DNA of 64,000 bases from Calditrichales bacterium MX18-03 (lineage in GTDB: Bacteria; Bacillota; Clostridia; Lutisporales; Lutisporaceae), in contig JAJGRE010000002.1 of assembly GCA_021083345.1 (NCBI GenBank), positions 620,001-684,000 on the forward strand, read 5' to 3'. The position numbers and the translations under genes were made by a program. This document shows, piece by piece, positions 1-64,000 of this stretch (within the stretch, counting starts at the first letter, position 1; every line of letters starts with the position of its first letter). Under the pieces are notes generated by a model that was given only the letters and a program-made list of their open reading frames with translations, searched no databases and was not told where the DNA came from.

Positions 1-14
1 ATAACCTGCGACAT
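1..14 (-). CDS. 5' end of a gene running off the left edge
   Basis: An ATG at 14-12 (minus strand) opens with Met-Ser-Gln-Val before the window ends. A strong ribosome binding site, GGAGGTG at 26-20, lies five bases upstream. The gene stands behind a sigma-54 promoter at 67-82 and operator-like repeats at 136-224, so it is probably the target of the sigma-54 activator encoded next door at 238-2808. Four codons do not allow a product to be named. Confidence 0.7.
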
Positions 15-66
15 TAAAACACCTCCACTATGCAAATACTATGTTTGTTATATAACGAACACATTT

Positions 67-82
67 TGCAAGACTCATGCCG
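67..82 (-). promoter_or_regulatory. sigma-54 (-24/-12) promoter
   Basis: The minus strand reads CGGCATGAGTCTTGCA. The GG and GC dinucleotides are separated by exactly 10 bases, and GGCA and TTGCA match the sigma-54 consensus TGGCAC-N5-TTGCW. Transcription would start roughly a dozen bases downstream, leaving a short leader before the ATG at 14. Possible activator sites lie 54-142 bases upstream, a normal enhancer distance. The first base is C rather than T. Confidence 0.75.
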
Positions 83-135
83 ATTCACCAAAGTCCGCTG
101 TTCAACGGTTCAGAGCGGGTTGTCCTTCTTTTCTC

Positions 136-224
136 ATGCAGCAGTGCATTAAAGTTCCGCTGCAATGGGAGCAAAACGGCAAAAATAGGTAATGCAGCTG
201 CGCATTATTAATGCACAGCTGCAT
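136..224. promoter_or_regulatory. three-copy repeat, probable activator (enhancer) sites
   Basis: Three copies of a 16-bp element occur: ATGCAGCAGTGCATTA at 136-151, ATGCAGCTGCGCATTA at 192-207, and an inverted copy at 209-224 reading ATGCAGCTGTGCATTA on the minus strand. The last two form a near-perfect dyad around base 208. The cluster lies between the activator gene and the sigma-54 promoter, as expected for binding sites of an enhancer-binding protein. The 192-224 dyad could also act as a terminator for the activator gene (TTTTT follows about ten bases on), but the third, separate copy favours protein binding. Confidence 0.6.
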
Positions 225-237
225 TGGAGGGGCACCT

Positions 238-2808
238 CTATTTCCTGTCTTGCAGGTTCTTCAGCTTCCTGACGATAGTGGACTGGTTGACGCCCAATAC
301 TTCGGCTATCTTGTAGGTATTGCCGTAAGCCTTGTAAGCACGGGTAATGATCTGCTTCTCCAGCTCGGAAATGGCTTCTCTGAGCGGTACGATGCTGTTT
401 ACGATGATCTGCCCGTGCTGCGTCTTTGAAAGCCGGTTCATATACGGCGGGATATCCTTTGCTGTGATCTCCTGATCAATAGATGTTACAACGATTCTCT
501 CAATAATGTTCTCCAGCTCCCGCACATTGCCGGGCCAATAGTAACTGTCCAATATGGCCGGAACATCCGGGGCGAACTCCTTGCTGCAGCCATACTGCTT
601 GTTGAATACATCCAGAAAATGATGGGCTAGCGGTATAATATCAGCTTTTCTCTCTCTCAACGGCGGGATGTGGATGGAGACCACATTCAACCGGTAATAC
701 AGATCTTCCCTGAACCGGCCTTCATCCACCATTTTCTTCAGGTCATTATTAGTAGCCGCTATGATCCGGATATCGATCTGTTCATTTTTTGAAGAGCCGA
801 TACGGCGCACGTTTTTATCCTGCAGGACCTGGAGCAGCTTCACCTGCAGCGGCGGAGGCAGATCCCCTATTTCATCCAGAAAGATGGTGCCGTTATGGGC
901 CTGCTCAAAGTATCCGGTTTTACCTTCCTTTTTGGCACCTGTAAAGGCACCATACTCATATCCGAAAAACTCGGATTCCAGCAGGTTTTCCGGTATGGCC
1001 CCACAGTTCACCTTTACATAAGGTCCGTCTTTCACCGGACTCAGATTGTGTATCAGCCTGGCGATGACGTCCTTGCCTACACCCGTTTCGCCCAGCAGCA
1101 GAACCGTTGACTTGTACTTTGAAGCCTGTGCGGCCAGCTTCTGTACCTTCCCGAATTCCAGACTTTCTGCAACGATCCCTTCATAGGAGGATATTTCTTT
1201 TCCCTCCTTTTTCGGGATGTCACGCTTCAAACGGCTCAGCTCCTCAATATCACGGATATTGGTCACAACGCCGACAATTTCATCTTTCTCGTATATAGGG
1301 TTGCCGGTGGCGATAAACCGCTTTTGGTTTTTGCCTTCCTGCAAAAAAGTGACTCTTCTTTTTTCCTTCAGGGCCAGCAAGGCTGCAGCCGGTATGTCTT
1401 CCAGCCCCACCATGTTGTTCCAGGCAGAGTTGGCTTTGATGATTTTGCCAGCCGCATCGCATACCACCATCCCATCGTAGGATGACTCAAATATGGCATT
1501 CAACTGCTCATTCAGGCGATTCACGGTATCACAGGCTTCACTCAGCTTCAAGCAGCTTTGGCTTTTCTGGGAGAGCAAATAGGGGATGCACATTTCCACC
1601 TCCGCAATTCCCTGGTATACGGCAGTGGCCTTATCCCTGCAGGTCAAATAGCCGCAGGCGCCGCAGTTCAGCTCATCCTCCTCCGCAAATTTATCGATTT
1701 GGGCAAGTATGCTTCGAATACTGCCTTCATCAGGCTGGCTTAGGGGCACCATCCTATCATGAAAAGTTCTTCCCATATCGATGTCTTCAAACCTGCCGAT
1801 CGGAATCTCCCCCTGAACAACGGCCTTCCTGCCGATTAAATCCACGATAAGCTTTTGTCGTTCATGGATCAGCAGGTCATTTTCCATACCGGCGCCGTCT
1901 ATGCAGCCTCTGCAGCCCAAAACATCGTAAAACAGAAAGTCCGATGTGCCATACCTTTGAGCTTGCTCCAAATGCTTCACCAGCTCTATGCAATTGCTTA
2001 TGCCTTCACATGAAATCAGTTGATCCTCTGCAAATCTGCCTCTCAGATTCGAAATGATTCCGTCGGAAAGCGGTATTCTTCTGCCTTTGGCAGAAGCAGT
2101 ATAGTAAGGTATGGGGTTTGCCTCTCTGCGATTTGCACTCTTTTCATCGATGCTATTGAACAGTCTGCTGATTTCTTCGTATGTCAAGGCTGCATTGATG
2201 CATCCGTCAAACTGTTCCTGCTGAATCTCATCTTTTTTGGCGATGCAGGGTCCTATAAAAACGATACCGACATCTTCTTCCCTATATCTGCGCCTTATGA
2301 TCCTTCCCGTAACAATCATCGGAGAACTGACCGGCAACAGGTTGGGAATCAGCTGCGGGAAATGCTTTTCAACCAAGTTGACAAAAGTCGGACACGGTGA
2401 GCTTAGCCATGCTTTGTCGGGGTTGGCTTCTGCATAAGCAGCGGAGCTATCGATCACGTATTCTGCCCCGATGGCCGCCTCCCAAATCTCATGGAATCCC
2501 AGCCTGCCCAGCTTCTCAATGATTTGCTCCGGTGTCAGGGGGTAAAGCCCCGCCGTGTAGGATGGTGCCAGCAATGCAATGGTTTTCTTTCCTGAATGTA
2601 AAATGGATACTGCACCCGGGATACAGTTCTGGATTTTCTTGGCATGGCGCGAACAGTGCTTGACGCAGTTGCCGCATTGAATGCACCTGGCTTGTATAAC
2701 CTCCGCCTTGCCCTCCTTGATCCGGACCGCCTTTACAGGACAATTCCGCACACAGGAATAGCATTGTCTGCATTTTGAGCTGTCCGTGACAATAATCGGC
2801 TCCGACAC
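238..2808 (-). CDS. [FeFe]-hydrogenase-like sensor / sigma-54 activator
   Basis: Predicted redox- or H2-sensing transcription activator of 856 residues. Order: two 4Fe-4S clusters (about residues 8-50, CxxCxxCxxxCP twice); an [FeFe]-hydrogenase-like domain (about 70-370) with SSPCP, GPCIAKKDE and LGCRGC in place of the three H-cluster motifs; a four-Cys iron-sulfur motif (LNCGACGYLTC) near 390-420; PAS (about 430-530); sigma-54 AAA+ ATPase with Walker A GETGVGKD (about 573-580), GAFTGA (about 620) and FLDEIGD; and a C-terminal Fis-type HTH. I chose the GTG at 2808 because AGGGGGTG sits seven bases upstream; the open frame extends to 2973 but that stretch has no conserved sequence. The first hydrogenase motif lacks the usual paired Cys, so a sensory rather than catalytic role is inferred. 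It resembles group C/D sensory hydrogenase-like proteins in layout. Confidence 0.85.
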   Translation of the reverse strand: MSEPIIVTDSSKCRQCYSCVRNCPVKAVRIKEGKAEVIQARCIQCGNCVKHCSRHAKKIQNCIPGAVSILHSGKKTIALLAPSYTAGLYPLTPEQIIEKLGRLGFHEIWEAAIGAEYVIDSSAAYAEANPDKAWLSSPCPTFVNLVEKHFPQLIPNLLPVSSPMIVTGRIIRRRYREEDVGIVFIGPCIAKKDEIQQEQFDGCINAALTYEEISRLFNSIDEKSANRREANPIPYYTASAKGRRIPLSDGIISNLRGRFAEDQLISCEGISNCIELVKHLEQAQRYGTSDFLFYDVLGCRGCIDGAGMENDLLIHERQKLIVDLIGRKAVVQGEIPIGRFEDIDMGRTFHDRMVPLSQPDEGSIRSILAQIDKFAEEDELNCGACGYLTCRDKATAVYQGIAEVEMCIPYLLSQKSQSCLKLSEACDTVNRLNEQLNAIFESSYDGMVVCDAAGKIIKANSAWNNMVGLEDIPAAALLALKEKRRVTFLQEGKNQKRFIATGNPIYEKDEIVGVVTNIRDIEELSRLKRDIPKKEGKEISSYEGIVAESLEFGKVQKLAAQASKYKSTVLLLGETGVGKDVIARLIHNLSPVKDGPYVKVNCGAIPENLLESEFFGYEYGAFTGAKKEGKTGYFEQAHNGTIFLDEIGDLPPPLQVKLLQVLQDKNVRRIGSSKNEQIDIRIIAATNNDLKKMVDEGRFREDLYYRLNVVSIHIPPLRERKADIIPLAHHFLDVFNKQYGCSKEFAPDVPAILDSYYWPGNVRELENIIERIVVTSIDQEITAKDIPPYMNRLSKTQHGQIIVNSIVPLREAISELEKQIITRAYKAYGNTYKIAEVLGVNQSTIVRKLKNLQDRK

Positions 2809-2924
2809 ATGATCACCCCCTGGTTTTTTATATGACCGCCATGTAAAGGTTATGTCTGCACGGGCGTTATAGTTTCTTTTGCTTTGGGTTAAGTAAATTA
2901 TATACCTTCCTGCCGTTTTCTTCC

Positions 2925-2970
2925 AGTCTCTAAAAACGAATGGGATTACAACCCTCAAGTTGCAATCCCA
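2925..2970 (-). terminator. intrinsic terminator after the chemoreceptor gene
   Basis: On the minus strand TGGGATTGCAAC and GTTGTAATCCCA form a 12-bp stem with one G-T pair and a six-base loop, followed within a few bases by GTTTTTAG. It begins about 20 bases after the stop of the gene at 2990-4561. Confidence 0.65.
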
Positions 2971-2989
2971 CATTGAATCATATTCAAAT

Positions 2990-4561
2990 CTATAGCTTCA
3001 GATCGCCCAGCAAAACACCTGTTATCTCACCGGCGGCATTCCGCACCGGTACCGACATGGCAATGCAGTAATTGTTTGTATCAACAGAGATATAGGGCTT
3101 TGACATATAGGTTTTGCCTTCGATAGCCTCCTTAAAATACGGTCGGTGTGCATAGCTTGCATATACCTGCTGCTCTGGCAGGTCCAGATTCACAGCCTTT
3201 CTCATCCCATCCTTCTGCAGGGCGGCCAGCAGTTCAAAATATGGATGAGCGGCCTGCTTTTCCTTCAGGATGGGGGTGCAGGTGCGATAGTCCATCGCTG
3301 ACAAACCCGGTGTTTTGGCTATCTCGCCTAATGCGGACACTGCTTTGTCTATCTGCCGCTGCAGTTTATCGTCTACCCGGTAGGCCTGGACGAACCCGCC
3401 GATATACTGCTCTATCTCCTTGTTCATATCCACCAGACGGGTCAACCTATTGAAAATGGTTTCCGTTGTATCCGCCTGCTCCTCCGTGCTGGCTGCCAGC
3501 TCCTGTGTTGCGGCTGCCAGGCCTTCAAAGGTGTGGGATGTGCTCTCAATGATTTTGACCACTTTATCGATCTTGTCTGCCTGGTCCTCCAGTTGGATAT
3601 CGATTTCACCAAATGCATCAAAGGTTTCTTTAGTCTCTGTATTAATCTTGTTCAGGTATTCCTTTGTGATGCGGGAGAAATCAATATTCTCCTGGATGGT
3701 GCGTGTCTCCTTCTCCATACCGGAGGTTATATCCAGTATCTCTGTCTTGATCCCGTTTACCACTTTCTGAATCTGCTTTGCCTGCTCCGTGGAGTCCTCC
3801 GCCAGCTTCCGCACTTCGGATGCGACCACCGCAAAGCCTTTTCCCGCTTCACCGGCACGGGCTGCCTCTATGGAAGCGTTCAGGGCCAGCATGTTGGTGC
3901 TCTCGCTGATCTTGCTGACGTGATCTGCTATGCTTTGTATCAAATAGGTCTGCTTTTCCAGCTCCCGGATGCGGCTGATTGTCTCCAGACTGGATTTGGC
4001 TGTCATATCCAGCTTCTCTATCAGGGTTTGGAAATTGCTGTTGCTTGCATTGATGGTTGCGATCGTATTATTTGCCTTCTGCTTGACGGACTCAGATTTT
4101 GAAGCGATCTTCTTCGCAGAATCAATGACTTCATAGGAATAGCTTTCGGCATGATTGATCTGGGCCATCTGCTCTTCCATGCTTTTTGCTATGTCATTGA
4201 CCACCGAGGCCATTTCTTTGCTGCCATGATTGACCTTTCGGGCATCCTGGTTCAGCTCGCTGGCATAGCTGGTGGTCTTGTCCGCCATGGCGTTGACCTG
4301 TGCCACCAAGCCCCTGAACCGCATCGTCAAGCTGTTCAGATTGGTCAGAAGGGTGTCGAAAGCGCTGCTGCGTTTTATCTCAACATTATGGGTCAGGTCT
4401 CCCTGAGACATGTTCTTGAGCAGTCCGCTTACGCGTTTGACTTCTTTTTTGAGGGGTCTTACAAGAAAGAAAAATGACAGAATGAGTAATACGGTGAAAA
4501 GCAACCCGGTCACCAGACTGTTGAATACTATGCTGCCTGCTGATATGCTTGGTATTCGCAT
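2990..4561 (-). CDS. methyl-accepting chemotaxis-type receptor with C-terminal Cache-like domain
   Basis: 523 residues: one N-terminal membrane segment (about 10-32), a HAMP-like linker (about 33-90), the coiled MCP signalling domain with the highly conserved hairpin ([26 protein letters not shown], about 225-250), then about 110 extra residues. The tail ([20 protein letters not shown], then MSVPVRN and GVLLGDLKL) looks like a PDC/Cache ligand-binding fold, which normally lies outside the membrane and before the signalling domain. Here it would be cytoplasmic and after it. The start has a GGGGGG ribosome binding site eight bases upstream. No che genes adjoin. The organisation suggests a cytoplasmic-signal receptor; the ligand cannot be told. 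Confidence 0.85.
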
Positions 4562-4624
4562 TATGCATCCCCCCTATTCGACTTATATATATTTAATTCG
4601 CCTTTTCCTTCCTTTTATCCTTCT

Positions 4625-5461
4625 TTATAGGATGTTTACCTTTTGCCAAATGCCGTTCTTTAGAATCACCTGCTCTGTATAGCCGGCCTCCCTGGCCATG
4701 GAAAAGGCCAGGTCAAAATAACCGTCAAGGTTTTCCGGCGCATGGGTATCCGAGTTTATTGTGATGGGTATATCCAGCCTTTTGCATTCATGCAGGATCC
4801 AGTCGCTTGGGTATGGCACACTCAGAAAGCCTCTGATCATGGCGCCTGTATTGATTTCCAGGATTGTCCCGCTTTCCTTTACTGCCAGCAATGTTTCCTG
4901 CACTGCTTCCCTGTACCAGCCTTCCTTCTCAGAAAAGAACTTCTCATCGCGATTGCTCTTTTTGATGATGTCGAAGTGTCCCAACACAGCCGGCTTGCAT
5001 AAGCGCACCATGTCCTGGATGCGTCCGTAATAAGCTTTGACAAATGCTCTCATATCTCCTTTGAAGTAATCGTTCAGGGTTCTCCTGAAATCATCGTCGC
5101 CGCCATCAATACCATAGCAGGTTTCATCCGCGGCAGTTCTGAAAAAATGGACGGAACCGATGACATAGTCCAGATCATATTTATTAAACAGCTTCCCGTT
5201 GTCACTCTCAAAAAAGTCGATTTCCATGCCGCAATATATCTCGATATCCTCCTTGAATTCCTGCTTAAGCTTTTGAACCGTATCCAGATAGCTCTCCACG
5301 CTGCTTTCTTTCATGTTCCATACGGTCTCAAAAGGAAGTGGCGCATGGCTGGAGAAGCCCAGATGCTTGAAGCCCTTGGCAATGGCTTGCTCCACAAACG
5401 CCCTTGGCTCACCGACACCATCACAGAATTTGCAGTGTGTGTGGTAATTTGATATTCTCAA
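4625..5461 (-). CDS. PHP-domain phosphatase, histidinol-phosphatase family
   Basis: 278 residues of the PHP metal-dependent phosphoesterase fold, related to HisK/HisJ histidinol-phosphate phosphatases. Visible ligands: the N-terminal NYHTHCKFCDG motif, the SSHAP motif (about 40), GMEIDF (about 80), and the C-terminal ITINSDTHAPENL motif. I chose the TTG at 5461 because AGGAGTG lies just upstream and the PHP motif follows at once; the open frame extends to 5527 without recognisable sequence. No other his genes are nearby, so the substrate may be histidinol phosphate or another phosphate ester. Confidence 0.8.
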   Translation of the reverse strand: MRISNYHTHCKFCDGVGEPRAFVEQAIAKGFKHLGFSSHAPLPFETVWNMKESSVESYLDTVQKLKQEFKEDIEIYCGMEIDFFESDNGKLFNKYDLDYVIGSVHFFRTAADETCYGIDGGDDDFRRTLNDYFKGDMRAFVKAYYGRIQDMVRLCKPAVLGHFDIIKKSNRDEKFFSEKEGWYREAVQETLLAVKESGTILEINTGAMIRGFLSVPYPSDWILHECKRLDIPITINSDTHAPENLDGYFDLAFSMAREAGYTEQVILKNGIWQKVNIL

Positions 5462-5504
5462 TCGTATCACTCCTGTTTTTATGTATTTGAAATTCTTATT
5501 ACAA

Positions 5505-5552
5505 TAAAAAACCTTTCGGCAACACATTTATCTTAATGTTACCAAAAGGTTT
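5505..5552 (-). terminator. intrinsic terminator
   Basis: Arms 5538-5552 and 5509-5523 pair along 15 positions (AAACCTTT-GGTAAC with GTTGCC-AAAGGTTT) and run into TTTTTT on the minus strand. It lies between the DUF378 gene (5666-5893) and the phosphatase gene, so it would end transcripts of the former. Confidence 0.75.
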
Positions 5553-5583
5553 AATTATTGCAAGTCCAGTTATTGATTTTTCT

Positions 5584-5657
5584 GGTGTCAGGTACAGAAC
5601 TTAAGAACTTTTTTTATACATCCACTATTTAAGTTATTTTGTTCTGTACTTGGCACC
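5584..5657. repeat. REP-like inverted repeat with GTGYCARGTACA arms
   Basis: GGTGTCAGGTACAGAAC at 5584-5600 is mirrored by GTTCTGTACTTGGCACC at 5641-5657 (15 of 17 bases pair). The spacer is about 40 bases and AT-rich, with a further partly matching stretch next to the arms. A related single arm, AAGTGCCAGGTACACAG, occurs at about 8419-8435. This looks like a dispersed palindromic element of the REP/REPIN kind, but no partner transposase is recognisable in the window. Confidence 0.5.
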
Positions 5658-5665
5658 TATCCTAC

Positions 5666-5893
5666 TTATACTCTGTTCTTATCCCTTGTTGCTGCCTTAT
5701 CACGCTCTCTGAAAAGCAGACTGATGCACCAGATGCCCGCAATACCCACCAAAGTATAAATCACTCTGCTGAGAAGAGCATCCTGCCCTCCCAAAATAGC
5801 TGCCACCAGATCATACTGAAAAAGACCGACCAATAACCAGTTCAAGGCCCCCACAATAACTAAAACAAGTGCTAATCTGTCCATACAGTCCAA
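5666..5893 (-). CDS. DUF378 family small membrane protein
   Basis: 75 residues with two membrane segments: LVLVIVGALNWLLVGLF (about 9-25) and a second around 40-62 (SRVIYTLVGIAGIWCISLLF). The GALNWLLVG motif is typical of DUF378 (YuzA-like) proteins, whose function is not established. The start is uncertain: a TTG at 5893 with AAAGGA only three bases upstream, or the ATG at 5884. The charged tail lies in the cytoplasm by the positive-inside rule. It is a single gene with its own terminator at 5505-5552. Confidence 0.75.
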   Translation of the reverse strand: MDCMDRLALVLVIVGALNWLLVGLFQYDLVAAILGGQDALLSRVIYTLVGIAGIWCISLLFRERDKAATRDKNRV

Positions 5894-6147
5894 ACATCCT
5901 TTCTTTTGCAGAATTTTTACATTTTTCTAAACGAATAGAGTTAATTAGTGACCTTTTTGTATAAACCTTTTTAAACAAGCTTCATACAAGATTTCTCTGC
6001 TGTTAAATTGTTTGATATCAGCCCTTTACAAAGGTTCAACGGATTATAATATATTATTTTCACTTTAAAAATTATTATACTTTTGTACAAAGCTTTCATA
6101 ATTCTGGTTCATTGAGCTTCGGCGCAAAGTAATGCTAAAATCTTACG

Positions 6148-6176
6148 TTGGTGAGTCCTGTTTTGTATGATACAAT
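6148..6176 (+). promoter_or_regulatory. sigma-A type promoter of the FtsH-like operon
   Basis: TTGGTG at 6148-6153 and TACAAT at 6171-6176 are separated by 17 bases, close to the vegetative consensus. The first gene starts 35 bases downstream at 6211. The stretch 5894-6147 upstream is AT-rich and shows no gene. Confidence 0.6.
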
Positions 6177-6210
6177 ATTATGTAAACTAATTTCAGATGG
6201 GAGGCCTGTT

Positions 6211-6738
6211 ATGAAAATAAAATACATTCAGCTTCTGAAGGGCTGTATGGCATTCATTATAACAGTGGCATGCTTGTATATAGTACAAGCAGTATGGCAG
6301 AGCTACGCAATCGACTTGCCTATAGATACAGCATTAAACGATATTGACGGAGTTCTTAGTGTAAATTTGGCGGATGGTCATAAAATTAGTGACAGTACAA
6401 CTATATACGTTACACTAGACAATACAGCCAATCTTCAAAAAACTTACAAAGAAATCAACACAAAAATTGAACAGACACTAAAAGGCAGCAAATATACTCT
6501 GGAAATAAAGGATAACCGTTCTCCCGAGCTGGAGCAGATTTACTATGACGTACATTACTATATTCAAAAGGCGATAGTAGATGGAGACTTTCCGCTGCTT
6601 GAAGCAAAAATCCGGGAAAAAGCTGATTCAGCAGGAGCCGCAGCAAAGGTTTATGTAGATGAACAGAATATTTATCTGCAGCTTGCAAAAACCGACTGTA
6701 TTTTATACTCTGTAGTAGCCCGACAATCTGAAAGATAG
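6211..6738 (+). CDS. membrane-anchored protein of unknown function, partner of FtsH-like gene
   Basis: 175 residues: one N-terminal membrane segment (about 9-29) followed by about 145 mostly alpha/beta residues predicted outside the cytoplasm. The start at 6211 has GGGAGG six bases upstream; the open frame begins at 6148 but overlaps the promoter. The stop is one base before the start of the FtsH-like gene, so the two are co-transcribed and probably work together. I do not recognise the domain. Because the partner lacks the usual FtsH extracytoplasmic domain, this protein may supply it in trans; that is inference. Confidence 0.75.
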   Translation: MKIKYIQLLKGCMAFIITVACLYIVQAVWQSYAIDLPIDTALNDIDGVLSVNLADGHKISDSTTIYVTLDNTANLQKTYKEINTKIEQTLKGSKYTLEIKDNRSPELEQIYYDVHYYIQKAIVDGDFPLLEAKIREKADSAGAAAKVYVDEQNIYLQLAKTDCILYSVVARQSER

Positions 6739-6739
6739 G

Positions 6740-8245
6740 ATGGAATCTTTGATGAAAAATAAAGAAATAATCATTGGAGCTGGGTTGGGAATACTTTTGT
6801 TCCTTATGCTTCAAGGCGTGGATATTCTCCCTGTAGTATTCTTGGCAGGTATAGTCGGCGCAGTATTATATTTCAACTTTAGAAAGCAGCGTGGTCATGA
6901 CAGCAACATTGCTTCAGTAGAAAGAAATACCTGCACAATTTCCTTTGATGATATAGGCGGTCAAGAGGTTGCCAAAAACGAGCTCATTGAGGCTCTCGAT
7001 TTCATGAAAAACGATGAACAGATAAAACTTTTGGGAATACGTCCCTTAAAAGGAATACTGCTCAGTGGACCTCCCGGTACAGGGAAAACTTTACTGGCCA
7101 AAGCTGCTGCTCAGTTTACAAACTCGGTATTCTTGTCCACCAGCGGCTCAGAATTCGTAGAAATGTATGTGGGGGTAGGTGCACAGAGAGTGCGCAGGCT
7201 TTTCGACCAAGCAAAAGAAGCAGCAAAAAAACTCAAAAAATCCAGCGCTGTTATATTCATTGACGAAATAGAGGTGCTTGGAGGAGCAAGAGGCCAGAAT
7301 CACGGAAATCAGGAGCATGACCAGACACTGAACGAGCTTTTGGTACAGATGGATGGCATATCCTCTGACGAAGGGGTAAAATTACTGATCATCGGCGCTA
7401 CAAATCGTGTTGATATGCTGGATCCCGCCTTGCTTCGTCCCGGCAGGTTTGACCGCCTGGTAAAGGTTGATTTGCCTGATAAAAAAGGACGCTTGCATAT
7501 TCTAAAGCTGCATACCAGAAACAAACCACTTGCAGCAGATGTATCCATTGGTGCTTTGGCAAAGGACACCTTCGGATTCTCTGGTGCGCAATTGGAGAGT
7601 GTGACTAATGAAGCCGCCATACTAGCGATGCGCGATGCTTCAGAAAATATTACATCCAGTCATTTCAGAAGTGCTATCGAAAAGGTAATGATGGGTGAGA
7701 AGCTTGACAGGCTTCCCAGCAAGGAAGAAAAGCACAGGATAGCAGTGCATGAATCAGGCCATGCTCTAATTGGTGAGCTTAGGCTTCCTGATTCTGTCGC
7801 CAGTGTCAACGTGGCATCTCGAAGCAATGCCTTGGGCTATGTGCGCCAGACGCAGGAAAATGATATGTACCTATATACTTGCGATTACCTTAAGTCAAGA
7901 ATTGCAGTGGCTTTGGCAGGTGTACTGGCCGAAGAGCTGATATTCAGCAACAGGAGTACAGGTGGCTCCAGTGATTTTAAGCACGCCTCCGACATGGCAA
8001 AGCAGATAATATACAGTGGAATGTCCGAGCTTGGGATTATCTCTGTTGAGGACATCCCAAGGGACCAACTTCATTCAGCTATCACATCGATTCTGAGGGA
8101 GGTAGAGAATGATACCCGCGATCTTCTATCGGGGTATAAAAGCGTTTTGGAGCAGGTAGTTGAGTTATTGCTGGATAAAGAAACAATATCAGGCGATGAA
8201 TTAAGATTTTTATTAAAAAATTCAAATCATTCAGAGTGTGCATAG
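6740..8245 (+). CDS. FtsH-like AAA+ membrane zinc protease
   Basis: 501 residues. Two closely spaced N-terminal membrane segments (about 8-26 and 29-46) with almost no loop, instead of the FtsH extracytoplasmic domain of about 70-80 residues. AAA+ module: Walker A SGPPGTGKT (about 110), Walker B VIFIDEIE (about 172-179), GATNRVDMLDPALLRPGRFDR second region of homology. Protease module: HESGH zinc motif near residue 338 and the downstream TGGSSDFKHASD motif with the third ligand. All catalytic residues seem present. FtsH proteins are usually 600-650 residues, so this is a short paralog; the C-terminal part is also short. It degrades or refolds membrane proteins in the family. The first ATG at 6740 or the one at 6752 could be the start. 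Confidence 0.85.
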   Translation: MESLMKNKEIIIGAGLGILLFLMLQGVDILPVVFLAGIVGAVLYFNFRKQRGHDSNIASVERNTCTISFDDIGGQEVAKNELIEALDFMKNDEQIKLLGIRPLKGILLSGPPGTGKTLLAKAAAQFTNSVFLSTSGSEFVEMYVGVGAQRVRRLFDQAKEAAKKLKKSSAVIFIDEIEVLGGARGQNHGNQEHDQTLNELLVQMDGISSDEGVKLLIIGATNRVDMLDPALLRPGRFDRLVKVDLPDKKGRLHILKLHTRNKPLAADVSIGALAKDTFGFSGAQLESVTNEAAILAMRDASENITSSHFRSAIEKVMMGEKLDRLPSKEEKHRIAVHESGHALIGELRLPDSVASVNVASRSNALGYVRQTQENDMYLYTCDYLKSRIAVALAGVLAEELIFSNRSTGGSSDFKHASDMAKQIIYSGMSELGIISVEDIPRDQLHSAITSILREVENDTRDLLSGYKSVLEQVVELLLDKETISGDELRFLLKNSNHSECA

Positions 8246-8467
8246 AGTAAAAATAGGGAGCATCGCAAAATTGCTATTTAAGCAGCTTGTGATGCTTCCT
8301 GTTTTTTCTCAATATCTTCTTTTATTTCTAGATACTTATAATTATCCTTTTGTTATAGAACTCTATAAAGCATCAGGAAGGTTCTTTTGCTTTTGCAACT
8401 TCTTATTCTTGAATAGATAAGTGCCAGGTACACAGCTTATAAGTTTATTAAAATCAATTAGCATAAC
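8246..8467. other. intergenic stretch with a REP-like arm
   Basis: No gene is visible. The segment contains one arm of the repeat seen at 5584-5657 (AAGTGCCAGGTACACAG, about 8419-8435). On the minus strand a short open stretch around 8352-8284 reads DNYKYLEIKEDIEKKQEASQ and then stops; it could be the tail of a lost gene but is too short to assign. Confidence 0.4.
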
Positions 8468-8531
8468 TGACCTTGCTCCAGTTTGATGGACACTAAGAAT
8501 TCCTCTATAATATAAACGGAGGGATTCAAAA

Positions 8532-8824
8532 ATGGGAGAAAGAAAAACATACAACAAAGCATACAAGGAGCAAGTGGTGCTACGAATACTATCCGGTGAT
8601 TCAACTACAAGTAAGATGGCGGACGAAGTTGGCGTCCATTACACTACTATTAAAGAATGGGTTAAAAACTACAAAAGCATGGCAACAACGCCTTTCTGGG
8701 TAGTGGCAATCTAAAACCTGAGGACGAGGAAATCCGTAGACTCCGCCGTGAGCTCGCCGATCTCAAGGAGGAGAATGACATATTAAATAAAGCCGCGGCT
8801 TACTTTGCGAAGAATCAGAAATAA
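8532..8824 (+). pseudogene. IS3-family orfA (HTH) with frameshift
   Basis: Starts MGERKTYNKAYKEQVV with an upstream GGAGGG site and encodes a transposase_8-type helix-turn-helix (MADEVGVHYTTIKEWVKNYK). Near 8680 the frame breaks. In another frame it continues HGNNAFLGSGNLKP and then a leucine-zipper-like helix (EIRRLRRELADLKEENDILN) ending NQK at 8824, as in intact OrfA proteins. A one-base change explains the break. Confidence 0.8.
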
Positions 8825-8829
8825 CAAAA

Positions 8830-9390
8830 TTCAAGTTTATTCATGAAAATCGCTTCATATTTCGGATTGCAAAGATGTGTAAGGCCTTACAAGTATCAAG
8901 AAGTGGCTATTATGCTTTCGCTTCCAGGGGTGAGAGCAAACGAACCAAGGAAAATCGTAAACTTCTAAAAACCATCAAGGAAATACATGAGAAGAGCCAT
9001 AGGATCTATGGTGCACCTCAAATAACGAAGAATCTACCCGCTGACCAAAAGGCAAGCAGAGGACGTGTCGCCAGACTCATGAAGGCAGATGGAATCAGAT
9101 CAAAAGTAACAAAGAAATACAAAGCAACAACAAATTCTAAGCATAATCTGCCGGTAGCAGAAAACATATTAAATCAAGACTTTAAAGCAGACAAGCCCAA
9201 TGAAAAATGGGTCTCAGATATAACATACATACCAACAAAAGAAGGCTGGCTATACCTAGCAGGAGTAATGGATCTATATGGGCGCGGACTGGTTGGCTGG
9301 GCTATGGATAGCCGTATGAAAACCGAGCTTGTTTCAGCTGCCCTTAAACAGGCCATCGGACGAACCGGAGCCAAAGAAGGACTATTAATG
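8830..9390 (+). pseudogene. IS3-family orfB (DDE transposase), truncated
   Basis: The frame runs from about 8830 (KFKFIHENRFIFRIAKMCKAL) through SRSGYYAF, an HTH_21 region and the start of the rve integrase core (NEKWVSDITYIPTKEGWLYL, with the first catalytic Asp). It is cut after GAKEGLL, just before the expected HSDRG motif, so the second Asp and the catalytic Glu are lost. Confidence 0.8.
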
Positions 9391-9452
9391 GTTTTTACGT
9401 CTTTTTTATTTCTTTCACTACTTTGATACATATTGTCTATACCGTTATTAAA
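9391..9452. repeat. degenerate repeat, copy 1 (with 20821-20882)
   Basis: Begins GTTTTTACGTCTTTTTTATT and matches 20821 onward at about 41 of the first 50 bases, including an almost unbroken first 20. On the minus strand both copies can be read as the end of one protein (KVVKEIKKT-stop here; KVVK-stop-IKKM-stop in the other). Each copy sits next to an IS3 remnant or its flank. AT-richness lowers certainty. Confidence 0.5.
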
Positions 9453-9469
9453 CCACACAGCAACAGCTA

Positions 9470-10864
9470 TCAAGCCCAACGGAATAAGGGCTTTTGCTTG
9501 CCCAGCATCCTTTCTGTTTCATACGCGCTAATAGGTTTACTGAACAAATAACCTTGCCCAAAATCACATTGCTCACCAACAAGAAACTTTAACTGTTTTA
9601 CAGTTTCGATGCCTTCCGCTACAACGCTCAGTCCCAATCCGTGCGCCATATTGATAATGGCTGCAACAATGGCCTTTTTACCAGAATCTCCGCACAAATC
9701 TTTCAGGAACGAGCGGTCAATTTTCAAAGTATCTATGGATATTTCTCTAAGATAGCTTAGGGATGAATATCCAGTTCCAAAATCGTCCATTGATACCCGT
9801 ATCCCGTGCTCCCTTAGCTGTTTTAGAATTATGTTTGCAGAATTTATATTTGATATGACAGAGCTTTCTGTAATCTCGAGTTCCAAGTATGTAGGCTCTA
9901 CCTCCGTCTCTTCTATAATCGATATGACTTTTTCATAGAAGTTCCGATGACGAAGCTGGCGGGCCGAAATGTTCACTGCCACTCTCATCGGCGGAGTCCC
10001 TTTATCCTGCCAGGCTTTTATTTGCATGCAGGCATTTCTGAGAACCCACTCGCCTAAACTGATTATTAAGCCTGTTTTTTCTGCCAGCGGAATGAATTTA
10101 TCTGGTCCAATAATACCTAAATCAGTGCTTTGTAATCTGATCAATGCCTCCAAACTGTCTATACACCCAGTTTTTAAGTTGATTTTTGGTTGATAGAACA
10201 GCATATACCGGTTGCTCTCAAGTGCTTGGTTCATCTCTCTGACTAACCCGGCTTCATCATATTTCCGGTGGGATGTTTTCGAAGTATAAAAACTATATGT
10301 ATTGCCCCCCTGCCTTCTTGATTCATACATGGCTATTCCTGCACTTTTTTTAATTGCATCGGTACTTTCCCCATCCTTCGGGAATTGGCTTATTCCAATG
10401 CTCACTGTAACATGCAGTTCGTAGTCTTCTATCAGAAACGGCCTTTCTATCGCAAGGATTACTGCCTTGACCAAACCCTCAATCTCTTCTGTCATACTGT
10501 ATGGACTTACAATAATGCCAAACTCGTCACCACCAGTACGGGCTAATATATAATTATCGTTCGATAGCATACTTGCCAGCACTTCGGAAACCTTTATAAT
10601 CAGCTTGTCCCCCATATCGTAGCCAAGTGTATCATTAATCTCCTTAAACTTATCGAGGTCTATAATAATTACAGCAATACCGCAATTTAGCACATTATCT
10701 TTCAATCTAAGCATTGAAAGATAATGATCAAATTTCGCCCTGTTGGGTAAGCCTGTTAGAGGATCGTAAAAAAACCTCATATCCGTGAGACAAATATCCT
10801 GATTGGACTTGTCTAACTGCTCAATCGCATGATTATCTGCAATTTCACTCAATGTCACTGTCAA
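9470..10864 (-). CDS. GGDEF-EAL cyclic-di-GMP enzyme
   Basis: 464 residues, no membrane segment. The GGDEF domain (about 30-190) has an intact ARTGGDEFG active site and DLDKFKEIND. The EAL domain (about 205-455) keeps SLEALIRLQ, EITESSVI, DDFGTGYSS and AEGIET. Both synthesis and hydrolysis of cyclic-di-GMP are therefore possible; in practice one activity usually dominates. It is the last gene of an operon with MCP, CheW and an 81-residue protein (gap 25 bases), so its activity is probably tuned by the receptor/CheW unit. The short N-terminus (about 30 residues) is not a recognised sensor. Confidence 0.9.
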   Translation of the reverse strand: MTVTLSEIADNHAIEQLDKSNQDICLTDMRFFYDPLTGLPNRAKFDHYLSMLRLKDNVLNCGIAVIIIDLDKFKEINDTLGYDMGDKLIIKVSEVLASMLSNDNYILARTGGDEFGIIVSPYSMTEEIEGLVKAVILAIERPFLIEDYELHVTVSIGISQFPKDGESTDAIKKSAGIAMYESRRQGGNTYSFYTSKTSHRKYDEAGLVREMNQALESNRYMLFYQPKINLKTGCIDSLEALIRLQSTDLGIIGPDKFIPLAEKTGLIISLGEWVLRNACMQIKAWQDKGTPPMRVAVNISARQLRHRNFYEKVISIIEETEVEPTYLELEITESSVISNINSANIILKQLREHGIRVSMDDFGTGYSSLSYLREISIDTLKIDRSFLKDLCGDSGKKAIVAAIINMAHGLGLSVVAEGIETVKQLKFLVGEQCDFGQGYLFSKPISAYETERMLGKQKPLFRWA

Positions 10865-10889
10865 CGCTATCCCCCCAACATGTCTTATA

Positions 10890-11135
10890 TTACTTATTTT
10901 TTGAGTCTACAACTCTTTGCAACGTTTCTATTCGTTTTCGTACATTCATAATTTTTTGATTAATTGCCAACTTTTTATTGTGACATTTAACCACTTGCCC
11001 TTGCTTAATTACTAATAGATAGAAATCGTCCAGCATACTGTATAGTTCAAGAGACTTGCTGATATCTTTTGCTTCTTTATGCTTATTAGCCAGATAATGA
11101 ATTATCGAGCAAGTGTTTTCGTATATGTGATTCAT
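10890..11135 (-). CDS. small helical protein of unknown function
   Basis: 81 residues, predicted almost wholly alpha-helical and soluble, with heptad-like spacing near the C-terminus (INQKIMNVRKRIETLQRVV). GAGGA lies eight bases before the ATG. It is nine bases after cheW and 25 bases before the GGDEF-EAL gene, so it is part of that operon. I do not recognise a family. A role as adaptor between CheW and the cyclic-di-GMP enzyme is a guess from position only. Confidence 0.65.
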   Translation of the reverse strand: MNHIYENTCSIIHYLANKHKEAKDISKSLELYSMLDDFYLLVIKQGQVVKCHNKKLAINQKIMNVRKRIETLQRVVDSKNK

Positions 11136-11144
11136 GATGATTCC

Positions 11145-11582
11145 TCAACTTGCACTCAGTTCAGTTGCAATCTCTTCTGCACTAAGTAGTACGAGCATCC
11201 TGCTATCTATCTTTGCAATCCCTTTGACATATTTGCTTAGAGAGCCTTGAAAGGCCTCTATGCTTGTGTTCACATTGTCTACAGGGATAGTTAATACCTC
11301 TGAAGCTTCATCCACAATAAATCCAATTTGCAGATTATTGACTGATGTTACAATAATCCTTTTTCTATCATCATGGCTGGCGCCCAAAATTCCAAATTTC
11401 TTTTTCAGACAGACTACAGGAATTATCTCCCCTCTGAGATTGATGATCCCCTCAAAATAATCCGGGGTGTCAGGCAGGCCAACCGGCTTTTTATAGGGGC
11501 CTATTTCCTTCACATTATGGATATCTATGCCATAATCTTTTTCCAGCAGCTTGAAAACTACCAGTTGAATTTCATTATTCAT
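11145..11582 (-). CDS. cheW: CheW-like coupling protein
   Basis: 145 residues, one CheW (SH3-like) domain over its whole length. Typical features are VFKLLEKDYGIDIHNVKEI at the start, the central GIINLRGEIIPVVCLKKKFG motif, and GFIVDEASEVLTI. CheW normally bridges chemoreceptors to CheA. Here it lies between an MCP gene (52 bases upstream) and a c-di-GMP enzyme gene, and no cheA is in the window, so it may couple the receptor to a CheA elsewhere or to a local partner. Confidence 0.9.
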   Translation of the reverse strand: MNNEIQLVVFKLLEKDYGIDIHNVKEIGPYKKPVGLPDTPDYFEGIINLRGEIIPVVCLKKKFGILGASHDDRKRIIVTSVNNLQIGFIVDEASEVLTIPVDNVNTSIEAFQGSLSKYVKGIAKIDSRMLVLLSAEEIATELSAS

Positions 11583-11634
11583 AAAAAACGTCCTTTCAAT
11601 GTTGTCTTTGAAGCACCGTTCTTTCTGGCTTTAG

Positions 11635-13710
11635 CTAAAGCTTGAAATCGCCAATTGTTGATTGAAGTACATCGGCAATTGTCCGAAGCTCACCAGCTGT
11701 TTTTGCCAATGTTTTTACACCGGCTGCTTGTTCTTCCAATGATGCAGCAATCTCCTCGGTAGAAGCTGCAGATTCTTGTGATACTGCAGATATTTCCTGG
11801 ATAGTTGCAATAATGCTGTCTTTGTTTACCTGCATTACCTGCATACCGGAAACTACACCCTGAATTTTATCAATGGTCTTTCTGACAGAAACAGAGATTG
11901 TGCTGAATGCATTCTCCACATCAAATACGCCGCCATTTGCGCTTTCTACAATCACTTTTGTCTTATCCATAGCTTCCTTGGTGCTGTCAATCTCGCTGCG
12001 GATTTCCCCTATGATATTGGCAATTTTTCTTGTTGAATCCTCAGTTTCCTCAGCCAGCTTCCTTATCTCTTCGGAAACAACCGCAAACCCTTTCCCCAGC
12101 TCTCCTGCTCGTGCGGCTTCTATTGCAGCATTTAGTGCCAATAGATTGGTCTGTGCCGCTATCTTCTGTATGGTTTCTACGATATTGCTAATGTTACCGG
12201 ACTTATTCGCCAATATGTCTATTTTTTTAGCTACAACCATAGCCTGCTCTGTATTAGCTTGAAATTTTCCTTGCAGTTGCTCAATGATCCTTTTACCTTG
12301 ACCATTAACATCACTTGTCTCATTAGCATAACTGCTCATTTCCTCAGAGCTCTTAGTGACGGTATTAATTTCATTTGACAAACAGTTAAGACTCTCAGAC
12401 CCTTTCTGAGCTTGTTCTGCCTGATCGTTTGAGGCCTTCGCCAGTTCATCAACTGCATTGGATATCTGTTCGATAGAACTAACCGATTCACCGGTTATGG
12501 CAGCTAAATTCTCTGCATGTTGCATTGTATCCCGTGCATTCAGGCTCAGCGTATGTACCTTTTTGCTCAAAGCATCTTTCATTTGGTTTATTGCATTAAA
12601 CATAATGCCGGTTTCATCCTTGTACTTGAATAGAAAGCGATATTTATCATCTGGAGTTAAATCCAGGTTGGCTACCTTATTTATAATTTCACTCATACAC
12701 ACGATCGGTTTTGAGATAAGCCTGCCAATAAGGTATGCAATCACTCCGGAAACGACAATGCATAATATGACGATGTAAATAAGTCCCCTTTTAGTCTTAT
12801 TGAGTTCTGCAAGTATTTCGGACTCTGGTATTGTGATTGCCAGCACGTACCCGTTTGAAAGATGGGAAAAGCCGAGCCGCTTTACTGTCCCGCCAAAGTT
12901 GATCAGTAATACATCCGTGGCCTTTTTGTCTATGCTTTCAGCCATATTTTTGTAAGCCCCACCCTGCAATGTCCTCAAGTTATCCTTTTCCGTTAGTGTC
13001 GGGTGCACGATATAATCATATTTATCATTGAGCATGAAGGCATATCCCGTCTTGTATATTTTTATCCCATTGACTGTATTCTTCAAACTATCAAAATTAA
13101 CATCACAACCTACGATGCCCACAAAAATGCCGTCTATATATACAGGTTTTGTATAAGTCATCATTTTAATATTCAGTGCAGAATATAAAAATGGGTCTGT
13201 CCATAACCCCTTCTTTGCAATAATCGTGTTATAGAACCATCCCATATCATCCGCGGCTGGATTATACGCATCCATCGCGAGCATCACTTGTCTTTCAAAA
13301 TTACGGTCACCTTTTGTATCTGCAAAGTAAATATCATATGCTTTGTTTATCAGCTCAGGATTAAAGAAAATGTAAGCGCTCATAGCACCGTTTGCTGCCT
13401 CTGCATAGTCCCGTACGATTCCTGCCAGTTGCTTATCGTATTCTTCAAAGTACCTCGGGTTGCCTTTTAACTGTTCTAAACTGAAGGTATTTGCAACTAC
13501 AGTTGACAGCCCGTCTACTTTACTTTCAATGTCACCTATTAGATAGCTCATATCTTTTGTATAGCTTTCTGTCAGGTACAGAAGTTTTTCATTTGACTCC
13601 TTGTCGACAATGTCATTACATTTCAATATACTGACACTGCCGATGATTGAAGCAATTGCTACCGAGCATGCAATGATGGTTAGTATGATTTTTGTGCTGA
13701 TCCTTTTCAT
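11635..13710 (-). CDS. methyl-accepting chemotaxis protein with dCache sensor
   Basis: 691 residues: membrane segment (about 8-28), extracytoplasmic double-Cache sensor (about 35-300; [18 protein letters not shown] and [18 protein letters not shown] are typical), second membrane segment (about 309-330), HAMP (about 333-385) and MCP signalling domain (about 430-690) with [20 protein letters not shown] at the hairpin. dCache receptors often bind amino acids or organic acids; the ligand is not evident. First gene of the MCP-CheW-81 aa-GGDEF/EAL operon. The ATG follows an AAGGGAGG site. Confidence 0.9.
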
Positions 13711-13875
13711 ATGAATCCTCCCTTTTTATGTGTTTTTCAAAAATTGTGAGTACAACCTATTACGTCACTTCTGTTGTTGTTTTTTGTTATAGTTCGTTGG
13801 ATTTTGTACTATAAAAAAATATTAGCAACATTACAAAAAAAATGTAAGTGGCCGAAAGAACAGTTATTATGCCTG

Positions 13876-13907
13876 AAAAAAAACAAGGTGTACTTATGTA
13901 CACCTTG
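13876..13907 (-). terminator. intrinsic terminator after the LuxR/MalT-like gene
   Basis: CAAGGTGTAC and GTACACCTTG form a perfect 10-bp stem with a four-base loop, followed on the minus strand by eight T. It starts six bases after the stop of the gene at 13913. Confidence 0.85.
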
Positions 13908-13912
13908 CTCGA

Positions 13913-16711
13913 TTATCCTTGTTTGTGCTTCCGGACCACATCCAGCTTCTTTACAGCTGCAATGGCTTTAGCCCTGCTCTTTACGTTTAGCTTTACAAGT
14001 ATATTCTTGGTATGCTTCTTTACTGTACTTAACGATATAAAAAGCTTTTCCGATATCTCCACATTACTTGAGCCCTCCAATATGCACGCAAGGACTTCTT
14101 GTTCCCTAGGCGAAAAAATGACGTTGTCGAAGCCGTCAACACCCTCTGCTGTTTCCTTAATTGTGGTATTATTAAAGGCTGTCAAAAGCTTGCGGCAATA
14201 TCTTCTAAGGGCATCCCATTGCGGTGCCTCCTCAAGACTTTTTAAGACATGGTCTATTAAATCTCCTGCATTCTTTCCATAGTCAATCAATGTTCGGAAA
14301 TACCCATATTGCTCTGCAAGTTTTATCGCTTCTCCTGCATGTTTTACCGCTTGCTTTTTATTGTCTGAATGCTTTGAGACAACTGCTGATAGCATCAGGA
14401 TTCTGATTATGCTCCATTGCCTTCTCTCGTTTCTTGCTACCAATAATAGTTTCTCCAGTATTAATGAGGCATCCGAATATGCTTTGTCAAAAATACTGAG
14501 TTCAGCGCATGCTATATATTGATCCTCATTGTCAAAAACCAACGCCTCAATATCGCAAAAGTTGTACTTGTCCATGAATTGCCTGACCAGGCTTATTTCT
14601 TCAACATGTAGCAGCAGCCTTACAATATCGGAAATATACTGTTTTAATATAAACTCCAGCTGAGGACTGCAGACCATTCTATCAATTTCCTTGATAAGAG
14701 CAACGGTATCATGGGCTTTCCCTTGAACCGCATATATTTTTGCCAACAATATGTAGCTTTGAAGCAGCTTTATGGAATCATTTCGGGCTTTGCTAAGACT
14801 CATGCTTTTCTCTGCATATTTATAAGCTTTTTCGGTTTCGTTCAACTCATAGTAGATTGTACTGATTCCAAGATAGATCATATTTACGCTTGGGTAGAGC
14901 AGGCTTTCATCCTGTTGCAGAATGTTTATGGTATTTTCATATAACCCCAAGGCCAAATTAAGCTTGCCTTGATTGTAGTAAGCTTGTGCTGTCTTATGGG
15001 TGACAGTCAATCTGACAAAAAGATTCTCGGATTTATCCGCATAATAAAATGCTGTCTCAAAATTCTCCAGTGCCTGATCGAAATTGCCTTCCAAAGCCAT
15101 AAGATTGCCTAAGTTGCTGTAAACGATTGCTCTCAGCAATAGCCCAAGAAAATCATCGTTCATTATGGTACTTAAAGCTTTTTCCGCATTCACCTTGACC
15201 AACTGCTTGTCGATTGATGATCCGTACAGCGCCGCTATAGACTTGATTCCATAAATCAAAGCTCTATGACTATTGAAGAAATCTGAATCTAAATCGATGC
15301 CCCTTTTTTTTAGATAGCTCTGTTCCTCATCAAGCTTCCCCGACAAAGCCAAAGCAACCGCATAATAAATGCAGATTCTTGGCTTTGATTCAATCAAATT
15401 GTTTGGTAACGTTTCCGTGATGTGGATAATTTTTTGGAACTCACCCCTTACAGCAATTTTTCCGACATATATTTCAATGAGCCTGGCACTATTATTGTGA
15501 TCACCTGCTTTGATTGAAAAATCAATTGCCTCCTGGAAGTAGCCATATTCTTCATACCATCTGCTTGCCCTTATATATATTTCTTCTACCTCATTATGAT
15601 AGTATTTATGCAATCGGTTGTTCAGAAATTCTAAGAATAAATGATGATATCTGAGATAGCACCTGTTCTCATCCAATACTACAATGAACAAATTCTTTTC
15701 AATAAGACATTCTAAAACCTCTTGAGCATAGTCAATGTCCAATATGAAGTTGCATATTGAACTGTTCAAAACCGGCAATACTGAGGTTTTATACAGAAAC
15801 TCCTTAATGTTTGCAGGTATTTGATTGATAATCTCTTCAGACAGATACTCAAGCATGTATTCATTGCAGCAATTTGATTTGAAAATTAAGCTCCTATAAT
15901 CATTACTCTTAGCAATTGAGACTGCGATGATTCTAAGTGCTGCGATCCACCCTTCAGCTAAATTTTCTATGCAATGAACTTCATCCTCAGACAAGTTTAA
16001 ATCTAGCAGCTTTGTAAGCAGCTCAGATATTTCCATTGAGTTAAACCGGAGTTCATCCACTTTAAGCTCAAGTATCTCATCCCTTACTCTCAATCGTGAA
16101 AGAGCCAGTTCCGGTTTAGTTCTAGTGACCATAACAACATGCATATTTGCAGGTAAATTCGATAAGAAGTATGCCATGCTTTTATTGAGATTATAATCGC
16201 TTATCAGATGATAATCATCCAGTATAAGCACAAGCTCCTGGTTCAGCCTGTTTAAAGTATTAATCAGATAATTTGAAACGTTTTCAATGCTATATTGATT
16301 ATCATTTTCCAATGCTGAAATGACATGCCATGCATTGTGTCCCAAATGCATTTTTAAAGAAAGCACAATATAAAACCAAAAAGTACTTGCCCGATTATCC
16401 GTTTCAGATAGCGAAATCCATGAAATATTGACATCCCGGCACTTTTCAACTGCCCATTTGCTTATTAAGGTAGTTTTGCCAAACCCCGCAGGAGCAGATA
16501 TCACCGTCAGCTTTTTTTTCAATATTTCATCCAGCTTTTGCAACAGCTTCGGACGGCCTACCAGCTTATGCGGCGGACTCGGTATCAACAGCTTTGTCTC
16601 TGCATAATTCATGATCAAATAACTGGAATCCTGAAACTTCTTCAAATTCTCAATGGATTCCCTTTCAAAGCTTACAGCACTATGCGCTTCTCGCTCTAAT
16701 AACCCTTTCAT
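13913..16711 (-). CDS. MalT-like LuxR-family transcription activator
   Basis: 932 residues with the layout of large ATP-dependent LuxR (LAL/MalT) regulators: N-terminal STAND ATPase with Walker A SAPAGFGKTT near residue 75 and Walker B LVLILDDYHLI near 165; a long middle of TPR-like helical repeats (about 380-800); and a C-terminal LuxR HTH (SPREQEVLACILEGSSNVEI ... LFISLSTVKKHTKNILVKL). The ATG has GGGAG nine bases upstream. It ends with its own terminator 200 bases before the MCP operon on the same strand. MalT relatives are switched on by a small effector; neither effector nor target can be read here. Confidence 0.88.
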   Translation of the reverse strand: MKGLLEREAHSAVSFERESIENLKKFQDSSYLIMNYAETKLLIPSPPHKLVGRPKLLQKLDEILKKKLTVISAPAGFGKTTLISKWAVEKCRDVNISWISLSETDNRASTFWFYIVLSLKMHLGHNAWHVISALENDNQYSIENVSNYLINTLNRLNQELVLILDDYHLISDYNLNKSMAYFLSNLPANMHVVMVTRTKPELALSRLRVRDEILELKVDELRFNSMEISELLTKLLDLNLSEDEVHCIENLAEGWIAALRIIAVSIAKSNDYRSLIFKSNCCNEYMLEYLSEEIINQIPANIKEFLYKTSVLPVLNSSICNFILDIDYAQEVLECLIEKNLFIVVLDENRCYLRYHHLFLEFLNNRLHKYYHNEVEEIYIRASRWYEEYGYFQEAIDFSIKAGDHNNSARLIEIYVGKIAVRGEFQKIIHITETLPNNLIESKPRICIYYAVALALSGKLDEEQSYLKKRGIDLDSDFFNSHRALIYGIKSIAALYGSSIDKQLVKVNAEKALSTIMNDDFLGLLLRAIVYSNLGNLMALEGNFDQALENFETAFYYADKSENLFVRLTVTHKTAQAYYNQGKLNLALGLYENTINILQQDESLLYPSVNMIYLGISTIYYELNETEKAYKYAEKSMSLSKARNDSIKLLQSYILLAKIYAVQGKAHDTVALIKEIDRMVCSPQLEFILKQYISDIVRLLLHVEEISLVRQFMDKYNFCDIEALVFDNEDQYIACAELSIFDKAYSDASLILEKLLLVARNERRQWSIIRILMLSAVVSKHSDNKKQAVKHAGEAIKLAEQYGYFRTLIDYGKNAGDLIDHVLKSLEEAPQWDALRRYCRKLLTAFNNTTIKETAEGVDGFDNVIFSPREQEVLACILEGSSNVEISEKLFISLSTVKKHTKNILVKLNVKSRAKAIAAVKKLDVVRKHKQG

Positions 16712-16959
16712 CTCATATCTCCCGAAAACATTGAATTAAACTCTACACTTTCAACAGTTCCCTGACTTCTTGTTCATTTCTGGATACCAGTTCATCATAC
16801 AATCCATATTTGGATAAAAATGCTATATGTACTATATTTGATAATAGCATATTCCTTTATACATATGCAACGAGTGCTTCACATCTTCTCCCGATAACTA
16901 TACTTTTGGACACTGGTAGTAAAACACGAGTTCTGGTATAATTCGACATGCTATATTAG
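16712..16959. other. gene-free stretch
   Basis: No coding frame or RNA motif seen. The minus strand holds the upstream region of the LuxR-like gene. On the plus strand TGGTATAAT (16934-16942) resembles an extended -10 box in front of the chemoreceptor remnant. Confidence 0.4.
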
Positions 16960-17189
16960 ATTATTCTTATTCAAAGGATATAGAGGAAATCCACTCAGTT
17001 AAGGACGAGATTCTTAAAGCGATTGAGAATATCTCTGTGATAGCAGATACAGCGTCCGCATCTACGCAGCAGGTCAGTGCATCGGCTGAAGAGCAGTCTG
17101 CAACCATCGAAGAGGTTACCAACGCTATGAGGGGACTGAATAATACCATCATAGAACTGGCATGCACAGCAAAGGCTTTTAACTTATAG
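16960..17189 (+). pseudogene. chemoreceptor C-terminal remnant
   Basis: An open stretch without start codon encodes the end of an MCP signalling domain: KDEILKAIENISVIAD, then STQQVSASAEEQSATIEEV, TNAMRGLNNTI and a final KAFNL before the stop at 17189. The rest of the receptor, including membrane and hairpin regions, is missing. It is followed by the decayed HD-GYP gene, so a former MCP/c-di-GMP gene pair has been lost. Confidence 0.8.
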
Positions 17190-17301
17190 TCGCTGTTTAC
17201 CGTTCTTATATTCTTATCATCTTCAACAGGTATGCGGCGGTATATCTGCTGAACTTTTTGGATCAGGCAGTGCTTAATCAAGATACAACTTAGGAGGAAA
17301 A

Positions 17302-17895
17302 AATGAGACTTGTTGATGTTAGAACCCTAAAAAACAATGAAATCACCAGCATTCCAGTAATGACTATGGACGGAAGGACTCTCCTGCCTATGGGTGCAAA
17401 ACTTACATAGAAGGTTACTGAACGTTTGATGCTGCACGGAATATTCTCTGTATATATTGATGATGATTTCTCTGATGATATACAGTCCATGCGGCTTATG
17501 GATCACAAAGTAAAGTTCTCGGCAATAAATACTATCAGCAAAGCATCCATCGGTATGCCGATTATTTTGTTCAATAATTTCGCAGTTCTGGATCAGCGTT
17601 GCATTCATGCAATGAACGTATGTGTCATAAGCATCGTGCTTGCTGCATTCAGGGGCGTTCCTGCATGATATCAAACTCAAACGCTTTGAGGATGACAGTT
17701 CCAGTGAGCATGTCACTTCGGCATTGGACTACCGTAGGCATTGTCCTGAATAATGGCGAATCCGGCGTTGTAGTAGGCCAAAACCCGAAGCTGCCTACTC
17801 GACCTATCGTCAGGATATCCGACCATGACAACAGAATCCGAGAATATGATTTATAAAACGAACTGACCTTGTTCATCGACAAGGTAGAAATCTAG
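17302..17895 (+). pseudogene. decayed HD-GYP cyclic-di-GMP phosphodiesterase
   Basis: A good ribosome site (AGGAGG) precedes ATG-RLVDVRTLKNN, the usual N-terminus of stand-alone HD-GYP proteins (VMTMDGRTLLPMGAKLT). An in-frame TAG at 17408 follows. The frame resumes (KVTERLMLHGIFSVYIDDDF), later shifts, keeps a damaged HD motif (FLHDI-KLK, missing Gly), has a large internal deletion, and ends with GESGVVVGQNPKLPTRPIVR and a further in-frame stop before 17895. Several independent lesions make it non-functional. Confidence 0.8.
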
Positions 17896-17938
17896 TTGTG
17901 CTTGATAGAGACCGACTCATTAATCATGGGGGTTAATT

Positions 17939-19492
17939 ATGACACTCGGGTATTCGCTATACTATGTGTATCTGTTACTATCCTGTATTGTTACGGCTTT
18001 ACTGGGTCTTCTTGCGTTGCAGCGACGTGTCAACAAAGGCGCTTTAGCTTTTGCCTGCCTCATGTTCTCAGCAGCGCTTTTTGCTTTTTGCTATATCTTT
18101 AAAGCCTCAAGCCTATCGGTATATAAAGCGCTTTTCTGGCTTAGGACTGCCTATTGGGGAATTGTATGTATACCGGTATTCTGGTATATCATGATTTGTC
18201 AGTATACCGGAAATGAGAAGAAGTTAAACAAGCAGGCAGTATACCGGTTGTTTATTATCCCGGCTATTACATTGCTTCTGCAATACACAAACGATTATCA
18301 TTACTTTTACTATACAAATATCGTATTAACCCGCCCCGGCTCCCTTAGCACAATCTATTTAGAAAAGGGAGGATGGTATTGGGTTCAATTGATCTATTCC
18401 TATTTGCTTTTCTTCAGCGGTTATTACCTCTTGCTAAAGGAATGGATATATACCCCCAGAGCTTACCGTGGCAAGCTCTCCACCTTTCTTGCCAGCGCAG
18501 CCGTTCCTTTGGTGGCAAACCTGTTCTACCACTTCGGAAAACCCTTTATGGGCATCGACAGCAGCCCCATCTCTTACGGCATATCGGGAATGATTTGCGT
18601 TTGGGGCATTTACAAATACGGTGTCTTTAACCTGGTCCCCATTGCAAGGGACAATGTTTTTGAAGCAATGCACGACGGTGTTATTGTCTTTGATATGCAG
18701 AACCGCATAGTAGACTTTAATGCCGCTGCTGTGAATATGATTGATGGCATTGCAGATCTGGTGCTTGGATGTCATCTGCCCGCCTCATTAGAAGATTACT
18801 TTGGAATTTCAAACAAGTTTTTGAGTGGAGTAGGTCAACAGAATGAAGTCAAAATTACTTTAAAGGGTTCTTCCGTCTACTACAGCTGTACCCTGTTCAG
18901 GGTTCTGAGTCATAAAAAGCAATTGATCGGCAAAACACTGGTCCTTCGGAATGTAACCGAGCAGATTCGGATACGGGAACGCCTCCGGTCATTGGCAACA
19001 CTGGATGGTCTGACCAATATCTTCAATAGGCGGTATTTTCTTGAGCTGGGGCGTAAAGAGCTGGAACAGTCAGAAAACAAAGCTCAACCAATATCCCTTA
19101 TCCTATTCGATATTGATCTGTTTAAAAAAATCAATGATGCTTTTGGTCATGAGGCTGGAGACACAGCACTTTGTACAGTTGCACGTGTCTGTTCCAACTG
19201 CTTGCGAAATACGGACATATTTGCCAGATACGGCGGGGAAGAATTTATATGCCTTCTGCCCAACACGGACTCTCAAGCAGCATTTCAAATCGCTGAGCGT
19301 ATCCGAAGAAGTCTTTCCACAACACCTTTAAATCTTTTAAACAGCTCGATCAGAATAACCGCAAGCTTTGGTGTTGTCGGGACAGATATTGCCAATGAAA
19401 CGGATCTGGAAAATCTGCTCCGGCTGGCTGATCAGGCATTGTATACGGCAAAAGAAAAAGGCCGCAACCGTACCAGCCTTATACACTTATAA
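17939..19492 (+). CDS. membrane-bound diguanylate cyclase (7TM-PAS-GGDEF)
   Basis: 517 residues: an N-terminal seven-helix membrane region of the histidine-kinase 7TM type (about 1-215), a PAS-like domain (about 225-330; DGVIVFDMQNRIVDFNAAA), and a GGDEF domain (about 345-515) with DIDLFKKINDAFGH and an intact active site ARYGGEEF. It should make cyclic-di-GMP in response to a membrane or extracellular cue. GGGGG lies six bases before the ATG. It stands alone, directly after the decayed HD-GYP gene. Confidence 0.9.
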   Translation: MTLGYSLYYVYLLLSCIVTALLGLLALQRRVNKGALAFACLMFSAALFAFCYIFKASSLSVYKALFWLRTAYWGIVCIPVFWYIMICQYTGNEKKLNKQAVYRLFIIPAITLLLQYTNDYHYFYYTNIVLTRPGSLSTIYLEKGGWYWVQLIYSYLLFFSGYYLLLKEWIYTPRAYRGKLSTFLASAAVPLVANLFYHFGKPFMGIDSSPISYGISGMICVWGIYKYGVFNLVPIARDNVFEAMHDGVIVFDMQNRIVDFNAAAVNMIDGIADLVLGCHLPASLEDYFGISNKFLSGVGQQNEVKITLKGSSVYYSCTLFRVLSHKKQLIGKTLVLRNVTEQIRIRERLRSLATLDGLTNIFNRRYFLELGRKELEQSENKAQPISLILFDIDLFKKINDAFGHEAGDTALCTVARVCSNCLRNTDIFARYGGEEFICLLPNTDSQAAFQIAERIRRSLSTTPLNLLNSSIRITASFGVVGTDIANETDLENLLRLADQALYTAKEKGRNRTSLIHL

Positions 19493-19682
19493 TTTTGTCC
19501 TGTTTTTTTGCACAGGAGCTGATTTGGTTCCAACAATGATTAATCCCCATAAGGGTATAGATCATGTGAGATTAGGGGGATGTCCAGATGATAAATCTAT
19601 TATCCTGCATATGTAAAGGCACCGCTATACTGTTCTCTATGCTACTTGTGAGTACATGTAATTTGACAATTTTTTATCAGCT
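19493..19682. other. gene-free stretch
   Basis: No gene recognised. A weak hairpin can be drawn from 19541 to 19584 (AATCCCC with GGGGGAT), without a T run next to it. Confidence 0.35.
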
Positions 19683-19904
19683 GAATTATTTTTATATGGG
19701 CTTGGTTTGTCAGAAGTTGGTATTAAGTCAATAAACCTTTATATTATCAGTATAGAAATCATCGGAATATCAGCGATAGCTTTTTGTTTTTCGTATACTT
19801 CTATTTGCCTCAATAGTAGTTTTGTTATAAGTGGCTTACTGAAATCAAGTTTTTTTGCTGCACTGTTTACCACTGGATTCCCTGAAAAAAGTATAGTCTC
19901 CTAA
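19683..19904 (+). pseudogene. fragment of a membrane protein, possibly an MFS transporter
   Basis: An open frame with no start codon or ribosome site encodes two or three hydrophobic segments (ELFLYGLGLSEVGIKSINLY, then IIGISAIAFCFSY and GLLKSSFFAALF). The GLGLSEV-type loop resembles major facilitator transporters, but this is a low-confidence resemblance. It is cut at the right close to the second IS3 remnant. Confidence 0.35.
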
Positions 19905-19939
19905 AAATAGTTAATAGTCTTGCAAGATCAATTGTATAT

Positions 19940-20665
19940 CAACACATCTAAACACTTGCAAATTTCTGCCAGTGCTCATGTGGAGTTTGATGTCCTAGTG
20001 CAGAATGCTGACGTTGCCTATTATAAAAAACCTCGATGTACTCAAATATTTTGTTCTCTGCTTCCCGCCTAGTTTTAAAGCGTTCTGAATAGATAAGCTC
20101 TTTCTTTATAGTGGCATGGAAACTCTCGGCATAAGCGTTGTCATAGCAATTTCCCTTACGGCCCATGCTGCCCCTTATTTTAAATCCCCTTAATAGTTCC
20201 CGGTATTCTTCGCTGGCATACTGAACGCCCCGATCGGAATGACAAATTAGACCTTCGCTTGGCTTCCGGTCTGTACTGCGCTTGCCTTTTTACCTTCCCT
20301 TTCCAAAGCTTCTTTTGTTCGCCTTGTACCGTAATTCTCTCTTGATTTCTTGTGAATTCTCTTGATATCTTTAAGCAGCGCGGCTTTAGCCTTGGTCCTT
20401 GCGATCTCCTCATCCTTGTCTATTAGGAGTTTCTCCAGTTTCCTGATTCTTAGCTTATCTTCTATATTGACTGCTGGTCTCAGAGAAGATGGAATAGCAA
20501 TACCCTTCTTCTATTTGTACTGGCTGATCCATTTGTAGACGCAGACATCCTTGCTATTTGTTCTTGTTGCTCTAAATCATATATCGTTTTGCAGACATAA
20601 AAACAACCCTTTCCTAAGTAGTATAGTTGCCAATTTTGACTCTACTTTTTCAGGGGTAGTCCATT
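19940..20665 (-). mobile_element. second decayed IS3-family element, internally deleted
   Basis: Read on the minus strand from about 20665 (TGGACTACCCCTGAAAAAG): a degraded orfA (start MSAKRYMI, stop codons, later KLRIRKLEKLLIDKDEEIAR), then the beginning of orfB (KAKAALLKDIKRIHKKSREN, YGTRRTKEALEREG). Then comes a deletion of roughly 100 codons with a frame change, and the final part with HSDRGVQYAS and NCYDNAYAESF, which carries the second Asp and the catalytic Glu. The first catalytic Asp is deleted. It differs in sequence from the remnant at 8468 and the copy at 48625. Confidence 0.8.
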
Positions 20666-20764
20666 ATAATCGATGACATATTTAATTATTATTGATGACA
20701 AGTTATATTATAACTCACAGTGGTCAAACGCTTTTTTGCGCAGATAATTCAAAAGTGAACTCAA

Positions 20765-20817
20765 AGCAATAAAAATACCGGTACTTCAATATTGAACATA
20801 CCGGTATTTTATTGCTA
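20765..20817. terminator. strong bidirectional hairpin, glmS terminator
   Basis: AAAATACCGGTA (20772-20783) pairs perfectly with TACCGGTATTTT (20799-20810), and pairing continues outward to AGCAAT/ATTGCT with one bulged A. T-rich arms serve both strands. It lies about 100 bases after the glmS stop, so it most likely ends glmS transcripts and shields them from the IS remnant. Confidence 0.75.
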
Positions 20818-20820
20818 ATC

Positions 20821-20882
20821 GTTTTTACATCTTTTTTATTTATTTCACAACTTTATTATAAATTGTATAACTTTATTATTAA
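20821..20882. repeat. degenerate repeat, copy 2 (with 9391-9452)
   Basis: Starts GTTTTTACATCTTTTTTATT immediately after the glmS terminator hairpin. It matches copy 1 at about 41 of the first 50 bases and then with small gaps. It lies between the terminator and the glmS stop. Confidence 0.5.
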
Positions 20883-20915
20883 CAGTCAAACAGCTGTTCA
20901 ACCGGCTATCCCATC

Positions 20916-22745
20916 TTACTCAACCGTTACACTCTTCGCCAGATTCCTCGGCTTGTCAACATCGCAGCCTTTTTCAACTGCCATGTAGTAGGCTAAAAGC
21001 TGCAGCGGGATGACGGCGACTACCGGTGCCAATATGTCGGCTACCTTCGGTATATACATCGTGTAATCGGCCACCGATTCCACTTCATGGTTGCCTTCCT
21101 TCGCAATGGCGAATACGAACGCCCCCCTCGCCTTTACCTCCTTGACGTTGCTCACCATCTTCTCGTACAGTTCATCCTGCGTCAGAACTGCCAATACGAT
21201 GGTTCCCTGCTCGATCAAGGCAATGGTGCCGTGCTTCAATTCGCCTGCTGCATATGCTTCGGAATGCACGTAGGAGATTTCCTTCATCTTCAGCGAGCCT
21301 TCCATGGCGATGGCGTAGTCTATGCCTCTTCCCAGGAAGAAAACGTCCTTTGCGTTGGAGTTCCTTGTCGCAAACTTCTGCAAGGTTTCCTTGTGCTTCA
21401 GGGCATCTTCTACCATCTTAGGCAGCTTCAGCATTTCATCCTTGATGGCATTGATCTCCTGAGCCGTCATCGTTCCCTTGAGCCCTGCCATGTAAAGTGC
21501 AATCTCATATAGTGCGATCAGCTGGGTGGTGTAAGCTTTTGTCGACGCAACAGCAATCTCCGGACCAGCCCATGTGTACAGCACGTCGTGGGATTCTCTG
21601 GCTATGGAGCTTCCTACAACGTTGACAATGCTGAGGATCCTGGAACCCTTCTTCTTAGCTTCCTTCAAGGCTGCCAAAGTATCAAGGGTCTCGCCTGACT
21701 GGCTGATGATGATGGTCAGCGTCTTGTCATCAACGATGGGGTCTCTATATCTGAATTCAGAAGCGATATCCACTTCTACCGTGATCTTTGCCAGTTTTTC
21801 AATGACATATTTGCCGACCATTCCGGCATGGAACGCTGTTCCGCATGCAACAATGTATATCTTGTTGAACTTCTCCAGCTGCTCCTTTGTCAATGAGAAC
21901 TTATCCAGCTTGATGCCGTCTGCATCCTCTAGCACTCTGGAGGTCATGGTGTCCTTGACGGCCTTGGGCTGCTCGTTGATTTCCTTGATCATGAAATGCT
22001 CATAGCCGCCTTTTTCAGCTGCCGATACATCCCAGTTGACTTCGAAAATATCCTTCTTGACTTCCTTGCCCTCTTCATCGAAGAAGGTGATCTTTTCCTT
22101 CTCTATAACTGCCAGTTCATTTTCATTGAGCAGGTAAATGTTGCGGGTATGGTTCAAAATAGCCGGAATATCCGATGCAATGAAGTTTTCTCCCACGCCT
22201 GCTCCGACGATCAGCGGGTTTTCCTTGCGGACGCACACCATCTTGTCAGGCTCTCTCCTACTGATAACAGCAAAAGCATAGGAGCCTCTGATCTTTGCCA
22301 GCACCTGCTTGACGGCCTCAACCAGATCGCCGTGGTAGTAGAAGTCAATATAATGTGCCAGTACCTCTGTATCTGTCTCGGACACGAAGACATAGCCCTT
22401 CTCAATGAGCATGCTCTTGATCTGCATATAGTTCTCGATGATCCCGTTGTGCACTACTGCGATGTCTCCGGAGCAGTTGGTATGCGGATGGGAGTTGACA
22501 TCTGACGGCTCACCGTGGGTAGCCCATCTTGTATGGCCAATCCCCAGGCTTCCGTTCAGGGATTCTTTTTGAAGGTGCTGCTCCAGCACGGCCAGTCTTC
22601 CTTTGAATTTCCTGACCTCAATGACACCCTGGTCAAACACCGCTACACCGGCAGAGTCATAACCTCTGTATTCCAGCTTCTGCAAGCCGCCGATCAGGAC
22701 CGGCACAGCCTTCTTTTCACCTATATATCCAACGATTCCACACAT
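20916..22745 (-). CDS. glmS: glutamine-fructose-6-phosphate aminotransferase
   Basis: 609 residues, normal length. It makes glucosamine-6-phosphate from fructose-6-phosphate and glutamine, the first step to UDP-GlcNAc for the cell wall. The N-terminal glutaminase starts with the catalytic Cys right after Met (CGIVGYIG) and keeps YRGYDSAGVAV. Two SIS domains follow, with SQSGETLDT and ASTKAYTTQ, and the C-terminus ends PRNLAKSVTVE as usual. It follows glmM on the same strand, separated by a terminator and the glmS ribozyme, so product-sensing RNA cleavage should control it. Confidence 0.98.
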   Translation of the reverse strand: MCGIVGYIGEKKAVPVLIGGLQKLEYRGYDSAGVAVFDQGVIEVRKFKGRLAVLEQHLQKESLNGSLGIGHTRWATHGEPSDVNSHPHTNCSGDIAVVHNGIIENYMQIKSMLIEKGYVFVSETDTEVLAHYIDFYYHGDLVEAVKQVLAKIRGSYAFAVISRREPDKMVCVRKENPLIVGAGVGENFIASDIPAILNHTRNIYLLNENELAVIEKEKITFFDEEGKEVKKDIFEVNWDVSAAEKGGYEHFMIKEINEQPKAVKDTMTSRVLEDADGIKLDKFSLTKEQLEKFNKIYIVACGTAFHAGMVGKYVIEKLAKITVEVDIASEFRYRDPIVDDKTLTIIISQSGETLDTLAALKEAKKKGSRILSIVNVVGSSIARESHDVLYTWAGPEIAVASTKAYTTQLIALYEIALYMAGLKGTMTAQEINAIKDEMLKLPKMVEDALKHKETLQKFATRNSNAKDVFFLGRGIDYAIAMEGSLKMKEISYVHSEAYAAGELKHGTIALIEQGTIVLAVLTQDELYEKMVSNVKEVKARGAFVFAIAKEGNHEVESVADYTMYIPKVADILAPVVAVIPLQLLAYYMAVEKGCDVDKPRNLAKSVTVE

Positions 22746-22844
22746 AATTAAAGTCTCCTCTCAATTTATTCTGTATTATTATTATCAATATTACCTCATC
22801 CATACTTTAGCAATTTACGTCAAGGGTGTTTTTGGGCAAAAAAA

Positions 22845-23065
22845 TAACACACCAGGTTGCAAACGCTGGTATGCACGTCTAACCCTTGGTCCAATCAGGT
22901 TTCTTTTGTCCCATCAATCGCTTGAGGATTTGTAAAACCTGTGATACTGTTGAACCACAGCACGGGGAACCCGCCGAAAACTTCGATTAACCCCGACCTC
23001 GTCAACTGATATATTTGGTGTGTATAAGCCTTGTATACCATCAAATATCCCAGTCTGGCGCTACA
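22845..23065 (-). ncRNA. glmS ribozyme/riboswitch
   Basis: The minus strand carries the conserved order of the glmS ribozyme in the leader of glmS: the cleavage-site sequence TAGCGCCAGAC with the cut expected between 23062 and 23061; GTTGACGAGGTCGGGGTTAA followed by TCGAAGTTTTCGGCGGGTT and CCCCGTG, which form the double-pseudoknot core; then the accessory P3-P4 part (ACCAAGGGTTAG). Glucosamine-6-phosphate acts as cofactor for self-cleavage, lowering glmS mRNA. Boundaries of the 3' accessory part are approximate. Confidence 0.93.
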
Positions 23066-23303
23066 TTCAGTTTAACTCACCTTGCATCCTGTCACCACCT
23101 TTCTGCTATGGCTGCGCTTCCTGTACCCCCTCCTTTTTTAATCAATCCGGAACCCTAATGTTCCTATACAATTCTATTCTATTTTTCCGGATATTTCAAG
23201 CAAAAGTTTGATAATATATATGCAAATTTGGCACTCACGATGCCATTATCCGTAATATATCATATTCCGCTGTGTCTATAGAGGTGCTTGGAACGCTGAA
23301 TGC

Positions 23304-23331
23304 AAAAAGAAGTACCCTTTCAGGTACTTCT
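23304..23331 (-). terminator. intrinsic terminator after glmM
   Basis: AGAAGTACC and GGTACTTCT form a perfect 9-bp stem with a short loop and run into TTTTT on the minus strand, six bases after the glmM stop. It separates glmM from the glmS leader. The 230 bases between it and the ribozyme hold no gene and should contain the glmS promoter. Confidence 0.85.
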
Positions 23332-23336
23332 CTGCA

Positions 23337-24686
23337 TTACGACATCTTTGATTCGATCAGCTTTGCCAGGCGGGATGCATCTTCCTTTATCTCTGTCTCA
23401 TTTTCACCTTCCAGCATGACGCGCACAAGGGGTTCCGTACCGGAGGGCCTGATGAGGACCCTGCCGCAGCCATCAAGCTTTTCTTCCAGGTTTGCAATCA
23501 TGGCGGCAATCTCTCTATCTTCCATGTACTTGTTTTTGTTCTCATTCTTCACCTTGGCATTAACAAGCACCTGAGGCAGCTCCGTCATGATGGAAGCCAG
23601 ATCGGAAAGCTTCTTGCCGCTTTCCTTCACGACGGCCAAGAGCTGGAGTGCTGTCAGCAGTCCGTCTCCGGTGGTGTTGTGATCCAGGAAAATAATGTGT
23701 CCCGACTGCTCGCCGCCGATGTTATAACCGTTCTTGATCATTTCCTCCAGGACATATCTATCCCCGACTGCGGTCTTCACCAGACCGCATTTTTCCTTCT
23801 TTAGCGCAATGTCCAGTCCCATATTGCTCATAACGGTTCCCACGATGGTATCCTTGCTGAGCTTGCCCTTGGCTTTCAGATGCTTAGCAAAAATAGCCAG
23901 CATATGGTCTCCGCTGACCAGCCTTCCCTTGTTGTCAACCGCAATCAGCCTGTCAGCGTCGCCGTCAAAGGCAAGGCCTACATGGGCGCCTGTGTCCACC
24001 ACCAGCTTTTGCAGCCGGGACGGATGGGTGGAGCCGCTGTCTACGTTAATATTTTTGCCATCAGGCTTATTGTGGATGACCACGATTTCCGCACCCAGGT
24101 CCGCCAATACGGAAGGTGCTGCAATATAGGCCGCACCATTGGCACAATCTACCGCTATCTTCATCCCTCTCAGATTGACATCGATGGTTTTCTTTAGAAA
24201 ATCGATATAGCCGTGTACGGCGTTGTCGATCTCAACCTTTTTGCCGATTTCGGCGCCAACCGGATTGGCAATCTTGTCATGAGGACTCGCCAGCAGGCTT
24301 TCGATCCTGTCCTCCAGTTCGTCAGAAAGCTTGTAGCCTTTATTGTCAAAGAATTTGATTCCGTTATATTCAAATGGATTATGGGATGCCGATATGACGA
24401 TACCTGCGTCCAGTCCCAAATGCCGTGTCAGATAGGCTACCGCTGGTGTCGGCTGTACGCCCAGCACGACTGCCTCCGCTCCCATGGAGCAGATGCCTGC
24501 GATCAGTGCCGCTTCCAGCATATCTCCCGATACGCGCGTATCTTTTCCGACGGCAATCCTGGGCTTGTGGTGGGTTTCCTCGGTCAATACATATGCACCG
24601 ATGCGTCCAAGATTGAAAGCCAGCTCTGAGTCCAGCTCCTTATTGGCAATCCCCCTGACGCCGTCTGTACCAAATAAGCGACCCAT
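23337..24686 (-). CDS. glmM: phosphoglucosamine mutase
   Basis: 449 residues, full length. It converts glucosamine-6-phosphate to glucosamine-1-phosphate, the step after GlmS. Family motifs present: [15 protein letters not shown] at the start, the phosphoserine loop [16 protein letters not shown] (about 100-115), the metal-binding DGDADR (about 240) and the substrate loop [12 protein letters not shown] near the end. It lies directly before glmS on the same strand. The usual Firmicute partners cdaA-cdaR are not adjacent but about 19 kb away at 43.5-45.6 kb. Confidence 0.97.
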
Positions 24687-24906
24687 TGTAAGACCCCTTT
24701 CAATGTTTTCTTCACTTTGTAATCATACCATATATGATTTTAACTTTCAATTTTATATTGGCCGGGCCTATGAAGTTACAAATGCTTTACAACTTGTTTC
24801 GGATGTGAAAATATAGGATTTAGTGGTATAGTGTTAATAGGTGTAATGGAAATACTACATCATATAATGCCAAACCGGCCTGACCGGTGCTGAAGGAGGA
24901 AAAAAG

Positions 24907-25176
24907 ATGAAAAAGGCTAAGGCTGTCATCTATGACGCCCACAAGGATTATGCGGTGCCCATTGATCTGGAGCTGCTGAATATGAAAATACGGATTTTCG
25001 ATCAAAGCTATTATGAAACGGGCAGCGTCCTGTATGAGGGATCTATCGGCAAGTTCATAAAGGAACGGATTCCATCGGACTTTCTGGTCGAGCTGCTGCC
25101 GGAGCTGAAACAGCAGGATAAGCTAGCTTACAGCTTAAGCGGCGGCGAGAACTATATCGAGAGAATACGCTCATAA
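24907..25176 (+). CDS. conserved-looking small protein of unknown function
   Basis: 89 residues, soluble, no signal peptide. GGAGG lies eight bases before the ATG, and a strong terminator follows at once, so it is a real monocistronic gene. The sequence shows a beta-rich start (KAKAVIYDAHKDYAVPIDLE) and acidic helices after it. I do not recognise a family. It lies between glmM (divergent) and argS (convergent). Confidence 0.65.
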   Translation: MKKAKAVIYDAHKDYAVPIDLELLNMKIRIFDQSYYETGSVLYEGSIGKFIKERIPSDFLVELLPELKQQDKLAYSLSGGENYIERIRS

Positions 25177-25183
25177 GAATTGG

Positions 25184-25222
25184 AAAAAGCTGCTTGAATG
25201 GGCATTCAGGCAGCTTTTTCTT
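25184..25222. terminator. bidirectional terminator between the small gene and argS
   Basis: AAAAAGCTGC-TGAATG pairs with CATTCA-GCAGCTTTTT across a two-base loop, with A and T runs on both sides. It can end both the plus-strand 89-residue gene and argS on the minus strand. Confidence 0.85.
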
Positions 25223-25226
25223 TGAG

Positions 25227-26918
25227 TTACATGCTTTCCGGTGTTTCGATACCCACCAGCTTCAGGCCGGTGTAGATAACGGTGCAGACAGCCTTCGTCA
25301 GATGCAGCCTTGCATTCTTGACATTTGCTTCTGCATTCAGGATGGGATGGGAGTTGTATATCTTGTTATACGCCTTGGCAATCTCTGTAATATGCCGTGT
25401 GACCACAAAAGGCTCATACCGGTCAGCTGCTTCCTTCAGCGCATCTTTGAAGCCGCCCAGAAGTTTTACCAGCTGGAATTCGTCATCCGACTGCAGGAAG
25501 CTGTAATCCGCTGTCTCTGCAACCTGTCCGGCCCTTCTCAGGATGCTCTTGCCACGGACGTAGGTATACTGGACATAGGGTCCTGACTCGCCTTCGAAGC
25601 TCAGCGTGTCCTCCCAGGTAAAGATAACGTCCTTATCCCTGCTGTTTTTCAGGAAAGCATACAGGAGTGCCCCGATGCCAACCATTTTAGCAACCTCTTC
25701 CTTATTCTCCAGGTTAGCATTCTTGATATCTATGACTTCAAGCGTCTTGTGGATGGCTTCATTGACGACATCTTTCGCAAAAATGACATCTCCTTTACGG
25801 GTCGACAGCTTCTTGTCGGCAAACTTCACCAGGGAAGTGCTGACATGGATGCAGTCCTTATGCCATTCAAAGCCCATCAATCCCAGGGTGCTGAATATCT
25901 GCTGGAAATGCAGGGACTGCGTACCACCAACGACATAAACATTCTTATAAAAATCATAGGTGCGTTTCCTATAAAGAGCCGTTGCCAAATCACGGGTTGC
26001 ATAGATGGTCGCGCCGTCGGATTTCAAAATCATGCACGGGGGTATGTTGAACTGCTCCAGGTCGACGATTTTGGCACCGTTGCTGTCCTTCAGAAGGTTC
26101 TTTTCCTTCAGGATCTCGACGACTTCCCCCATCTTGTCGCTGTAAAAGCTCTCTCCTGCAAAGGAGTCGAAGGAAATGTTCAGCTTTTTATAAAGCTCCA
26201 TGAATTCTTTAAGGCTCAAATCCCTGAACTTCTGCCAAAGGGCAACGGCTTCAGGGTCGCTGTCCTCCAGCTTCTTGAAGTAGTTCCGGGCTTCATCCTC
26301 CAGGGCTGGATCCTTTTCCGCCTCTTCATGGAATTTGACATAGATTTTCAGAAGCTCGTTAATGGGATCTTTTTCGATAACAGCCTCATCCCCCCACCGC
26401 TTATAGGCTGAAATCAGCTTGCCGAACTGCGTGCCCCAGTCTCCCAGGTGGTTCATTTTGATGGTGTTGTAGCCTAAATGCTTATAAATCTTCTCAATGG
26501 CATTTCCAATAACGGTGGTGTATAAGTGCCCTACATGGAAGGGCTTGGCGATATTGGGTGAAGAGAATTCTACCACAACGTTTTTGTCCTTGCCCATATC
26601 AGAGCTGCCGAACTGCTCACCCTGTGCCAGTACCTCATAGATGATTTCCTTGATATACTCGCCTTTGTTGATAAAAAAATTGAGGTAGCCGCCTGCCGGC
26701 TCCGCTTTCTCCACCACATTGTCGGGCTGCACCTTGGCAGCCAGCTCTGCTGCAATCATATTGGGCGCCTTCCTCATGACCTTGGCCAGCTGAAAGCAGG
26801 GAAATGCATAGTCCCCCATATTCTTTTGCGGCGGTGTCTCTATAAGGTCAAGGACTTTCTCCAGTTCCATGTCTGTCAGCAGACTGATTTTCTGTGCTAT
26901 TTCCTTCTTGAAATCCAT
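25227..26918 (-). CDS. argS: arginyl-tRNA synthetase
   Basis: 563 residues, normal for the family. It charges tRNA-Arg. It shows the class I HIGH-type motif in [14 protein letters not shown] (about 120-133) and the [11 protein letters not shown] region that replaces KMSKS, with the anticodon-binding helical domain ending [12 protein letters not shown] chose ATG 26918 because GAGGAGG lies seven bases upstream and the family N-terminus begins there; the open frame runs to 27026 through non-conserved leader sequence. A T-box leader precedes it, so expression should rise when tRNA-Arg is uncharged. Confidence 0.96.
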
Positions 26919-27009
26919 TTCATAACCTCCTCGTTTAATGTAAAGGGACACACCTTTCTGAATAACAGATATTCCTTTTACGTTAAGGAATGTCCCTTTT
27001 TGAAAGAAT

Positions 27010-27335
27010 AAAAAAACCGCCTCCATATAAAGAGACGGGGTTCCCGCGGTACCACTCTAATACCATTTCTTTTCTTCTTCGGCACCACAGGCTGAAGAAA
27101 GAAACGGCCACTCAATGCCTTTATCGCAGGCTTACGTCCGGGTTACTGGGGCTCCGTGCCAACACAATGAGCCTTTTGGTCGGACTCTCACCGGCTCTTT
27201 TCCCTTCGGTATTATTGCCGGGCTTTCACCAGAACCAATGCTGAAAGTGCCGCCACTTTCGGTTTTTAGTCCTCCCGGCTCTCTTTGAACAATACTTTGA
27301 AGGTACTTTTCCGGATCATCGATCCATCATGATAG
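27010..27335 (-). promoter_or_regulatory. T-box leader (argS)
   Basis: On the minus strand the T-box sequence AGAGTGGTACCGCGGG occupies 27058-27043, followed by a terminator (AACCCCGTCTC and GGAGGCGGTT, then seven T, ending near 27010). Upstream lie a Stem-I region with AGAGAGCCGGG and CCCGGC, and further helices. Uncharged tRNA would stabilise the antiterminator. The gene served implies tRNA-Arg; a CGA triplet in ACCGAAGG, on the 3' side of Stem I, may be the specifier, but I could not fold it with certainty. A further 60 bases with an imperfect AAAGGGACA/TGTCCCTTT dyad lie between the terminator and argS. Confidence 0.93.
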
Positions 27336-27377
27336 GGTTATAGTTTATTGTACCCAGTTCTACACATTTAGTCAATA

Positions 27378-27719
27378 TTACACCTCAATTTTCAAGCTCT
27401 CGATGAAAAATTTCTTTCCCAGTACAAATTCTATGCCTTTTTTTCCGCATCGCGGGCAATGCGTATCCCCTGATTTTTGCTTAAAAAATATCCTACAGGC
27501 TTCACACTTGACACGGCTATTTTCTTTCCTGATCTCTACCAGAGCCCCCTCTGCAGGCGTTCCTTTTGACATGAGGGCAAAGTGCTCCAGAAGCGACTGG
27601 GATATGACAGCCTCATCGCCTGCCACCAGTGTGATTTTCCGGATCCTTCTGGCACGGTTTCGTACTGCCGTGTCCCTAATGATATCGATAAGCTGCCGGC
27701 TGATCTTGTTCCCGAACAT
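27378..27719 (-). CDS. HypA-like zinc protein, nickel motif missing
   Basis: 113 residues with the HypA/HybF fold: two helices and strands, KGTPAEGALVEI in the middle, and a zinc site made of CEAC and CPRC (about residues 72-92). HypA delivers nickel to [NiFe] hydrogenase or urease through an N-terminal Met-His-Glu. This protein instead begins MFGNKISRQLIDIIRD, so the nickel-binding His is absent. No other hyp genes are nearby. It may be a diverged HypA homolog with another role. The ATG lacks a strong ribosome site but no better start exists. Confidence 0.7.
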   Translation of the reverse strand: MFGNKISRQLIDIIRDTAVRNRARRIRKITLVAGDEAVISQSLLEHFALMSKGTPAEGALVEIRKENSRVKCEACRIFFKQKSGDTHCPRCGKKGIEFVLGKKFFIESLKIEV

Positions 27720-28126
27720 ACCCCATCCCCCTCTTCCACATATTTCACTTCTCTATAGTATATGCAGATTTGGGACATGTTATTACAATGACCCATTTTG
27801 CTTAAAATTGCATCATTCACAATAGATGACCCCCAGTAGCGTAGTATGTTACGTTACGTCTGAGTCAAAGAGCGACAGCTGTTTGACCCTTTTCTCAATC
27901 TTTTGCCTCCTACCTCATGCTACAGTTAAGCTTATATTAGCTTAACGTCAGCAGATAAACGGTGTGCCGTTTATCCCATTTTGCTTATAATTGCTTCAAT
28001 TTTAAGCAAAATGAAACCGCCCCTTGAAGGAGGATGGAGGATGGAGGGCTTTCCTTCGGAGCGGTTTTTTTATTATGTTATGTGTTTTGTGTTTCCATTT
28101 TGCCTCTTGCCATTCGCTTTAGTGCA
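27720..28126. repeat. gene-free stretch with repeats and hairpins
   Basis: A 26-base direct repeat, starting CCCATTTTGCTTA, occurs at 27792-27817 and 27975-28000 with three mismatches; an inverted piece (TAAGCAAAATG) at 28003-28013 makes a dyad with 27977-27987. Hairpins are also present at about 27875-27900 (GTCAAAGAGC/GCTGTTTGAC), 27926-27948 (GTTAAGC/GCTTAAC) and 27956-27976 (GATAAACGG/CCGTTTATC). An imperfect hairpin ending in seven T on the plus strand lies at 28013-28072. No gene is visible. Confidence 0.5.
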
Positions 28127-28663
28127 TTACTTTACGCAGTCTGCACCTTTTAAGAGAGCTTCCTTGTTCAGCGGGATGACGCTGGCTTTCTTGTCCTTGA
28201 AGATCTCTGTGATGATTTCCATGATGGTGTCTTCCTTGGTGGCCTTTGAGGTAGCCAGATAGGCACCCAGCATGACCATGTTGGCAATTCTGCCGTTACC
28301 GAGTTCGTTGGCGATATCGTTAGCCGGCACATAGTATACTTTTATATCCTCTCTGGTTGCCTTTTTGTCTATCAAAGAACTATTGATGATTAGTGTTCCG
28401 CCGGGAACAACGTCTTTCTCAAACTTATCCAGGGACGGTCTGTTCATTACGATTGCTGCGGTGGCTTCCGTCACAACGGGTGCACCCACCGGATCCTCAG
28501 AGATAATAACGTTGCAGTTCGCTGTACCGCCGCGCATTTCAGGACCGTAAGAGGGCAGCCAAGATACGTTTTTGCCTTCCATCAGCGCTGCTTCCGCCAG
28601 TATTTTTCCCATAGCCATAACGCCTTGTCCGCCAAAGCCTGCCATTATAATTTCGTGTGTCAT
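28127..28663 (-). CDS. 2-oxoacid:ferredoxin oxidoreductase, gamma subunit
   Basis: 178 residues, the gamma domain of the POR/KOR/VOR family. Motifs GFGGQGVMAMGKILAEAA at the start and SYGPEMRGGTANC (about 40-53) are diagnostic. It completes the four-subunit enzyme encoded by 30709-28127; its start overlaps the last base of the beta gene, so translation is coupled. Last gene of the buk-ptb-buk-ATPase-vor operon. Confidence 0.93.
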   Translation of the reverse strand: MTHEIIMAGFGGQGVMAMGKILAEAALMEGKNVSWLPSYGPEMRGGTANCNVIISEDPVGAPVVTEATAAIVMNRPSLDKFEKDVVPGGTLIINSSLIDKKATREDIKVYYVPANDIANELGNGRIANMVMLGAYLATSKATKEDTIMEIITEIFKDKKASVIPLNKEALLKGADCVK

Positions 28664-29409
28664 TATCTCACCTCCTCAGGACTTCTGTAGTTTCCGAGCG
28701 GATAGTAGGGAATCATGTTTTCTTCAAGCCACTTCAGGGATTCCAAGGGTGTCTTGCCCCAGTTGGTCGGGCAGGTGGACAGCACTTCTACCAAAGTGAA
28801 GCCCTTGCCTGCCATCTGCGCCTGGAACGCTTTCTTGATAGCTTTCTTCGCCTGGATGATGTGCTTGACATCATGTACGGATACTCTCTCTACAAATACG
28901 GCCTTGGGAATGGTAGCCAGCATTTCGCTTACCCGGAGCGGCAAACCGGCATGGTTCTCATCTCTTCCCAGGGGTGCGGTAGTCGCTTTCTGTCCGACCA
29001 GGGTGGTCGGTGCCATTTGCCCTCCGGTCATGCCGTAAATGGCATTATTGACGAAGATAGTGGTGAACTTTTCGCCTCTCATGGCTGCATGCACGATTTC
29101 GGCAGCGCCAATGGAAGCCAGGTCGCCGTCGCCCTGATAAGTAAATACGGCGCTTTCGGGATGAACTCTCTTGATACCGGTCGCAACTGCCGGTGCTCTC
29201 CCGTGAGCCGCTTCCTGCATATCGCAGTTGAAGTAGTCATATGCAAATACGGCACAGCCTACCGGCGCAACACCGATTGCCTTATCCAGCAAATTAAGCT
29301 CTTCCATGACTTCAGCCACCAGCCTGTGGATGATGCCGTGGGTACAGCCGGGACAGTAGTGGAAGGTCTTATCGGTTAATCCCTTGGTTTTATCAAAAAT
29401 GACTGCCAT
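28663..29409 (-). CDS. 2-oxoacid:ferredoxin oxidoreductase, beta (TPP) subunit
   Basis: 248 residues. It carries the thiamine-diphosphate site: CPGCTHGII near residue 20, the GDGDLASIG Mg/TPP motif (about 93-101) and NNAIYGMTGGQ. It decarboxylates the 2-oxoacid and passes electrons through iron-sulfur clusters to ferredoxin, forming acyl-CoA. Start and stop share single bases with the neighbouring alpha and gamma genes. Substrate class is inferred as branched-chain 2-oxoacids from the linked ptb and buk genes; 2-oxoglutarate is the alternative. Confidence 0.93.
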   Translation of the reverse strand: MAVIFDKTKGLTDKTFHYCPGCTHGIIHRLVAEVMEELNLLDKAIGVAPVGCAVFAYDYFNCDMQEAAHGRAPAVATGIKRVHPESAVFTYQGDGDLASIGAAEIVHAAMRGEKFTTIFVNNAIYGMTGGQMAPTTLVGQKATTAPLGRDENHAGLPLRVSEMLATIPKAVFVERVSVHDVKHIIQAKKAIKKAFQAQMAGKGFTLVEVLSTCPTNWGKTPLESLKWLEENMIPYYPLGNYRSPEEVR

Positions 29410-30476
29410 TATTTTACACCCCCTAGGATCATCTTGGCTTGTTCGACGACAGCCTTCGGAGTCGGTACCATTCCGCCGGTCCTGCCGTAGAAGTGGACCG
29501 GTTTCTTACCGGCTGCCGCCAGTCTGACGTCCTCAACCATCTGGCCCATGCTCATTTCAACTGCCATGAAGGCTTTTACACTGTCCAGGCCGGCCGCTTC
29601 TTCAATCGCCTTATAGGGATAGGGCCAAAGTGTGATGGGCCTGATCATGCCGGCTTTGATGCCTTCCTTCTCAAGTGCACTGATGGCGTTCTTCACGATT
29701 CTGGCCGTTGTGCCGTAGGCTACAAATACGATTTCGGCACCATCCAGGTTATATTTCTCCACTCTTGTTTCATTATTCTCAATGGCTTTATATTTCTCAT
29801 ACAATCTGTGATTGTGCTTTTCACATTCTGCCGGATCGATGAAAAGGGAGTTGATGACATTGGTCTGTCTCTCGCCCTTTGTTCCGGTGGTTGCCCATGT
29901 TTTTTCAGGCAGAGGTCTCTTTTCTACCTCAGTGAACTCAACGGGCTCCATCATCTGACCGATCATACCGTCTCCCATGACCATGACAGGATTCCTGTAC
30001 TGGTCTGCCATATCAAATGCCTGCTGGACCAGATCAACTGCTTCCTGCACGGATGCGGGAGCCAGAACGATCAGTCTGTAGTCACCGTGTCCGCCGCCTT
30101 TGGTAGCCTGAAAATAATCGGATTGAGCCGGCTGGATGCCGCCAAGGCCTGGGCCTCCGCGTACGATATTGACGATAACGCAGGGCAGCTCCGCGCCTGC
30201 ACAATAGGTGATCCCTTCCTGCTTCAAGCTGATGCCTGGGCTGGAGGATGAAGTCATAACCCTGGCACCGGCGCCTGCCGCACCGTATACCATGTTGATG
30301 GCAGCTACTTCTGATTCAGCCTGCAGGAAGCATCCGTCAACCTGCGGCATTCTCAATGACATGTATTCAGGTATTTCATTCTGGGGTGTGATCGGATAGC
30401 CGAAGAAAAACCTGCAGCCGGCTTTAATGGCCGCTTCTGCGATGGCTTCATTGCCCTTCCATAATTCCTTAGCCAT
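29409..30476 (-). CDS. vorB: 2-oxoacid:ferredoxin oxidoreductase, alpha subunit (VorB-type)
   Basis: 355 residues, pyrimidine-binding and transketolase-C-like domains. Motifs: GCRFFFGYPITPQNEIPEY (about 18-36), the catalytic-site LQAESEVAAINMVYGA and MTSSSSPGISLKQEGITYC. It binds with the beta subunit to form the TPP site. The alpha-beta-gamma plus small ferredoxin layout, with buk and ptb, matches enzymes annotated as 3-methyl-2-oxobutanoate dehydrogenase VorB, though 2-oxoglutarate-type enzymes share the layout. Confidence 0.9.
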   Translation of the reverse strand: MAKELWKGNEAIAEAAIKAGCRFFFGYPITPQNEIPEYMSLRMPQVDGCFLQAESEVAAINMVYGAAGAGARVMTSSSSPGISLKQEGITYCAGAELPCVIVNIVRGGPGLGGIQPAQSDYFQATKGGGHGDYRLIVLAPASVQEAVDLVQQAFDMADQYRNPVMVMGDGMIGQMMEPVEFTEVEKRPLPEKTWATTGTKGERQTNVINSLFIDPAECEKHNHRLYEKYKAIENNETRVEKYNLDGAEIVFVAYGTTARIVKNAISALEKEGIKAGMIRPITLWPYPYKAIEEAAGLDSVKAFMAVEMSMGQMVEDVRLAAAGKKPVHFYGRTGGMVPTPKAVVEQAKMILGGVK

Positions 30477-30493
30477 TTATGCTTAACCTCCCT

Positions 30494-30709
30494 TTATTTC
30501 TCTTTTTCGATTTTGATGACTACATCGGGACAGATTCTCGCGCAGGATGCGCAGCCGATGCACTTGTCCATTTCCTTAACGGTTGCGGGGTGGTAACCCT
30601 TTACATTGATCCTGTCCTTGTCCATGACCACGATTTTCACCGGACATGCTGTGGTACAGAGCTCACAGCCCTTGCAGCGGTTTTCATCGAAAATAACCTT
30701 TGCCGCCAT
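30494..30709 (-). CDS. 2-oxoacid:ferredoxin oxidoreductase, delta (2x4Fe-4S) subunit
   Basis: 71 residues, bacterial-type ferredoxin with two CxxCxxCxxxCP motifs (CKGCELCTTACP near 12-23 and CIGCASCARICP near 49-60). It relays electrons from the TPP subunit to external ferredoxin. It lies 17 bases before the alpha gene and has a GGAGG site. Confidence 0.93.
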   Translation of the reverse strand: MAAKVIFDENRCKGCELCTTACPVKIVVMDKDRINVKGYHPATVKEMDKCIGCASCARICPDVVIKIEKEK

Positions 30710-30769
30710 TTTCTTACCTCCTTTAAATTAGATCATTTAATAAAACGATTTAATTGGTTCTCCTCCAAA

Positions 30770-31444
30770 TCAATCTTCCCAGGGTTTCTTCATGTGAATA
30801 TCTATGGGAAAAATCTCGCCCTGCATGCCCGCCGGCAGCAAGTCTGCAAATTTCCGCTCGGCTGCGATATACTTCACAGGCAGTCCGGTCATGGATGAGA
30901 CCTTTTCTGCCAGCTCCTGCCCTCTCACGATGTCTTCCAATCTTGTCTCGCTGCAGAGATGGGTGTTGTTGACAAGCGCCGTGACTTTCTGCCTGGAGCC
31001 GGTCTCGATGGCCCGCAGATACCGCACTGCTTCTTCCGGCGTGCTGGTCAGGTGCCTGTTGGCATTGATGACAAACAGCATATCGTAAGGTTCACGGTCA
31101 AAATATTCGTGGTAACGGCCCAGCGCCGTCGCGCCCACTTTGTCTCCTCCCACATCCAGAACCACTTCATAGGAGGTATCCTGCAGCACCGTGTAGATTT
31201 CCGGTGATAAGGCCGGAAGGTCTCCGGACAAGCCCTTGACCGAAGAGGAGATGACCCGGACGCCTTTGGCATTGAACTGAGGCTCCAGCTCCCTGGACCG
31301 GAAATATGGATTGACAATGTCCAGATCCACGATTGCCGTCTTTTTCCCTGCTTCCGCCAGCCGGAAGGTGTAGTTGACGGAGAACTCCGTTTTCCCGCTT
31401 CCGTAGTGGCCGGTCACGATCCTGACTCTCTTTTCGTTCAACAT
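30770..31444 (-). CDS. P-loop ATPase linked to the VOR operon
   Basis: 224 residues, MinD/CobQ-like P-loop fold. Walker A is GHYGSGKTEF (about 12-21); a second nucleotide motif is AIVDLDIVNPYFR (about 38-50); LDVGGDKVGA (about 95-104) resembles a switch region. I chose the ATG at 31444 because GAAGGATG sits six bases upstream, rather than the ATG at 31459. Similar proteins occur beside ferredoxin oxidoreductase genes, where a role in cluster assembly or enzyme activation might be suspected, but the function is unknown to me. Confidence 0.8.
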   Translation of the reverse strand: MLNEKRVRIVTGHYGSGKTEFSVNYTFRLAEAGKKTAIVDLDIVNPYFRSRELEPQFNAKGVRVISSSVKGLSGDLPALSPEIYTVLQDTSYEVVLDVGGDKVGATALGRYHEYFDREPYDMLFVINANRHLTSTPEEAVRYLRAIETGSRQKVTALVNNTHLCSETRLEDIVRGQELAEKVSSMTGLPVKYIAAERKFADLLPAGMQGEIFPIDIHMKKPWED

Positions 31445-31480
31445 GTTATCATCCTTCATTCAAGAAATGATCTTGCTTCC

Positions 31481-32563
31481 TTACATATATTCCTTGGCGT
31501 TTTCTTCCTTGCGCAGCACTCTCAGGCCGCCTTCCGTCAGTGCGATCATTTCGTCCTCACCCGGATAGACCCTGACATCACCGATGAACTCAACCCGTTC
31601 CCGGATCCAACCCATCAGCATCTTGTCATATGCCAGGCCGCCAGTCAGGCAGATCGCATCCACTTTTCCCTCCAGTACGGCTGCACAGGCTCCGATTTCC
31701 TTCGCTACCTGATAGGCCATGGCCTGGTATACCAGTTCGGCGTTCTTGTCCCCGTCTTCAATCATTTTCACGACTTCCCTGCCGTCATTGGTTCCCAGAT
31801 AGGCCACCAGACCGCCTTTCCCAACAACCTTTTTCTTCATCTCTTCCAGGGTATACTTCCCGGAGTAGCAGAGCTTCATCAGCCCGCCTACCGGGAGGCT
31901 TCCTGTTCTTTCCGGCGAGAAGGGACCCTCTCCGTCCAGCGCATTGTTGACATCCACCACTCTGCCGTCCTTATGGGCACCTACCGAGATGCCGCCGCCC
32001 ATATGAGCTATGATGAGGTTGAGCTCCTCATATTTCTTTCCCAGATCTGTGGCTGCCCTTCTGGCAACCGCTTTCTGGTTCAAGGCGTGGAATATGCTGA
32101 TGCGCTTGATTTCCGGCATACCGGAATACCTTGCGACTTCTTCCATTTCATCCACGACCACAGGGTCCACGATAAAGGCGGGAATGTTCAACTGTGACGC
32201 AATCTCATTGGCGATGATGGCGCCCAGGTTGGATGCATGCTGCCCCATGGGCGCGCTTTTCAGGTCCTCCAGCATCTTTACATTAACACTGTAGGTCCCG
32301 CCTTCCATGGGTTTCAGGAGACCGCCCCTGCCCACGACGGCGTTCAGCTTTGTGATGTTGATCCCGTTGGTGTTCAGTGTGTCCAGTATGACATTCTTCC
32401 TGAACTCATACTGGTCAATGATGGTGGCATAAGGCGCCAGCTCCTCGTTTGAATGCCGCAATGTCTGCTCCAGCACCGGCTTCTCGTTGTCGAAGATCGC
32501 GATTTTTGTGGATGTGGAGCCCGGGTTTATGATCAGCAGTCTGTAAACTTCCTGCATATACAC
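31481..32563 (-). CDS. buk: butyrate (branched-chain fatty acid) kinase, copy 1
   Basis: 360 residues, ASKHA-fold acyl kinase with [12 protein letters not shown] at the start, [17 protein letters not shown] (about 95) and [13 protein letters not shown] (about 195). It makes ATP and the free acid from acyl phosphate. It follows ptb by about 80 bases, which contain a small hairpin (GGAGTATT/AATACTCC, 32593-32613) without T run. A second kinase gene lies before ptb; the two proteins are clearly different in sequence. Confidence 0.95.
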
Positions 32564-32643
32564 TTATTCCTCCTTAATCTTATTCACACGGGAGTATTTA
32601 TCGAATACTCCAAGTTTATAATGCAATAATCTTATTTATTGGA

Positions 32644-33546
32644 TTATAAACTTGCCATCAATACACCGATGGCAATGGAGTTCAGCTTCGCTTCATCGGA
32701 ATCCGCCCTGGAGGTCAGGACCACCGGCGCCTTTGCACCTACGATGATCCCGGCATTCTTGGCTCTTGCAAAGAATACCATGGACTTATACAGCAGATTT
32801 CCGGATTCGATATTGGGGACCATCAGGATATCGGCATGACCCGCTACCGGATGGCTGATGCCCTTGTGCTTTGCCGCTTCAACAGAAACCGCGTTATCCA
32901 GCGCAAAGGGTCCGCCCAGGGTACAGCCTTTGAGGCTGCCTTCCTCGTTCATTTTCACCAACTCTGCCGCATCCAGCGTTGCCTGCATCTTCGGGTTGAC
33001 CTTTTCGACAGCTGCCAGCACAGACACCATGGGGTTGTCATTCCCTAATGCATTTGCAACGGTCACTGCGTTCTCGATGATCTGTTTCTTCTGCTCCAGT
33101 GTCGGCGCGATGTTCATAGCGGCATCCGTTACGTAGAAAAGCCTGTCATAACCCGGAACATCAAAAACCGCAACATGGGACAGGACATTTCCCGTCCGGA
33201 GGCCGATGGTTTCATCCAGTACGGCTTTCAGTATCACAGAGGTGTCCACCAAGCCCTTCATGACCAGATGGGCCTTGCCGCCGGAGACCAGCTCCACCGC
33301 TTTGCGGCAGGCTGCTTCCTTATCCTTCTCGTCGATTATCTCAAACTTATCCAGACCAACACCGCATTGGGCCGCCGCCTTCTGGATCTCTTCCTTATCA
33401 CCGACAAGTATGGCATCCGCAATCTCAAGGTTCTTGGCTCCGTTAACTGCGGTTAAAACTTCTATATCTTGAGCGACAGCAACGGCAATGGTCTTGCGAC
33501 CTTTTTCCCTGGCTGCCTTCAATATTTCATTAAAAGCATGTATCAT
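32644..33546 (-). CDS. ptb: phosphate butyryltransferase
   Basis: 300 residues, phosphotransacetylase-like family. It exchanges CoA for phosphate on butyryl- or isobutyryl/isovaleryl-CoA, the step between the VOR reaction and the butyrate kinases. Typical segments are GLVDTSVILKAVLDETIGLR and CTLGGPFALDNAVS. The start overlaps nothing but follows the buk stop by one base, with its ribosome site inside the end of that gene, so translation is coupled. Confidence 0.95.
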   Translation of the reverse strand: MIHAFNEILKAAREKGRKTIAVAVAQDIEVLTAVNGAKNLEIADAILVGDKEEIQKAAAQCGVGLDKFEIIDEKDKEAACRKAVELVSGGKAHLVMKGLVDTSVILKAVLDETIGLRTGNVLSHVAVFDVPGYDRLFYVTDAAMNIAPTLEQKKQIIENAVTVANALGNDNPMVSVLAAVEKVNPKMQATLDAAELVKMNEEGSLKGCTLGGPFALDNAVSVEAAKHKGISHPVAGHADILMVPNIESGNLLYKSMVFFARAKNAGIIVGAKAPVVLTSRADSDEAKLNSIAIGVLMASL

Positions 33547-33547
33547 G

Positions 33548-34630
33548 CTATTTCACCTCTTCCTCATAGATCTTGGCTGCTTCCTCACCCTTCAGCACGC
33601 GCATCGCACCTTCTGCCAATGCCAGCATTTCGTCTTCACCGGCATATACCTTAACAGGTGCAATGAAATTGATTCTCCTGGATATTCTTTCACACAGTAT
33701 TTGGGAGTATGCAAGTCCACCGGTCAGCACGACTGCGTCAACCTTGCCCTTCAGCACGGTTGCCATGGAACCGATCTCCTTGGCGATCTGGTAAGCCATC
33801 GCTTCAAATACCTGATCTGCGTTCTTGTCTCCGCTTTCGATCATCTTGACCACATCTCTTGCATCATTGGTTCCCAGATATCCTACAAGGCCCGCTTTTC
33901 CAACAAACAGCTTTTTTAGCTCAGCCGGCGTGTATTTGCCGGAATAGCACCGCTTCATCACTTCGCCTACCGGCACGCCGCCGGCTCTCTCCGGTGAGAA
34001 GGGACCACCGTCGTTGGCATTGTTGACATCGACGATCTTGCCGCTCTTAAGCGGTGCAATAGAAATACCGCCGCCAAGATGCGCAACGATAAAATTCACT
34101 TCATCCAGACCTTTTCCCATATCCTTGGCTGCCCTTCTGCCCACCGCTTTGATGTTCAAAGCGTGCACCAGGGATTTGCGCGGCAGCTCCGGCATGCCGG
34201 AAATCCTTGCTATATCTTCAAACTCATCCACTGCAACCGGATCAACGATGTAAGCGTCAATGCCCTCGGCATCTGCTATGCCTTTTGCGATGATGCCTCC
34301 CAGGTTGGAAGCATGCTCTCCCTGAATGCCTACCCGGAGGTCTTCAATCATGACGCCGGTAACCTTGTATGTACCGCTGGGCATTGATTTCAGAAGGCCG
34401 CCTCTTCCCACAACCGCTGCAAGGCTGGCCGTTTCCACGCCGATTTCCTTCAGCCAGTCCTGAATCACCTGCTGACGGTATTCATACTGGTCGGTTATCT
34501 TTTCAAATTTGCTGATCTCTTCTGTGGAGTGACTCAGGTTTTTTTGCTGAACATTTTCTCCGTTTCGGAAAATAGCTACCTTGGTGGAGGTTGATCCCGG
34601 ATTGATCGCTAATATGTTTTCTCTAACCAC
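33548..34630 (-). CDS. buk: butyrate (branched-chain fatty acid) kinase, copy 2
   Basis: 360 residues, same fold and motifs as copy 1 ([41 protein letters not shown]). First gene of the operon, about 90 bases downstream of a sigma-54 promoter. The start codon is GTG in the reading MVRENILAINPG, with GAAGGAGCG upstream. Having two kinases on either side of one Ptb suggests different acyl preferences. Confidence 0.95.
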   Translation of the reverse strand: MVRENILAINPGSTSTKVAIFRNGENVQQKNLSHSTEEISKFEKITDQYEYRQQVIQDWLKEIGVETASLAAVVGRGGLLKSMPSGTYKVTGVMIEDLRVGIQGEHASNLGGIIAKGIADAEGIDAYIVDPVAVDEFEDIARISGMPELPRKSLVHALNIKAVGRRAAKDMGKGLDEVNFIVAHLGGGISIAPLKSGKIVDVNNANDGGPFSPERAGGVPVGEVMKRCYSGKYTPAELKKLFVGKAGLVGYLGTNDARDVVKMIESGDKNADQVFEAMAYQIAKEIGSMATVLKGKVDAVVLTGGLAYSQILCERISRRINFIAPVKVYAGEDEMLALAEGAMRVLKGEEAAKIYEEEVK

Positions 34631-34718
34631 GTTTCACCGCTCCTTCTTTCTTGAGTATGTAGCGCTTGTATAACTATTATGTTCATTTCATTTTTATTTA
34701 GATGATATCTTTTATTTA

Positions 34719-34734
34719 TGCAATTCGTGTGCCA
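34719..34734 (-). promoter_or_regulatory. sigma-54 promoter of the buk-ptb-buk-vor operon
   Basis: The minus strand reads TGGCACACGAATTGCA, a full match to the consensus TGGCAC-N5-TTGCW with 10 bases between GG and GC. It lies 89 bases before the first buk start. The perfect palindrome at 34865-34909, about 130-175 bases upstream, is a fitting activator site. In Bacillus subtilis the related bkd operon (ptb, buk and others) is also controlled by sigma-54 with the PAS-type activator BkdR. Confidence 0.92.
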
Positions 34735-34743
34735 TAAAGCAGC

Positions 34744-34803
34744 AAAAAAAAAAGCAACCTGCATCCCTTGTCGACAAAAGCCGCTATTGCCGGGCTGCAG
34801 GTT
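34744..34803 (-). terminator. intrinsic terminator of the ABC transporter operon
   Basis: AACCTGCAGCCC pairs with GGGATGCAGGTT (one mismatch) and is followed by ten T on the minus strand. It ends transcription from the genes at 34926-39961 and so isolates the sigma-54 promoter that begins ten bases further on. Confidence 0.85.
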
Positions 34804-34864
34804 AAAAATATTTTTTAACATCTCTCATTTTTTTGTAGTCCTGTCCGTTATTGCATTTTATTGC

Positions 34865-34909
34865 ATGCAACATTTTGCAAAATACCGATAGTTTTGCAAA
34901 ATGTTGCAT
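34865..34909. promoter_or_regulatory. perfect palindrome, probable sigma-54 activator site
   Basis: ATGCAACATTTTGCAAAA at 34865-34882 is mirrored exactly at 34892-34909 across a nine-base centre. Each arm is 18 bases. It has no T run and sits upstream of the sigma-54 promoter at 34719-34734 at a normal enhancer distance. The stretch also repeats TTGCATGCAA and TTGCA words. Most likely bound by a Fis-HTH activator such as the one encoded at 40099-41823. Confidence 0.75.
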
Positions 34910-34925
34910 AGTTTAGCCGCTCTGT

Positions 34926-37436
34926 CTATTCATATTTGACCTCATCCATGATATTGAGACCGGCAGTTTTCATTGCCGGACCGATGGATGCCAACAGCAT
35001 GATGACCGCTCCCGCGGCTACATACAGCAGGAAAGTGTCCAGCGGGAAATGCACTCGGGCTGCCGTACTGGCACCTGCCAGAACGACGATGAGCATCATG
35101 CCTGCCAGGATGCCTATGCCGCCTCCGATGATGCCGCCGGTCACAGCTTCGATGAAAATCATCCGGAGGGTCTGCCGCTTGCTCATCCCCATAGAGCGCA
35201 GCACAGCAAGGGCGTGCTTTCTCTCTATAAAACTGAGAAGCAGGTTGTTCAACACGCCGAAAATACCGATTACCGAAGCCAGCACCGAAAAGCCGGACAT
35301 CAGCAGCATGCCTTGCTTATTGCTGTTCATGTCCGCCTCCTTCCTTTGCGCCATTGTCTGGATATATGGCCGCCGACGCCTGAATTCCTTCCTGAGGTTC
35401 TCTGCCACCTGCTCCGGATCCTTGTAAGTCTTGACGCGGACGGCCGAAAACTCCCCGGCTCCCATATCCGCCTTGATGAAGCGTTCTGCCGCCAGCGCGC
35501 AATTCCAGTCCGCATAAATATACCTGTCAAAAAAGCCGATGACCTTGTAGCCCTTTTCCCCCGTTTTGGTTTTCAACCGCAAGGTATCCCCTTCCTTCAG
35601 CTTCAGTTTTTCCCTCAATGCATCGGAAACCAGGAGGTTTCTTCCCTCATCCAGCTTCTCCAACGCCGGCTTCAGGTCCGACCTGCTCTCCAGCTTGAAA
35701 AAATCGGTAAATTTGGTCTTATCCACGCCTTTAATCATGCTGACGTATTCCTTACTGCCTGCCAGCTCTATATGATAAAACTCATAGTCCCCGTAAACAT
35801 CCAACACGCCGTCCACATTGAGCACCATTCTGAGGAACTCCCTGTCTGCCCGCCAGGTATAGAGCTCAATATCATACAAACTGTCCTTGTACCGGTCTGT
35901 TATGGATACAGCCGAGTCATAGCCCGCCGTATTGATCATCAGCAGGCTGGAGATACCGATGGCAAGCATGGCGATGTTGTTCATGATATTTTTGTTTTCG
36001 CGCAGGTTCTTGACTGCCAGAATGCCTATATTGCCGAAAAGATAGCCATATATCCCTTCAAAAGCGCGGATGAATACCAGGGTGACATAGGGAATCAGGA
36101 GCACCACCGAAGTCATGGCCAAAAGCATTCCCACACCTGCCGCCAGCGCTTCCATTTCTTCAAACCGGGCATAGGAAAGTGCAAAAGCAAGGATGACAGA
36201 TAAAATGCCGGCACACAAACGGATTTTTCCCCTTTTCCGGGTCTTCTGCACAAAGTTCAGCACAATATCCTTGATGGAAATCCTGGACACCTTGAAAATG
36301 GGCACAATGGAGCTGACCAGGCTCAGCACCAGCGCCACCACGAAAGCGGCTGCCATTTGCAGCGGTGAAAAAGCAATATGCATATCGATAGCGATACCCT
36401 CGGCCCCGCTGATCATCTTATTCATCACAAAGGCCATCAGGTATAAGAACACTACCCCCAGCCCGCAGCCAAGCAGGCCGCCGATGATCCCATAAGCGGC
36501 GCTTTCACCCAATAGCAGCAGATTTGTGATACGGCCGGTCGCACCAATGCTTCGGAATGTACCGATAACAGGAAGCCTTTCTGCCGTAATGACCTTGAAA
36601 GAGGAGTATATGATGAACACGCTCATGAAAAATACCACACAGGAAAGCATCATAAAGACAGCTGAAAGCTCTGAGGTTTGCTTTTTCAGCGTATCAAAAG
36701 GAAAGGGCTCCTCTACCCGATAGTTCTTGTAAGCCTCTGACAGCAGCTTGATCAGCTCCTGCTTTTCCGCCGGATTTTTCAGCTTGATGTAGATGCTGGT
36801 CACCTTGCCTCTGGCATTGGCTATGGATGCCAGCGTATCCTTGGGTGCAACCATAAAAGCTGTCTCGTTATCCCCTTTGAAAAAGCCGGTGGGGGAAGCC
36901 AGCGCCGCTATCCGGAAACGGAATTTACCCTCTCCCAGCTCAATGGTGACGGTATCCCCCAGCTTCAGCCCATGCTTTTCAGCGATTTGGCTGCTTATAA
37001 TGACCTTGCGTCCTTCAAAAGGAAAAAGCCCGTCCTGTTTTTCGATGGTGTAGGGGTTCATCTTCTGCAGCTCATCCAAATGAATCCCTTTCAACTGGAC
37101 GTTGACCTCTTCGTCCCGTGAAGGCCGGAAAACACCGCCGCTTCCAACCTCTCCCACGACATATTCCAGTCTGTGGCCGTAGCTCTCCGCTTTGGCTGTA
37201 TAGAAGAAAGGTGACGGCGACTTTTCTGACTGGGTAATCAGAACATCGCAGTTTCCGTAATACCCTCGAATGAGTCCGGTAAACATCTCCATCAGACTGC
37301 CCGAAATGGACAGGGATGCAAAAAAGACTGCCGAGGACAAAACGATGGCCAAAGTAATCAGGAATGTGCGCAATTTCTTTTCACCCATGGTTTTAAGCAG
37401 ATATTTCAGTATGATTCCCAAAGTTGCAACCTCCAC
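34926..37436 (-). CDS. large FtsX-type ABC transporter permease
   Basis: 836 residues. An N-terminal membrane helix (about 20-42) is followed by a large extracytoplasmic MacB-like part. Then come three helices (FtsX domain 1, about 260-390), a second group starting near 400, another extracytoplasmic region, and a final FtsX domain (about 705-830). This duplicated layout fits exporters of lipids, peptides or lipoproteins. No ATPase is directly paired with it; the ATPase gene at 39077-39961 in the same operon may serve it or the permease at 37479. Substrate unknown. Confidence 0.8.
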   Translation of the reverse strand: MEVATLGIILKYLLKTMGEKKLRTFLITLAIVLSSAVFFASLSISGSLMEMFTGLIRGYYGNCDVLITQSEKSPSPFFYTAKAESYGHRLEYVVGEVGSGGVFRPSRDEEVNVQLKGIHLDELQKMNPYTIEKQDGLFPFEGRKVIISSQIAEKHGLKLGDTVTIELGEGKFRFRIAALASPTGFFKGDNETAFMVAPKDTLASIANARGKVTSIYIKLKNPAEKQELIKLLSEAYKNYRVEEPFPFDTLKKQTSELSAVFMMLSCVVFFMSVFIIYSSFKVITAERLPVIGTFRSIGATGRITNLLLLGESAAYGIIGGLLGCGLGVVFLYLMAFVMNKMISGAEGIAIDMHIAFSPLQMAAAFVVALVLSLVSSIVPIFKVSRISIKDIVLNFVQKTRKRGKIRLCAGILSVILAFALSYARFEEMEALAAGVGMLLAMTSVVLLIPYVTLVFIRAFEGIYGYLFGNIGILAVKNLRENKNIMNNIAMLAIGISSLLMINTAGYDSAVSITDRYKDSLYDIELYTWRADREFLRMVLNVDGVLDVYGDYEFYHIELAGSKEYVSMIKGVDKTKFTDFFKLESRSDLKPALEKLDEGRNLLVSDALREKLKLKEGDTLRLKTKTGEKGYKVIGFFDRYIYADWNCALAAERFIKADMGAGEFSAVRVKTYKDPEQVAENLRKEFRRRRPYIQTMAQRKEADMNSNKQGMLLMSGFSVLASVIGIFGVLNNLLLSFIERKHALAVLRSMGMSKRQTLRMIFIEAVTGGIIGGGIGILAGMMLIVVLAGASTAARVHFPLDTFLLYVAAGAVIMLLASIGPAMKTAGLNIMDEVKYE

Positions 37437-37478
37437 TCAAAAATAAAAAAGTTAAGCAGCTCTCACTCTGCCTGCAGC

Positions 37479-39080
37479 CTAATTCTCCAGCTGCCTTCTT
37501 CTCCCTATGTATGCCGTGCTAACCAGCAACACGCTTATCAGATAATAATATATCGATATGCCCATATGGGCTGAAGCTTCTCCGGCTCCGATAAAATCCA
37601 GTGCCGGCAGTTTATTCAAGGGACCGATGTACCAGAGCAGCAAATAAATGCTTTCGAAAACCCTGCTGCTCCCGCTCCACACGCCCAAACATAAAGCGAG
37701 TGCAGGTGCAAACAGGATGCCTGCACCCCACGCCAGCAGACTCGGCACATCCCCCGCCGCCAGGAATCTGATACACACGCCGCTGCCCAATGCAACCGCA
37801 ACAAGCATACCGGACAACAGCATCGCAGGAAACTGATGCTTCATGAAATGAGGGCAGGAGAATACCATCGCTTCAGTGCCATGCTTGTTTTCTCTGCAAC
37901 CCAAAGAAGACCAGAGAACAACAGGCCAGATCCACAACAGCGGATAAATGAACTGTCGCAGCATTTCAAACGGACATATCAGGGAAACTGCCCATAGACC
38001 GGCTGCACCTGCTGCCCACATTATTCGGACCCCTTTCAGCATCAAAAAAAGCTCCGATTTGACAAGGCGTAAAACACTGAATTGTAACCTTGCCGCTCCC
38101 ATCGGCGATAAATTTTTTATCGGGAGAATACCGGCAGCAGCAATTTCTGATGACTGTACCACACTGTTCTTTACTCTCAGCTTTTTTATTTTAGGTGCCT
38201 GAAATGAGTCAAAACGGTCAAAGAAAACAGCCGCGGCTAATAACACAAGAAGTGCAACACCTATTACCGTCAGTCTGCCTGGCAAAAGCACGGTCCAATC
38301 CATCCCTTGCCAAAGGAAAAACTTTGCTTCGGATTGTTTTGCTATGATGCCATAGCTGAGACTGCCATAGGTATATCTGGGGTCCATGTTTTTGACATCC
38401 AGCATGATTCTGCTCATAACGGAGAAGTAGCCCATAAGATCCAATTTGGCAAACAGGTTGGATGCCGCCATCCTGCCAGGGCTGGGAACGGATTGCTGCA
38501 ATTGAAAGAAATAGAATATAAAGTAGAGTATATTCCCAAGGCTATGCCTCAAAAACGGAATGACCTCGAAGAATACTGCAGCTGAAGCGGTAAAAAAAAG
38601 GTGCGGCACAACAACAACAATAAATGGCATGACAATAGCCGCTATATCCAGGTGCCCTTCCTGCCCCCTTAAAAAGTAGAGGATGATTGAAGCGATGATG
38701 GCCGCAAGGACAATGGCAAGCAGCACAGCCAGATTGCTAAGCATTTTACCAAAAAGATAGGACAGCTTGCCAATAGGCGTCGTGGCAATGATCTGCCCTA
38801 CGCCCGTCACCCTGTCGCGTTCGATGGCATCCTTAATGATATAAAACCCGAGCAAGCCAAGCAGCAGACTTGTGCGCAATGCAACCAGGCTGCCTATCCA
38901 AGCTGAATTATACAACCCCTGGTAAGCACCGAAGCGCATGACAACATAACCGGCACTGGCCGGCGGCACATGCAAATAAGCTATAAAAACCGTCAATAGC
39001 AGCACAACAAGAAAGCTATATCTTCTCACACGCTCCAGCAGGTCAGCCCTTAGTGTTTGGTAGATTGCAACCAGCGTCAT
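37479..39080 (-). CDS. ABC-2 type permease
   Basis: 533 residues with about twelve predicted membrane segments, in two halves separated by a soluble stretch (about 285-350). The N-terminal half resembles ABC-2 permeases (REGIONS such as RDRVTGVGQIIATTPIGKLSYL, the usual cytoplasmic coupling loop). It overlaps the ATPase gene by four bases, so the two surely form one transporter. Substrate not evident. Confidence 0.75.
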   Translation of the reverse strand: MTLVAIYQTLRADLLERVRRYSFLVVLLLTVFIAYLHVPPASAGYVVMRFGAYQGLYNSAWIGSLVALRTSLLLGLLGFYIIKDAIERDRVTGVGQIIATTPIGKLSYLFGKMLSNLAVLLAIVLAAIIASIILYFLRGQEGHLDIAAIVMPFIVVVVPHLFFTASAAVFFEVIPFLRHSLGNILYFIFYFFQLQQSVPSPGRMAASNLFAKLDLMGYFSVMSRIMLDVKNMDPRYTYGSLSYGIIAKQSEAKFFLWQGMDWTVLLPGRLTVIGVALLVLLAAAVFFDRFDSFQAPKIKKLRVKNSVVQSSEIAAAGILPIKNLSPMGAARLQFSVLRLVKSELFLMLKGVRIMWAAGAAGLWAVSLICPFEMLRQFIYPLLWIWPVVLWSSLGCRENKHGTEAMVFSCPHFMKHQFPAMLLSGMLVAVALGSGVCIRFLAAGDVPSLLAWGAGILFAPALALCLGVWSGSSRVFESIYLLLWYIGPLNKLPALDFIGAGEASAHMGISIYYYLISVLLVSTAYIGRRRQLEN

Positions 39081-39961
39081 ACCTTCTCATCCTCCCTGCT
39101 GGCTGAAATATAATACAGGTATGCATCCTCCAGGCTGGCTGCCGCCGCTATGGCTTCCCTGCCGGGAGCATCTGCGGCAACGACCCTCAGATGCACGCCG
39201 TCGCTTCTTCTTACGGTACTGCTGATCATCCATCGTTTCCTCGCTTCTTCCAGCTTGGAACCTGGTATGACATATTCCCATACCTTGCCCTCAACTTCCT
39301 TCAACAGCGCTTCCGGCTCAGCATGTTTCAAGAGCTTACCCCCGGACATGATGGCAATTTCTGTGGCTATTGCTTCCACGTCCGATACGATATGGGTGGA
39401 CAGGATGACAATCCGTTCACCGGACAAGTCGGAAAGCAGATTCCTGAACCGGACCCTTTCCTCGGGATCCAAGCCTACAGTAGGTTCATCCACAATCAGC
39501 AGCTTGGGATCATTGATGAGTGCCTGAGCAATGCCCACCCGCTGACGCATTCCGCCGGAAAAGCCTCCCAAGGGCTTTTTCTTCGCCTCTGCAAGGTTGA
39601 CCAGCTGCAGCAGCTCATCGATCCGCCTCCTGGCGAAAGAGCCTTGGATGCCCTTGAGGGCAGCCATATACGAAAGGAATTCCACGGCGTTGAGGTTGGG
39701 ATAAACGCCGAAGTCCTGAGGCAGATAACCCAGAGACCGCCGCAGCTCGCCCGGCTCAATGGCGATATCTCTTCCGTTCCACATGATTTCTCCCTCTGTG
39801 GCCTTGGTTATTGATGCGATTATCCGCATCAGTGTTGATTTTCCCGCGCCGTTGGGACCCAGCAGTCCCAGAACGCCAGGTCCGGTTTTCAGGCTGAAGG
39901 CTTTTAGTCCCCAACTATTCCGGCCATAACGTTTGCTGACTTTATCAATTAATAATTCCAT
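39077..39961 (-). CDS. ABC transporter ATP-binding protein
   Basis: 294 residues. Walker A GPNGAGKST (about 37-45), signature GGFSGGMRQRVGIAQAL (about 132-148), Walker B LLIVDEPTVGLDPEER, and the His switch STHIVSD. The C-terminal 80 residues form an extra domain found in ABC-2 exporters. It heads a three-gene operon with the permeases at 37479 and 34926. Confidence 0.92.
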   Translation of the reverse strand: MELLIDKVSKRYGRNSWGLKAFSLKTGPGVLGLLGPNGAGKSTLMRIIASITKATEGEIMWNGRDIAIEPGELRRSLGYLPQDFGVYPNLNAVEFLSYMAALKGIQGSFARRRIDELLQLVNLAEAKKKPLGGFSGGMRQRVGIAQALINDPKLLIVDEPTVGLDPEERVRFRNLLSDLSGERIVILSTHIVSDVEAIATEIAIMSGGKLLKHAEPEALLKEVEGKVWEYVIPGSKLEEARKRWMISSTVRRSDGVHLRVVAADAPGREAIAAAASLEDAYLYYISASREDEKV

Positions 39962-40036
39962 ATCTATCCTCCCAGGTACAATAAGTCATTCCTTTACTAA
40001 ATACGTAATAAAAGCAAAGGTTACTCCAAAATATTC

Positions 40037-40072
40037 AAAAAAAGAAAGAACATGTATGGCGTACATACATGT
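40037..40072 (-). terminator. intrinsic terminator after the sigma-54 activator gene
   Basis: ACATGTATG and CATACATGT form a perfect 9-bp stem with a five-base loop; TTCTTTCTTTTTTT follows on the minus strand. It lies 27 bases after the stop of the activator gene at 40099. Confidence 0.8.
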
Positions 40073-40098
40073 CCCACTTATGACCCGGATTTTCACTT

Positions 40099-41823
40099 CT
40101 ATTTCTCTTCCGCTATACCGTAACGCTCCAGCTTGTAATAAAGGCTCCGGAGGGATACGTCCAATGTTTTGGCAGCTTGGGTCTTGTTGCCCTGGCACTG
40201 CTTCATCACTTGGAGGATATACTTTTTCTCAACCTGCTCCACAATATCATTGAGACTGCGGGAATCATCCCCATAGTCCTCTTCGGCGGCAAATGCCGTT
40301 TCATTTTTCTCCGTGATCCGCTCGAAGGTGGGAAGATGGGATTCCAGAATGACATTGTCACCGGTCTTCATATTGATGATGGCTCGTCCGATGGCGTTTT
40401 CCAGTTCCCGCACATTCCCGGGCCAATTGTAGCTTTTGAGCATCCCCACCGCCTGGTGGGAAATATCCATGATATTTCTTCCATACTGCTGGTTGAACTT
40501 CTTGATAAAAAACAGCGTCAGGTCGTAGATGTCGCCCATACGTGCCCGCAGCGGCGGTATCTTGATGGGATAGACATTCAGCCTGTAATACAGGTCCGCC
40601 CGGAAACGGCCGCTGTTGATGGCTGCTTCCAGGTCCACGTTGGTAGCCGTAATGATGCGGACATCCACGCTGATTGGTTTTGTACCGCCTACCCGGACCA
40701 GTTCCTTCTCCTGCAGGACGCGCAGCAGCTTCGCCTGTGTACCGGGAGGGATTTCACCGATTTCATCCAGGAAAATGGTGCCGCCGTTGGCTTCCTCGAA
40801 AAGCCCCTTCCGCCCGCCTTTCCTGGCGCCGGTGAAAGCGCCTTCCTCATATCCGAAAAGCTCGGATTCCAAAAGCGACTCTGAAATGGCCGTGCAGTTG
40901 ACCCGCACGAACTTCCTGAATTTCCGCTCGCTGGCATTATGGATGGCATGGGCAAAAATCTCCTTGCCTGTACCGCTTTCTCCCCTTAAGAGGACGGTAA
41001 CAGGTATTTCCGACGCCTTCCTGGCCTTTTCGATGGCAGCCAGCAGCAGCGGGTCATCCCCTACGATATCCTCAAAGGTGTATTTCGCTTCCAGGCTGCG
41101 TATGATCTCCTTGGCCTGCTTCAGTTCCTTGGACAGCTTGGCGATCTCCGATATGTCGTGTATGACACCGACGCTTCCCCGCAGCTCGCTGTCCACGATG
41201 ATCGGGGCAGCGTTGACCAGCACCTCCTTATGGGTGGGTCCCACTTTGAGCAGTGCGCCTTTTATCGGTTTCCGGGTCTTGATAACCTGCATGTGAAGGC
41301 TTTCGCCTTCGGCAATGTCAACGGTTGCCGGCTTGCCGATCACGTCCTTTTCCGTAAGGCCTGTGATCCTGGTATAGGCCGGATTGATCATGACCCCCAA
41401 ACCCGCTTGATCTACAACCGAAATAGCATCCTGGGTGGCGTTAAAAATCGCTGCCAGCATGCTCTGCATTTCCTTCAGGTTGGTGATTTCCTCCGCCAGC
41501 TTGATCACTTCGGTAATGTCCCTGAAAACAGCGATGGCGCCTACCACATTGCCGCTGTCATCCTTCACCGGCATCCTGTTGGTGATGATCTTGATGCTTC
41601 CCAGATCCTGCTGCCTGTTCAGCTCTGACTGGCCGGTCTCCAGGATGTAGGGAAGCCGGGTATCTCTGACCACATCCCCGACGAACCTGCCCAGGGCATT
41701 TTCCGACGCGATCTGCGTCAGACGCTCAGCCGCCGTATTGAACAAAGTAATAATACCTTTGTTGTTGACGGCGATCATGGCATCATGGGTGGAATTCAGA
41801 ATCAGTTCTATCTCTCTTTCCAT
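40099..41823 (-). CDS. PAS-PAS sigma-54-dependent activator
   Basis: 574 residues: PAS domain 1 (about 1-110, starting ELILNSTHDAMIAVNNKG), PAS domain 2 (about 120-235, with GVIHDISEIAKL), sigma-54 AAA+ ATPase (about 255-490; Walker A GESGTGKE, GAFTGA in EEGAFTGARKGG, FLDEIGEIPPG) and Fis-type HTH (NKTQAAKTLDVSLRSLYYKL). No receiver domain, so it senses a ligand or redox state by PAS, as BkdR of B. subtilis does. It lies 14 bases after the COG2509 flavoprotein gene and ends in its own terminator. It is the best local candidate to drive the buk-vor operon. Confidence 0.93.
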   Translation of the reverse strand: MEREIELILNSTHDAMIAVNNKGIITLFNTAAERLTQIASENALGRFVGDVVRDTRLPYILETGQSELNRQQDLGSIKIITNRMPVKDDSGNVVGAIAVFRDITEVIKLAEEITNLKEMQSMLAAIFNATQDAISVVDQAGLGVMINPAYTRITGLTEKDVIGKPATVDIAEGESLHMQVIKTRKPIKGALLKVGPTHKEVLVNAAPIIVDSELRGSVGVIHDISEIAKLSKELKQAKEIIRSLEAKYTFEDIVGDDPLLLAAIEKARKASEIPVTVLLRGESGTGKEIFAHAIHNASERKFRKFVRVNCTAISESLLESELFGYEEGAFTGARKGGRKGLFEEANGGTIFLDEIGEIPPGTQAKLLRVLQEKELVRVGGTKPISVDVRIITATNVDLEAAINSGRFRADLYYRLNVYPIKIPPLRARMGDIYDLTLFFIKKFNQQYGRNIMDISHQAVGMLKSYNWPGNVRELENAIGRAIINMKTGDNVILESHLPTFERITEKNETAFAAEEDYGDDSRSLNDIVEQVEKKYILQVMKQCQGNKTQAAKTLDVSLRSLYYKLERYGIAEEK

Positions 41824-41837
41824 AAATCAACCTCGCC

Positions 41838-43472
41838 TTATAGCGGCCTAAACCTGCCTATTATCTTCTCCGCCGCCTTGATGCCGTCTATGGCGGCGCT
41901 GACGATGCCGCCCGCATAGCCGGCCCCTTCGCCAATCGGATAAAGGTTGGCGGTGTTTTCGCTTTCCATATGTTCATTGCGTACGATCCGGACCGGCGCA
42001 GAGGTCCGGGTCTCAACCCCCGTCAAGACGGCTTCGGCCTCTCCGAAGCCTTTGATCTTCCGGTCAAAATCCCGCAGCGCCTCCTTCATAGTGGCTATCA
42101 CATAAGGCGGCAGGCATCCGGCCATATCCGCCGGCTTGACACCGGGCAGGTAGCTGGGCTTGATCCGGCTAATGCCGCTTGAAGCATTGCCCTTCATAAA
42201 GTCGCCCACCAGCTGGACCGGTGCCCGGTAGCCCCCTCCGCCCAGCTGATAGGCCCTGGCCTCCCAGTTTCTCTGGTATGCGATTCCCGCCAGGGGATGG
42301 GTGCTGCCAAAATCCTCCGGTGAAACCGAAACCACAAGGGCGCTGTTGGCATTTTCCCGGTCCCGGCTGTATTCACTCATTCCGTTTGTCACCACCATGT
42401 CCTTTTCCGACGCAGCAGCAACCACCATTCCGCCGGGACACATACAGAAGCTGTATGCCGACCGCCCTGTGGTATTGCTTCTGAAGGTCAGCACATAATC
42501 CGCCGCCCCCAGTGCCGGGTGACCGGCAAACCGGCCGTATTGAGCCTGATCGATCATCTGCTGCCGGTGCTCGATACGGACACCAATGGAGAAAGGCTTG
42601 GGTATGACGGCAACGCCTCTGTCATGCAGCATTTGATAAGTGTCCCGTGCACTGTGCCCAAGGGCTGCGATGATGACATTGGACTCGATCCGCTCATTTT
42701 CATTGACTATGACAGCCTTAGCGGCTCCTGCCTCAATGACAACACCCGTCACTCTGGCATCAAAGCGGACTTCGCCGCCCAGACGGATGATGCTGCTTCT
42801 GATGTTCTTTATGACCGGCTTTAAAATATCCGTGCCGATATGAGGTTTGTTGATATAGAGTATTTCAGCCGGCGCTCCGGCTTGTACCAACCGCTCCAGA
42901 ACGATGCTGCAGCGGCTGTCCTTGCTCCGCGCCGTCAGCTTGCCGTCGGAAAAGGTACCGGCTCCCCCCTCGCCGAATTGGATATTGGAGCCTTCGTCAA
43001 ATTGACCGGACTGGAAGAAACCCTCGATATCCCTTGTTCTCCTGTCCACATCCGCGCCCCGCTCCAATATCAAGGGCTTGTATCCCCGTTCCGCTAAAAT
43101 TAAACCGGCAAATAATCCTGCCGGTCCGCTTCCAATGATAATTGGCCTGTCTTTTATTTTTTCTGTCCCGCCAGGGAGTTTCTCCAACAGACCGCGGGCA
43201 GCTTCAGTGTCCTCCGGCTGCACCTCAATATCCTTCTGGTTATTAAGTCTCGATATGCCATAGCCCTGCGGTAAAGTCACCTGCACAGAGTAGACAAACT
43301 GGATTCGTGATTTGTCTCTTGCATCCACAGACTTCCGCAGAATTCTCAGCTCAGGTATTGCGACCGGATCCAGCTTAAGCCGGGCAGCAGCCAAGCGCCT
43401 GACGCCTTCCGTTTCCGGCTGCTCCAGGTATGCCTCTATGGACTGCTTCAGATTGCTTATTTCTATCTGCAT
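41838..43472 (-). CDS. COG2509-type FAD-dependent dehydrogenase
   Basis: About 544 residues. A Rossmann FAD motif, IIIGSGPAGLFAGLILAERG, lies near residue 100, followed by the family signature QFGEGGAGTFSDGKLTAR. The C-terminal part holds the usual PIGEGAGYAGGIVSAAIDG, which completes the FAD site. The first 90 residues form a separate small domain. Activity in this family is not established. The start may be ATG 43472 or the TTG just before it; GGAGTGG lies upstream. It precedes the activator gene by 14 bases. Confidence 0.85.
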   Translation of the reverse strand: MQIEISNLKQSIEAYLEQPETEGVRRLAAARLKLDPVAIPELRILRKSVDARDKSRIQFVYSVQVTLPQGYGISRLNNQKDIEVQPEDTEAARGLLEKLPGGTEKIKDRPIIIGSGPAGLFAGLILAERGYKPLILERGADVDRRTRDIEGFFQSGQFDEGSNIQFGEGGAGTFSDGKLTARSKDSRCSIVLERLVQAGAPAEILYINKPHIGTDILKPVIKNIRSSIIRLGGEVRFDARVTGVVIEAGAAKAVIVNENERIESNVIIAALGHSARDTYQMLHDRGVAVIPKPFSIGVRIEHRQQMIDQAQYGRFAGHPALGAADYVLTFRSNTTGRSAYSFCMCPGGMVVAAASEKDMVVTNGMSEYSRDRENANSALVVSVSPEDFGSTHPLAGIAYQRNWEARAYQLGGGGYRAPVQLVGDFMKGNASSGISRIKPSYLPGVKPADMAGCLPPYVIATMKEALRDFDRKIKGFGEAEAVLTGVETRTSAPVRIVRNEHMESENTANLYPIGEGAGYAGGIVSAAIDGIKAAEKIIGRFRPL

Positions 43473-43534
43473 CAAACCACTCCGTCAAGTAAATTCCTCA
43501 CATATGCATCTAACTCCGCTAACTTCTTAAACCG

Positions 43535-44743
43535 CTACTGCTTCTTGATCGTGACAACGGCTTGCCTTGATGAAACATCGATTATACCCAGTTCGGCGGG
43601 TACCTCTAGTTCTGCATTGATGGTGTGCGTACCCTCACCGATGCCGGACAAGTCCAGAAACGCCTTCAGATTACCGGGTGCCTGGTTGACGAGGCTTTCC
43701 GGACCGGTCAATACCAGCTGGATATCCGATTGGAGGCTCTCCACCAGAAGACCGGCGTCCAGATTGGCGTACTCTACGGTCTCCAGCTTGACCTGCTTTG
43801 TAATGACAGGCTCAATCACCAATTTGATCTTGGTATTCTCGTTCCTGTTGACCAGTTCAACGCCTTTCGGCAGCACCAGCCTGATCTCGTTTTCTATGGC
43901 TGCGTTCTTGTTTGTCACATCCACCGCTTCCGTCTGAACCGTACTGATGCCCTCCAGGAGCTCCGCCTTGCCGGTAACCAGTATTTCAGCCGGGAAAACC
44001 GCGGTCTGGGTGATCACATATCCGGAAGCAGGCTGGCCTGTTATAACGGGCTCTATTTTCATTCTCTTGGTGTTTTCAATGGGAATACTGATTTCAACGG
44101 TGCTGGGGTCTATGTTTACGGTAGTCACGTCCTTGCCGTTTTCATCAAGCAGCCGGACAGGAAGGATCTTCTTGACCTCTGCCGTGACACTGGCAATATC
44201 CACATCCACCCTGACGGTTTTAACCCGGTTGATCTGGGACTCGGCTCCCGAAAGCACCACATCGGCAGGAATGCTGACCGGTGCCATGGCAGCCAGACCT
44301 TGTGACGGATTTCCCATGACATTGATCTGGACGGGCATCTGCACATTGATCTTGTTCTCCAGCATCAGCTTCAAGCTGTTGGGTGTCTTGGAAAGGAGAT
44401 TGATGCCATCAGGCAAACCCGTAATATTGATATTGACGTAATTCTCCCCTACTGCCCCAAGCCCGCTGAGGTCGGCAGCCGCAGTCACTGTTGCGCTGTT
44501 TATCTGATTCAATACGTTATTTTTACCCTTCAGTTTCAAAGCAACCTTAAAGCTGCCGGGATCTTCCATCATGATGATATTATTCCGCTGCAGATATTCC
44601 TGATTCAATAGCTTTACCGGGAGGGTCAGTTCCTTTGTCATGACCGGGTTCTGCTCGGTAATGACGTAGAACCATACCAGCATTGCAAAAATGACGGATA
44701 GGATTCGGATGGTTATGTCTTTTTTTAAGATTTCATCATTCAT
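43535..44743 (-). CDS. cdaR: CdaA regulator, YbbR-domain protein
   Basis: About 402 residues: a short cytoplasmic start, one membrane helix (about 14-31, ILSVIFAMLVWFYVITE), then four YbbR repeats outside the membrane (each about 80 residues). CdaR binds and tunes the diadenylate cyclase CdaA. I prefer ATG 44743, with GGGGTG seven bases upstream, to the GTG at 44752. Either start overlaps the end of cdaA, giving translational coupling. Confidence 0.92.
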   Translation of the reverse strand: MNDEILKKDITIRILSVIFAMLVWFYVITEQNPVMTKELTLPVKLLNQEYLQRNNIIMMEDPGSFKVALKLKGKNNVLNQINSATVTAAADLSGLGAVGENYVNINITGLPDGINLLSKTPNSLKLMLENKINVQMPVQINVMGNPSQGLAAMAPVSIPADVVLSGAESQINRVKTVRVDVDIASVTAEVKKILPVRLLDENGKDVTTVNIDPSTVEISIPIENTKRMKIEPVITGQPASGYVITQTAVFPAEILVTGKAELLEGISTVQTEAVDVTNKNAAIENEIRLVLPKGVELVNRNENTKIKLVIEPVITKQVKLETVEYANLDAGLLVESLQSDIQLVLTGPESLVNQAPGNLKAFLDLSGIGEGTHTINAELEVPAELGIIDVSSRQAVVTIKKQ

Positions 44744-45557
44744 TTTTCGCACCCCATTTCATCATCCATAAGGGCTGCTTGACATCCTTGGTCTTCTGGC
44801 TGCTTTTGATGATTTCCTTCAGGGACTTTGTATCTAGGTATCTTGATAGTCTGCCCAGCTTGGCAAAGGATATGACGCCGGTCTCTTCCGATACGATGAT
44901 GACCAGGCAGTCTGATATCTCAGTGACGCCCATGGCCGCCCGGTGCCGTGTGCCCAGTTCCTTGCTGAGGCTCTGGCTTTGAGTCAGCGGCAGAAAGCAG
45001 CCTGCAGCCGAGATCCTGTTCTTACGTATAATGACGGCTCCGTCATGCAGCGGGGTATTGGGTATGAATATGTTAGCCAGCAGTTCGCTGGTAACCAGAG
45101 AGTCGATTTTGGTTCCTGTCTCGATATATTCATTCAGGCCGGTTTCCTGTTCCAGAACGATGATAGCGCCGATCTTGTTCTTGGAAAGGTGGGTAACGGC
45201 AATATTGATCTCATCCAGCATATTGTCCATTTCCTTTTCCAGAAGCTCCGTCTTGACAAAGAAGCGGCCCCTTCCCAAGTGCTCCAATGCGCGACGCAGC
45301 TCGGGCTGAAATATGATCAGAATGGCGATTACCCCGACGGTCATGGCGTTCTTCAACAGCCAGTATACGGCGTGGAAGCCTAGAACCTCACTGAGCTTGG
45401 TGGCTACAATGAGCATAACGATACCTTTTATCAGCTGCTCCGCCCTTGTTTCCTTTATTAAATTCATCGCTTTGTAGATTATAACGGCGATTATCCCGAT
45501 ATCGATATAGGTATTCCACATTTTCAGATATGGGAGCAGCTCCTTCAGCTCATCCAC
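44736..45557 (-). CDS. cdaA: diadenylate cyclase (cyclic-di-AMP synthase)
   Basis: 273 residues. Three membrane helices at the N-terminus (about 12-30, 38-58, 65-85) and a DAC catalytic domain with DGAVII (about 170-175) and GTRHRAAMG (about 205-213), the active-site motifs. It makes cyclic-di-AMP, which controls potassium, osmolyte and wall balance. In many Firmicutes cdaA-cdaR-glmM form one operon; here glmM and glmS are about 20 kb away. Confidence 0.96.
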   Translation of the reverse strand: MDELKELLPYLKMWNTYIDIGIIAVIIYKAMNLIKETRAEQLIKGIVMLIVATKLSEVLGFHAVYWLLKNAMTVGVIAILIIFQPELRRALEHLGRGRFFVKTELLEKEMDNMLDEINIAVTHLSKNKIGAIIVLEQETGLNEYIETGTKIDSLVTSELLANIFIPNTPLHDGAVIIRKNRISAAGCFLPLTQSQSLSKELGTRHRAAMGVTEISDCLVIIVSEETGVISFAKLGRLSRYLDTKSLKEIIKSSQKTKDVKQPLWMMKWGAKNE

Positions 45558-45670
45558 GCAAACTCACCCCTGGCCTTGCAATTTTTTTCATACTTAAATT
45601 ATATTATAAATTTCCAATCAGTTTATATTAAAAATAGATTACAAATTCTTAAGAAGCGTATAGAAAGCGT

Positions 45671-46456
45671 TTAGAAGAAAATGTGCGTGAAAAGCTGATC
45701 GATGAGCACCAGGCCGCCCAAGGCAAACACATAGTAGGCAAAGCCTCTCAGATTACCTCTCTTCAGGATGCCCAGCATGAACCGGATGGACAGGTAGCCT
45801 GCTGCAGCTGCAGCAATGGTTCCTGCTGCAAGGGGAAGGATATTGAAGCCGGCGCTACCCGTTTCCATCATATCCTTGAACTGGAACAGCGCACCCCCAA
45901 GGATTGGCGGGATGGAAAGCAAAAAGGAAAACTTAGCCGCAAATTCCCTGTCCAGGTTCCGCAGTAATGCACCGGATATTGTCAACCCGGACCTGGATAT
46001 GGCTGGAAGGATGGCAGCTCCCTGCATGACGCCGATGAATGCTGCATCCAGATAGCTGGTCTCCCGGACGCCCTTTCGTCCCCTTCCGAGTTTCTCGGCG
46101 AATATAAGGATACAGCCTGTGATGATGAATTCAACACCCAGGGTGCTCCCTGTTTTGTAAAGGCCTGTAAAGAAGTCTTCAAAGGTAAAACCTATGATGG
46201 CTGTGGGGATCGTACCTGCTATCAGCAGCCAGGTCAGCCTCTGGAAGGGCTTTTTCAGGAGTGTCAGGATATCCTGCCAGAATACCGTTAAGACTGCAAA
46301 AAGTGTGCCGATATGTACAAAGGTATCAAAAACCAGCGTCGGTTCATTTATTGCCAATATCTTTTGAAAAAGCACCAGATGGCCTGAACTGCTGATGGGG
46401 AGAAACTCTGTCAGCCCTTGTACAATTCCGAGAAAAACAGCTTGAAAAATGTTCAT
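45671..46456 (-). CDS. uppP: undecaprenyl-diphosphatase
   Basis: 261 residues, about seven to eight membrane segments. Family motifs QGLTEFLPISSSGHLVLF (about 14-31) and PAISRSGLTISGALL (about 155-170) are intact. It recycles undecaprenyl pyrophosphate for wall synthesis and can give bacitracin resistance. Monocistronic or followed by cdaA after 113 bases. Its leader contains a GCCCGG/CCGGGC hairpin at about 46480-46505, whose meaning is unclear. Confidence 0.95.
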   Translation of the reverse strand: MNIFQAVFLGIVQGLTEFLPISSSGHLVLFQKILAINEPTLVFDTFVHIGTLFAVLTVFWQDILTLLKKPFQRLTWLLIAGTIPTAIIGFTFEDFFTGLYKTGSTLGVEFIITGCILIFAEKLGRGRKGVRETSYLDAAFIGVMQGAAILPAISRSGLTISGALLRNLDREFAAKFSFLLSIPPILGGALFQFKDMMETGSAGFNILPLAAGTIAAAAAGYLSIRFMLGILKRGNLRGFAYYVFALGGLVLIDQLFTHIFF

Positions 46457-46601
46457 CGTCTACCTCCGCTAACCAACTGGCCCGGTGATGCATTTCACTC
46501 CGGGCTTCATTTTATTTTCGTCTTAAATTATAACACAGTAACGAGCGGAATAATTCTTACTTTTTTATTAATTTGAGAATAAAATACTGCTAAGACGTGT
46601 A

Positions 46602-47042
46602 TCAGAATATTTCCTTCATATACCGGATTCCTGCCGCTATCGCTTCTCTTTTTTCCCGCTCCAGCGCCTGCAGCTTGACATCCAGGGCTGCGATGAAGGC
46701 TTCTTCCATGCTGTACAGGTATTCTTCACCGGCTTTGGTCAGCCTGAGCAGCACGACACGGCGGTCTTCCCTGGAGAAGACACGCTCCACCGCCCCTTCC
46801 TCCTCCAGTCTGTCCACCATACTGGTCAGGCTGGCATGGCTGACCTTGGTTTCGCAGGAGATATCCCCCATCTTGCAAGGCTGCAGCCGCTTCAGCATCA
46901 GGAGCGTCTTGTACTGCGGCAGTGTAAACTTGAAATCATCCCTTTGCACCGTTACTTCATTGAAGCGCGCCTTGGTCCAAAGACCCATTTGCATCATCAG
47001 CACATTCATTCCATCCGCCAGAATCCTGGTATCCTTCTCCAT
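46602..47042 (-). CDS. MarR-family regulator
   Basis: 146 residues, a winged-helix MarR fold (helices 1-50, wing SREDRRVVLLRLT near 90-105, C-terminal dimer helices). I start at ATG 47042, with GGAGG inside the end of the exporter gene, two bases after its stop; the longer open frame overlaps that gene and is not real. As the second gene of the exporter operon it probably represses it, binding the dyads at 48466-48584. Confidence 0.9.
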   Translation of the reverse strand: MEKDTRILADGMNVLMMQMGLWTKARFNEVTVQRDDFKFTLPQYKTLLMLKRLQPCKMGDISCETKVSHASLTSMVDRLEEEGAVERVFSREDRRVVLLRLTKAGEEYLYSMEEAFIAALDVKLQALEREKREAIAAGIRYMKEIF

Positions 47043-47044
47043 AT

Positions 47045-48439
47045 TTATTCCTCCGCCATCGCAATTTCGGCTGACCCGATCACATTCTTTTGCTTCCATC
47101 TGCCGGTTGCATAGTATGCACCGTTCATGGCACTGCCCAGGAAGAAGCTGATGGGGAACGCCAGCCAGATGCCGTTGACGCCCAAGGTTGTCATTCTGGA
47201 CAGTACATAAGCGATAGGCACCCGGATGACCAGGAAATTGAATGCGGTGATCAGCGCATTGGCCCATATGTCTCCTGCACCCCTCAGTATGCCTGCCAGA
47301 ACAAAGCTGAAACCCATGAACAGATAACCTGCCGATGCGATTTTCAAGTAGGTGACGCCCAGATTGATAACCTTCTCATCGTTCAGGAACAAATGTAGGG
47401 AAGCCCTGCCCACCGTAAAGACGAAAAGGATGGTAAGTCCGGAAAGGATTGCTGTCAGCAGCATTCCATTTTTCAGTACATCCTTGACTTTTTCCTTCTT
47501 TCCTGCGCCGATGCATTGCCCTGTCACCGTTGAAGCAACCAGGCTGATGCTCATTGCCGGAAGCATGGCGAAGCTGTCTATTTTTGATCCGGCTCCAAAA
47601 GCTGCAACCACATCCGTACCGAAGCCGTTTATGATACTGCTCATGGCCATGATGCCGAAAGATACGATAAACTGCTGTACGGCTGAGGGTACGCCCAGCT
47701 TGAGGATCTTCATCATGATATCCTTGTCAAACACCATATCCGACGGTCTGAAACTGATCAGATGGCCTTTTTTATCCAGGTATATAACACTTAGAATATA
47801 GGAGACTCCTTGGGCTATCACGGTAGCAAGTGCAGCACCTCCTACGCCCATAGCCGGAAAGGGACCTACGCCTGCAATGAAAACATAATCCAGAACCGCA
47901 TTCAAGAAAGTGGCGACTATCAGGAATACCGTGGGCGTCTTGGAATCGCCGAGACCCCTCAAGATGGCACTGGTCATGTTGTAACCGAACATGAAGATCA
48001 AGCCGGCCATAATGATAACAAGATAGCTGTTTGCTGCATCCAGTATGTCAGCCGGCGTGTTCACCAGGGTCAGAAAGCTTCTGCTGAAAACCACACCGAT
48101 AATGGACAGAATAATGGCACAGGCACCAAGAAAAATCGTCGTGGTGCTGATCGTCCTTTTGATCATGACTTCGTTTTTTGCGCCTGCATACTGTGCGACC
48201 AGGATGGAAGCGGCCATGGTAAAGCCCAGTATGGCAGAAATCAGAATGAACATAATGGGAAATGAAACGGATACTGCCGCCAGAGCACCTGTCCCCAGGT
48301 ATTTGCCGACGATCATGCTGTCAACCCAGTTGTACAGGTTTTGCAGCACGTTGCCCAGCAGCATGGGCAGTGAGAAAAGCAGCATGCTCCGCATCATATT
48401 GCCTTGGGTCAGATCCTTGATTGCTGTGTTGTTTTTCAT
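47045..48439 (-). CDS. MATE-family multidrug exporter
   Basis: About 464 residues with twelve membrane helices in two bundles of six. The N-terminal segment (RSMLLFSLPMLLGNVLQNLY, then NWVDSMIVGKYLG) is typical of the DinF/NorM-like MATE group. It uses a Na+ or H+ gradient to expel drugs. AGGAGG lies five bases before ATG 48439; the ATG at 48442 is possible. It is co-transcribed with the MarR gene. Confidence 0.93.
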   Translation of the reverse strand: MKNNTAIKDLTQGNMMRSMLLFSLPMLLGNVLQNLYNWVDSMIVGKYLGTGALAAVSVSFPIMFILISAILGFTMAASILVAQYAGAKNEVMIKRTISTTTIFLGACAIILSIIGVVFSRSFLTLVNTPADILDAANSYLVIIMAGLIFMFGYNMTSAILRGLGDSKTPTVFLIVATFLNAVLDYVFIAGVGPFPAMGVGGAALATVIAQGVSYILSVIYLDKKGHLISFRPSDMVFDKDIMMKILKLGVPSAVQQFIVSFGIMAMSSIINGFGTDVVAAFGAGSKIDSFAMLPAMSISLVASTVTGQCIGAGKKEKVKDVLKNGMLLTAILSGLTILFVFTVGRASLHLFLNDEKVINLGVTYLKIASAGYLFMGFSFVLAGILRGAGDIWANALITAFNFLVIRVPIAYVLSRMTTLGVNGIWLAFPISFFLGSAMNGAYYATGRWKQKNVIGSAEIAMAEE

Positions 48440-48465
48440 CATAACCTCCTGTGATTGCCTGTTAC

Positions 48466-48584
48466 CTATCTGTCAGATAGTGTATGTAGCAGGGTCTGTA
48501 GTCTATTCTTGTACATTTTATATTGTATAGCTATTTGTTTAGCAAATCAAATATTTAATTATTCTAAATATTTGATTTGCTAAA
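48466..48584 (-). promoter_or_regulatory. MATE-marR promoter with two operator-like dyads
   Basis: On the minus strand TTGATT (48550-48545) and TACAAT (48527-48522) are 17 bases apart. The -35 box lies inside a perfect inverted repeat with 20-bp arms (48538-48557 and 48565-48584; TTTAGCAAATC...GATTTGCTAAA). A second exact dyad, CTATCTG-T-CAGATAG (48466-48480), lies just before the ribosome site. Both are candidate sites for the MarR product encoded in this operon. Confidence 0.7.
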
Positions 48585-48687
48585 TTTATTAATTTAAAAA
48601 GACTATAGTTACTCCTATATGATATGCTCCCTTCAAAGTAGACAGATGAAATAAAAAACATCTGAAAACTTTGAAGGGAGTATTTTT

Positions 48688-49371
48688 ATGCCGCAAAAGG
48701 GACGATTACCTGTAGAAAGGAAAATAAAGATCGTTGAAGACTACTTGGCCGGGAAGGAAGGAATTAGCTCTATATGTGAAACAACAGGGATCAGCCAGAC
48801 TATACTAAGACAATGGGTACGATTGTATGAGACGCGGGGTATAGAAGGCCTGGTACCAACTGCAAAGGACCGGAAATACTCTGCTGAACTGAAAGTGATG
48901 GTAGTAAAAGAGTATATAGCAGGAGATATTTCTATAGAAGGGCTATGCCGAAAATATGACATTACAGATCCTCAGATTGTACGAAGATGGATAAAGAAGT
49001 ATAATGACCATAAAGAGTTCAGAACACCAAAAAGTGGGAGTGAAATCTATATGGTCAATGGACGCAAAACTACCTGTGAAGAACGCATAGAGATGGTGAG
49101 TCACTGCATTTCCAATGGAAAGGACTATGGCAAGACGATTGAGAAATACCACGTATCCTACCAGCAGATTTACAGTTGGGTACGAAAGTACGAAGAACAC
49201 GGTGTGGAAGGGCTCGTCGATAAGCGCGGTAAGAGAAAACCATTGGAAGAGATGAACGAGGTCGAGCGCCTTCGTGCGGAAGTTAAACTGTTAGAGGCTG
49301 CGAACAGACAAAAGGATATGGAGATAGAGATATTAAAAAAAGTTCAGGAGGTAGAAAGGAGGCGGGACTGA
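48688..49371 (+). CDS. IS3-family OrfA, multi-HTH
   Basis: 227 residues, longer than usual OrfA proteins (about 90-100). It seems to hold three successive helix-turn-helix units (about residues 8-50, 62-105 and 125-175) and a C-terminal leucine-zipper helix (EVERLRAEVKLLEAANRQKD). An A7 slippery run at 49335-49341 (TTAAAAAAAGTT) near its end allows -1 frameshifting into orfB. Confidence 0.9.
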   Translation: MPQKGRLPVERKIKIVEDYLAGKEGISSICETTGISQTILRQWVRLYETRGIEGLVPTAKDRKYSAELKVMVVKEYIAGDISIEGLCRKYDITDPQIVRRWIKKYNDHKEFRTPKSGSEIYMVNGRKTTCEERIEMVSHCISNGKDYGKTIEKYHVSYQQIYSWVRKYEEHGVEGLVDKRGKRKPLEEMNEVERLRAEVKLLEAANRQKDMEIEILKKVQEVERRRD

Positions 49372-50258
49372 ACGGCGTCAGGCAGGAATGTCTATATGTT
49401 GCAGTTACTGAGTTACATAAAGAGAAAGGTTATCCTATTGAAAGGATCTGCCGAATCTTAAATCTGAACCGGTCATCATACTACAAGTGGCTCAGCCGCA
49501 GCAAGAGTGCGCGAGAGGAAGAGAGCGAAGATTTGCTACATAAGATTGGATATATATATGCCGAATTCAACGGGATTTATGGATACCGCAGGATAACAGA
49601 CGAGTTGAACAACCAATGCAATACCCAATACAACTACAAGCGAGTTTACCGTTTGACGAGGATCGTAGGGCTAAAGGCTGTCATCCGTAGAAAGCGTCCG
49701 CAATACCAGCGCTCCACACCGGAGATTACGGCAGAGAACATTCTGAACCGTAAGTTTACAGCAGATAAACTCAACGAGAAATGGCTAACCGATATAACAG
49801 AATTCAAATATGGAGCCAATGAGAAACTGTATTTGAGCGCAATCCTCGACCTTAAGGACAAGGGTATTGTTTCATTTGCAATTGGAAAACGTAACGATAA
49901 TCGCCTTGTATTCGATACGTTTGATCTGGCTGTAGCCAAATATACTGACGCCCATCCGCTATTTCATAGCGATCGGGGCTTTCAGTACACCAGTCGGCAG
50001 TTCAAATCTAGGCTGGATAATGCCGGGATGACACAAAGCATGTCCCGTGTGGGGCGCTGCATTGATAATGGGCCAATGGAGGGGTTTTGGGGCATCCTAA
50101 AGTGCGAGATGTACTATCTAAACAAATTTGAGGACTATGACAGCTTAGCCACATCTATTGAGCATTACATCCAATTCTACAACTTTGAGCGTCGTCAGAA
50201 AAAGCTAGATCATCTAGCGCCTATGACTTACCGACAGCTGCTCGAAAATGCAGCATAA
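49332..50258 (+). CDS. IS3-family OrfB transposase, expressed by -1 frameshift
   Basis: DDE integrase-core transposase of about 300 residues. The frame is open from 49332 through the slippery A7 and has no good start codon before LNGVRQECLYV at about 49368. HTH_21 region: IYAEFNGIYGYRRITDEL. Catalytic residues: Asp in WLTDITEFKYG, Asp in HSDRGFQYTS and Glu in GPMEGFWGILKCE, all present. It is probably made as an OrfAB fusion; the AGGAGG just after the slip site might also start OrfB alone. Confidence 0.88.
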   Translation: MKKSSGGRKEAGLNGVRQECLYVAVTELHKEKGYPIERICRILNLNRSSYYKWLSRSKSAREEESEDLLHKIGYIYAEFNGIYGYRRITDELNNQCNTQYNYKRVYRLTRIVGLKAVIRRKRPQYQRSTPEITAENILNRKFTADKLNEKWLTDITEFKYGANEKLYLSAILDLKDKGIVSFAIGKRNDNRLVFDTFDLAVAKYTDAHPLFHSDRGFQYTSRQFKSRLDNAGMTQSMSRVGRCIDNGPMEGFWGILKCEMYYLNKFEDYDSLATSIEHYIQFYNFERRQKKLDHLAPMTYRQLLENAA

Positions 50259-50260
50259 AA

Positions 50261-50312
50261 AACTGGATTCCGTTTGTTGACGAAATCCAGTTCGATCGTT
50301 TTTCTTTTTTGT
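50261..50312 (+). terminator. terminator inside the insertion sequence
   Basis: AACTGGATT (50261-50269) pairs with AATCCAGTT (50284-50292), with CGT/ACG extending the stem, followed by CGTTTTTCTTTTTT. It ends the transposase transcript. Confidence 0.75.
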
Positions 50313-50357
50313 CCTGTCTACTTGACAGGGGGCAGTTCAATAGTCTCTGCATGCTTC

Positions 50358-51314
50358 TTAGAATTTTCTTCCGATCTGCTTGCGGATAATATCAGCAATG
50401 ACTTGCTTTGCACCTGTCTCCGGCAGTGAAGCTGCGCTTTTCAGCGCTTTGTCGATATATTTTTCGGCGATTTTTTGCGCCCGCTCCAAGGACTGAGTCT
50501 CAACAAGCACCTGCCTGAGCATTTCTCCTTTGTCATCCGGCAGCCTTTCTATGGCGTCAAGGGCTGACTTCCGCTGCTTGGACCGCAGCGCATAGATCAC
50601 CGGGAGTGTATATACGCCTTGCAATGCATCGCTGAAAAGCGGTTTACCCACGGTGGTCTGCTCCCCATTAAAATCCAGAAGGTCATCTACGATCTGAAAA
50701 GCCATACCGATCTGGTGTCCCAATATGCTCAGCTTGCTGACCAATCCGGCCGGACAGCCCGCCAAATGGGCACCTGTACCAAGGCTGACCGCAAAGAGAG
50801 CGGCTGTCTTGCCGCTGATTCTTCTGAGATACTGCTTGACAGAAACACCGGTGTCATACCGCTGCTCGTTTTGTGCGATTTCGCAGTCGCATATGAATGC
50901 CATGCCTTTTGCAACGGTTTTGACCAGTTCCGGCTCCACCAGATCCCCCACCAGTACAAAGGCCCGGCTGAAAAGAAAATCGCCTGCATATACCGCTATA
51001 TCTTTTCCCAGGGCGGATTGAAGTGTCTCACTTCCCCTTCGCAGTCTTGCATCATCAATGATGTCATCATGGACCAGGGTTGCCATATGGACGACTTCTA
51101 TTGCTGCTGCTGCGGGAATGATTCTCTCGCTTTTGTAATCGCCGAAGGCGGCACCCAGAATGACGCAGGCAGGTCTCAGTCGCTTTCCGCCGCTTTCCGT
51201 TAATCTGAGCAAGGCAGCTTCAACGGTCTTGTTTCTGGTTTTTAAAACTCTTTTCAGTGTATCCTCAACCTTTAAAAGCTCTCCCGGCAAAAAAGCGTCA
51301 TGCCACATCTCCAT
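50358..51314 (-). CDS. polyprenyl diphosphate synthase (HepT/DmkB-like)
   Basis: About 318 residues, trans-isoprenyl diphosphate synthase. First Asp-rich motif LVHDDIIDDARLRRG (about 83-97), second VDDLLDFNGEQTTVGKP (about 210). It makes the long side chain of a quinone or similar lipid. The start lies inside the end of the Gx-family gene (overlap of about 17-26 bases; ATG at 51314 or 51308, TTG at 51323). It forms an operon with the Gx-family and NusG-II genes, a combination typical of demethylmenaquinone supply in flavin-based electron transfer loci. Confidence 0.88.
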   Translation of the reverse strand: MEMWHDAFLPGELLKVEDTLKRVLKTRNKTVEAALLRLTESGGKRLRPACVILGAAFGDYKSERIIPAAAAIEVVHMATLVHDDIIDDARLRRGSETLQSALGKDIAVYAGDFLFSRAFVLVGDLVEPELVKTVAKGMAFICDCEIAQNEQRYDTGVSVKQYLRRISGKTAALFAVSLGTGAHLAGCPAGLVSKLSILGHQIGMAFQIVDDLLDFNGEQTTVGKPLFSDALQGVYTLPVIYALRSKQRKSALDAIERLPDDKGEMLRQVLVETQSLERAQKIAEKYIDKALKSAASLPETGAKQVIADIIRKQIGRKF

Positions 51315-51825
51315 CACTTCCAATCTTCAGTATATGCTTCATGGGCCCAACTGCATATTTCACCGCAAAGCCTATGAAAAGACCTGTTATCACCGCTGAA
51401 ATCAATAAAACCGGCAGATAAAGAAACAGCCTGGCATTCATGACGATCAGACTGGCTACTGCAATCTGCCCGAAGTTATGAAAGACGGCCCCTACGACAC
51501 TGATAGCCGGCAAACTGAAAAGCTTCCTGTAATACTTGTACATCAATGTCATGGCAAAGGTACTCAAATACCCGCCTGCAATGCTGTATAGGAAAGAAGA
51601 AATACCTCCGCCGAAAACCGAACCCAGGAAGGTCCGCAGCGTAACCACCAGCAGCGCTTCCTTGCCTCCAAAAATAATAATGGTTATAAGGGTGATGACA
51701 TTTGCCAGCCCCAGCTTGATTCCCGGCACGGGAACAGGTACCGGAATCATCCTCTCTATTATGTGTAGTATCAAAGCCTGGGAAACCAGAATTCCCAAAA
51801 GGACCATCTTTTTTGTTTTACTCAC
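51298..51825 (-). CDS. Gx transporter family (heptaprenyl synthase component I-like) membrane protein
   Basis: 175 residues with about five membrane segments and the IPVPVPVPGIKLGLANVITL motif of the Gx/Hpre_diP_synt_I family, related to ECF-type substrate-binding membrane proteins. Despite the old name it is not an enzyme subunit by sequence. From memory, EetB of flavin-based extracellular electron transfer loci belongs to this group. It is translationally coupled to the polyprenyl synthase gene and follows the NusG-II gene by about 20 bases. Confidence 0.85.
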   Translation of the reverse strand: MSKTKKMVLLGILVSQALILHIIERMIPVPVPVPGIKLGLANVITLITIIIFGGKEALLVVTLRTFLGSVFGGGISSFLYSIAGGYLSTFAMTLMYKYYRKLFSLPAISVVGAVFHNFGQIAVASLIVMNARLFLYLPVLLISAVITGLFIGFAVKYAVGPMKHILKIGSDGDVA

Positions 51826-51846
51826 GTCTGCACCTCATCATTCCCG

Positions 51847-52242
51847 TTAATACGAAACATTGTCAACCTGGGAATTGCCCTTTCCTTCTATAAAAACAAC
51901 GACCTTATTGGGCAAGCAGACAATGCTCTGACCGGTCTTGTCAATGGTCCCGGTCTTTTGGCAGAGCTTGTCTGGACAGATGACATTTTCCACATGCACA
52001 CCTTTGCCGTCTGCAACGATATCGATGAACCGCTTCTCATCCAGCTCGATATGGAACGTCTGCCGCTTCATCCCCTTGTTGAAGGGCGTTCTCTTGTATG
52101 GTTGTCCATCAACTTGAATGACAATCTCCCCGCCGCTCCCGCTGTCCTTTATTTGCTCCAGGCCGAACCAGGCAAGACCGGCCGCTATCAGAATCACAAG
52201 AATGACGATATCGCCTTTTTTAAACTTCATTTCATCACTCAC
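51847..52242 (-). CDS. NusG domain II-containing membrane protein (EetA-like)
   Basis: 131 residues: an N-terminal membrane helix (about 12-28, DIVILVILIAAGLAWFG) and an extracytoplasmic NusG-domain-II fold with a conserved pair in VICPDKLCQKTG and IVCLPNKVVV. Three Cys residues (about 89, 93, 109) could bind metal or form a disulfide. Related proteins occur as EetA in flavin-based electron transfer loci (from memory). The start is either GTG 52242 or ATG 52230. First gene of a three-gene operon, divergent from apbE. Confidence 0.82.
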   Translation of the reverse strand: MSDEMKFKKGDIVILVILIAAGLAWFGLEQIKDSGSGGEIVIQVDGQPYKRTPFNKGMKRQTFHIELDEKRFIDIVADGKGVHVENVICPDKLCQKTGTIDKTGQSIVCLPNKVVVFIEGKGNSQVDNVSY

Positions 52243-52465
52243 TTCACTTGGTATTATACGACATCATTTTTGCTCAGCACTATTATAACATGAATTTTTG
52301 TTTTATAATATTATAAGACATAATCTTAATTAATATTTAATTGTAGTTTTGTCGTCAATGCTGTTTTTTTCTGCATTTATATACAGCATCCCTGCTTTAT
52401 GATTGCATTTTACCTGCCTTTTGGGTAAAATAAGCACTAGAAAAGATGTTTAAGGAGGATCCGCT
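52243..52465. other. divergent intergenic region
   Basis: About 220 AT-rich bases between the EetA-like operon (minus) and apbE (plus), which must hold both promoters. A TATAAT-like box appears near 52305-52315 on the plus strand. No gene or clear RNA motif. Confidence 0.4.
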
Positions 52466-53521
52466 TTGATTTATAAAAAAAGATTTGCCCTGTTGCTTGC
52501 AGTCCTGATACTGTTGCCCATGCTTTCCGGCTGCGAAGCCGCAGAGACGCCGGCACCTGCATCGACACAACCTTTGTCGAAGTCCGCTTTCCTGTTGGGA
52601 ACCTATGTCGATATATCTCTATTTGATAAGCTGGATGAAAAAATCATCGACAAGGCATTTGACCGGATTGCAGAAATAGAAGCAAAAATGACGATTAATA
52701 ATGCCGAAACCAGTGAAATCATCAAGCTCAACGAGGCATCGGGCACCGGTGCTGTCAAGTTAAGCCCGGACACATACCTGGTGGTCGAAAGAGGCAAATA
52801 CTACTCCGAGCTTACCGAAGGCAAATTCGATATTACCGTCGGTTCTATCGTGAAGTTGTGGAATATCGGAACGGATTATGCAGCCGTTCCTGAAGACAAG
52901 GTAATCCGTGATACGGTGAAGCTGGTGGATTATCAAAAGCTGCAGCTGAAAGCCGCCGACCATTCCGCAATGCTTCAGGAAGCCGGTATGAAGGTGGATT
53001 TGGGCGCCATCGCAAAGGGCTATGCAGCGGATGAAGCAGGCCGGATCCTACGGGAAGAAGGCGTCAAGCATGCTATCATCAACCTGGGCGGGAATGTCCT
53101 GACCGTAGGAGGCAATCCCAATGGAAACCAATGGAAAATCGGCATCCAGGATCCTTTCAACCCCCGCGGAGACTATCTGGGCATCGTGCCTAGCCAGGAT
53201 AAGACCGTTGTAACCTCAGGAACCTATGAAAGATACTTCGAGCAAAACGGAAAAAAATATCACCACATCCTGAATCCCGAGACCGGATATCCGGTTGAAA
53301 ACAACCTTCACAGCGTATCCATCGTCACCGAAAAGTCCATCGACGGTGACGGCCTGTCCACCACCTGCCTGCTGCTGGGTGTTGAGGAGGGCATGAAGCT
53401 GATTGAAAAACTGGATCATGTTGAAGCCATTTTTGTAACCGGAGATAAAAAAGTCTACGTATCCTCAGGTCTGAAGGATATATTCCTGCAGACAAGCAGT
53501 GACTTTACAATCGTGAACTGA
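52466..53521 (+). CDS. apbE: FAD:protein FMN transferase, lipoprotein
   Basis: 351 residues. The signal sequence ends in a lipobox LSGC (Cys about 23), so it is anchored outside the membrane. The ApbE core shows AFLLGTYVDISLF, ITVGSIVKLWNIG, DLGAIAKGYAADEAG (flavin/Mg site) and the DGDGLSTT motif near 290. It attaches FMN covalently to a Thr or Ser of target proteins such as Rnf/Nqr subunits or extracytoplasmic flavoproteins. TTG start with AGGAGG seven bases upstream. Corresponds to FmnB in electron-transfer loci. Confidence 0.93.
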   Translation: MIYKKRFALLLAVLILLPMLSGCEAAETPAPASTQPLSKSAFLLGTYVDISLFDKLDEKIIDKAFDRIAEIEAKMTINNAETSEIIKLNEASGTGAVKLSPDTYLVVERGKYYSELTEGKFDITVGSIVKLWNIGTDYAAVPEDKVIRDTVKLVDYQKLQLKAADHSAMLQEAGMKVDLGAIAKGYAADEAGRILREEGVKHAIINLGGNVLTVGGNPNGNQWKIGIQDPFNPRGDYLGIVPSQDKTVVTSGTYERYFEQNGKKYHHILNPETGYPVENNLHSVSIVTEKSIDGDGLSTTCLLLGVEEGMKLIEKLDHVEAIFVTGDKKVYVSSGLKDIFLQTSSDFTIVN

Positions 53522-53525
53522 TTAG

Positions 53526-53563
53526 AACGGTCAGCACACTGGATGTGCTGACCGTTGATTTTT
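53526..53563 (+). terminator. intrinsic terminator of apbE
   Basis: AACGGTCAGCACA pairs perfectly with TGTGCTGACCGTT across a five-base loop, followed by GATTTTTC. It begins four bases after the apbE stop. Confidence 0.9.
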
Positions 53564-53665
53564 CATAGTACAGGAGAATATAAATGACTGTACTATGGGG
53601 GATGCAAGGGGAGTGATGCACATAGGGTTCCATAGCGAAAAAAAGTGCGTCGTGAGTCGCCTTTT

Positions 53666-54403
53666 TTATTCAAAAGGTATGATCCCCAGCAGGTCATAGC
53701 ATGCCGCATCAATGCGCGTACCGGCTTTCAGCCCGTTTTCCTTGCGGAATCGCTGCACAACCGCTTCCATAGCTTCATCATAGATGCCGTTTGGCTCTTG
53801 ATCAAGATAACCCCATTTTTGAAGCCTTCGCTGTACCTCCATCACATCTGAGCCACGGTCTCCGGGTTCCAGGGTTCTTAATCCGTCACCGAAGGGACCC
53901 AGTGCCCCGCCGTATACCTCGACGACCGCACCATTTTCCAGATATGCCGCCAGTTCGCTTACTTCCTTGTTGTACATGCGGATGCTCCCCTCAGATGAGC
54001 CCCACCCCACACTGCCGGGATCCAGCGTACCCAGTATGTGGTACCTGCCCCAAGGAACATTAAGTCCCAGCCATTTTCCGCCAAGGCCTTCACCCCATTC
54101 CGCTTTGGAGGAAACCTTCCAAAGACCCAAGGGTGAGGGTGCATCCTCATTCCCAGTGGAAACCTTGTAGGTCTTTAACAGCTCATCCGCCTTATATACC
54201 CGCAGTTCATGCTGCGGCACGTCCACAAATACAAAGTATTCTTTGGCTTCTGCATATTCCTTTATGCAATGCATTTCCCACTGCTCGTATGCATTATCAG
54301 CTTTATCACGGATGTTGTATATGTACACTTCAGATACCAATCCGGCCAAAAAAATAAGCAGAATCAATCCGCCCAATATTCTCCTCAAGGCGACCCCCTC
54401 CAT
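53666..54403 (-). CDS. L,D-transpeptidase-like protein with Ser at the catalytic position
   Basis: 245 residues: an N-terminal membrane anchor (about 9-27), a YkuD domain (about 58-165) and a C-terminal peptidoglycan-binding domain (about 175-240, PGDRGSDVMEVQRRLQKWGY). The YkuD core keeps RYHILGTLDP and the IRMYN segment, but where active enzymes have S[HKR]GCIR this protein reads SSEGSIRM, so the catalytic Cys is Ser. It may be inactive, a binding protein, or use Ser. The hairpin at 53639-53670 may serve as its terminator. Confidence 0.8.
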   Translation of the reverse strand: MEGVALRRILGGLILLIFLAGLVSEVYIYNIRDKADNAYEQWEMHCIKEYAEAKEYFVFVDVPQHELRVYKADELLKTYKVSTGNEDAPSPLGLWKVSSKAEWGEGLGGKWLGLNVPWGRYHILGTLDPGSVGWGSSEGSIRMYNKEVSELAAYLENGAVVEVYGGALGPFGDGLRTLEPGDRGSDVMEVQRRLQKWGYLDQEPNGIYDEAMEAVVQRFRKENGLKAGTRIDAACYDLLGIIPFE

Positions 54404-54422
54404 ATACGATATTAAAGCGGTA

Positions 54423-54525
54423 ATGATGACAAATCTTTATTGTAACGGATAATATGTATAAGCTCGTATTGTATAAAGATACGCCATTATACATATCACC
54501 GTTATAGCTGTAGATTTGCCATCAT
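54423..54525. repeat. 103-base foldback repeat
   Basis: Nested complementary segments: ATGATGACAAATCT (54423-54436) with AGATTTGCCATCAT (54512-54525), TAACGG-ATAATATGTATAA with TTATACATAT-CACCGTTA, and CGTAT with ATACG in the middle. The whole can fold into one long imperfect hairpin. It lies between two minus-strand genes. It may be a small MITE-like element or a long RNA hairpin; no clear target-site duplication is seen. Confidence 0.6.
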
Positions 54526-54593
54526 AATTTTCTACTACGCTTTTATATAATATATGCTTGGGGGTCAGTCCAATTTCCCTATAAGTATTAAGT

Positions 54594-57500
54594 TTATCCT
54601 TTATCCCGCCGCAGGACTCTCAGGATCTCTGTCTCATAGCAGTTTTTGAGCCCGCTCAGAAGCTCTATTCCTCCATCGCAATATTCGTTGACGGTCAACG
54701 GCAATTGCGCGGCAAATACCTTCCTGAGACCCGGATTATGATCCATCCTGCCTCTGATTTCAGCCTTCATCCGGTAAATCAGACCCATTTCATAGGGGCT
54801 CTTGAGCCTTTTTGCGTATTCCTCCGCCCGCAGCAGGCTTTCCAGCGCCTCCCTGTATTTGCCTTCTCCCACCAGAAGCAGCGCCATATAGCCTTCGGCC
54901 GTAGAACGGCCCAGCAGCGTATCCATCTGCTGATAATTCCGGATCGCCCTGGCGAAATAGTCCCGCGCCCGGTTGTAATCCCCCATATCAAAGGCTGCCA
55001 GGCCTGCATTGGTATTAAAAAGGGTCATTCCTTTGAACACCTTTTTTTCATCGCAGATTTCCATCGCCCTGTCATAGAAATGCAGTGCACTGGAAAATTT
55101 CATATTGTAGCGCCGGATCTCCCCCATGTAATTGTATGCAGCTGCAATATTCAGGGCATAACGGTCTTCTTGCCTGTTCAGCCCCTCAAAGATATGAATG
55201 GATTGCTTCAATGTCTCTTCAGCCTCTTCATAGTTCTGGCTCATCAGCTTTTGCAGTCCTTGCAGCCTCAGCAGGATCCCCCTTTCCTTGATCTGATGTC
55301 TTGCTTCGGCGAGAAGCAGCCCTTTTGTGATGTATTCCTGCATCAACTCAGTGTTGTGCACCTGTATACCGTAATAGATCATCTGCCGGTAACCTTTCAG
55401 CAAATAAACATCATCTCCGGCTTTTTCCGCACACGCAATCATTTTCAAGATGGCATCCACGCCCTGCCGGTATTCTCCTTCCTGTATGCAGAACCTGCCC
55501 TTGGTATGATAGAAAGCAATTTCCAGCCCGTTAATCTCTTCACTTCCGCCGCAGTCCTTCCTCACCTCGATAAGCTGCTGCTCCAGATCCTTCAGCAGTC
55601 TCAGGGACTCCTCCTGGTTCATGCTGGTGCCTTCCGGCATATCCTCTTCATTCAGCACCGGAAAAAGCTCATGACTGAAATCCGAATAATCGTTCAGGTT
55701 CTTGATGCGGTATTTAAGCGCCGCCAGCTTGTTTCCGCCTTTTGAAAAATGGTAGATCAGTTTTGAGTAGATATACTTGTCCCGGTAGTCATTCTTTAGC
55801 CGCTTTTCCAAGATCTGGCCTACCCGGTTATGAAGGATCTTCCTCCTGGCGGTGGACAGAAGCCCGTATATATACTCCCGCAGCTTGTGATGTGTGAACT
55901 CAAAATAAATCTCCTCACCCTGTTCATACTCTTTTATGATGTATTTCAGCTGCAGCTCTTCCAGTGCGTCCAGCAGCGCCAGCTCGTCCTTGCCGCTTAT
56001 CGCCAGCAGCAGCTCCAGATCCACCTTGTCAAAGAACAAGGCTGCAATGTGCAGCAGCTTCATACCTGCCTCTGATATGCCGATGATCCTGCTCTTCAGG
56101 ATGTCCTGGGCCTTTCCCGATATCTCACCCACATCACCCTTTTCTTTTACGGTATTCAGGAGCTCTGCCAGAAAGAACGCATTTCCCTCCGTCTCGTGGT
56201 AGATCTGTTCCTGCGTTTCCAGCGTCAGCCCATGCTGAGGCAGCGCCTGCTCTATAAACTCAGCCACCTCTTTTTTATTGAATCGTTCAAGAAAAATTCT
56301 TTCCAGCAGCTGCTCCTTGGCCAAGGCCGTTATCAGAGCATCCATTTTTCTGCCGTAGCTGTTCCTGCAGGTGGCAACCAGCAAAAGTCCGCTACCCCCC
56401 AGGCTTCTCAAGACAAAGCCGAGAAGCCGCATGCTCATGCTGTCCATCCAATGCAGATCCTCCACAACCAGAAGCAGCCGCCGGACCTTGGAAGCCCGCT
56501 TCAATATTTCCAATACCGCATCTTCCGCCAGCCGGTATTTCACACGGTCGATACGCTCTACCGGGTTGACGCCTGCGGGTATATCTGCCGGGTCAAAAAT
56601 AGGAAACAGCTTCACAATGATATTTTTCCAGTAATGGGGAACCTCGATACGGTTGGTGCGGAACAGCTCTGCAAGCAGTGAAAAAATGTGGTTCCAAGGC
56701 TTCAGCGGATAACTTTCCTCTGCTTGATAGCAATTGGTCTGCAGCACAAATACGTCATTCCCATCCACATATTCCAGAAACCTGTCCTTCAATCGGGTTT
56801 TCCCTACGCCTGCTTCCCCTACCAGCAGAACAGACCTGCCCTTTTGTCCGCTCCGAAAGCCTTCATACTGTGCCTGCATTGCCTTGAACTCAGTACTGCG
56901 CCCATAAAAAAAGGCTCTGCTTTTTTCTTTTCCTTTTCCTGCATCCTCCAACTTCTGCCCTGCAAGCACCCTGGCATAGATCAGCCTGGTTTCCTCGTTG
57001 GGTGCAATGCCCAGCTCCTGCTCCAGCAGCGCTGCCAGCCGATTATACAGCTCTGCTGCTTTGTGGTAAGCACCCAGGCTGCCGCAGCATTCAATCATGA
57101 TCTGATATGCCTTTTCATCAAAGGGGTCTGCCTCCAGAAGGAGCTTTCCGTAGTAATCGATCCGCTTTGTCTCCTTATCCCGCTGGCATGCCTCGATCCG
57201 CTCATATAGCTTTGCCAGGTAAAGGTCACGGTACTGCTCCCTTGTCCGGAACATCCAATCCTCGAACTTTTCCTCGCCTTTCAGTAAAAATCCCTGAAGG
57301 AACTCTCCCTTATAGGCATCAACAGCAGCCTCATCATCCCTCAGGAATACATGAAGATCCGTTGAAGTCTTGACTTCATGATTGAACATGACAACGGATT
57401 TCTGAGGTGACACAATGATGTCCATATCAAAGGCCTTGCGGATCTTATACATGGCATGACGCAGGTTCTTCCGCGCCGTTTCCTCGTCCTCTTCTCCCCA

Positions 57501-57650
57501 GAGCAGGCCGGCCAGCTCGTCACGCGTTGCCTGCCCCTTCACCAGCAGGTAATAAAAAAGCGCCTCTGCCTTTCGGAAGGGAAAGACCACCTGAACCCCT
57601 TCCTTCAGCACCACCGGGGACTGCAGCAGCTTTACCACTATGGAACTCAT
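54594..57650 (-). CDS. SARP-like BTAD/AAA/TPR transcription regulator
   Basis: 1018 residues: N-terminal winged-helix domain of the OmpR/SARP kind (about 1-95, with EALFYYLLVKGQATRDELAG and ARKNLRHAMYKIRKAF), a BTAD domain (about 100-245), an AAA/STAND ATPase (about 265-560; Walker A VGEAGVGKTRL, Walker B LLLVVEDLHWMDS), and TPR-type repeats to the end. Such proteins integrate an unknown signal and activate neighbouring operons. It lies 112 bases after the histidine-degradation operon on the same strand, behind that operon's terminator, so it is a candidate regulator of it. Confidence 0.88.
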   Translation of the reverse strand: MSSIVVKLLQSPVVLKEGVQVVFPFRKAEALFYYLLVKGQATRDELAGLLWGEEDEETARKNLRHAMYKIRKAFDMDIIVSPQKSVVMFNHEVKTSTDLHVFLRDDEAAVDAYKGEFLQGFLLKGEEKFEDWMFRTREQYRDLYLAKLYERIEACQRDKETKRIDYYGKLLLEADPFDEKAYQIMIECCGSLGAYHKAAELYNRLAALLEQELGIAPNEETRLIYARVLAGQKLEDAGKGKEKSRAFFYGRSTEFKAMQAQYEGFRSGQKGRSVLLVGEAGVGKTRLKDRFLEYVDGNDVFVLQTNCYQAEESYPLKPWNHIFSLLAELFRTNRIEVPHYWKNIIVKLFPIFDPADIPAGVNPVERIDRVKYRLAEDAVLEILKRASKVRRLLLVVEDLHWMDSMSMRLLGFVLRSLGGSGLLLVATCRNSYGRKMDALITALAKEQLLERIFLERFNKKEVAEFIEQALPQHGLTLETQEQIYHETEGNAFFLAELLNTVKEKGDVGEISGKAQDILKSRIIGISEAGMKLLHIAALFFDKVDLELLLAISGKDELALLDALEELQLKYIIKEYEQGEEIYFEFTHHKLREYIYGLLSTARRKILHNRVGQILEKRLKNDYRDKYIYSKLIYHFSKGGNKLAALKYRIKNLNDYSDFSHELFPVLNEEDMPEGTSMNQEESLRLLKDLEQQLIEVRKDCGGSEEINGLEIAFYHTKGRFCIQEGEYRQGVDAILKMIACAEKAGDDVYLLKGYRQMIYYGIQVHNTELMQEYITKGLLLAEARHQIKERGILLRLQGLQKLMSQNYEEAEETLKQSIHIFEGLNRQEDRYALNIAAAYNYMGEIRRYNMKFSSALHFYDRAMEICDEKKVFKGMTLFNTNAGLAAFDMGDYNRARDYFARAIRNYQQMDTLLGRSTAEGYMALLLVGEGKYREALESLLRAEEYAKRLKSPYEMGLIYRMKAEIRGRMDHNPGLRKVFAAQLPLTVNEYCDGGIELLSGLKNCYETEILRVLRRDKG

Positions 57651-57703
57651 TCTATCACCTCCTGAAGCATTCCAGGAATATTATATCATACGTAACTATC
57701 CGC

Positions 57704-57743
57704 AAAAAGCAAAAGCCGGAAGGGGGTCTCAATTCCTTCCGGC
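57704..57743 (-). terminator. terminator of the histidine-degradation operon
   Basis: GCCGGAAGG and CCTTCCGGC form a perfect 9-bp stem; TTTTGCTTTTT follows on the minus strand. It lies 19 bases after the stop of the cyclodeaminase gene. Confidence 0.85.
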
Positions 57744-57761
57744 CTATGGCCATACAAAAGT

Positions 57762-58379
57762 CTATAATACGACTTTTGCCAATATCTCTTTTTCCCTGCT
57801 CACTGCATTTGCTTCTAAAGCTGCTACCTCTTTACCCACTTCATCCACAAAACTCTGATCCTTAATGGAGCCCAGGTTGATCTTGACGTTGTAGAGGGCT
57901 GACAATACGGCTGTTCTCGCCATCATGGCAGCAACTGCGCCATCTGTCACAGCGTTCTTGTTCCCCCTCTCAACAACGGCTTCGATGCTGTCCATCAGGT
58001 CGAAAGCGTCCCGAGCCACTTCCAGCGGCACCAGCGCAGCCTTTTTTGTTGCCAGCTGGATAGCTGCCTTTCTGGATTCAACTTCTTCTTCCGTTGCCTT
58101 GGGCAGCTTGAAGGCGGCCATTACCTCATTGAAGGCATCGCAATCCCGGTCTATATCTGCTACCAGCTTATTCAGCTTGGCGGTCATGCTTTCAGCAATA
58201 GCCTTCATTTCTTCTTCCATGGACTCGTAGTTCTTCTTTCCGATGGTCAGATTAGCAACCATGGCAGTCAGAGCAGCTGCCAGTCCTCCGCTCAAAGCGG
58301 CTACGCTTCCGCCTCCCGGCACCGGTGCATTGGAAGCTGTCCCCTGAAGAAAGGTCTTTATGTTCATATCTGCTAACAT
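57762..58379 (-). CDS. fchA: formimidoyltetrahydrofolate cyclodeaminase
   Basis: 205 residues, the stand-alone cyclodeaminase domain of FTCD. The ASNAPVPGGGSVAALSGGLAAAL segment near the start is diagnostic. It releases ammonia from 5-formimino-THF to give methenyl-THF, after the glutamate formiminotransferase at 59661. Last gene of the operon. Confidence 0.93.
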   Translation of the reverse strand: MLADMNIKTFLQGTASNAPVPGGGSVAALSGGLAAALTAMVANLTIGKKNYESMEEEMKAIAESMTAKLNKLVADIDRDCDAFNEVMAAFKLPKATEEEVESRKAAIQLATKKAALVPLEVARDAFDLMDSIEAVVERGNKNAVTDGAVAAMMARTAVLSALYNVKINLGSIKDQSFVDEVGKEVAALEANAVSREKEILAKVVL

Positions 58380-58394
58380 TTCTATTTCCCTCCA

Positions 58395-59657
58395 TTATCT
58401 GGCTTCCTTGTCAAATACAAGGACGCCGTTTTTGATGACTTTTTCTACCGTACTGACGGCTATATGGTATGGTATGTATTTGTATGACGGGAACTCCAGG
58501 ATGACAACGTCACCCTGTTTGCCTGCATCCAGGCTGCCGATGCTATCGGCCCGGCCTACGGCTGCGGCACCGTTAATGGTCAACGCGGTGATGGCCTCTT
58601 CGGTGGACATCTTCATATATAGCGTTGCCAGTGCGAAAACCAGCGGGATGGACTCGGTGAAGCAGCTGCCGGGGTTGAGATCGGTGGCCAATGCAACGGC
58701 ACAGCCGCTGTCGATCATATACCTGGCCCTGGCAAAATGCTCTTTCAAACTGAAAGCCGTACACGGCAGCAGAGTTGCTACCACGCCCGCTTCCGCCATG
58801 TCTGCCACGCCTTTGTCAGATGCCTGCAGCAAGTGGTCCGCAGAGACTGCGCCCAACTCGGCTGCCAGCTCCGCTCCGCCTAGCTGCACGATCTCATCGG
58901 CATGGAGCTTTAGCTTCATCCCCATTTCCTTGGCCTTGGACAGTAGCCTTCTGGACTGCTCTACCGAGAACACGTTTTTCTCACAGAATATATCGCAGAA
59001 CTCTGCCAGCTTTCTTTCCGACACTGCCGGCAGTACCTTTTCTATCAGATAATCAATGAATTCGTCCTCCCGCCCTTTATAATCCTTAGGTACGGCATGC
59101 GCACCCAGAAAGGTCCTGACTACATCGACGGGATGCACTTGATCCAGCTCCTGCATAACTTCCAGCTGCTTGATCTCGGTGTCGTAGTCCAGTCCATAGC
59201 CGCTCTTGCCCTCCACCGTGGTTACGCCAAAGGACAGCATGGAATCCAGACGCTTTTTGCCCACTGCAAAAAGCTCTTCCCTGGAAGCTTCCCGTGTGGC
59301 TCTGACGGAGTTGATGATGCCGCCGCCCCGCTCCATGATTTCCATATAACTATCGCCTCTGAGGCGCCAGGAGAACTCCTCTGCACGGTACCCCCCGAAC
59401 ACCACATGGGTATGGGAGTCCACGAATCCCGGCAGGACTGCTTTTCCAGCCGCGTCGATGACTTGGTAATCTGCTTCATCATATAGCTTCAGAAGCTCTG
59501 CTGTCGTCCCTACAGCCTTGATGATGCCGTCTTCAATTACAACTGCACCATCTAGAATGACATGAAGCTGCTGCATCTCCTTGCCTTTTTTTGCCTGAGA
59601 GCCGCTGCAGGTCACTAGCTCAGCAGCATTCTTGATCAGCAAGCACCCTTTCTTCAT
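58395..59657 (-). CDS. hutI: imidazolonepropionase
   Basis: 420 residues, amidohydrolase superfamily. PGFVDSHTHVVFGGYRAEEF (about 75-95) carries the metal-binding His pair; KLHADEIVQLGG and ATDLNPGSC hold later ligands. It opens the imidazolone ring to give formiminoglutamate. Gap of three bases to the formiminotransferase gene. Confidence 0.96.
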   Translation of the reverse strand: MKKGCLLIKNAAELVTCSGSQAKKGKEMQQLHVILDGAVVIEDGIIKAVGTTAELLKLYDEADYQVIDAAGKAVLPGFVDSHTHVVFGGYRAEEFSWRLRGDSYMEIMERGGGIINSVRATREASREELFAVGKKRLDSMLSFGVTTVEGKSGYGLDYDTEIKQLEVMQELDQVHPVDVVRTFLGAHAVPKDYKGREDEFIDYLIEKVLPAVSERKLAEFCDIFCEKNVFSVEQSRRLLSKAKEMGMKLKLHADEIVQLGGAELAAELGAVSADHLLQASDKGVADMAEAGVVATLLPCTAFSLKEHFARARYMIDSGCAVALATDLNPGSCFTESIPLVFALATLYMKMSTEEAITALTINGAAAVGRADSIGSLDAGKQGDVVILEFPSYKYIPYHIAVSTVEKVIKNGVLVFDKEAR

Positions 59658-59660
59658 GGC

Positions 59661-60566
59661 TTACTCCATCATTCTGGCTTCGAGAACCTGCTCCATGGAG
59701 AAACTCTCTACGCCCAGATAGTATACAGCCGTGTCGATCATGGCTTCCATGGGTACCAGCCCGATGATTTCGCTGCCTACAATTGTGACACCATAACGGT
59801 TTGCTTCAAAACGGATCATTTCAAAAGCCCTATAGAGCGCTGTTTTTGTGTAGTCCGTCATGTTCATGGAAATCTGAGCGATGCCTCTGTCTTTGAGCTC
59901 AATGCCGATGGCTTTGCAATATCTTAAGCCGCCGTTGATGAACCGGACGTTCTTTGCAATTTTGTTGGCAATCTCCATGTTGTCGGTATTCAGGTTCACA
60001 TTGAAGGCAACCAGCGGCATTCTGGCTCCTACGGCTGTTGTACCGGCGGTGGGGTGAATCTCGGCTTTGCCGAAATCCGGCGCCCACTCAGGCTGCTTGA
60101 TCTTTTCCGCCATGCCCTCGAATTCGCCCTTCCTTATGTTGGCCAGATTCTCCCTGACCGGCTCAGAAGCTGCTTTTTCATACAGGAAGATCGGCAGGCC
60201 GTATCTTTCCGATGCTTCCCTGGCAACCTCCTTGGACAGCTCTACCGCTTCTGTCATGCTGACGTTCTTGACCGGTATAAAAGGTACAACATCGATGGCG
60301 CCCATTCTGGGGTGCTGGCCCTGATGCTTGGTCATATCGATTTCCCGGACTGCAACGCCCATGGCTTCCAGAACGGCATTCTTCAATGCTTCCGGCTCGC
60401 CCACCACGGTAACGACCAAACGGTTGTGGTCTTCATCCCGGCTGTAGTCCAGAAGCTTCACGCCATCCTTGCCCCTGAAGGGGTTGACTATTCTTTCGAT
60501 CTTTTCCAAATCTCTGCCTTCGCTGAAGTTCGGAACGCACTCGACAACCTTAACAAAACTGCTCAT
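59661..60566 (-). CDS. glutamate formiminotransferase
   Basis: 301 residues, the FTCD N-terminal type as a separate protein. Motifs ECVPNFSEGRDLEKIERIV, the substrate-site HQGQHPRMGAIDVVPFIP, and AGTTAVGARMPLVAFNVNL. It moves the formimino group of formiminoglutamate to THF, freeing glutamate. Together with the cyclodeaminase at 57762 it does what one fused protein does in animals. Confidence 0.95.
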   Translation of the reverse strand: MSSFVKVVECVPNFSEGRDLEKIERIVNPFRGKDGVKLLDYSRDEDHNRLVVTVVGEPEALKNAVLEAMGVAVREIDMTKHQGQHPRMGAIDVVPFIPVKNVSMTEAVELSKEVAREASERYGLPIFLYEKAASEPVRENLANIRKGEFEGMAEKIKQPEWAPDFGKAEIHPTAGTTAVGARMPLVAFNVNLNTDNMEIANKIAKNVRFINGGLRYCKAIGIELKDRGIAQISMNMTDYTKTALYRAFEMIRFEANRYGVTIVGSEIIGLVPMEAMIDTAVYYLGVESFSMEQVLEARMME

Positions 60567-60587
60567 TTTACTCCGCCTTTCTTTACT

Positions 60588-62615
60588 CTATTTTGTAAAA
60601 GCCTTTTCAACCAGTCCTTTGACCAAATCCTCTTTTGGTACAAAGGGAATGGTTATATGATCCGTTCCTGCAAATTCCTTATTATACTCCATGCTGGTGG
60701 TAATGGAATTCTCATTCCTTGCCCAGGCGCGCCTTGCCACACCGCCCATAACATCCCACGGCATTGCAGACTTCAGTATGTTATCCACCCGCTCGCTGCC
60801 GTCCAGCACCATGCCAAAGCCGCCGTTGATGGACTTGCCGATGCCGACACCGCCGCCGTTGTGCAGTGCGATAAGGCTCATGCCTCTGGCCGCATTGCCT
60901 GCGAAGCACTGCGTTGCCATATCGGCCATAACGTTGCTGCCGTCCTTTATATTGGAGGTTTCCCTGAAGGGTGAATCGGTACCGCTGACATCATGATGGT
61001 CTCTTCCCAGCATGATGGGGCCTACCTCACCCTTTCTCACCATTTCATTGAACTTCAATGCGATTTTGGTCCTGCCCATGGCATCCTGATAGAGGATTCT
61101 GGCCTGGGTGCCCACAACCAGCTTGTTCTTTTCCGCATCCCTGATCCAGACATAATTGTCCCTGTCCTGACCGCGCCGGTTGGGATCGATGCAATCCATT
61201 GCCATCCTATCGGTTTTTCGGAGATCCTCGGGGTCACCGCTGAGGCACACCCACCGGAAAGGTCCATAGCCGAAGTCAAAAAGCTCCGGTCCCATGATGT
61301 CCTCAACATAGGAGGGCCAGATAAAGCCGTCCTTTTCATCAATGCCGTTCTTGGAGATCTCCATGACGCCTGCGTCATAAACCGACTTCATGAAGGCATT
61401 GCCGTAATCAAAGAAGTAGGTCCCTTTTTCCACCAGAGCTTTAATCAGCTCAAAATGCCGTCTCAGGGTCTTGTCGACCAGCTTCCGGAAATGCTCCCGA
61501 TCCGTCTTCAGCATGTCTGTCCTTTGCTCGAAGGTCAGTCCCTGCGGGCAGTAGCCTCCCTCATAGACCGCATGGCAGGAGGTCTGGTCGGAAAGCAAAT
61601 CCAGCTTGATGTTGTTTTTTACTGCATATTCCAGAAGATCTACGATATTACCAAAGTACGCGATGGACATGGGCTCCTTTTTCGCCATATATTCATGGGC
61701 GATATCAAATACTTCCTTCAGATCGGAGGAGACCCTCTGAACCCAGCCCTGGCTGTGCCTTGTCTGGATCCTGGAGTAATCCACCTCTGCAACGATGCCC
61801 ACACCATTGGCAATCTCCACGGCCTTAGGCTGAGCACCGCTCATGCCGCCGAGACCGGAAGTGACGAAAAGGTGTCCTCTAAGATCCTGGTCCTGGGGAA
61901 TCCCCAGTATTTTTCTGCCGGCATTCAGCAGGGTATTGAAGGTACCATGAACGATTCCCTGTGGTCCTATATACATCCATCCGCCTGCCGTCATCTGGCC
62001 GTAGTTGGCAACGCCCATCTGCTCAGCGATGTCCCAATCCTTGGGGTTGTCGAACATGCCCACCATCAGGGCATTGGTGATAATGACCCTGGGTGCGTCG
62101 GGCTTGGATTTGAAAAGTCCCAAGGGGTGTCCGGATTCGATGACCAGTGTCTGCTCATTGGTCATGACTTCCAGATACTTCTTGATCAGCCGGTACTGCA
62201 TCCAGTTTTGGCATACCTTGCCTGTCTCGCCGTAAGTGACCAGCTCGTAAGGATACAAGGCGATATCAAAGCTCAGGTTGTTGTCGATCATCACCTGAAA
62301 GGCTTTGCCTTCAATGCAGCTGCCCTTATATTGGTCGATGGGCTTGGCCTTCAAGTCGCCCTCCGGACGGAAGCGGTAGCCGTAGATCCTGCCTCTGGTC
62401 AGGAGTTCTTCCAGAAACTCCGGTGCAACCTTTTCATGCAGCGCTTCCGGGATATAGCGCAGCGCATTCATGAGCGCCACCTCTGTCTGGGCCTGCGTCA
62501 ACTTGAAGCCTCTGTCCGGTGCCCTTCTCTTGCCTTCTTCAAAAGGCGGATACTCCGGCAGGACTGGGTCCAGTTTGACGGTCATAGCCTGGGAAATGTC
62601 GTAGTTCGAAACCAT
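60588..62615 (-). CDS. hutU: urocanate hydratase
   Basis: 675 residues, clearly longer than the roughly 555-residue type of Bacillus and Pseudomonas and close to the longer form known from animals and some Firmicutes. Family motifs: YKGSCIEGKAFQVMIDNNLS, TAGGWMYIGPQGIVHGT, the NAD-binding FVTSGLGGMSGAQPKA and the catalytic GRDHHDVSGTDSPFRET region. It converts urocanate to imidazolonepropionate with tightly bound NAD+. Second gene in the part of the operon seen here. Confidence 0.96.
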   Translation of the reverse strand: MVSNYDISQAMTVKLDPVLPEYPPFEEGKRRAPDRGFKLTQAQTEVALMNALRYIPEALHEKVAPEFLEELLTRGRIYGYRFRPEGDLKAKPIDQYKGSCIEGKAFQVMIDNNLSFDIALYPYELVTYGETGKVCQNWMQYRLIKKYLEVMTNEQTLVIESGHPLGLFKSKPDAPRVIITNALMVGMFDNPKDWDIAEQMGVANYGQMTAGGWMYIGPQGIVHGTFNTLLNAGRKILGIPQDQDLRGHLFVTSGLGGMSGAQPKAVEIANGVGIVAEVDYSRIQTRHSQGWVQRVSSDLKEVFDIAHEYMAKKEPMSIAYFGNIVDLLEYAVKNNIKLDLLSDQTSCHAVYEGGYCPQGLTFEQRTDMLKTDREHFRKLVDKTLRRHFELIKALVEKGTYFFDYGNAFMKSVYDAGVMEISKNGIDEKDGFIWPSYVEDIMGPELFDFGYGPFRWVCLSGDPEDLRKTDRMAMDCIDPNRRGQDRDNYVWIRDAEKNKLVVGTQARILYQDAMGRTKIALKFNEMVRKGEVGPIMLGRDHHDVSGTDSPFRETSNIKDGSNVMADMATQCFAGNAARGMSLIALHNGGGVGIGKSINGGFGMVLDGSERVDNILKSAMPWDVMGGVARRAWARNENSITTSMEYNKEFAGTDHITIPFVPKEDLVKGLVEKAFTK

Positions 62616-62636
62616 TCCGACTCCTCCTTCAAAACG

Positions 62637-64000
62637 TTAAAATAAACCGGTGATGACACCGTTTTCGTCAATGTCGATTTTTTCAGCGGAAGGTACCTTG
62701 GGCAGTCCGGGCATGACCATGATATCCCCTGTCAGGCATACGATAAAGCCGGCTCCGGCAGATACCCGCACTTCCTTAACTGTCACGTTGAAGCCCTTTG
62801 GTGCACCCAGCAAAGCGGGATCATCCGACAGGGAGTACTGCGTCTTTGCCATGCAGATCGGCAGCTTATCCAGCCCCAGCTCTTCCAGCCGCTGAATTTC
62901 CTTCTGGGCCTTGCCGGAATAGATGACGCCGTCTCCACCGTAGATTTCCTTCACAATGGTCTCTATCTTCTTTGTAATAGGTGCCTCACTGTCATACAGA
63001 TGCTTGAAATCAGGCGAGCTGCTTTCCACCATCTTAACCAGTTTTTCGGCCATCTCAACGCCGCCTTCTCCACCCTTGGACCATACCTCGTTCAGAGCCA
63101 CCTCCACACCAAAGACCTTGCATTTATTGATCAAAAGCTGGATTTCCGCTTCGGTATCTGAGACAAAACGGTTGACTGCAACCAGCACAGGCAAACCGAA
63201 CCTTCTGATGTTGCCGACCTGCTTTTCAAGGTTGGCAAAGCCTTTGTCCAGGGCCTCCAGATTTTCTTTTCCCAGTTCTGCTTTCAGGACGCCGCCGTGC
63301 ATCTTCAGAGCGCGGATGGTTGCCACGATGACCACTGCCGAAGGCTTCAGGCCGCCATAACGGCACTTGATGTCCAGGAATTTCTCGGCACCCAGATCGG
63401 CGCCAAAACCGGCTTCCGTCACCAGGTAATCCCCCAGCTTCAGGCCTAGTTTAGTGGCCATAATGCTGTTGCAGCCGTGAGCGATATTGGCAAATGGTCC
63501 GCCGTGTATCAGCGCCGGCGTGTTTTCCAAGGTCTGAACCAGATTTGGCTTAATGGCATCCTTCAGGAGAAGCGCCATTGCGCCTTGTACATTGAGCTGT
63601 GATGCTGTAACAGGCTTGTTTTCATAATTATAGCCGATAATGATTCTGCCCAATCTCTCTTTAAGATCCATAAGACCGTTTGAGAGGCACAGAATTGCCA
63701 TGATTTCGGATGCAACGGTGATCATGAAGCCTTCCTGCCTGACAAAGCCGTTGGCCTTTCCCCCAAGTCCAACTACGACTTCTCTCAATGCCCTGTCATT
63801 CATATCCATGACACGCTTCCAGACGATCTGTCTCGGATCGATACCTAAGGCGTTGCCGTGGTTGAAGTGGTTGTCTATTGCTGCGGACAAAAGGTTATTG
63901 GCTGTCGTAATAGCATGCATGTCACCGGTAAAATGCAGGTTGATATCTTCCATGGGCACGACTTGAGCATAACCGCCGCCTGCAGCGCCGCCCTTGACGC
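62637..64000 (-). CDS. fhs: formate-tetrahydrofolate ligase (5' end outside the window)
   Basis: About 454 C-terminal residues of a family that is normally about 555 long. The frame stays open to the right edge ([20 protein letters not shown]), so the first hundred residues lie beyond it; the GTG at 63959 is not the start. Seen: [48 protein letters not shown] and the usual end [18 protein letters not shown]. Run in reverse in histidine fermentation, it would release formate from 10-formyl-THF with ATP gain. It leads hutU by 21 bases. Confidence 0.96.

Follow-up and report, generated by a model that had tools for sequence, protein, structure and literature searches.

Do the four genes at 50358–53521 of the window (the whole 64,000-nucleotide stretch analysed here, C8:620001–684000 in genome coordinates, from a Calditrichales bacterium MX18-03 genome of 100% estimated completeness) form a reduced electron-transfer module, or are they one part of a larger system of flavin-based extracellular electron transfer (EET)? 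Their identities are as the earlier note had proposed, with scores far above the Pfam cut-offs and with the two membrane proteins falling in the EetA and EetB families. Three genes lie on the minus strand: a DmkB-like trans-polyprenyl diphosphate synthase (50358–51323; 321 aa with a TTG start in the ORF list; PF00348, 207.5 bits against a cut-off of 27), EetB of the Gx family, an ECF S-component-like FAD exporter subunit (51298–51825; PF07456, 171.8 against 30) and EetA, a NusG domain II protein (51847–52242; PF07009, 85.1 against 29.6). Facing them on the plus strand is an ApbE/FmnB-like FAD:protein FMN transferase with a lipoprotein-type signal, LSGC (52466–53521; PF02424, 310.3 against 25.6). 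NCBIfam profiles gave no match to EetA or EetB, and the best for DmkB, which carries the motifs DDIID and DDLLD on inspection of its sequence, was TIGR02748 HepT at 270.8 bits, under the equivalog cut-off of 456.55. By the ORF coordinates as listed, dmkB and eetB share 26 bp and a gap of 21 bp separates eetB from eetA, and the three look like a single operon. The 223 bp that separate eetA from the divergent apbE (52243–52465, by spacing and sequence) presumably hold both promoters, and a GGAGG lies close upstream of the apbE TTG start. The IS3-type insertion sequence between dmkB and a MATE gene (48688–50258, plus strand; two ORFs with HTH_Tnp_1/HTH_28 and rve domains) is outside the system: in several relatives dmkB adjoins MATE or bacA without any such insertion. 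We considered and rejected an IS3-mediated loss of dmkA, as these uninserted relatives show no prenyltransferase label between dmkB and MATE or bacA.

The obvious point of comparison is the EET locus of Listeria monocytogenes, which we take to comprise ndh2, dmkA, dmkB, eetA, eetB, fmnA, fmnB and pplA. EetA, EetB, DmkB and an FmnB-type ApbE are likewise found here at one locus, and the link to flavin-based EET that had been drawn from them is supported. The absence of Ndh2, DmkA, PplA and FmnA holds within the window, where whole-genome searches placed no FMN_bind, UbiA, ECF-T or Ndh2 match; across the genome it holds only for DmkA and, as far as could be recognised, for a dedicated FmnA, so that the system looks reduced because the view was limited to the window. 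As in Listeria, the genome encodes an Ndh2 with a membrane part (Pyr_redox_2 plus a C-terminal DoxD-like region) and a PplA-like lipoprotein, which share the region C7:1437.1–1440.3 kb with a second EetA; there are two Ndh2-type genes with a C-terminal membrane domain in all, neither at the EetB locus. Flavinylation targets are present, with 12 FMN_bind matches in 10 proteins, eight of which carry an SGAT/AGAT flavinylation-type motif and the remaining two SGASAS or SGVTSS. An rnf operon, recognised by eye except for its FMN_bind subunit, which a profile matched, is also present, unlinked to the window locus.

Gene presence, family membership, gene neighbourhoods and the co-occurrence across relatives described below all point to the window locus as that part of a chromosomally dispersed flavin-based EET system which loads flavin and makes the quinone tail, a reading to which we assign a probability of roughly three in four. 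By analogy with published homologues at every biochemical step, EetB together with an ECF T/ATPase module would carry FAD outward, and ApbE would attach FMN to secreted FMN-binding-domain proteins, the proposed targets being the PplA-like lipoprotein, RnfG, a LysM-FMN_bind-FAD_binding_2 reductase, a three-domain FMN protein and small membrane-anchored ones. DmkB would provide the polyprenyl tail that MqnP joins to a dihydroxynaphthoate ring, MqnL would decarboxylate the product of this prenylation, and Ndh2 would pass electrons from NADH through the quinone to the PplA-like protein and the secreted reductases. Against this reading, the parts are unlinked, being spread over C8, C7 and C10 and thus at least three loci, unlike in Listeria, while several relatives have them contiguous with Ndh2; the PplA-like protein has one FMN domain, where the canonical Gram-positive PplA is flavinylated at two sites, and reaches 90.8 bits with NF041941 against a cut-off of 325; DmkA is absent; and, in contrast to canonical EET, no dedicated FmnA-type ECF-T could be recognised among the genome's three PF02361 matches, one of which lies in an EcfA-EcfA-EcfT operon amid ribosomal genes, while the other two neighbour an ABC ATPase and a gene that by eye resembles CbiM. 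As described in PMC9973259, the EcfT of Listeria is believed unable to stand in for FmnA in export.

How, then, would such a system obtain its quinone? PF01040 gave two matches only, a MqnP-like prenyltransferase and a second UbiA protein, which we rejected as DmkA since it scores 291.5 (cut-off 234) as a decaprenyl-phosphate phosphoribosyltransferase. In place of the DmkA of Listeria, the genome has MqnL (TIGR03701, 647.0 bits, above the equivalog cut-off of 495.9) and the MqnP-like protein (313.1 against 430 for the exception model NF041586; 307 against 180.8 for the broader TIGR01475) adjoining an ABC importer. The MqnA/MqnD family (PF02621) had no match in the genome, and of the classical Men pathway a MenA-type UbiA was sought and not found. 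The bacterium seems unable to make the quinone building block itself and may import it. The arrangement recurs among the 61 genomes compared: MqnL, MqnP and the importer's binding protein are contiguous in all seven that bear MqnL (the G003 contig breaks off within the latter), with UbiX/MqnM between MqnL/MqnP and the importer in six, and PF02621 has no match in six, four of which are 92–100% complete. G033 has a PF02621 match at 35.5 bits. Compared with the late futalosine steps MqnP, MqnL and MqnM (PMC4746308), the MqnL equivalog, the adjoining prenyltransferase and UbiX/MqnM are alike, whereas the lack of PF02621 and the NMT1-type ABC importer in the operon set these genomes apart; in the gut genomes covered by Ravcheev and Thiele 2016, mqnP, mqnL and mqnM are described only alongside the Mqn pathway (PMC4746308).

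We propose that precursor salvage feeds EET here, with a candidate quinone-precursor importer beside MqnL-MqnP taking up carboxylated dihydroxynaphthoate made by neighbours, and with UbiX acting with MqnL in the decarboxylation. The competing view is that the importer carries a thiamine precursor, a sulfonate or another aromatic acid, and that the ring is made internally by enzymes that the profiles applied here miss. The binding protein, a lipoprotein, belongs to the broad NMT1/THI5, SsuA, TauA and ThiY family; in a fold search, members of the SsuA/TauA/ThiY/PqqT group were almost level in Z, and MqnD (Z 20.0) and MqnA (15.9) came lower. It has the same fold as a PQQ-bound variant of PqqT (Z 26.4, rmsd 3.0, 274 aligned; 15% identity, and a weak sequence match at E 3e-4), and PQQ is a carboxylated quinone; other members of the PqqT/SsuA/NMT1 family with other ligands appear at equal Z, however, so the fold search was unable to name the ligand.

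In a scan of named genomes, MqnP lay alongside 46 of the best 80 importer-related loci. The other 34, mostly of Selenomonas, Anaerovibrio, Pelosinus and their kin and some on short contigs, had neither MqnL nor MqnP in the examined flank, which favours the other cargoes; six of them viewed by eye showed no shared quinone gene. EET genes flanked 12 of the 46 MqnP loci against none of the 34 others (p 0.0009, among related genomes with kinship ignored) at an Ndh2 floor of 220 bits, which dropped four weak Anaerovibrio matches (179–191 bits); if such Ndh2-like matches are included, the latter count becomes 4 of 34. The ORF filter conceals genes that overlap longer ORFs, and a recount of Mqn genes without it gave 44 MqnL instead of 43. 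A single co-directional 15-kb run in Clostridium drakei holds an FMN_bind/FAD_binding_2 reductase, Ndh2, EetA, EetB, DmkB, ApbE, the ABC importer, MqnL and MqnP. Internal synthesis of the ring gains from the non-orthologous replacements said to exist for early futalosine steps (PMC4746308), from the scope of the Men search, which covered MenA-type UbiA, and from the co-occurrence of DmkA and MqnP in three genomes of the same family (G001, G002, G011), while the unbroken MqnL-MqnP-binding protein association, the missing PF02621 and the EET genes beside MqnP loci argue for salvage. We regard another cargo with internal synthesis of the ring as a serious possibility, if a somewhat doubtful one.

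Across relatives, the order of a divergent ApbE facing EetA-EetB-DmkB is repeated in same-family genomes, and in six relatives of one genus (g7) Ndh2 lies directly at the EetB locus. Among 37 informative genomes with EetB, compiled as hand-typed lists, DmkB beside EetB and Ndh2 in the genome occurred together in 18, DmkB only in 1, Ndh2 only in 2 and neither in 16 (Fisher 2e-7); outside the family, with one genome per family, the counts in the same order were 6, 1, 1 and 15 (p 5e-4). This table excludes genomes lacking EetB, those with the EetB locus at a contig end (G009, G012, G013), G008 (EetB match below cut-off and stop-bearing) and the EetB-bearing G025, G038, G039, G044, G049 and G052; for G042, which has a second EetB locus (L088) lacking DmkB, the locus with DmkB was used. 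DmkB labels came from phmmer with the window's protein as query, by which a distant synthase could be missed. The exceptions, which count against a dispersed EET system, are G056 (DmkB beside EetB, no Ndh2), G041 (Ndh2 and DmkB at another locus) and G015 (Ndh2 in pieces, no DmkB). A strong DmkA/MqnP match was found in five of nine Ndh2-bearing genomes outside the family, the others being G024, G032, G042 and G048 (with DmkA, the UbiA proteins of G024 and G042 reach only 63 and 45 bits), and in none of the other 30 out-of-family genomes, a count that sets aside the UbiA matches in G032 and G058 and three weak matches. Within the family, no DmkA/MqnP was found in the Ndh2-bearing G012, G013 and G014 (82, 84 and 69% complete).

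DmkB thus tracks Ndh2, and EetB persists without both, as in G018 (97% complete), which keeps ApbE-EetA-EetB with no DmkB there, no DmkA/MqnP and a best Ndh2 match of only 41 bits. Such persistence, seen in 16 of the 37 genomes (9 of these 16 with an ApbE label in the examined stretch), is what one would expect if the locus served general protein flavinylation only (Rnf and small FMN-binding proteins), its DmkB making tails for some other use and the cell performing no EET. The genome's rnf operon fits this view, as does the reported association of eetB with Rnf in 572 genomes of Clostridia (PMC9973259), and two further PF00348 synthases are present, yet one of these, which by eye resembles an FPP synthase, belongs to a dxs-type cluster and the other, of long-chain type, adjoins a different ORF. 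With DmkB following Ndh2 from genome to genome, and with two Ndh2-type genes and a PplA-like lipoprotein at hand, we consider flavinylation without EET unlikely. The published Clostridia EetB/ApbE flavin-export modules (Rivera-Lugo 2023, PMC9973259) share EetA-EetB, a neighbouring apbE and an rnf in the genome, but often lie beside rnf, whereas here rnf is unlinked and dmkB is added, going with Ndh2 in relatives.

EetB, the sole PF07456 match of the whole genome, is by its predicted structure an S-component fold and, by analogy, probably an FAD-export subunit rather than an electron carrier. Rows 1–13 of a Foldseek search of the PDB with its AlphaFold model (pLDDT 86.8) were all ECF S-components or ECF transporters (prob 0.96–1.00), with a TMq of 0.75 to TmRibU and weak E-values of 0.011 and up; they include 4tkr and 4huq, which we take to be ThiT and an ECF transporter. 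EetA combines a single membrane segment at its N-terminus with a domain bearing CPDKLC...CLPN, the three cysteines of which are kept in 45/45, 43/45 and 45/45 EetA-like ORFs of relatives. The suggestion that EetA and EetB themselves move electrons from quinol to flavinylated proteins in a reduced system could draw on these cysteines outside the membrane segment and on the co-localisation of eetA and eetB reported for 3,328 genomes, but it is very improbable given the fold, the supposedly missing parts elsewhere in the genome and the accounts in PMC9973259 of the family as ECF-exporter S-subunits that bind FAD, of a Listeria EetB that binds FAD and is required for FAD export, and of a Listeria eetA deletion with no EET phenotype.

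The dispersed system favoured here is of an EET type already known, and the surprise lies in its proposed quinone source. Microbes are believed to exchange quinone precursors through importers that so far lack a name: Ravcheev and Thiele 2016 describe quinone transport genes that 'remain to be annotated' (PMC4746308), and in a 2023 study of EET by Lactiplantibacillus plantarum the authors expected pathways of quinone uptake that were 'yet to be identified' (PMC10746273). With a three-gene importer adjoining the enzymes for its presumed cargo in strains that have been named, among them Clostridium drakei SL1, the proposal is directly testable, and EET can be overlooked when contiguous loci alone are counted. 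Tentatively, and with the odds near balance, we suggest that many Firmicutes may run EET on a scavenged ring, which would pass from the NMT1-type importer to a DmkB-fed MqnP, then to MqnL with UbiX and on to Ndh2 and the flavinylated proteins, with DmkA, which acts on DHNA, and the MqnP-MqnL-importer set as alternative inputs to one chain, some genomes holding both.

The four genes that the earlier note described at 50358–53521 of the window are real and lie where it placed them, with Pfam matches all well above cut-off: dmkB (polyprenyl_synt, 207.5 bits), eetB (PF07456, 171.8 bits), eetA (PF07009, 85.1 bits) and apbE (ApbE, 310.3 bits). In the ORF list the first three are all on the minus strand, dmkB overlapping eetB by 26 bp and eetB separated from eetA by 21 bp; apbE, on the plus strand, starts 223 bp from this group. 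Because the synthase scores 270.8 bits against the NCBIfam HepT profile, under the cut-off of 456.55, its naming stops at a putative 'DmkB-like long-chain polyprenyl synthase', the furthest that profiles reach. An IS3-type insertion sequence with two ORFs (48688–50258, Pfam) lies between dmkB and a MATE gene. No such element was observed at this position in the relatives compared, and since dmkB adjoins MATE or bacA without it in several of them, the insertion seems to have removed nothing from the locus. The window also holds a glmS ribozyme (22886–23073, 81.3 bits).

The proposal that EetB-like proteins carry electrons from a quinone to flavinylated proteins is not borne out. In Listeria, EetB is ECF S-component-like, binds FAD and is required for the supply of FAD to the transferase that attaches flavin, and eetA deletion is without phenotype, according to a study that also counts the neighbours of eetB: eetA in 3,328 genomes, apbE in 2,169 and, within Clostridia, rnf in 572 (PMC9973259). 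An AlphaFold prediction for the EetB encoded in the window (pLDDT 86.8) resembles this class: the first 13 Foldseek PDB rows are ECF S-components or ECF transporters, at weak E-values of 0.011 and up, and TM is 0.75 to TmRibU. From the Listeria data and this predicted fold we read EetB as flavin supply, which appears to fit better than an electron carrier. EetA-like ORFs (51847–52242 and relatives) share a CPDxxC...CLP pattern whose three cysteines lie beyond the membrane segment and are conserved almost throughout (45/45, 43/45 and 45/45), a pattern that could reflect a redox or metal role.

The window's flavin-export module is of an already known kind; in that sense the earlier finding was ordinary, and it was incomplete since the remaining parts lay outside the window. 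Nor is the system 'reduced'. The window corresponds to C8:620001–684000 of the source genome (4.69 Mb, estimated completeness 100%, contamination 3.35%). Elsewhere in that genome, contig C7 carries at 1437.1–1440.3 kb a second EetA, an Ndh2 (609 aa, Pyr_redox_2 with a membrane part of DoxD type) and a PplA-like lipoprotein (90.8 bits to NF041941, cut-off 325), at 1591.1–1592.9 kb a second Ndh2 (59% identity to the first), and at 1211.3–1216.5 kb an rnf operon, its subunits named by eye and the RnfG FMN_bind domain found by profile search. The same search gave 12 FMN_bind matches in ten proteins, one of 710 aa with three; the [SA]GAT motif occurs in eight of the ten, and the remaining two have SGASAS or SGVTSS. 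The checks of the genome recovered FMN-binding proteins, rnf and ndh2, and pplA as the under-cut-off PplA-like protein; dmkA was not found, both UbiA proteins being otherwise assigned. Given these proteins, motifs and loci, flavinylation targets exist and the EetB locus is no remnant. One LysM–FMN_bind–FAD_binding_2 protein (C9:346.1–348.1 kb) resembles a flavinylated reductase attached to the cell wall. A second ApbE-family lipoprotein (C9:475348–476229; 194.8 versus 310.9 bits to the profile) lies beside a LysM protein. On C7 (~1629.4–1631.2 kb; L018:377–2155), a 592-aa protein fuses RnfD-like (PF03116) and RnfC-like (PF01512 plus Fer4) parts, and a few genes separate it from two FMN-binding membrane proteins. 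On C13 (L032:7629–9720), a second long-chain polyprenyl synthase-like gene adjoins an ORF without NCBIfam match that looks, by eye, like a tetraprenyl-beta-curcumene synthase.

In Listeria-type extracellular electron transfer (EET), DmkA acts on DHNA. By similarity to two family members, a DmkA-type enzyme occurs in 15 of 22 genomes of the source genome's family, and all five scored in NCBIfam pass NF004752 (347–385 bits, cut-off 289). The source genome has none: its only two UbiA proteins are a decaprenyl-phosphate phosphoribosyltransferase and an MqnP-like protein (TIGR01475, 307 bits, cut-off 180.8; MqnP exception models missed, 313 versus 430). The latter lies at C10:392.3–400.4 kb with MqnL (TIGR03701, 647 bits, cut-off 495.9), an NMT1/THI5-type binding lipoprotein, a U32 family protein and, identified by eye, an ABC ATPase, a class III aminotransferase and an ABC permease. 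PF02621 (VitK2_biosynth), the family of MqnA and MqnD, has zero matches in this genome. MqnP occurs in five family genomes, three with DmkA as well (G001, G002, G011); only the source genome and G003 (86% complete) have it without DmkA. The 17 family genomes that carry DmkA or MqnP all have Ndh2 as well, in G015 in pieces, and the two family genomes lacking Ndh2 have neither.

We compared 61 genomes: besides the source genome, 21 further members of its family and one genome from each of 39 other families of the class. In 34 of 37 informative genomes, a DmkB next to EetB and an Ndh2 anywhere in the genome are either both present or both missing (18 both, 16 neither, 1 + 2 discordant; Fisher P = 2e-7), and outside the family the counts are 6/1/1/15 (P = 5e-4). 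One genus of the family (g7) has the order ApbE<- ->Ndh2-EetA-EetB-DmkB. ApbE is labelled near EetB in nine of the 16 genomes with neither, and the clearest split is G018, which retains ApbE-EetA-EetB, and in which no DmkB at that locus, no strong Ndh2 and no DmkA or MqnP were found. These patterns lead us to assign EetA-EetB-ApbE to general flavinylation and DmkB to a quinone/Ndh2 branch. In G015 this branch seems to be decaying: Ndh2 is in pieces (L131), no DmkB is labelled beside EetB (L079) and DmkA is still present. The EetB-DmkB locus of G042 (C43; L087, L282) holds, right next to Ndh2, a divergent UbiA protein that has a weak DmkA match (45 bits) and may be a prenyltransferase of a third kind serving the branch.

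The importer beside MqnL-MqnP is a conserved partner. TIGR03701 is above cut-off in seven of the 61 genomes, each with Ndh2; in all seven, MqnL and MqnP form a contiguous block with the binding protein (the G003 contig ends within the last), with UbiX in between in six, the source genome being the exception. PF02621 was not found in six of the seven, four of them 92–100% complete; G033 has one 35.5-bit match. The binding-protein alignment, run against a named-genome collection, retrieved 254 relatives. Among the best 80 of these 254 loci, MqnP flanks 46, always on the binding protein's strand (46/46), and MqnL 44. EET genes flank 12 of the 46 MqnP loci versus 0 of the 34 others (4 of 34 if weak Ndh2-like matches are counted), with P = 0.0009 indicative only because the genomes are related; some loci overlap the 61-genome set (L198 is apparently G001:C71, and L199 G011:C26).

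In G001 the Mqn-importer operon adjoins apbE-eetA-eetB-dmkB, and in Clostridium drakei SL1 thirteen codirectional genes span 15 kb: FMN_bind/FAD_binding_2 reductase, Ndh2, EetA, EetB, DmkB and ApbE, then binding protein, ATPase, permease, U32, aminotransferase, MqnL and MqnP. Neither a PplA-like gene nor UbiX was observed in this run. The source genome has the same set, scattered, its reductase bearing LysM. Only the U32 protein and aminotransferase have no part in the chain proposed below; they are paired at 13 of the best 80 of 254 importer loci, 12 with MqnP (source copy L029:14185–17600). Since U32 proteins are anaerobic hydroxylases in ubiquinone synthesis, the pair may modify the ring. 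The C. drakei binding-protein model (pLDDT 90.3) has, by structure search, a fold common to sulfonate, thiamine-precursor, bicarbonate and PQQ binders (Z 26.4 to PqqT with PQQ, 20.0 to MqnD); the predicted fold is compatible with a quinone-like acid ligand and singles out no one ligand.

Gene presence, order, co-occurrence and families are established directly, and from them we infer a chain in which the importer would take up carboxylated dihydroxynaphthoate, MqnP would attach the DmkB-made tail to the imported ring, and MqnL, using prenyl-FMN from UbiX, would strip the carboxylate. Ndh2 would then reduce the quinone, electrons passing to the PplA-like lipoprotein and secreted flavoproteins, putatively flavin-loaded by EetB and ApbE. 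Because its locus is split and DmkA replaced, this is not a canonical Listeria-type system; it is predicted to work like one. Among the papers listed in searches of the open-access literature, none was found that names an importer for quinone precursors or connects MqnL-MqnP with EET, and passages of two papers state the importer gap openly (PMC4746308, PMC10746273). What emerges is a testable candidate for a quinone-salvage route feeding EET.
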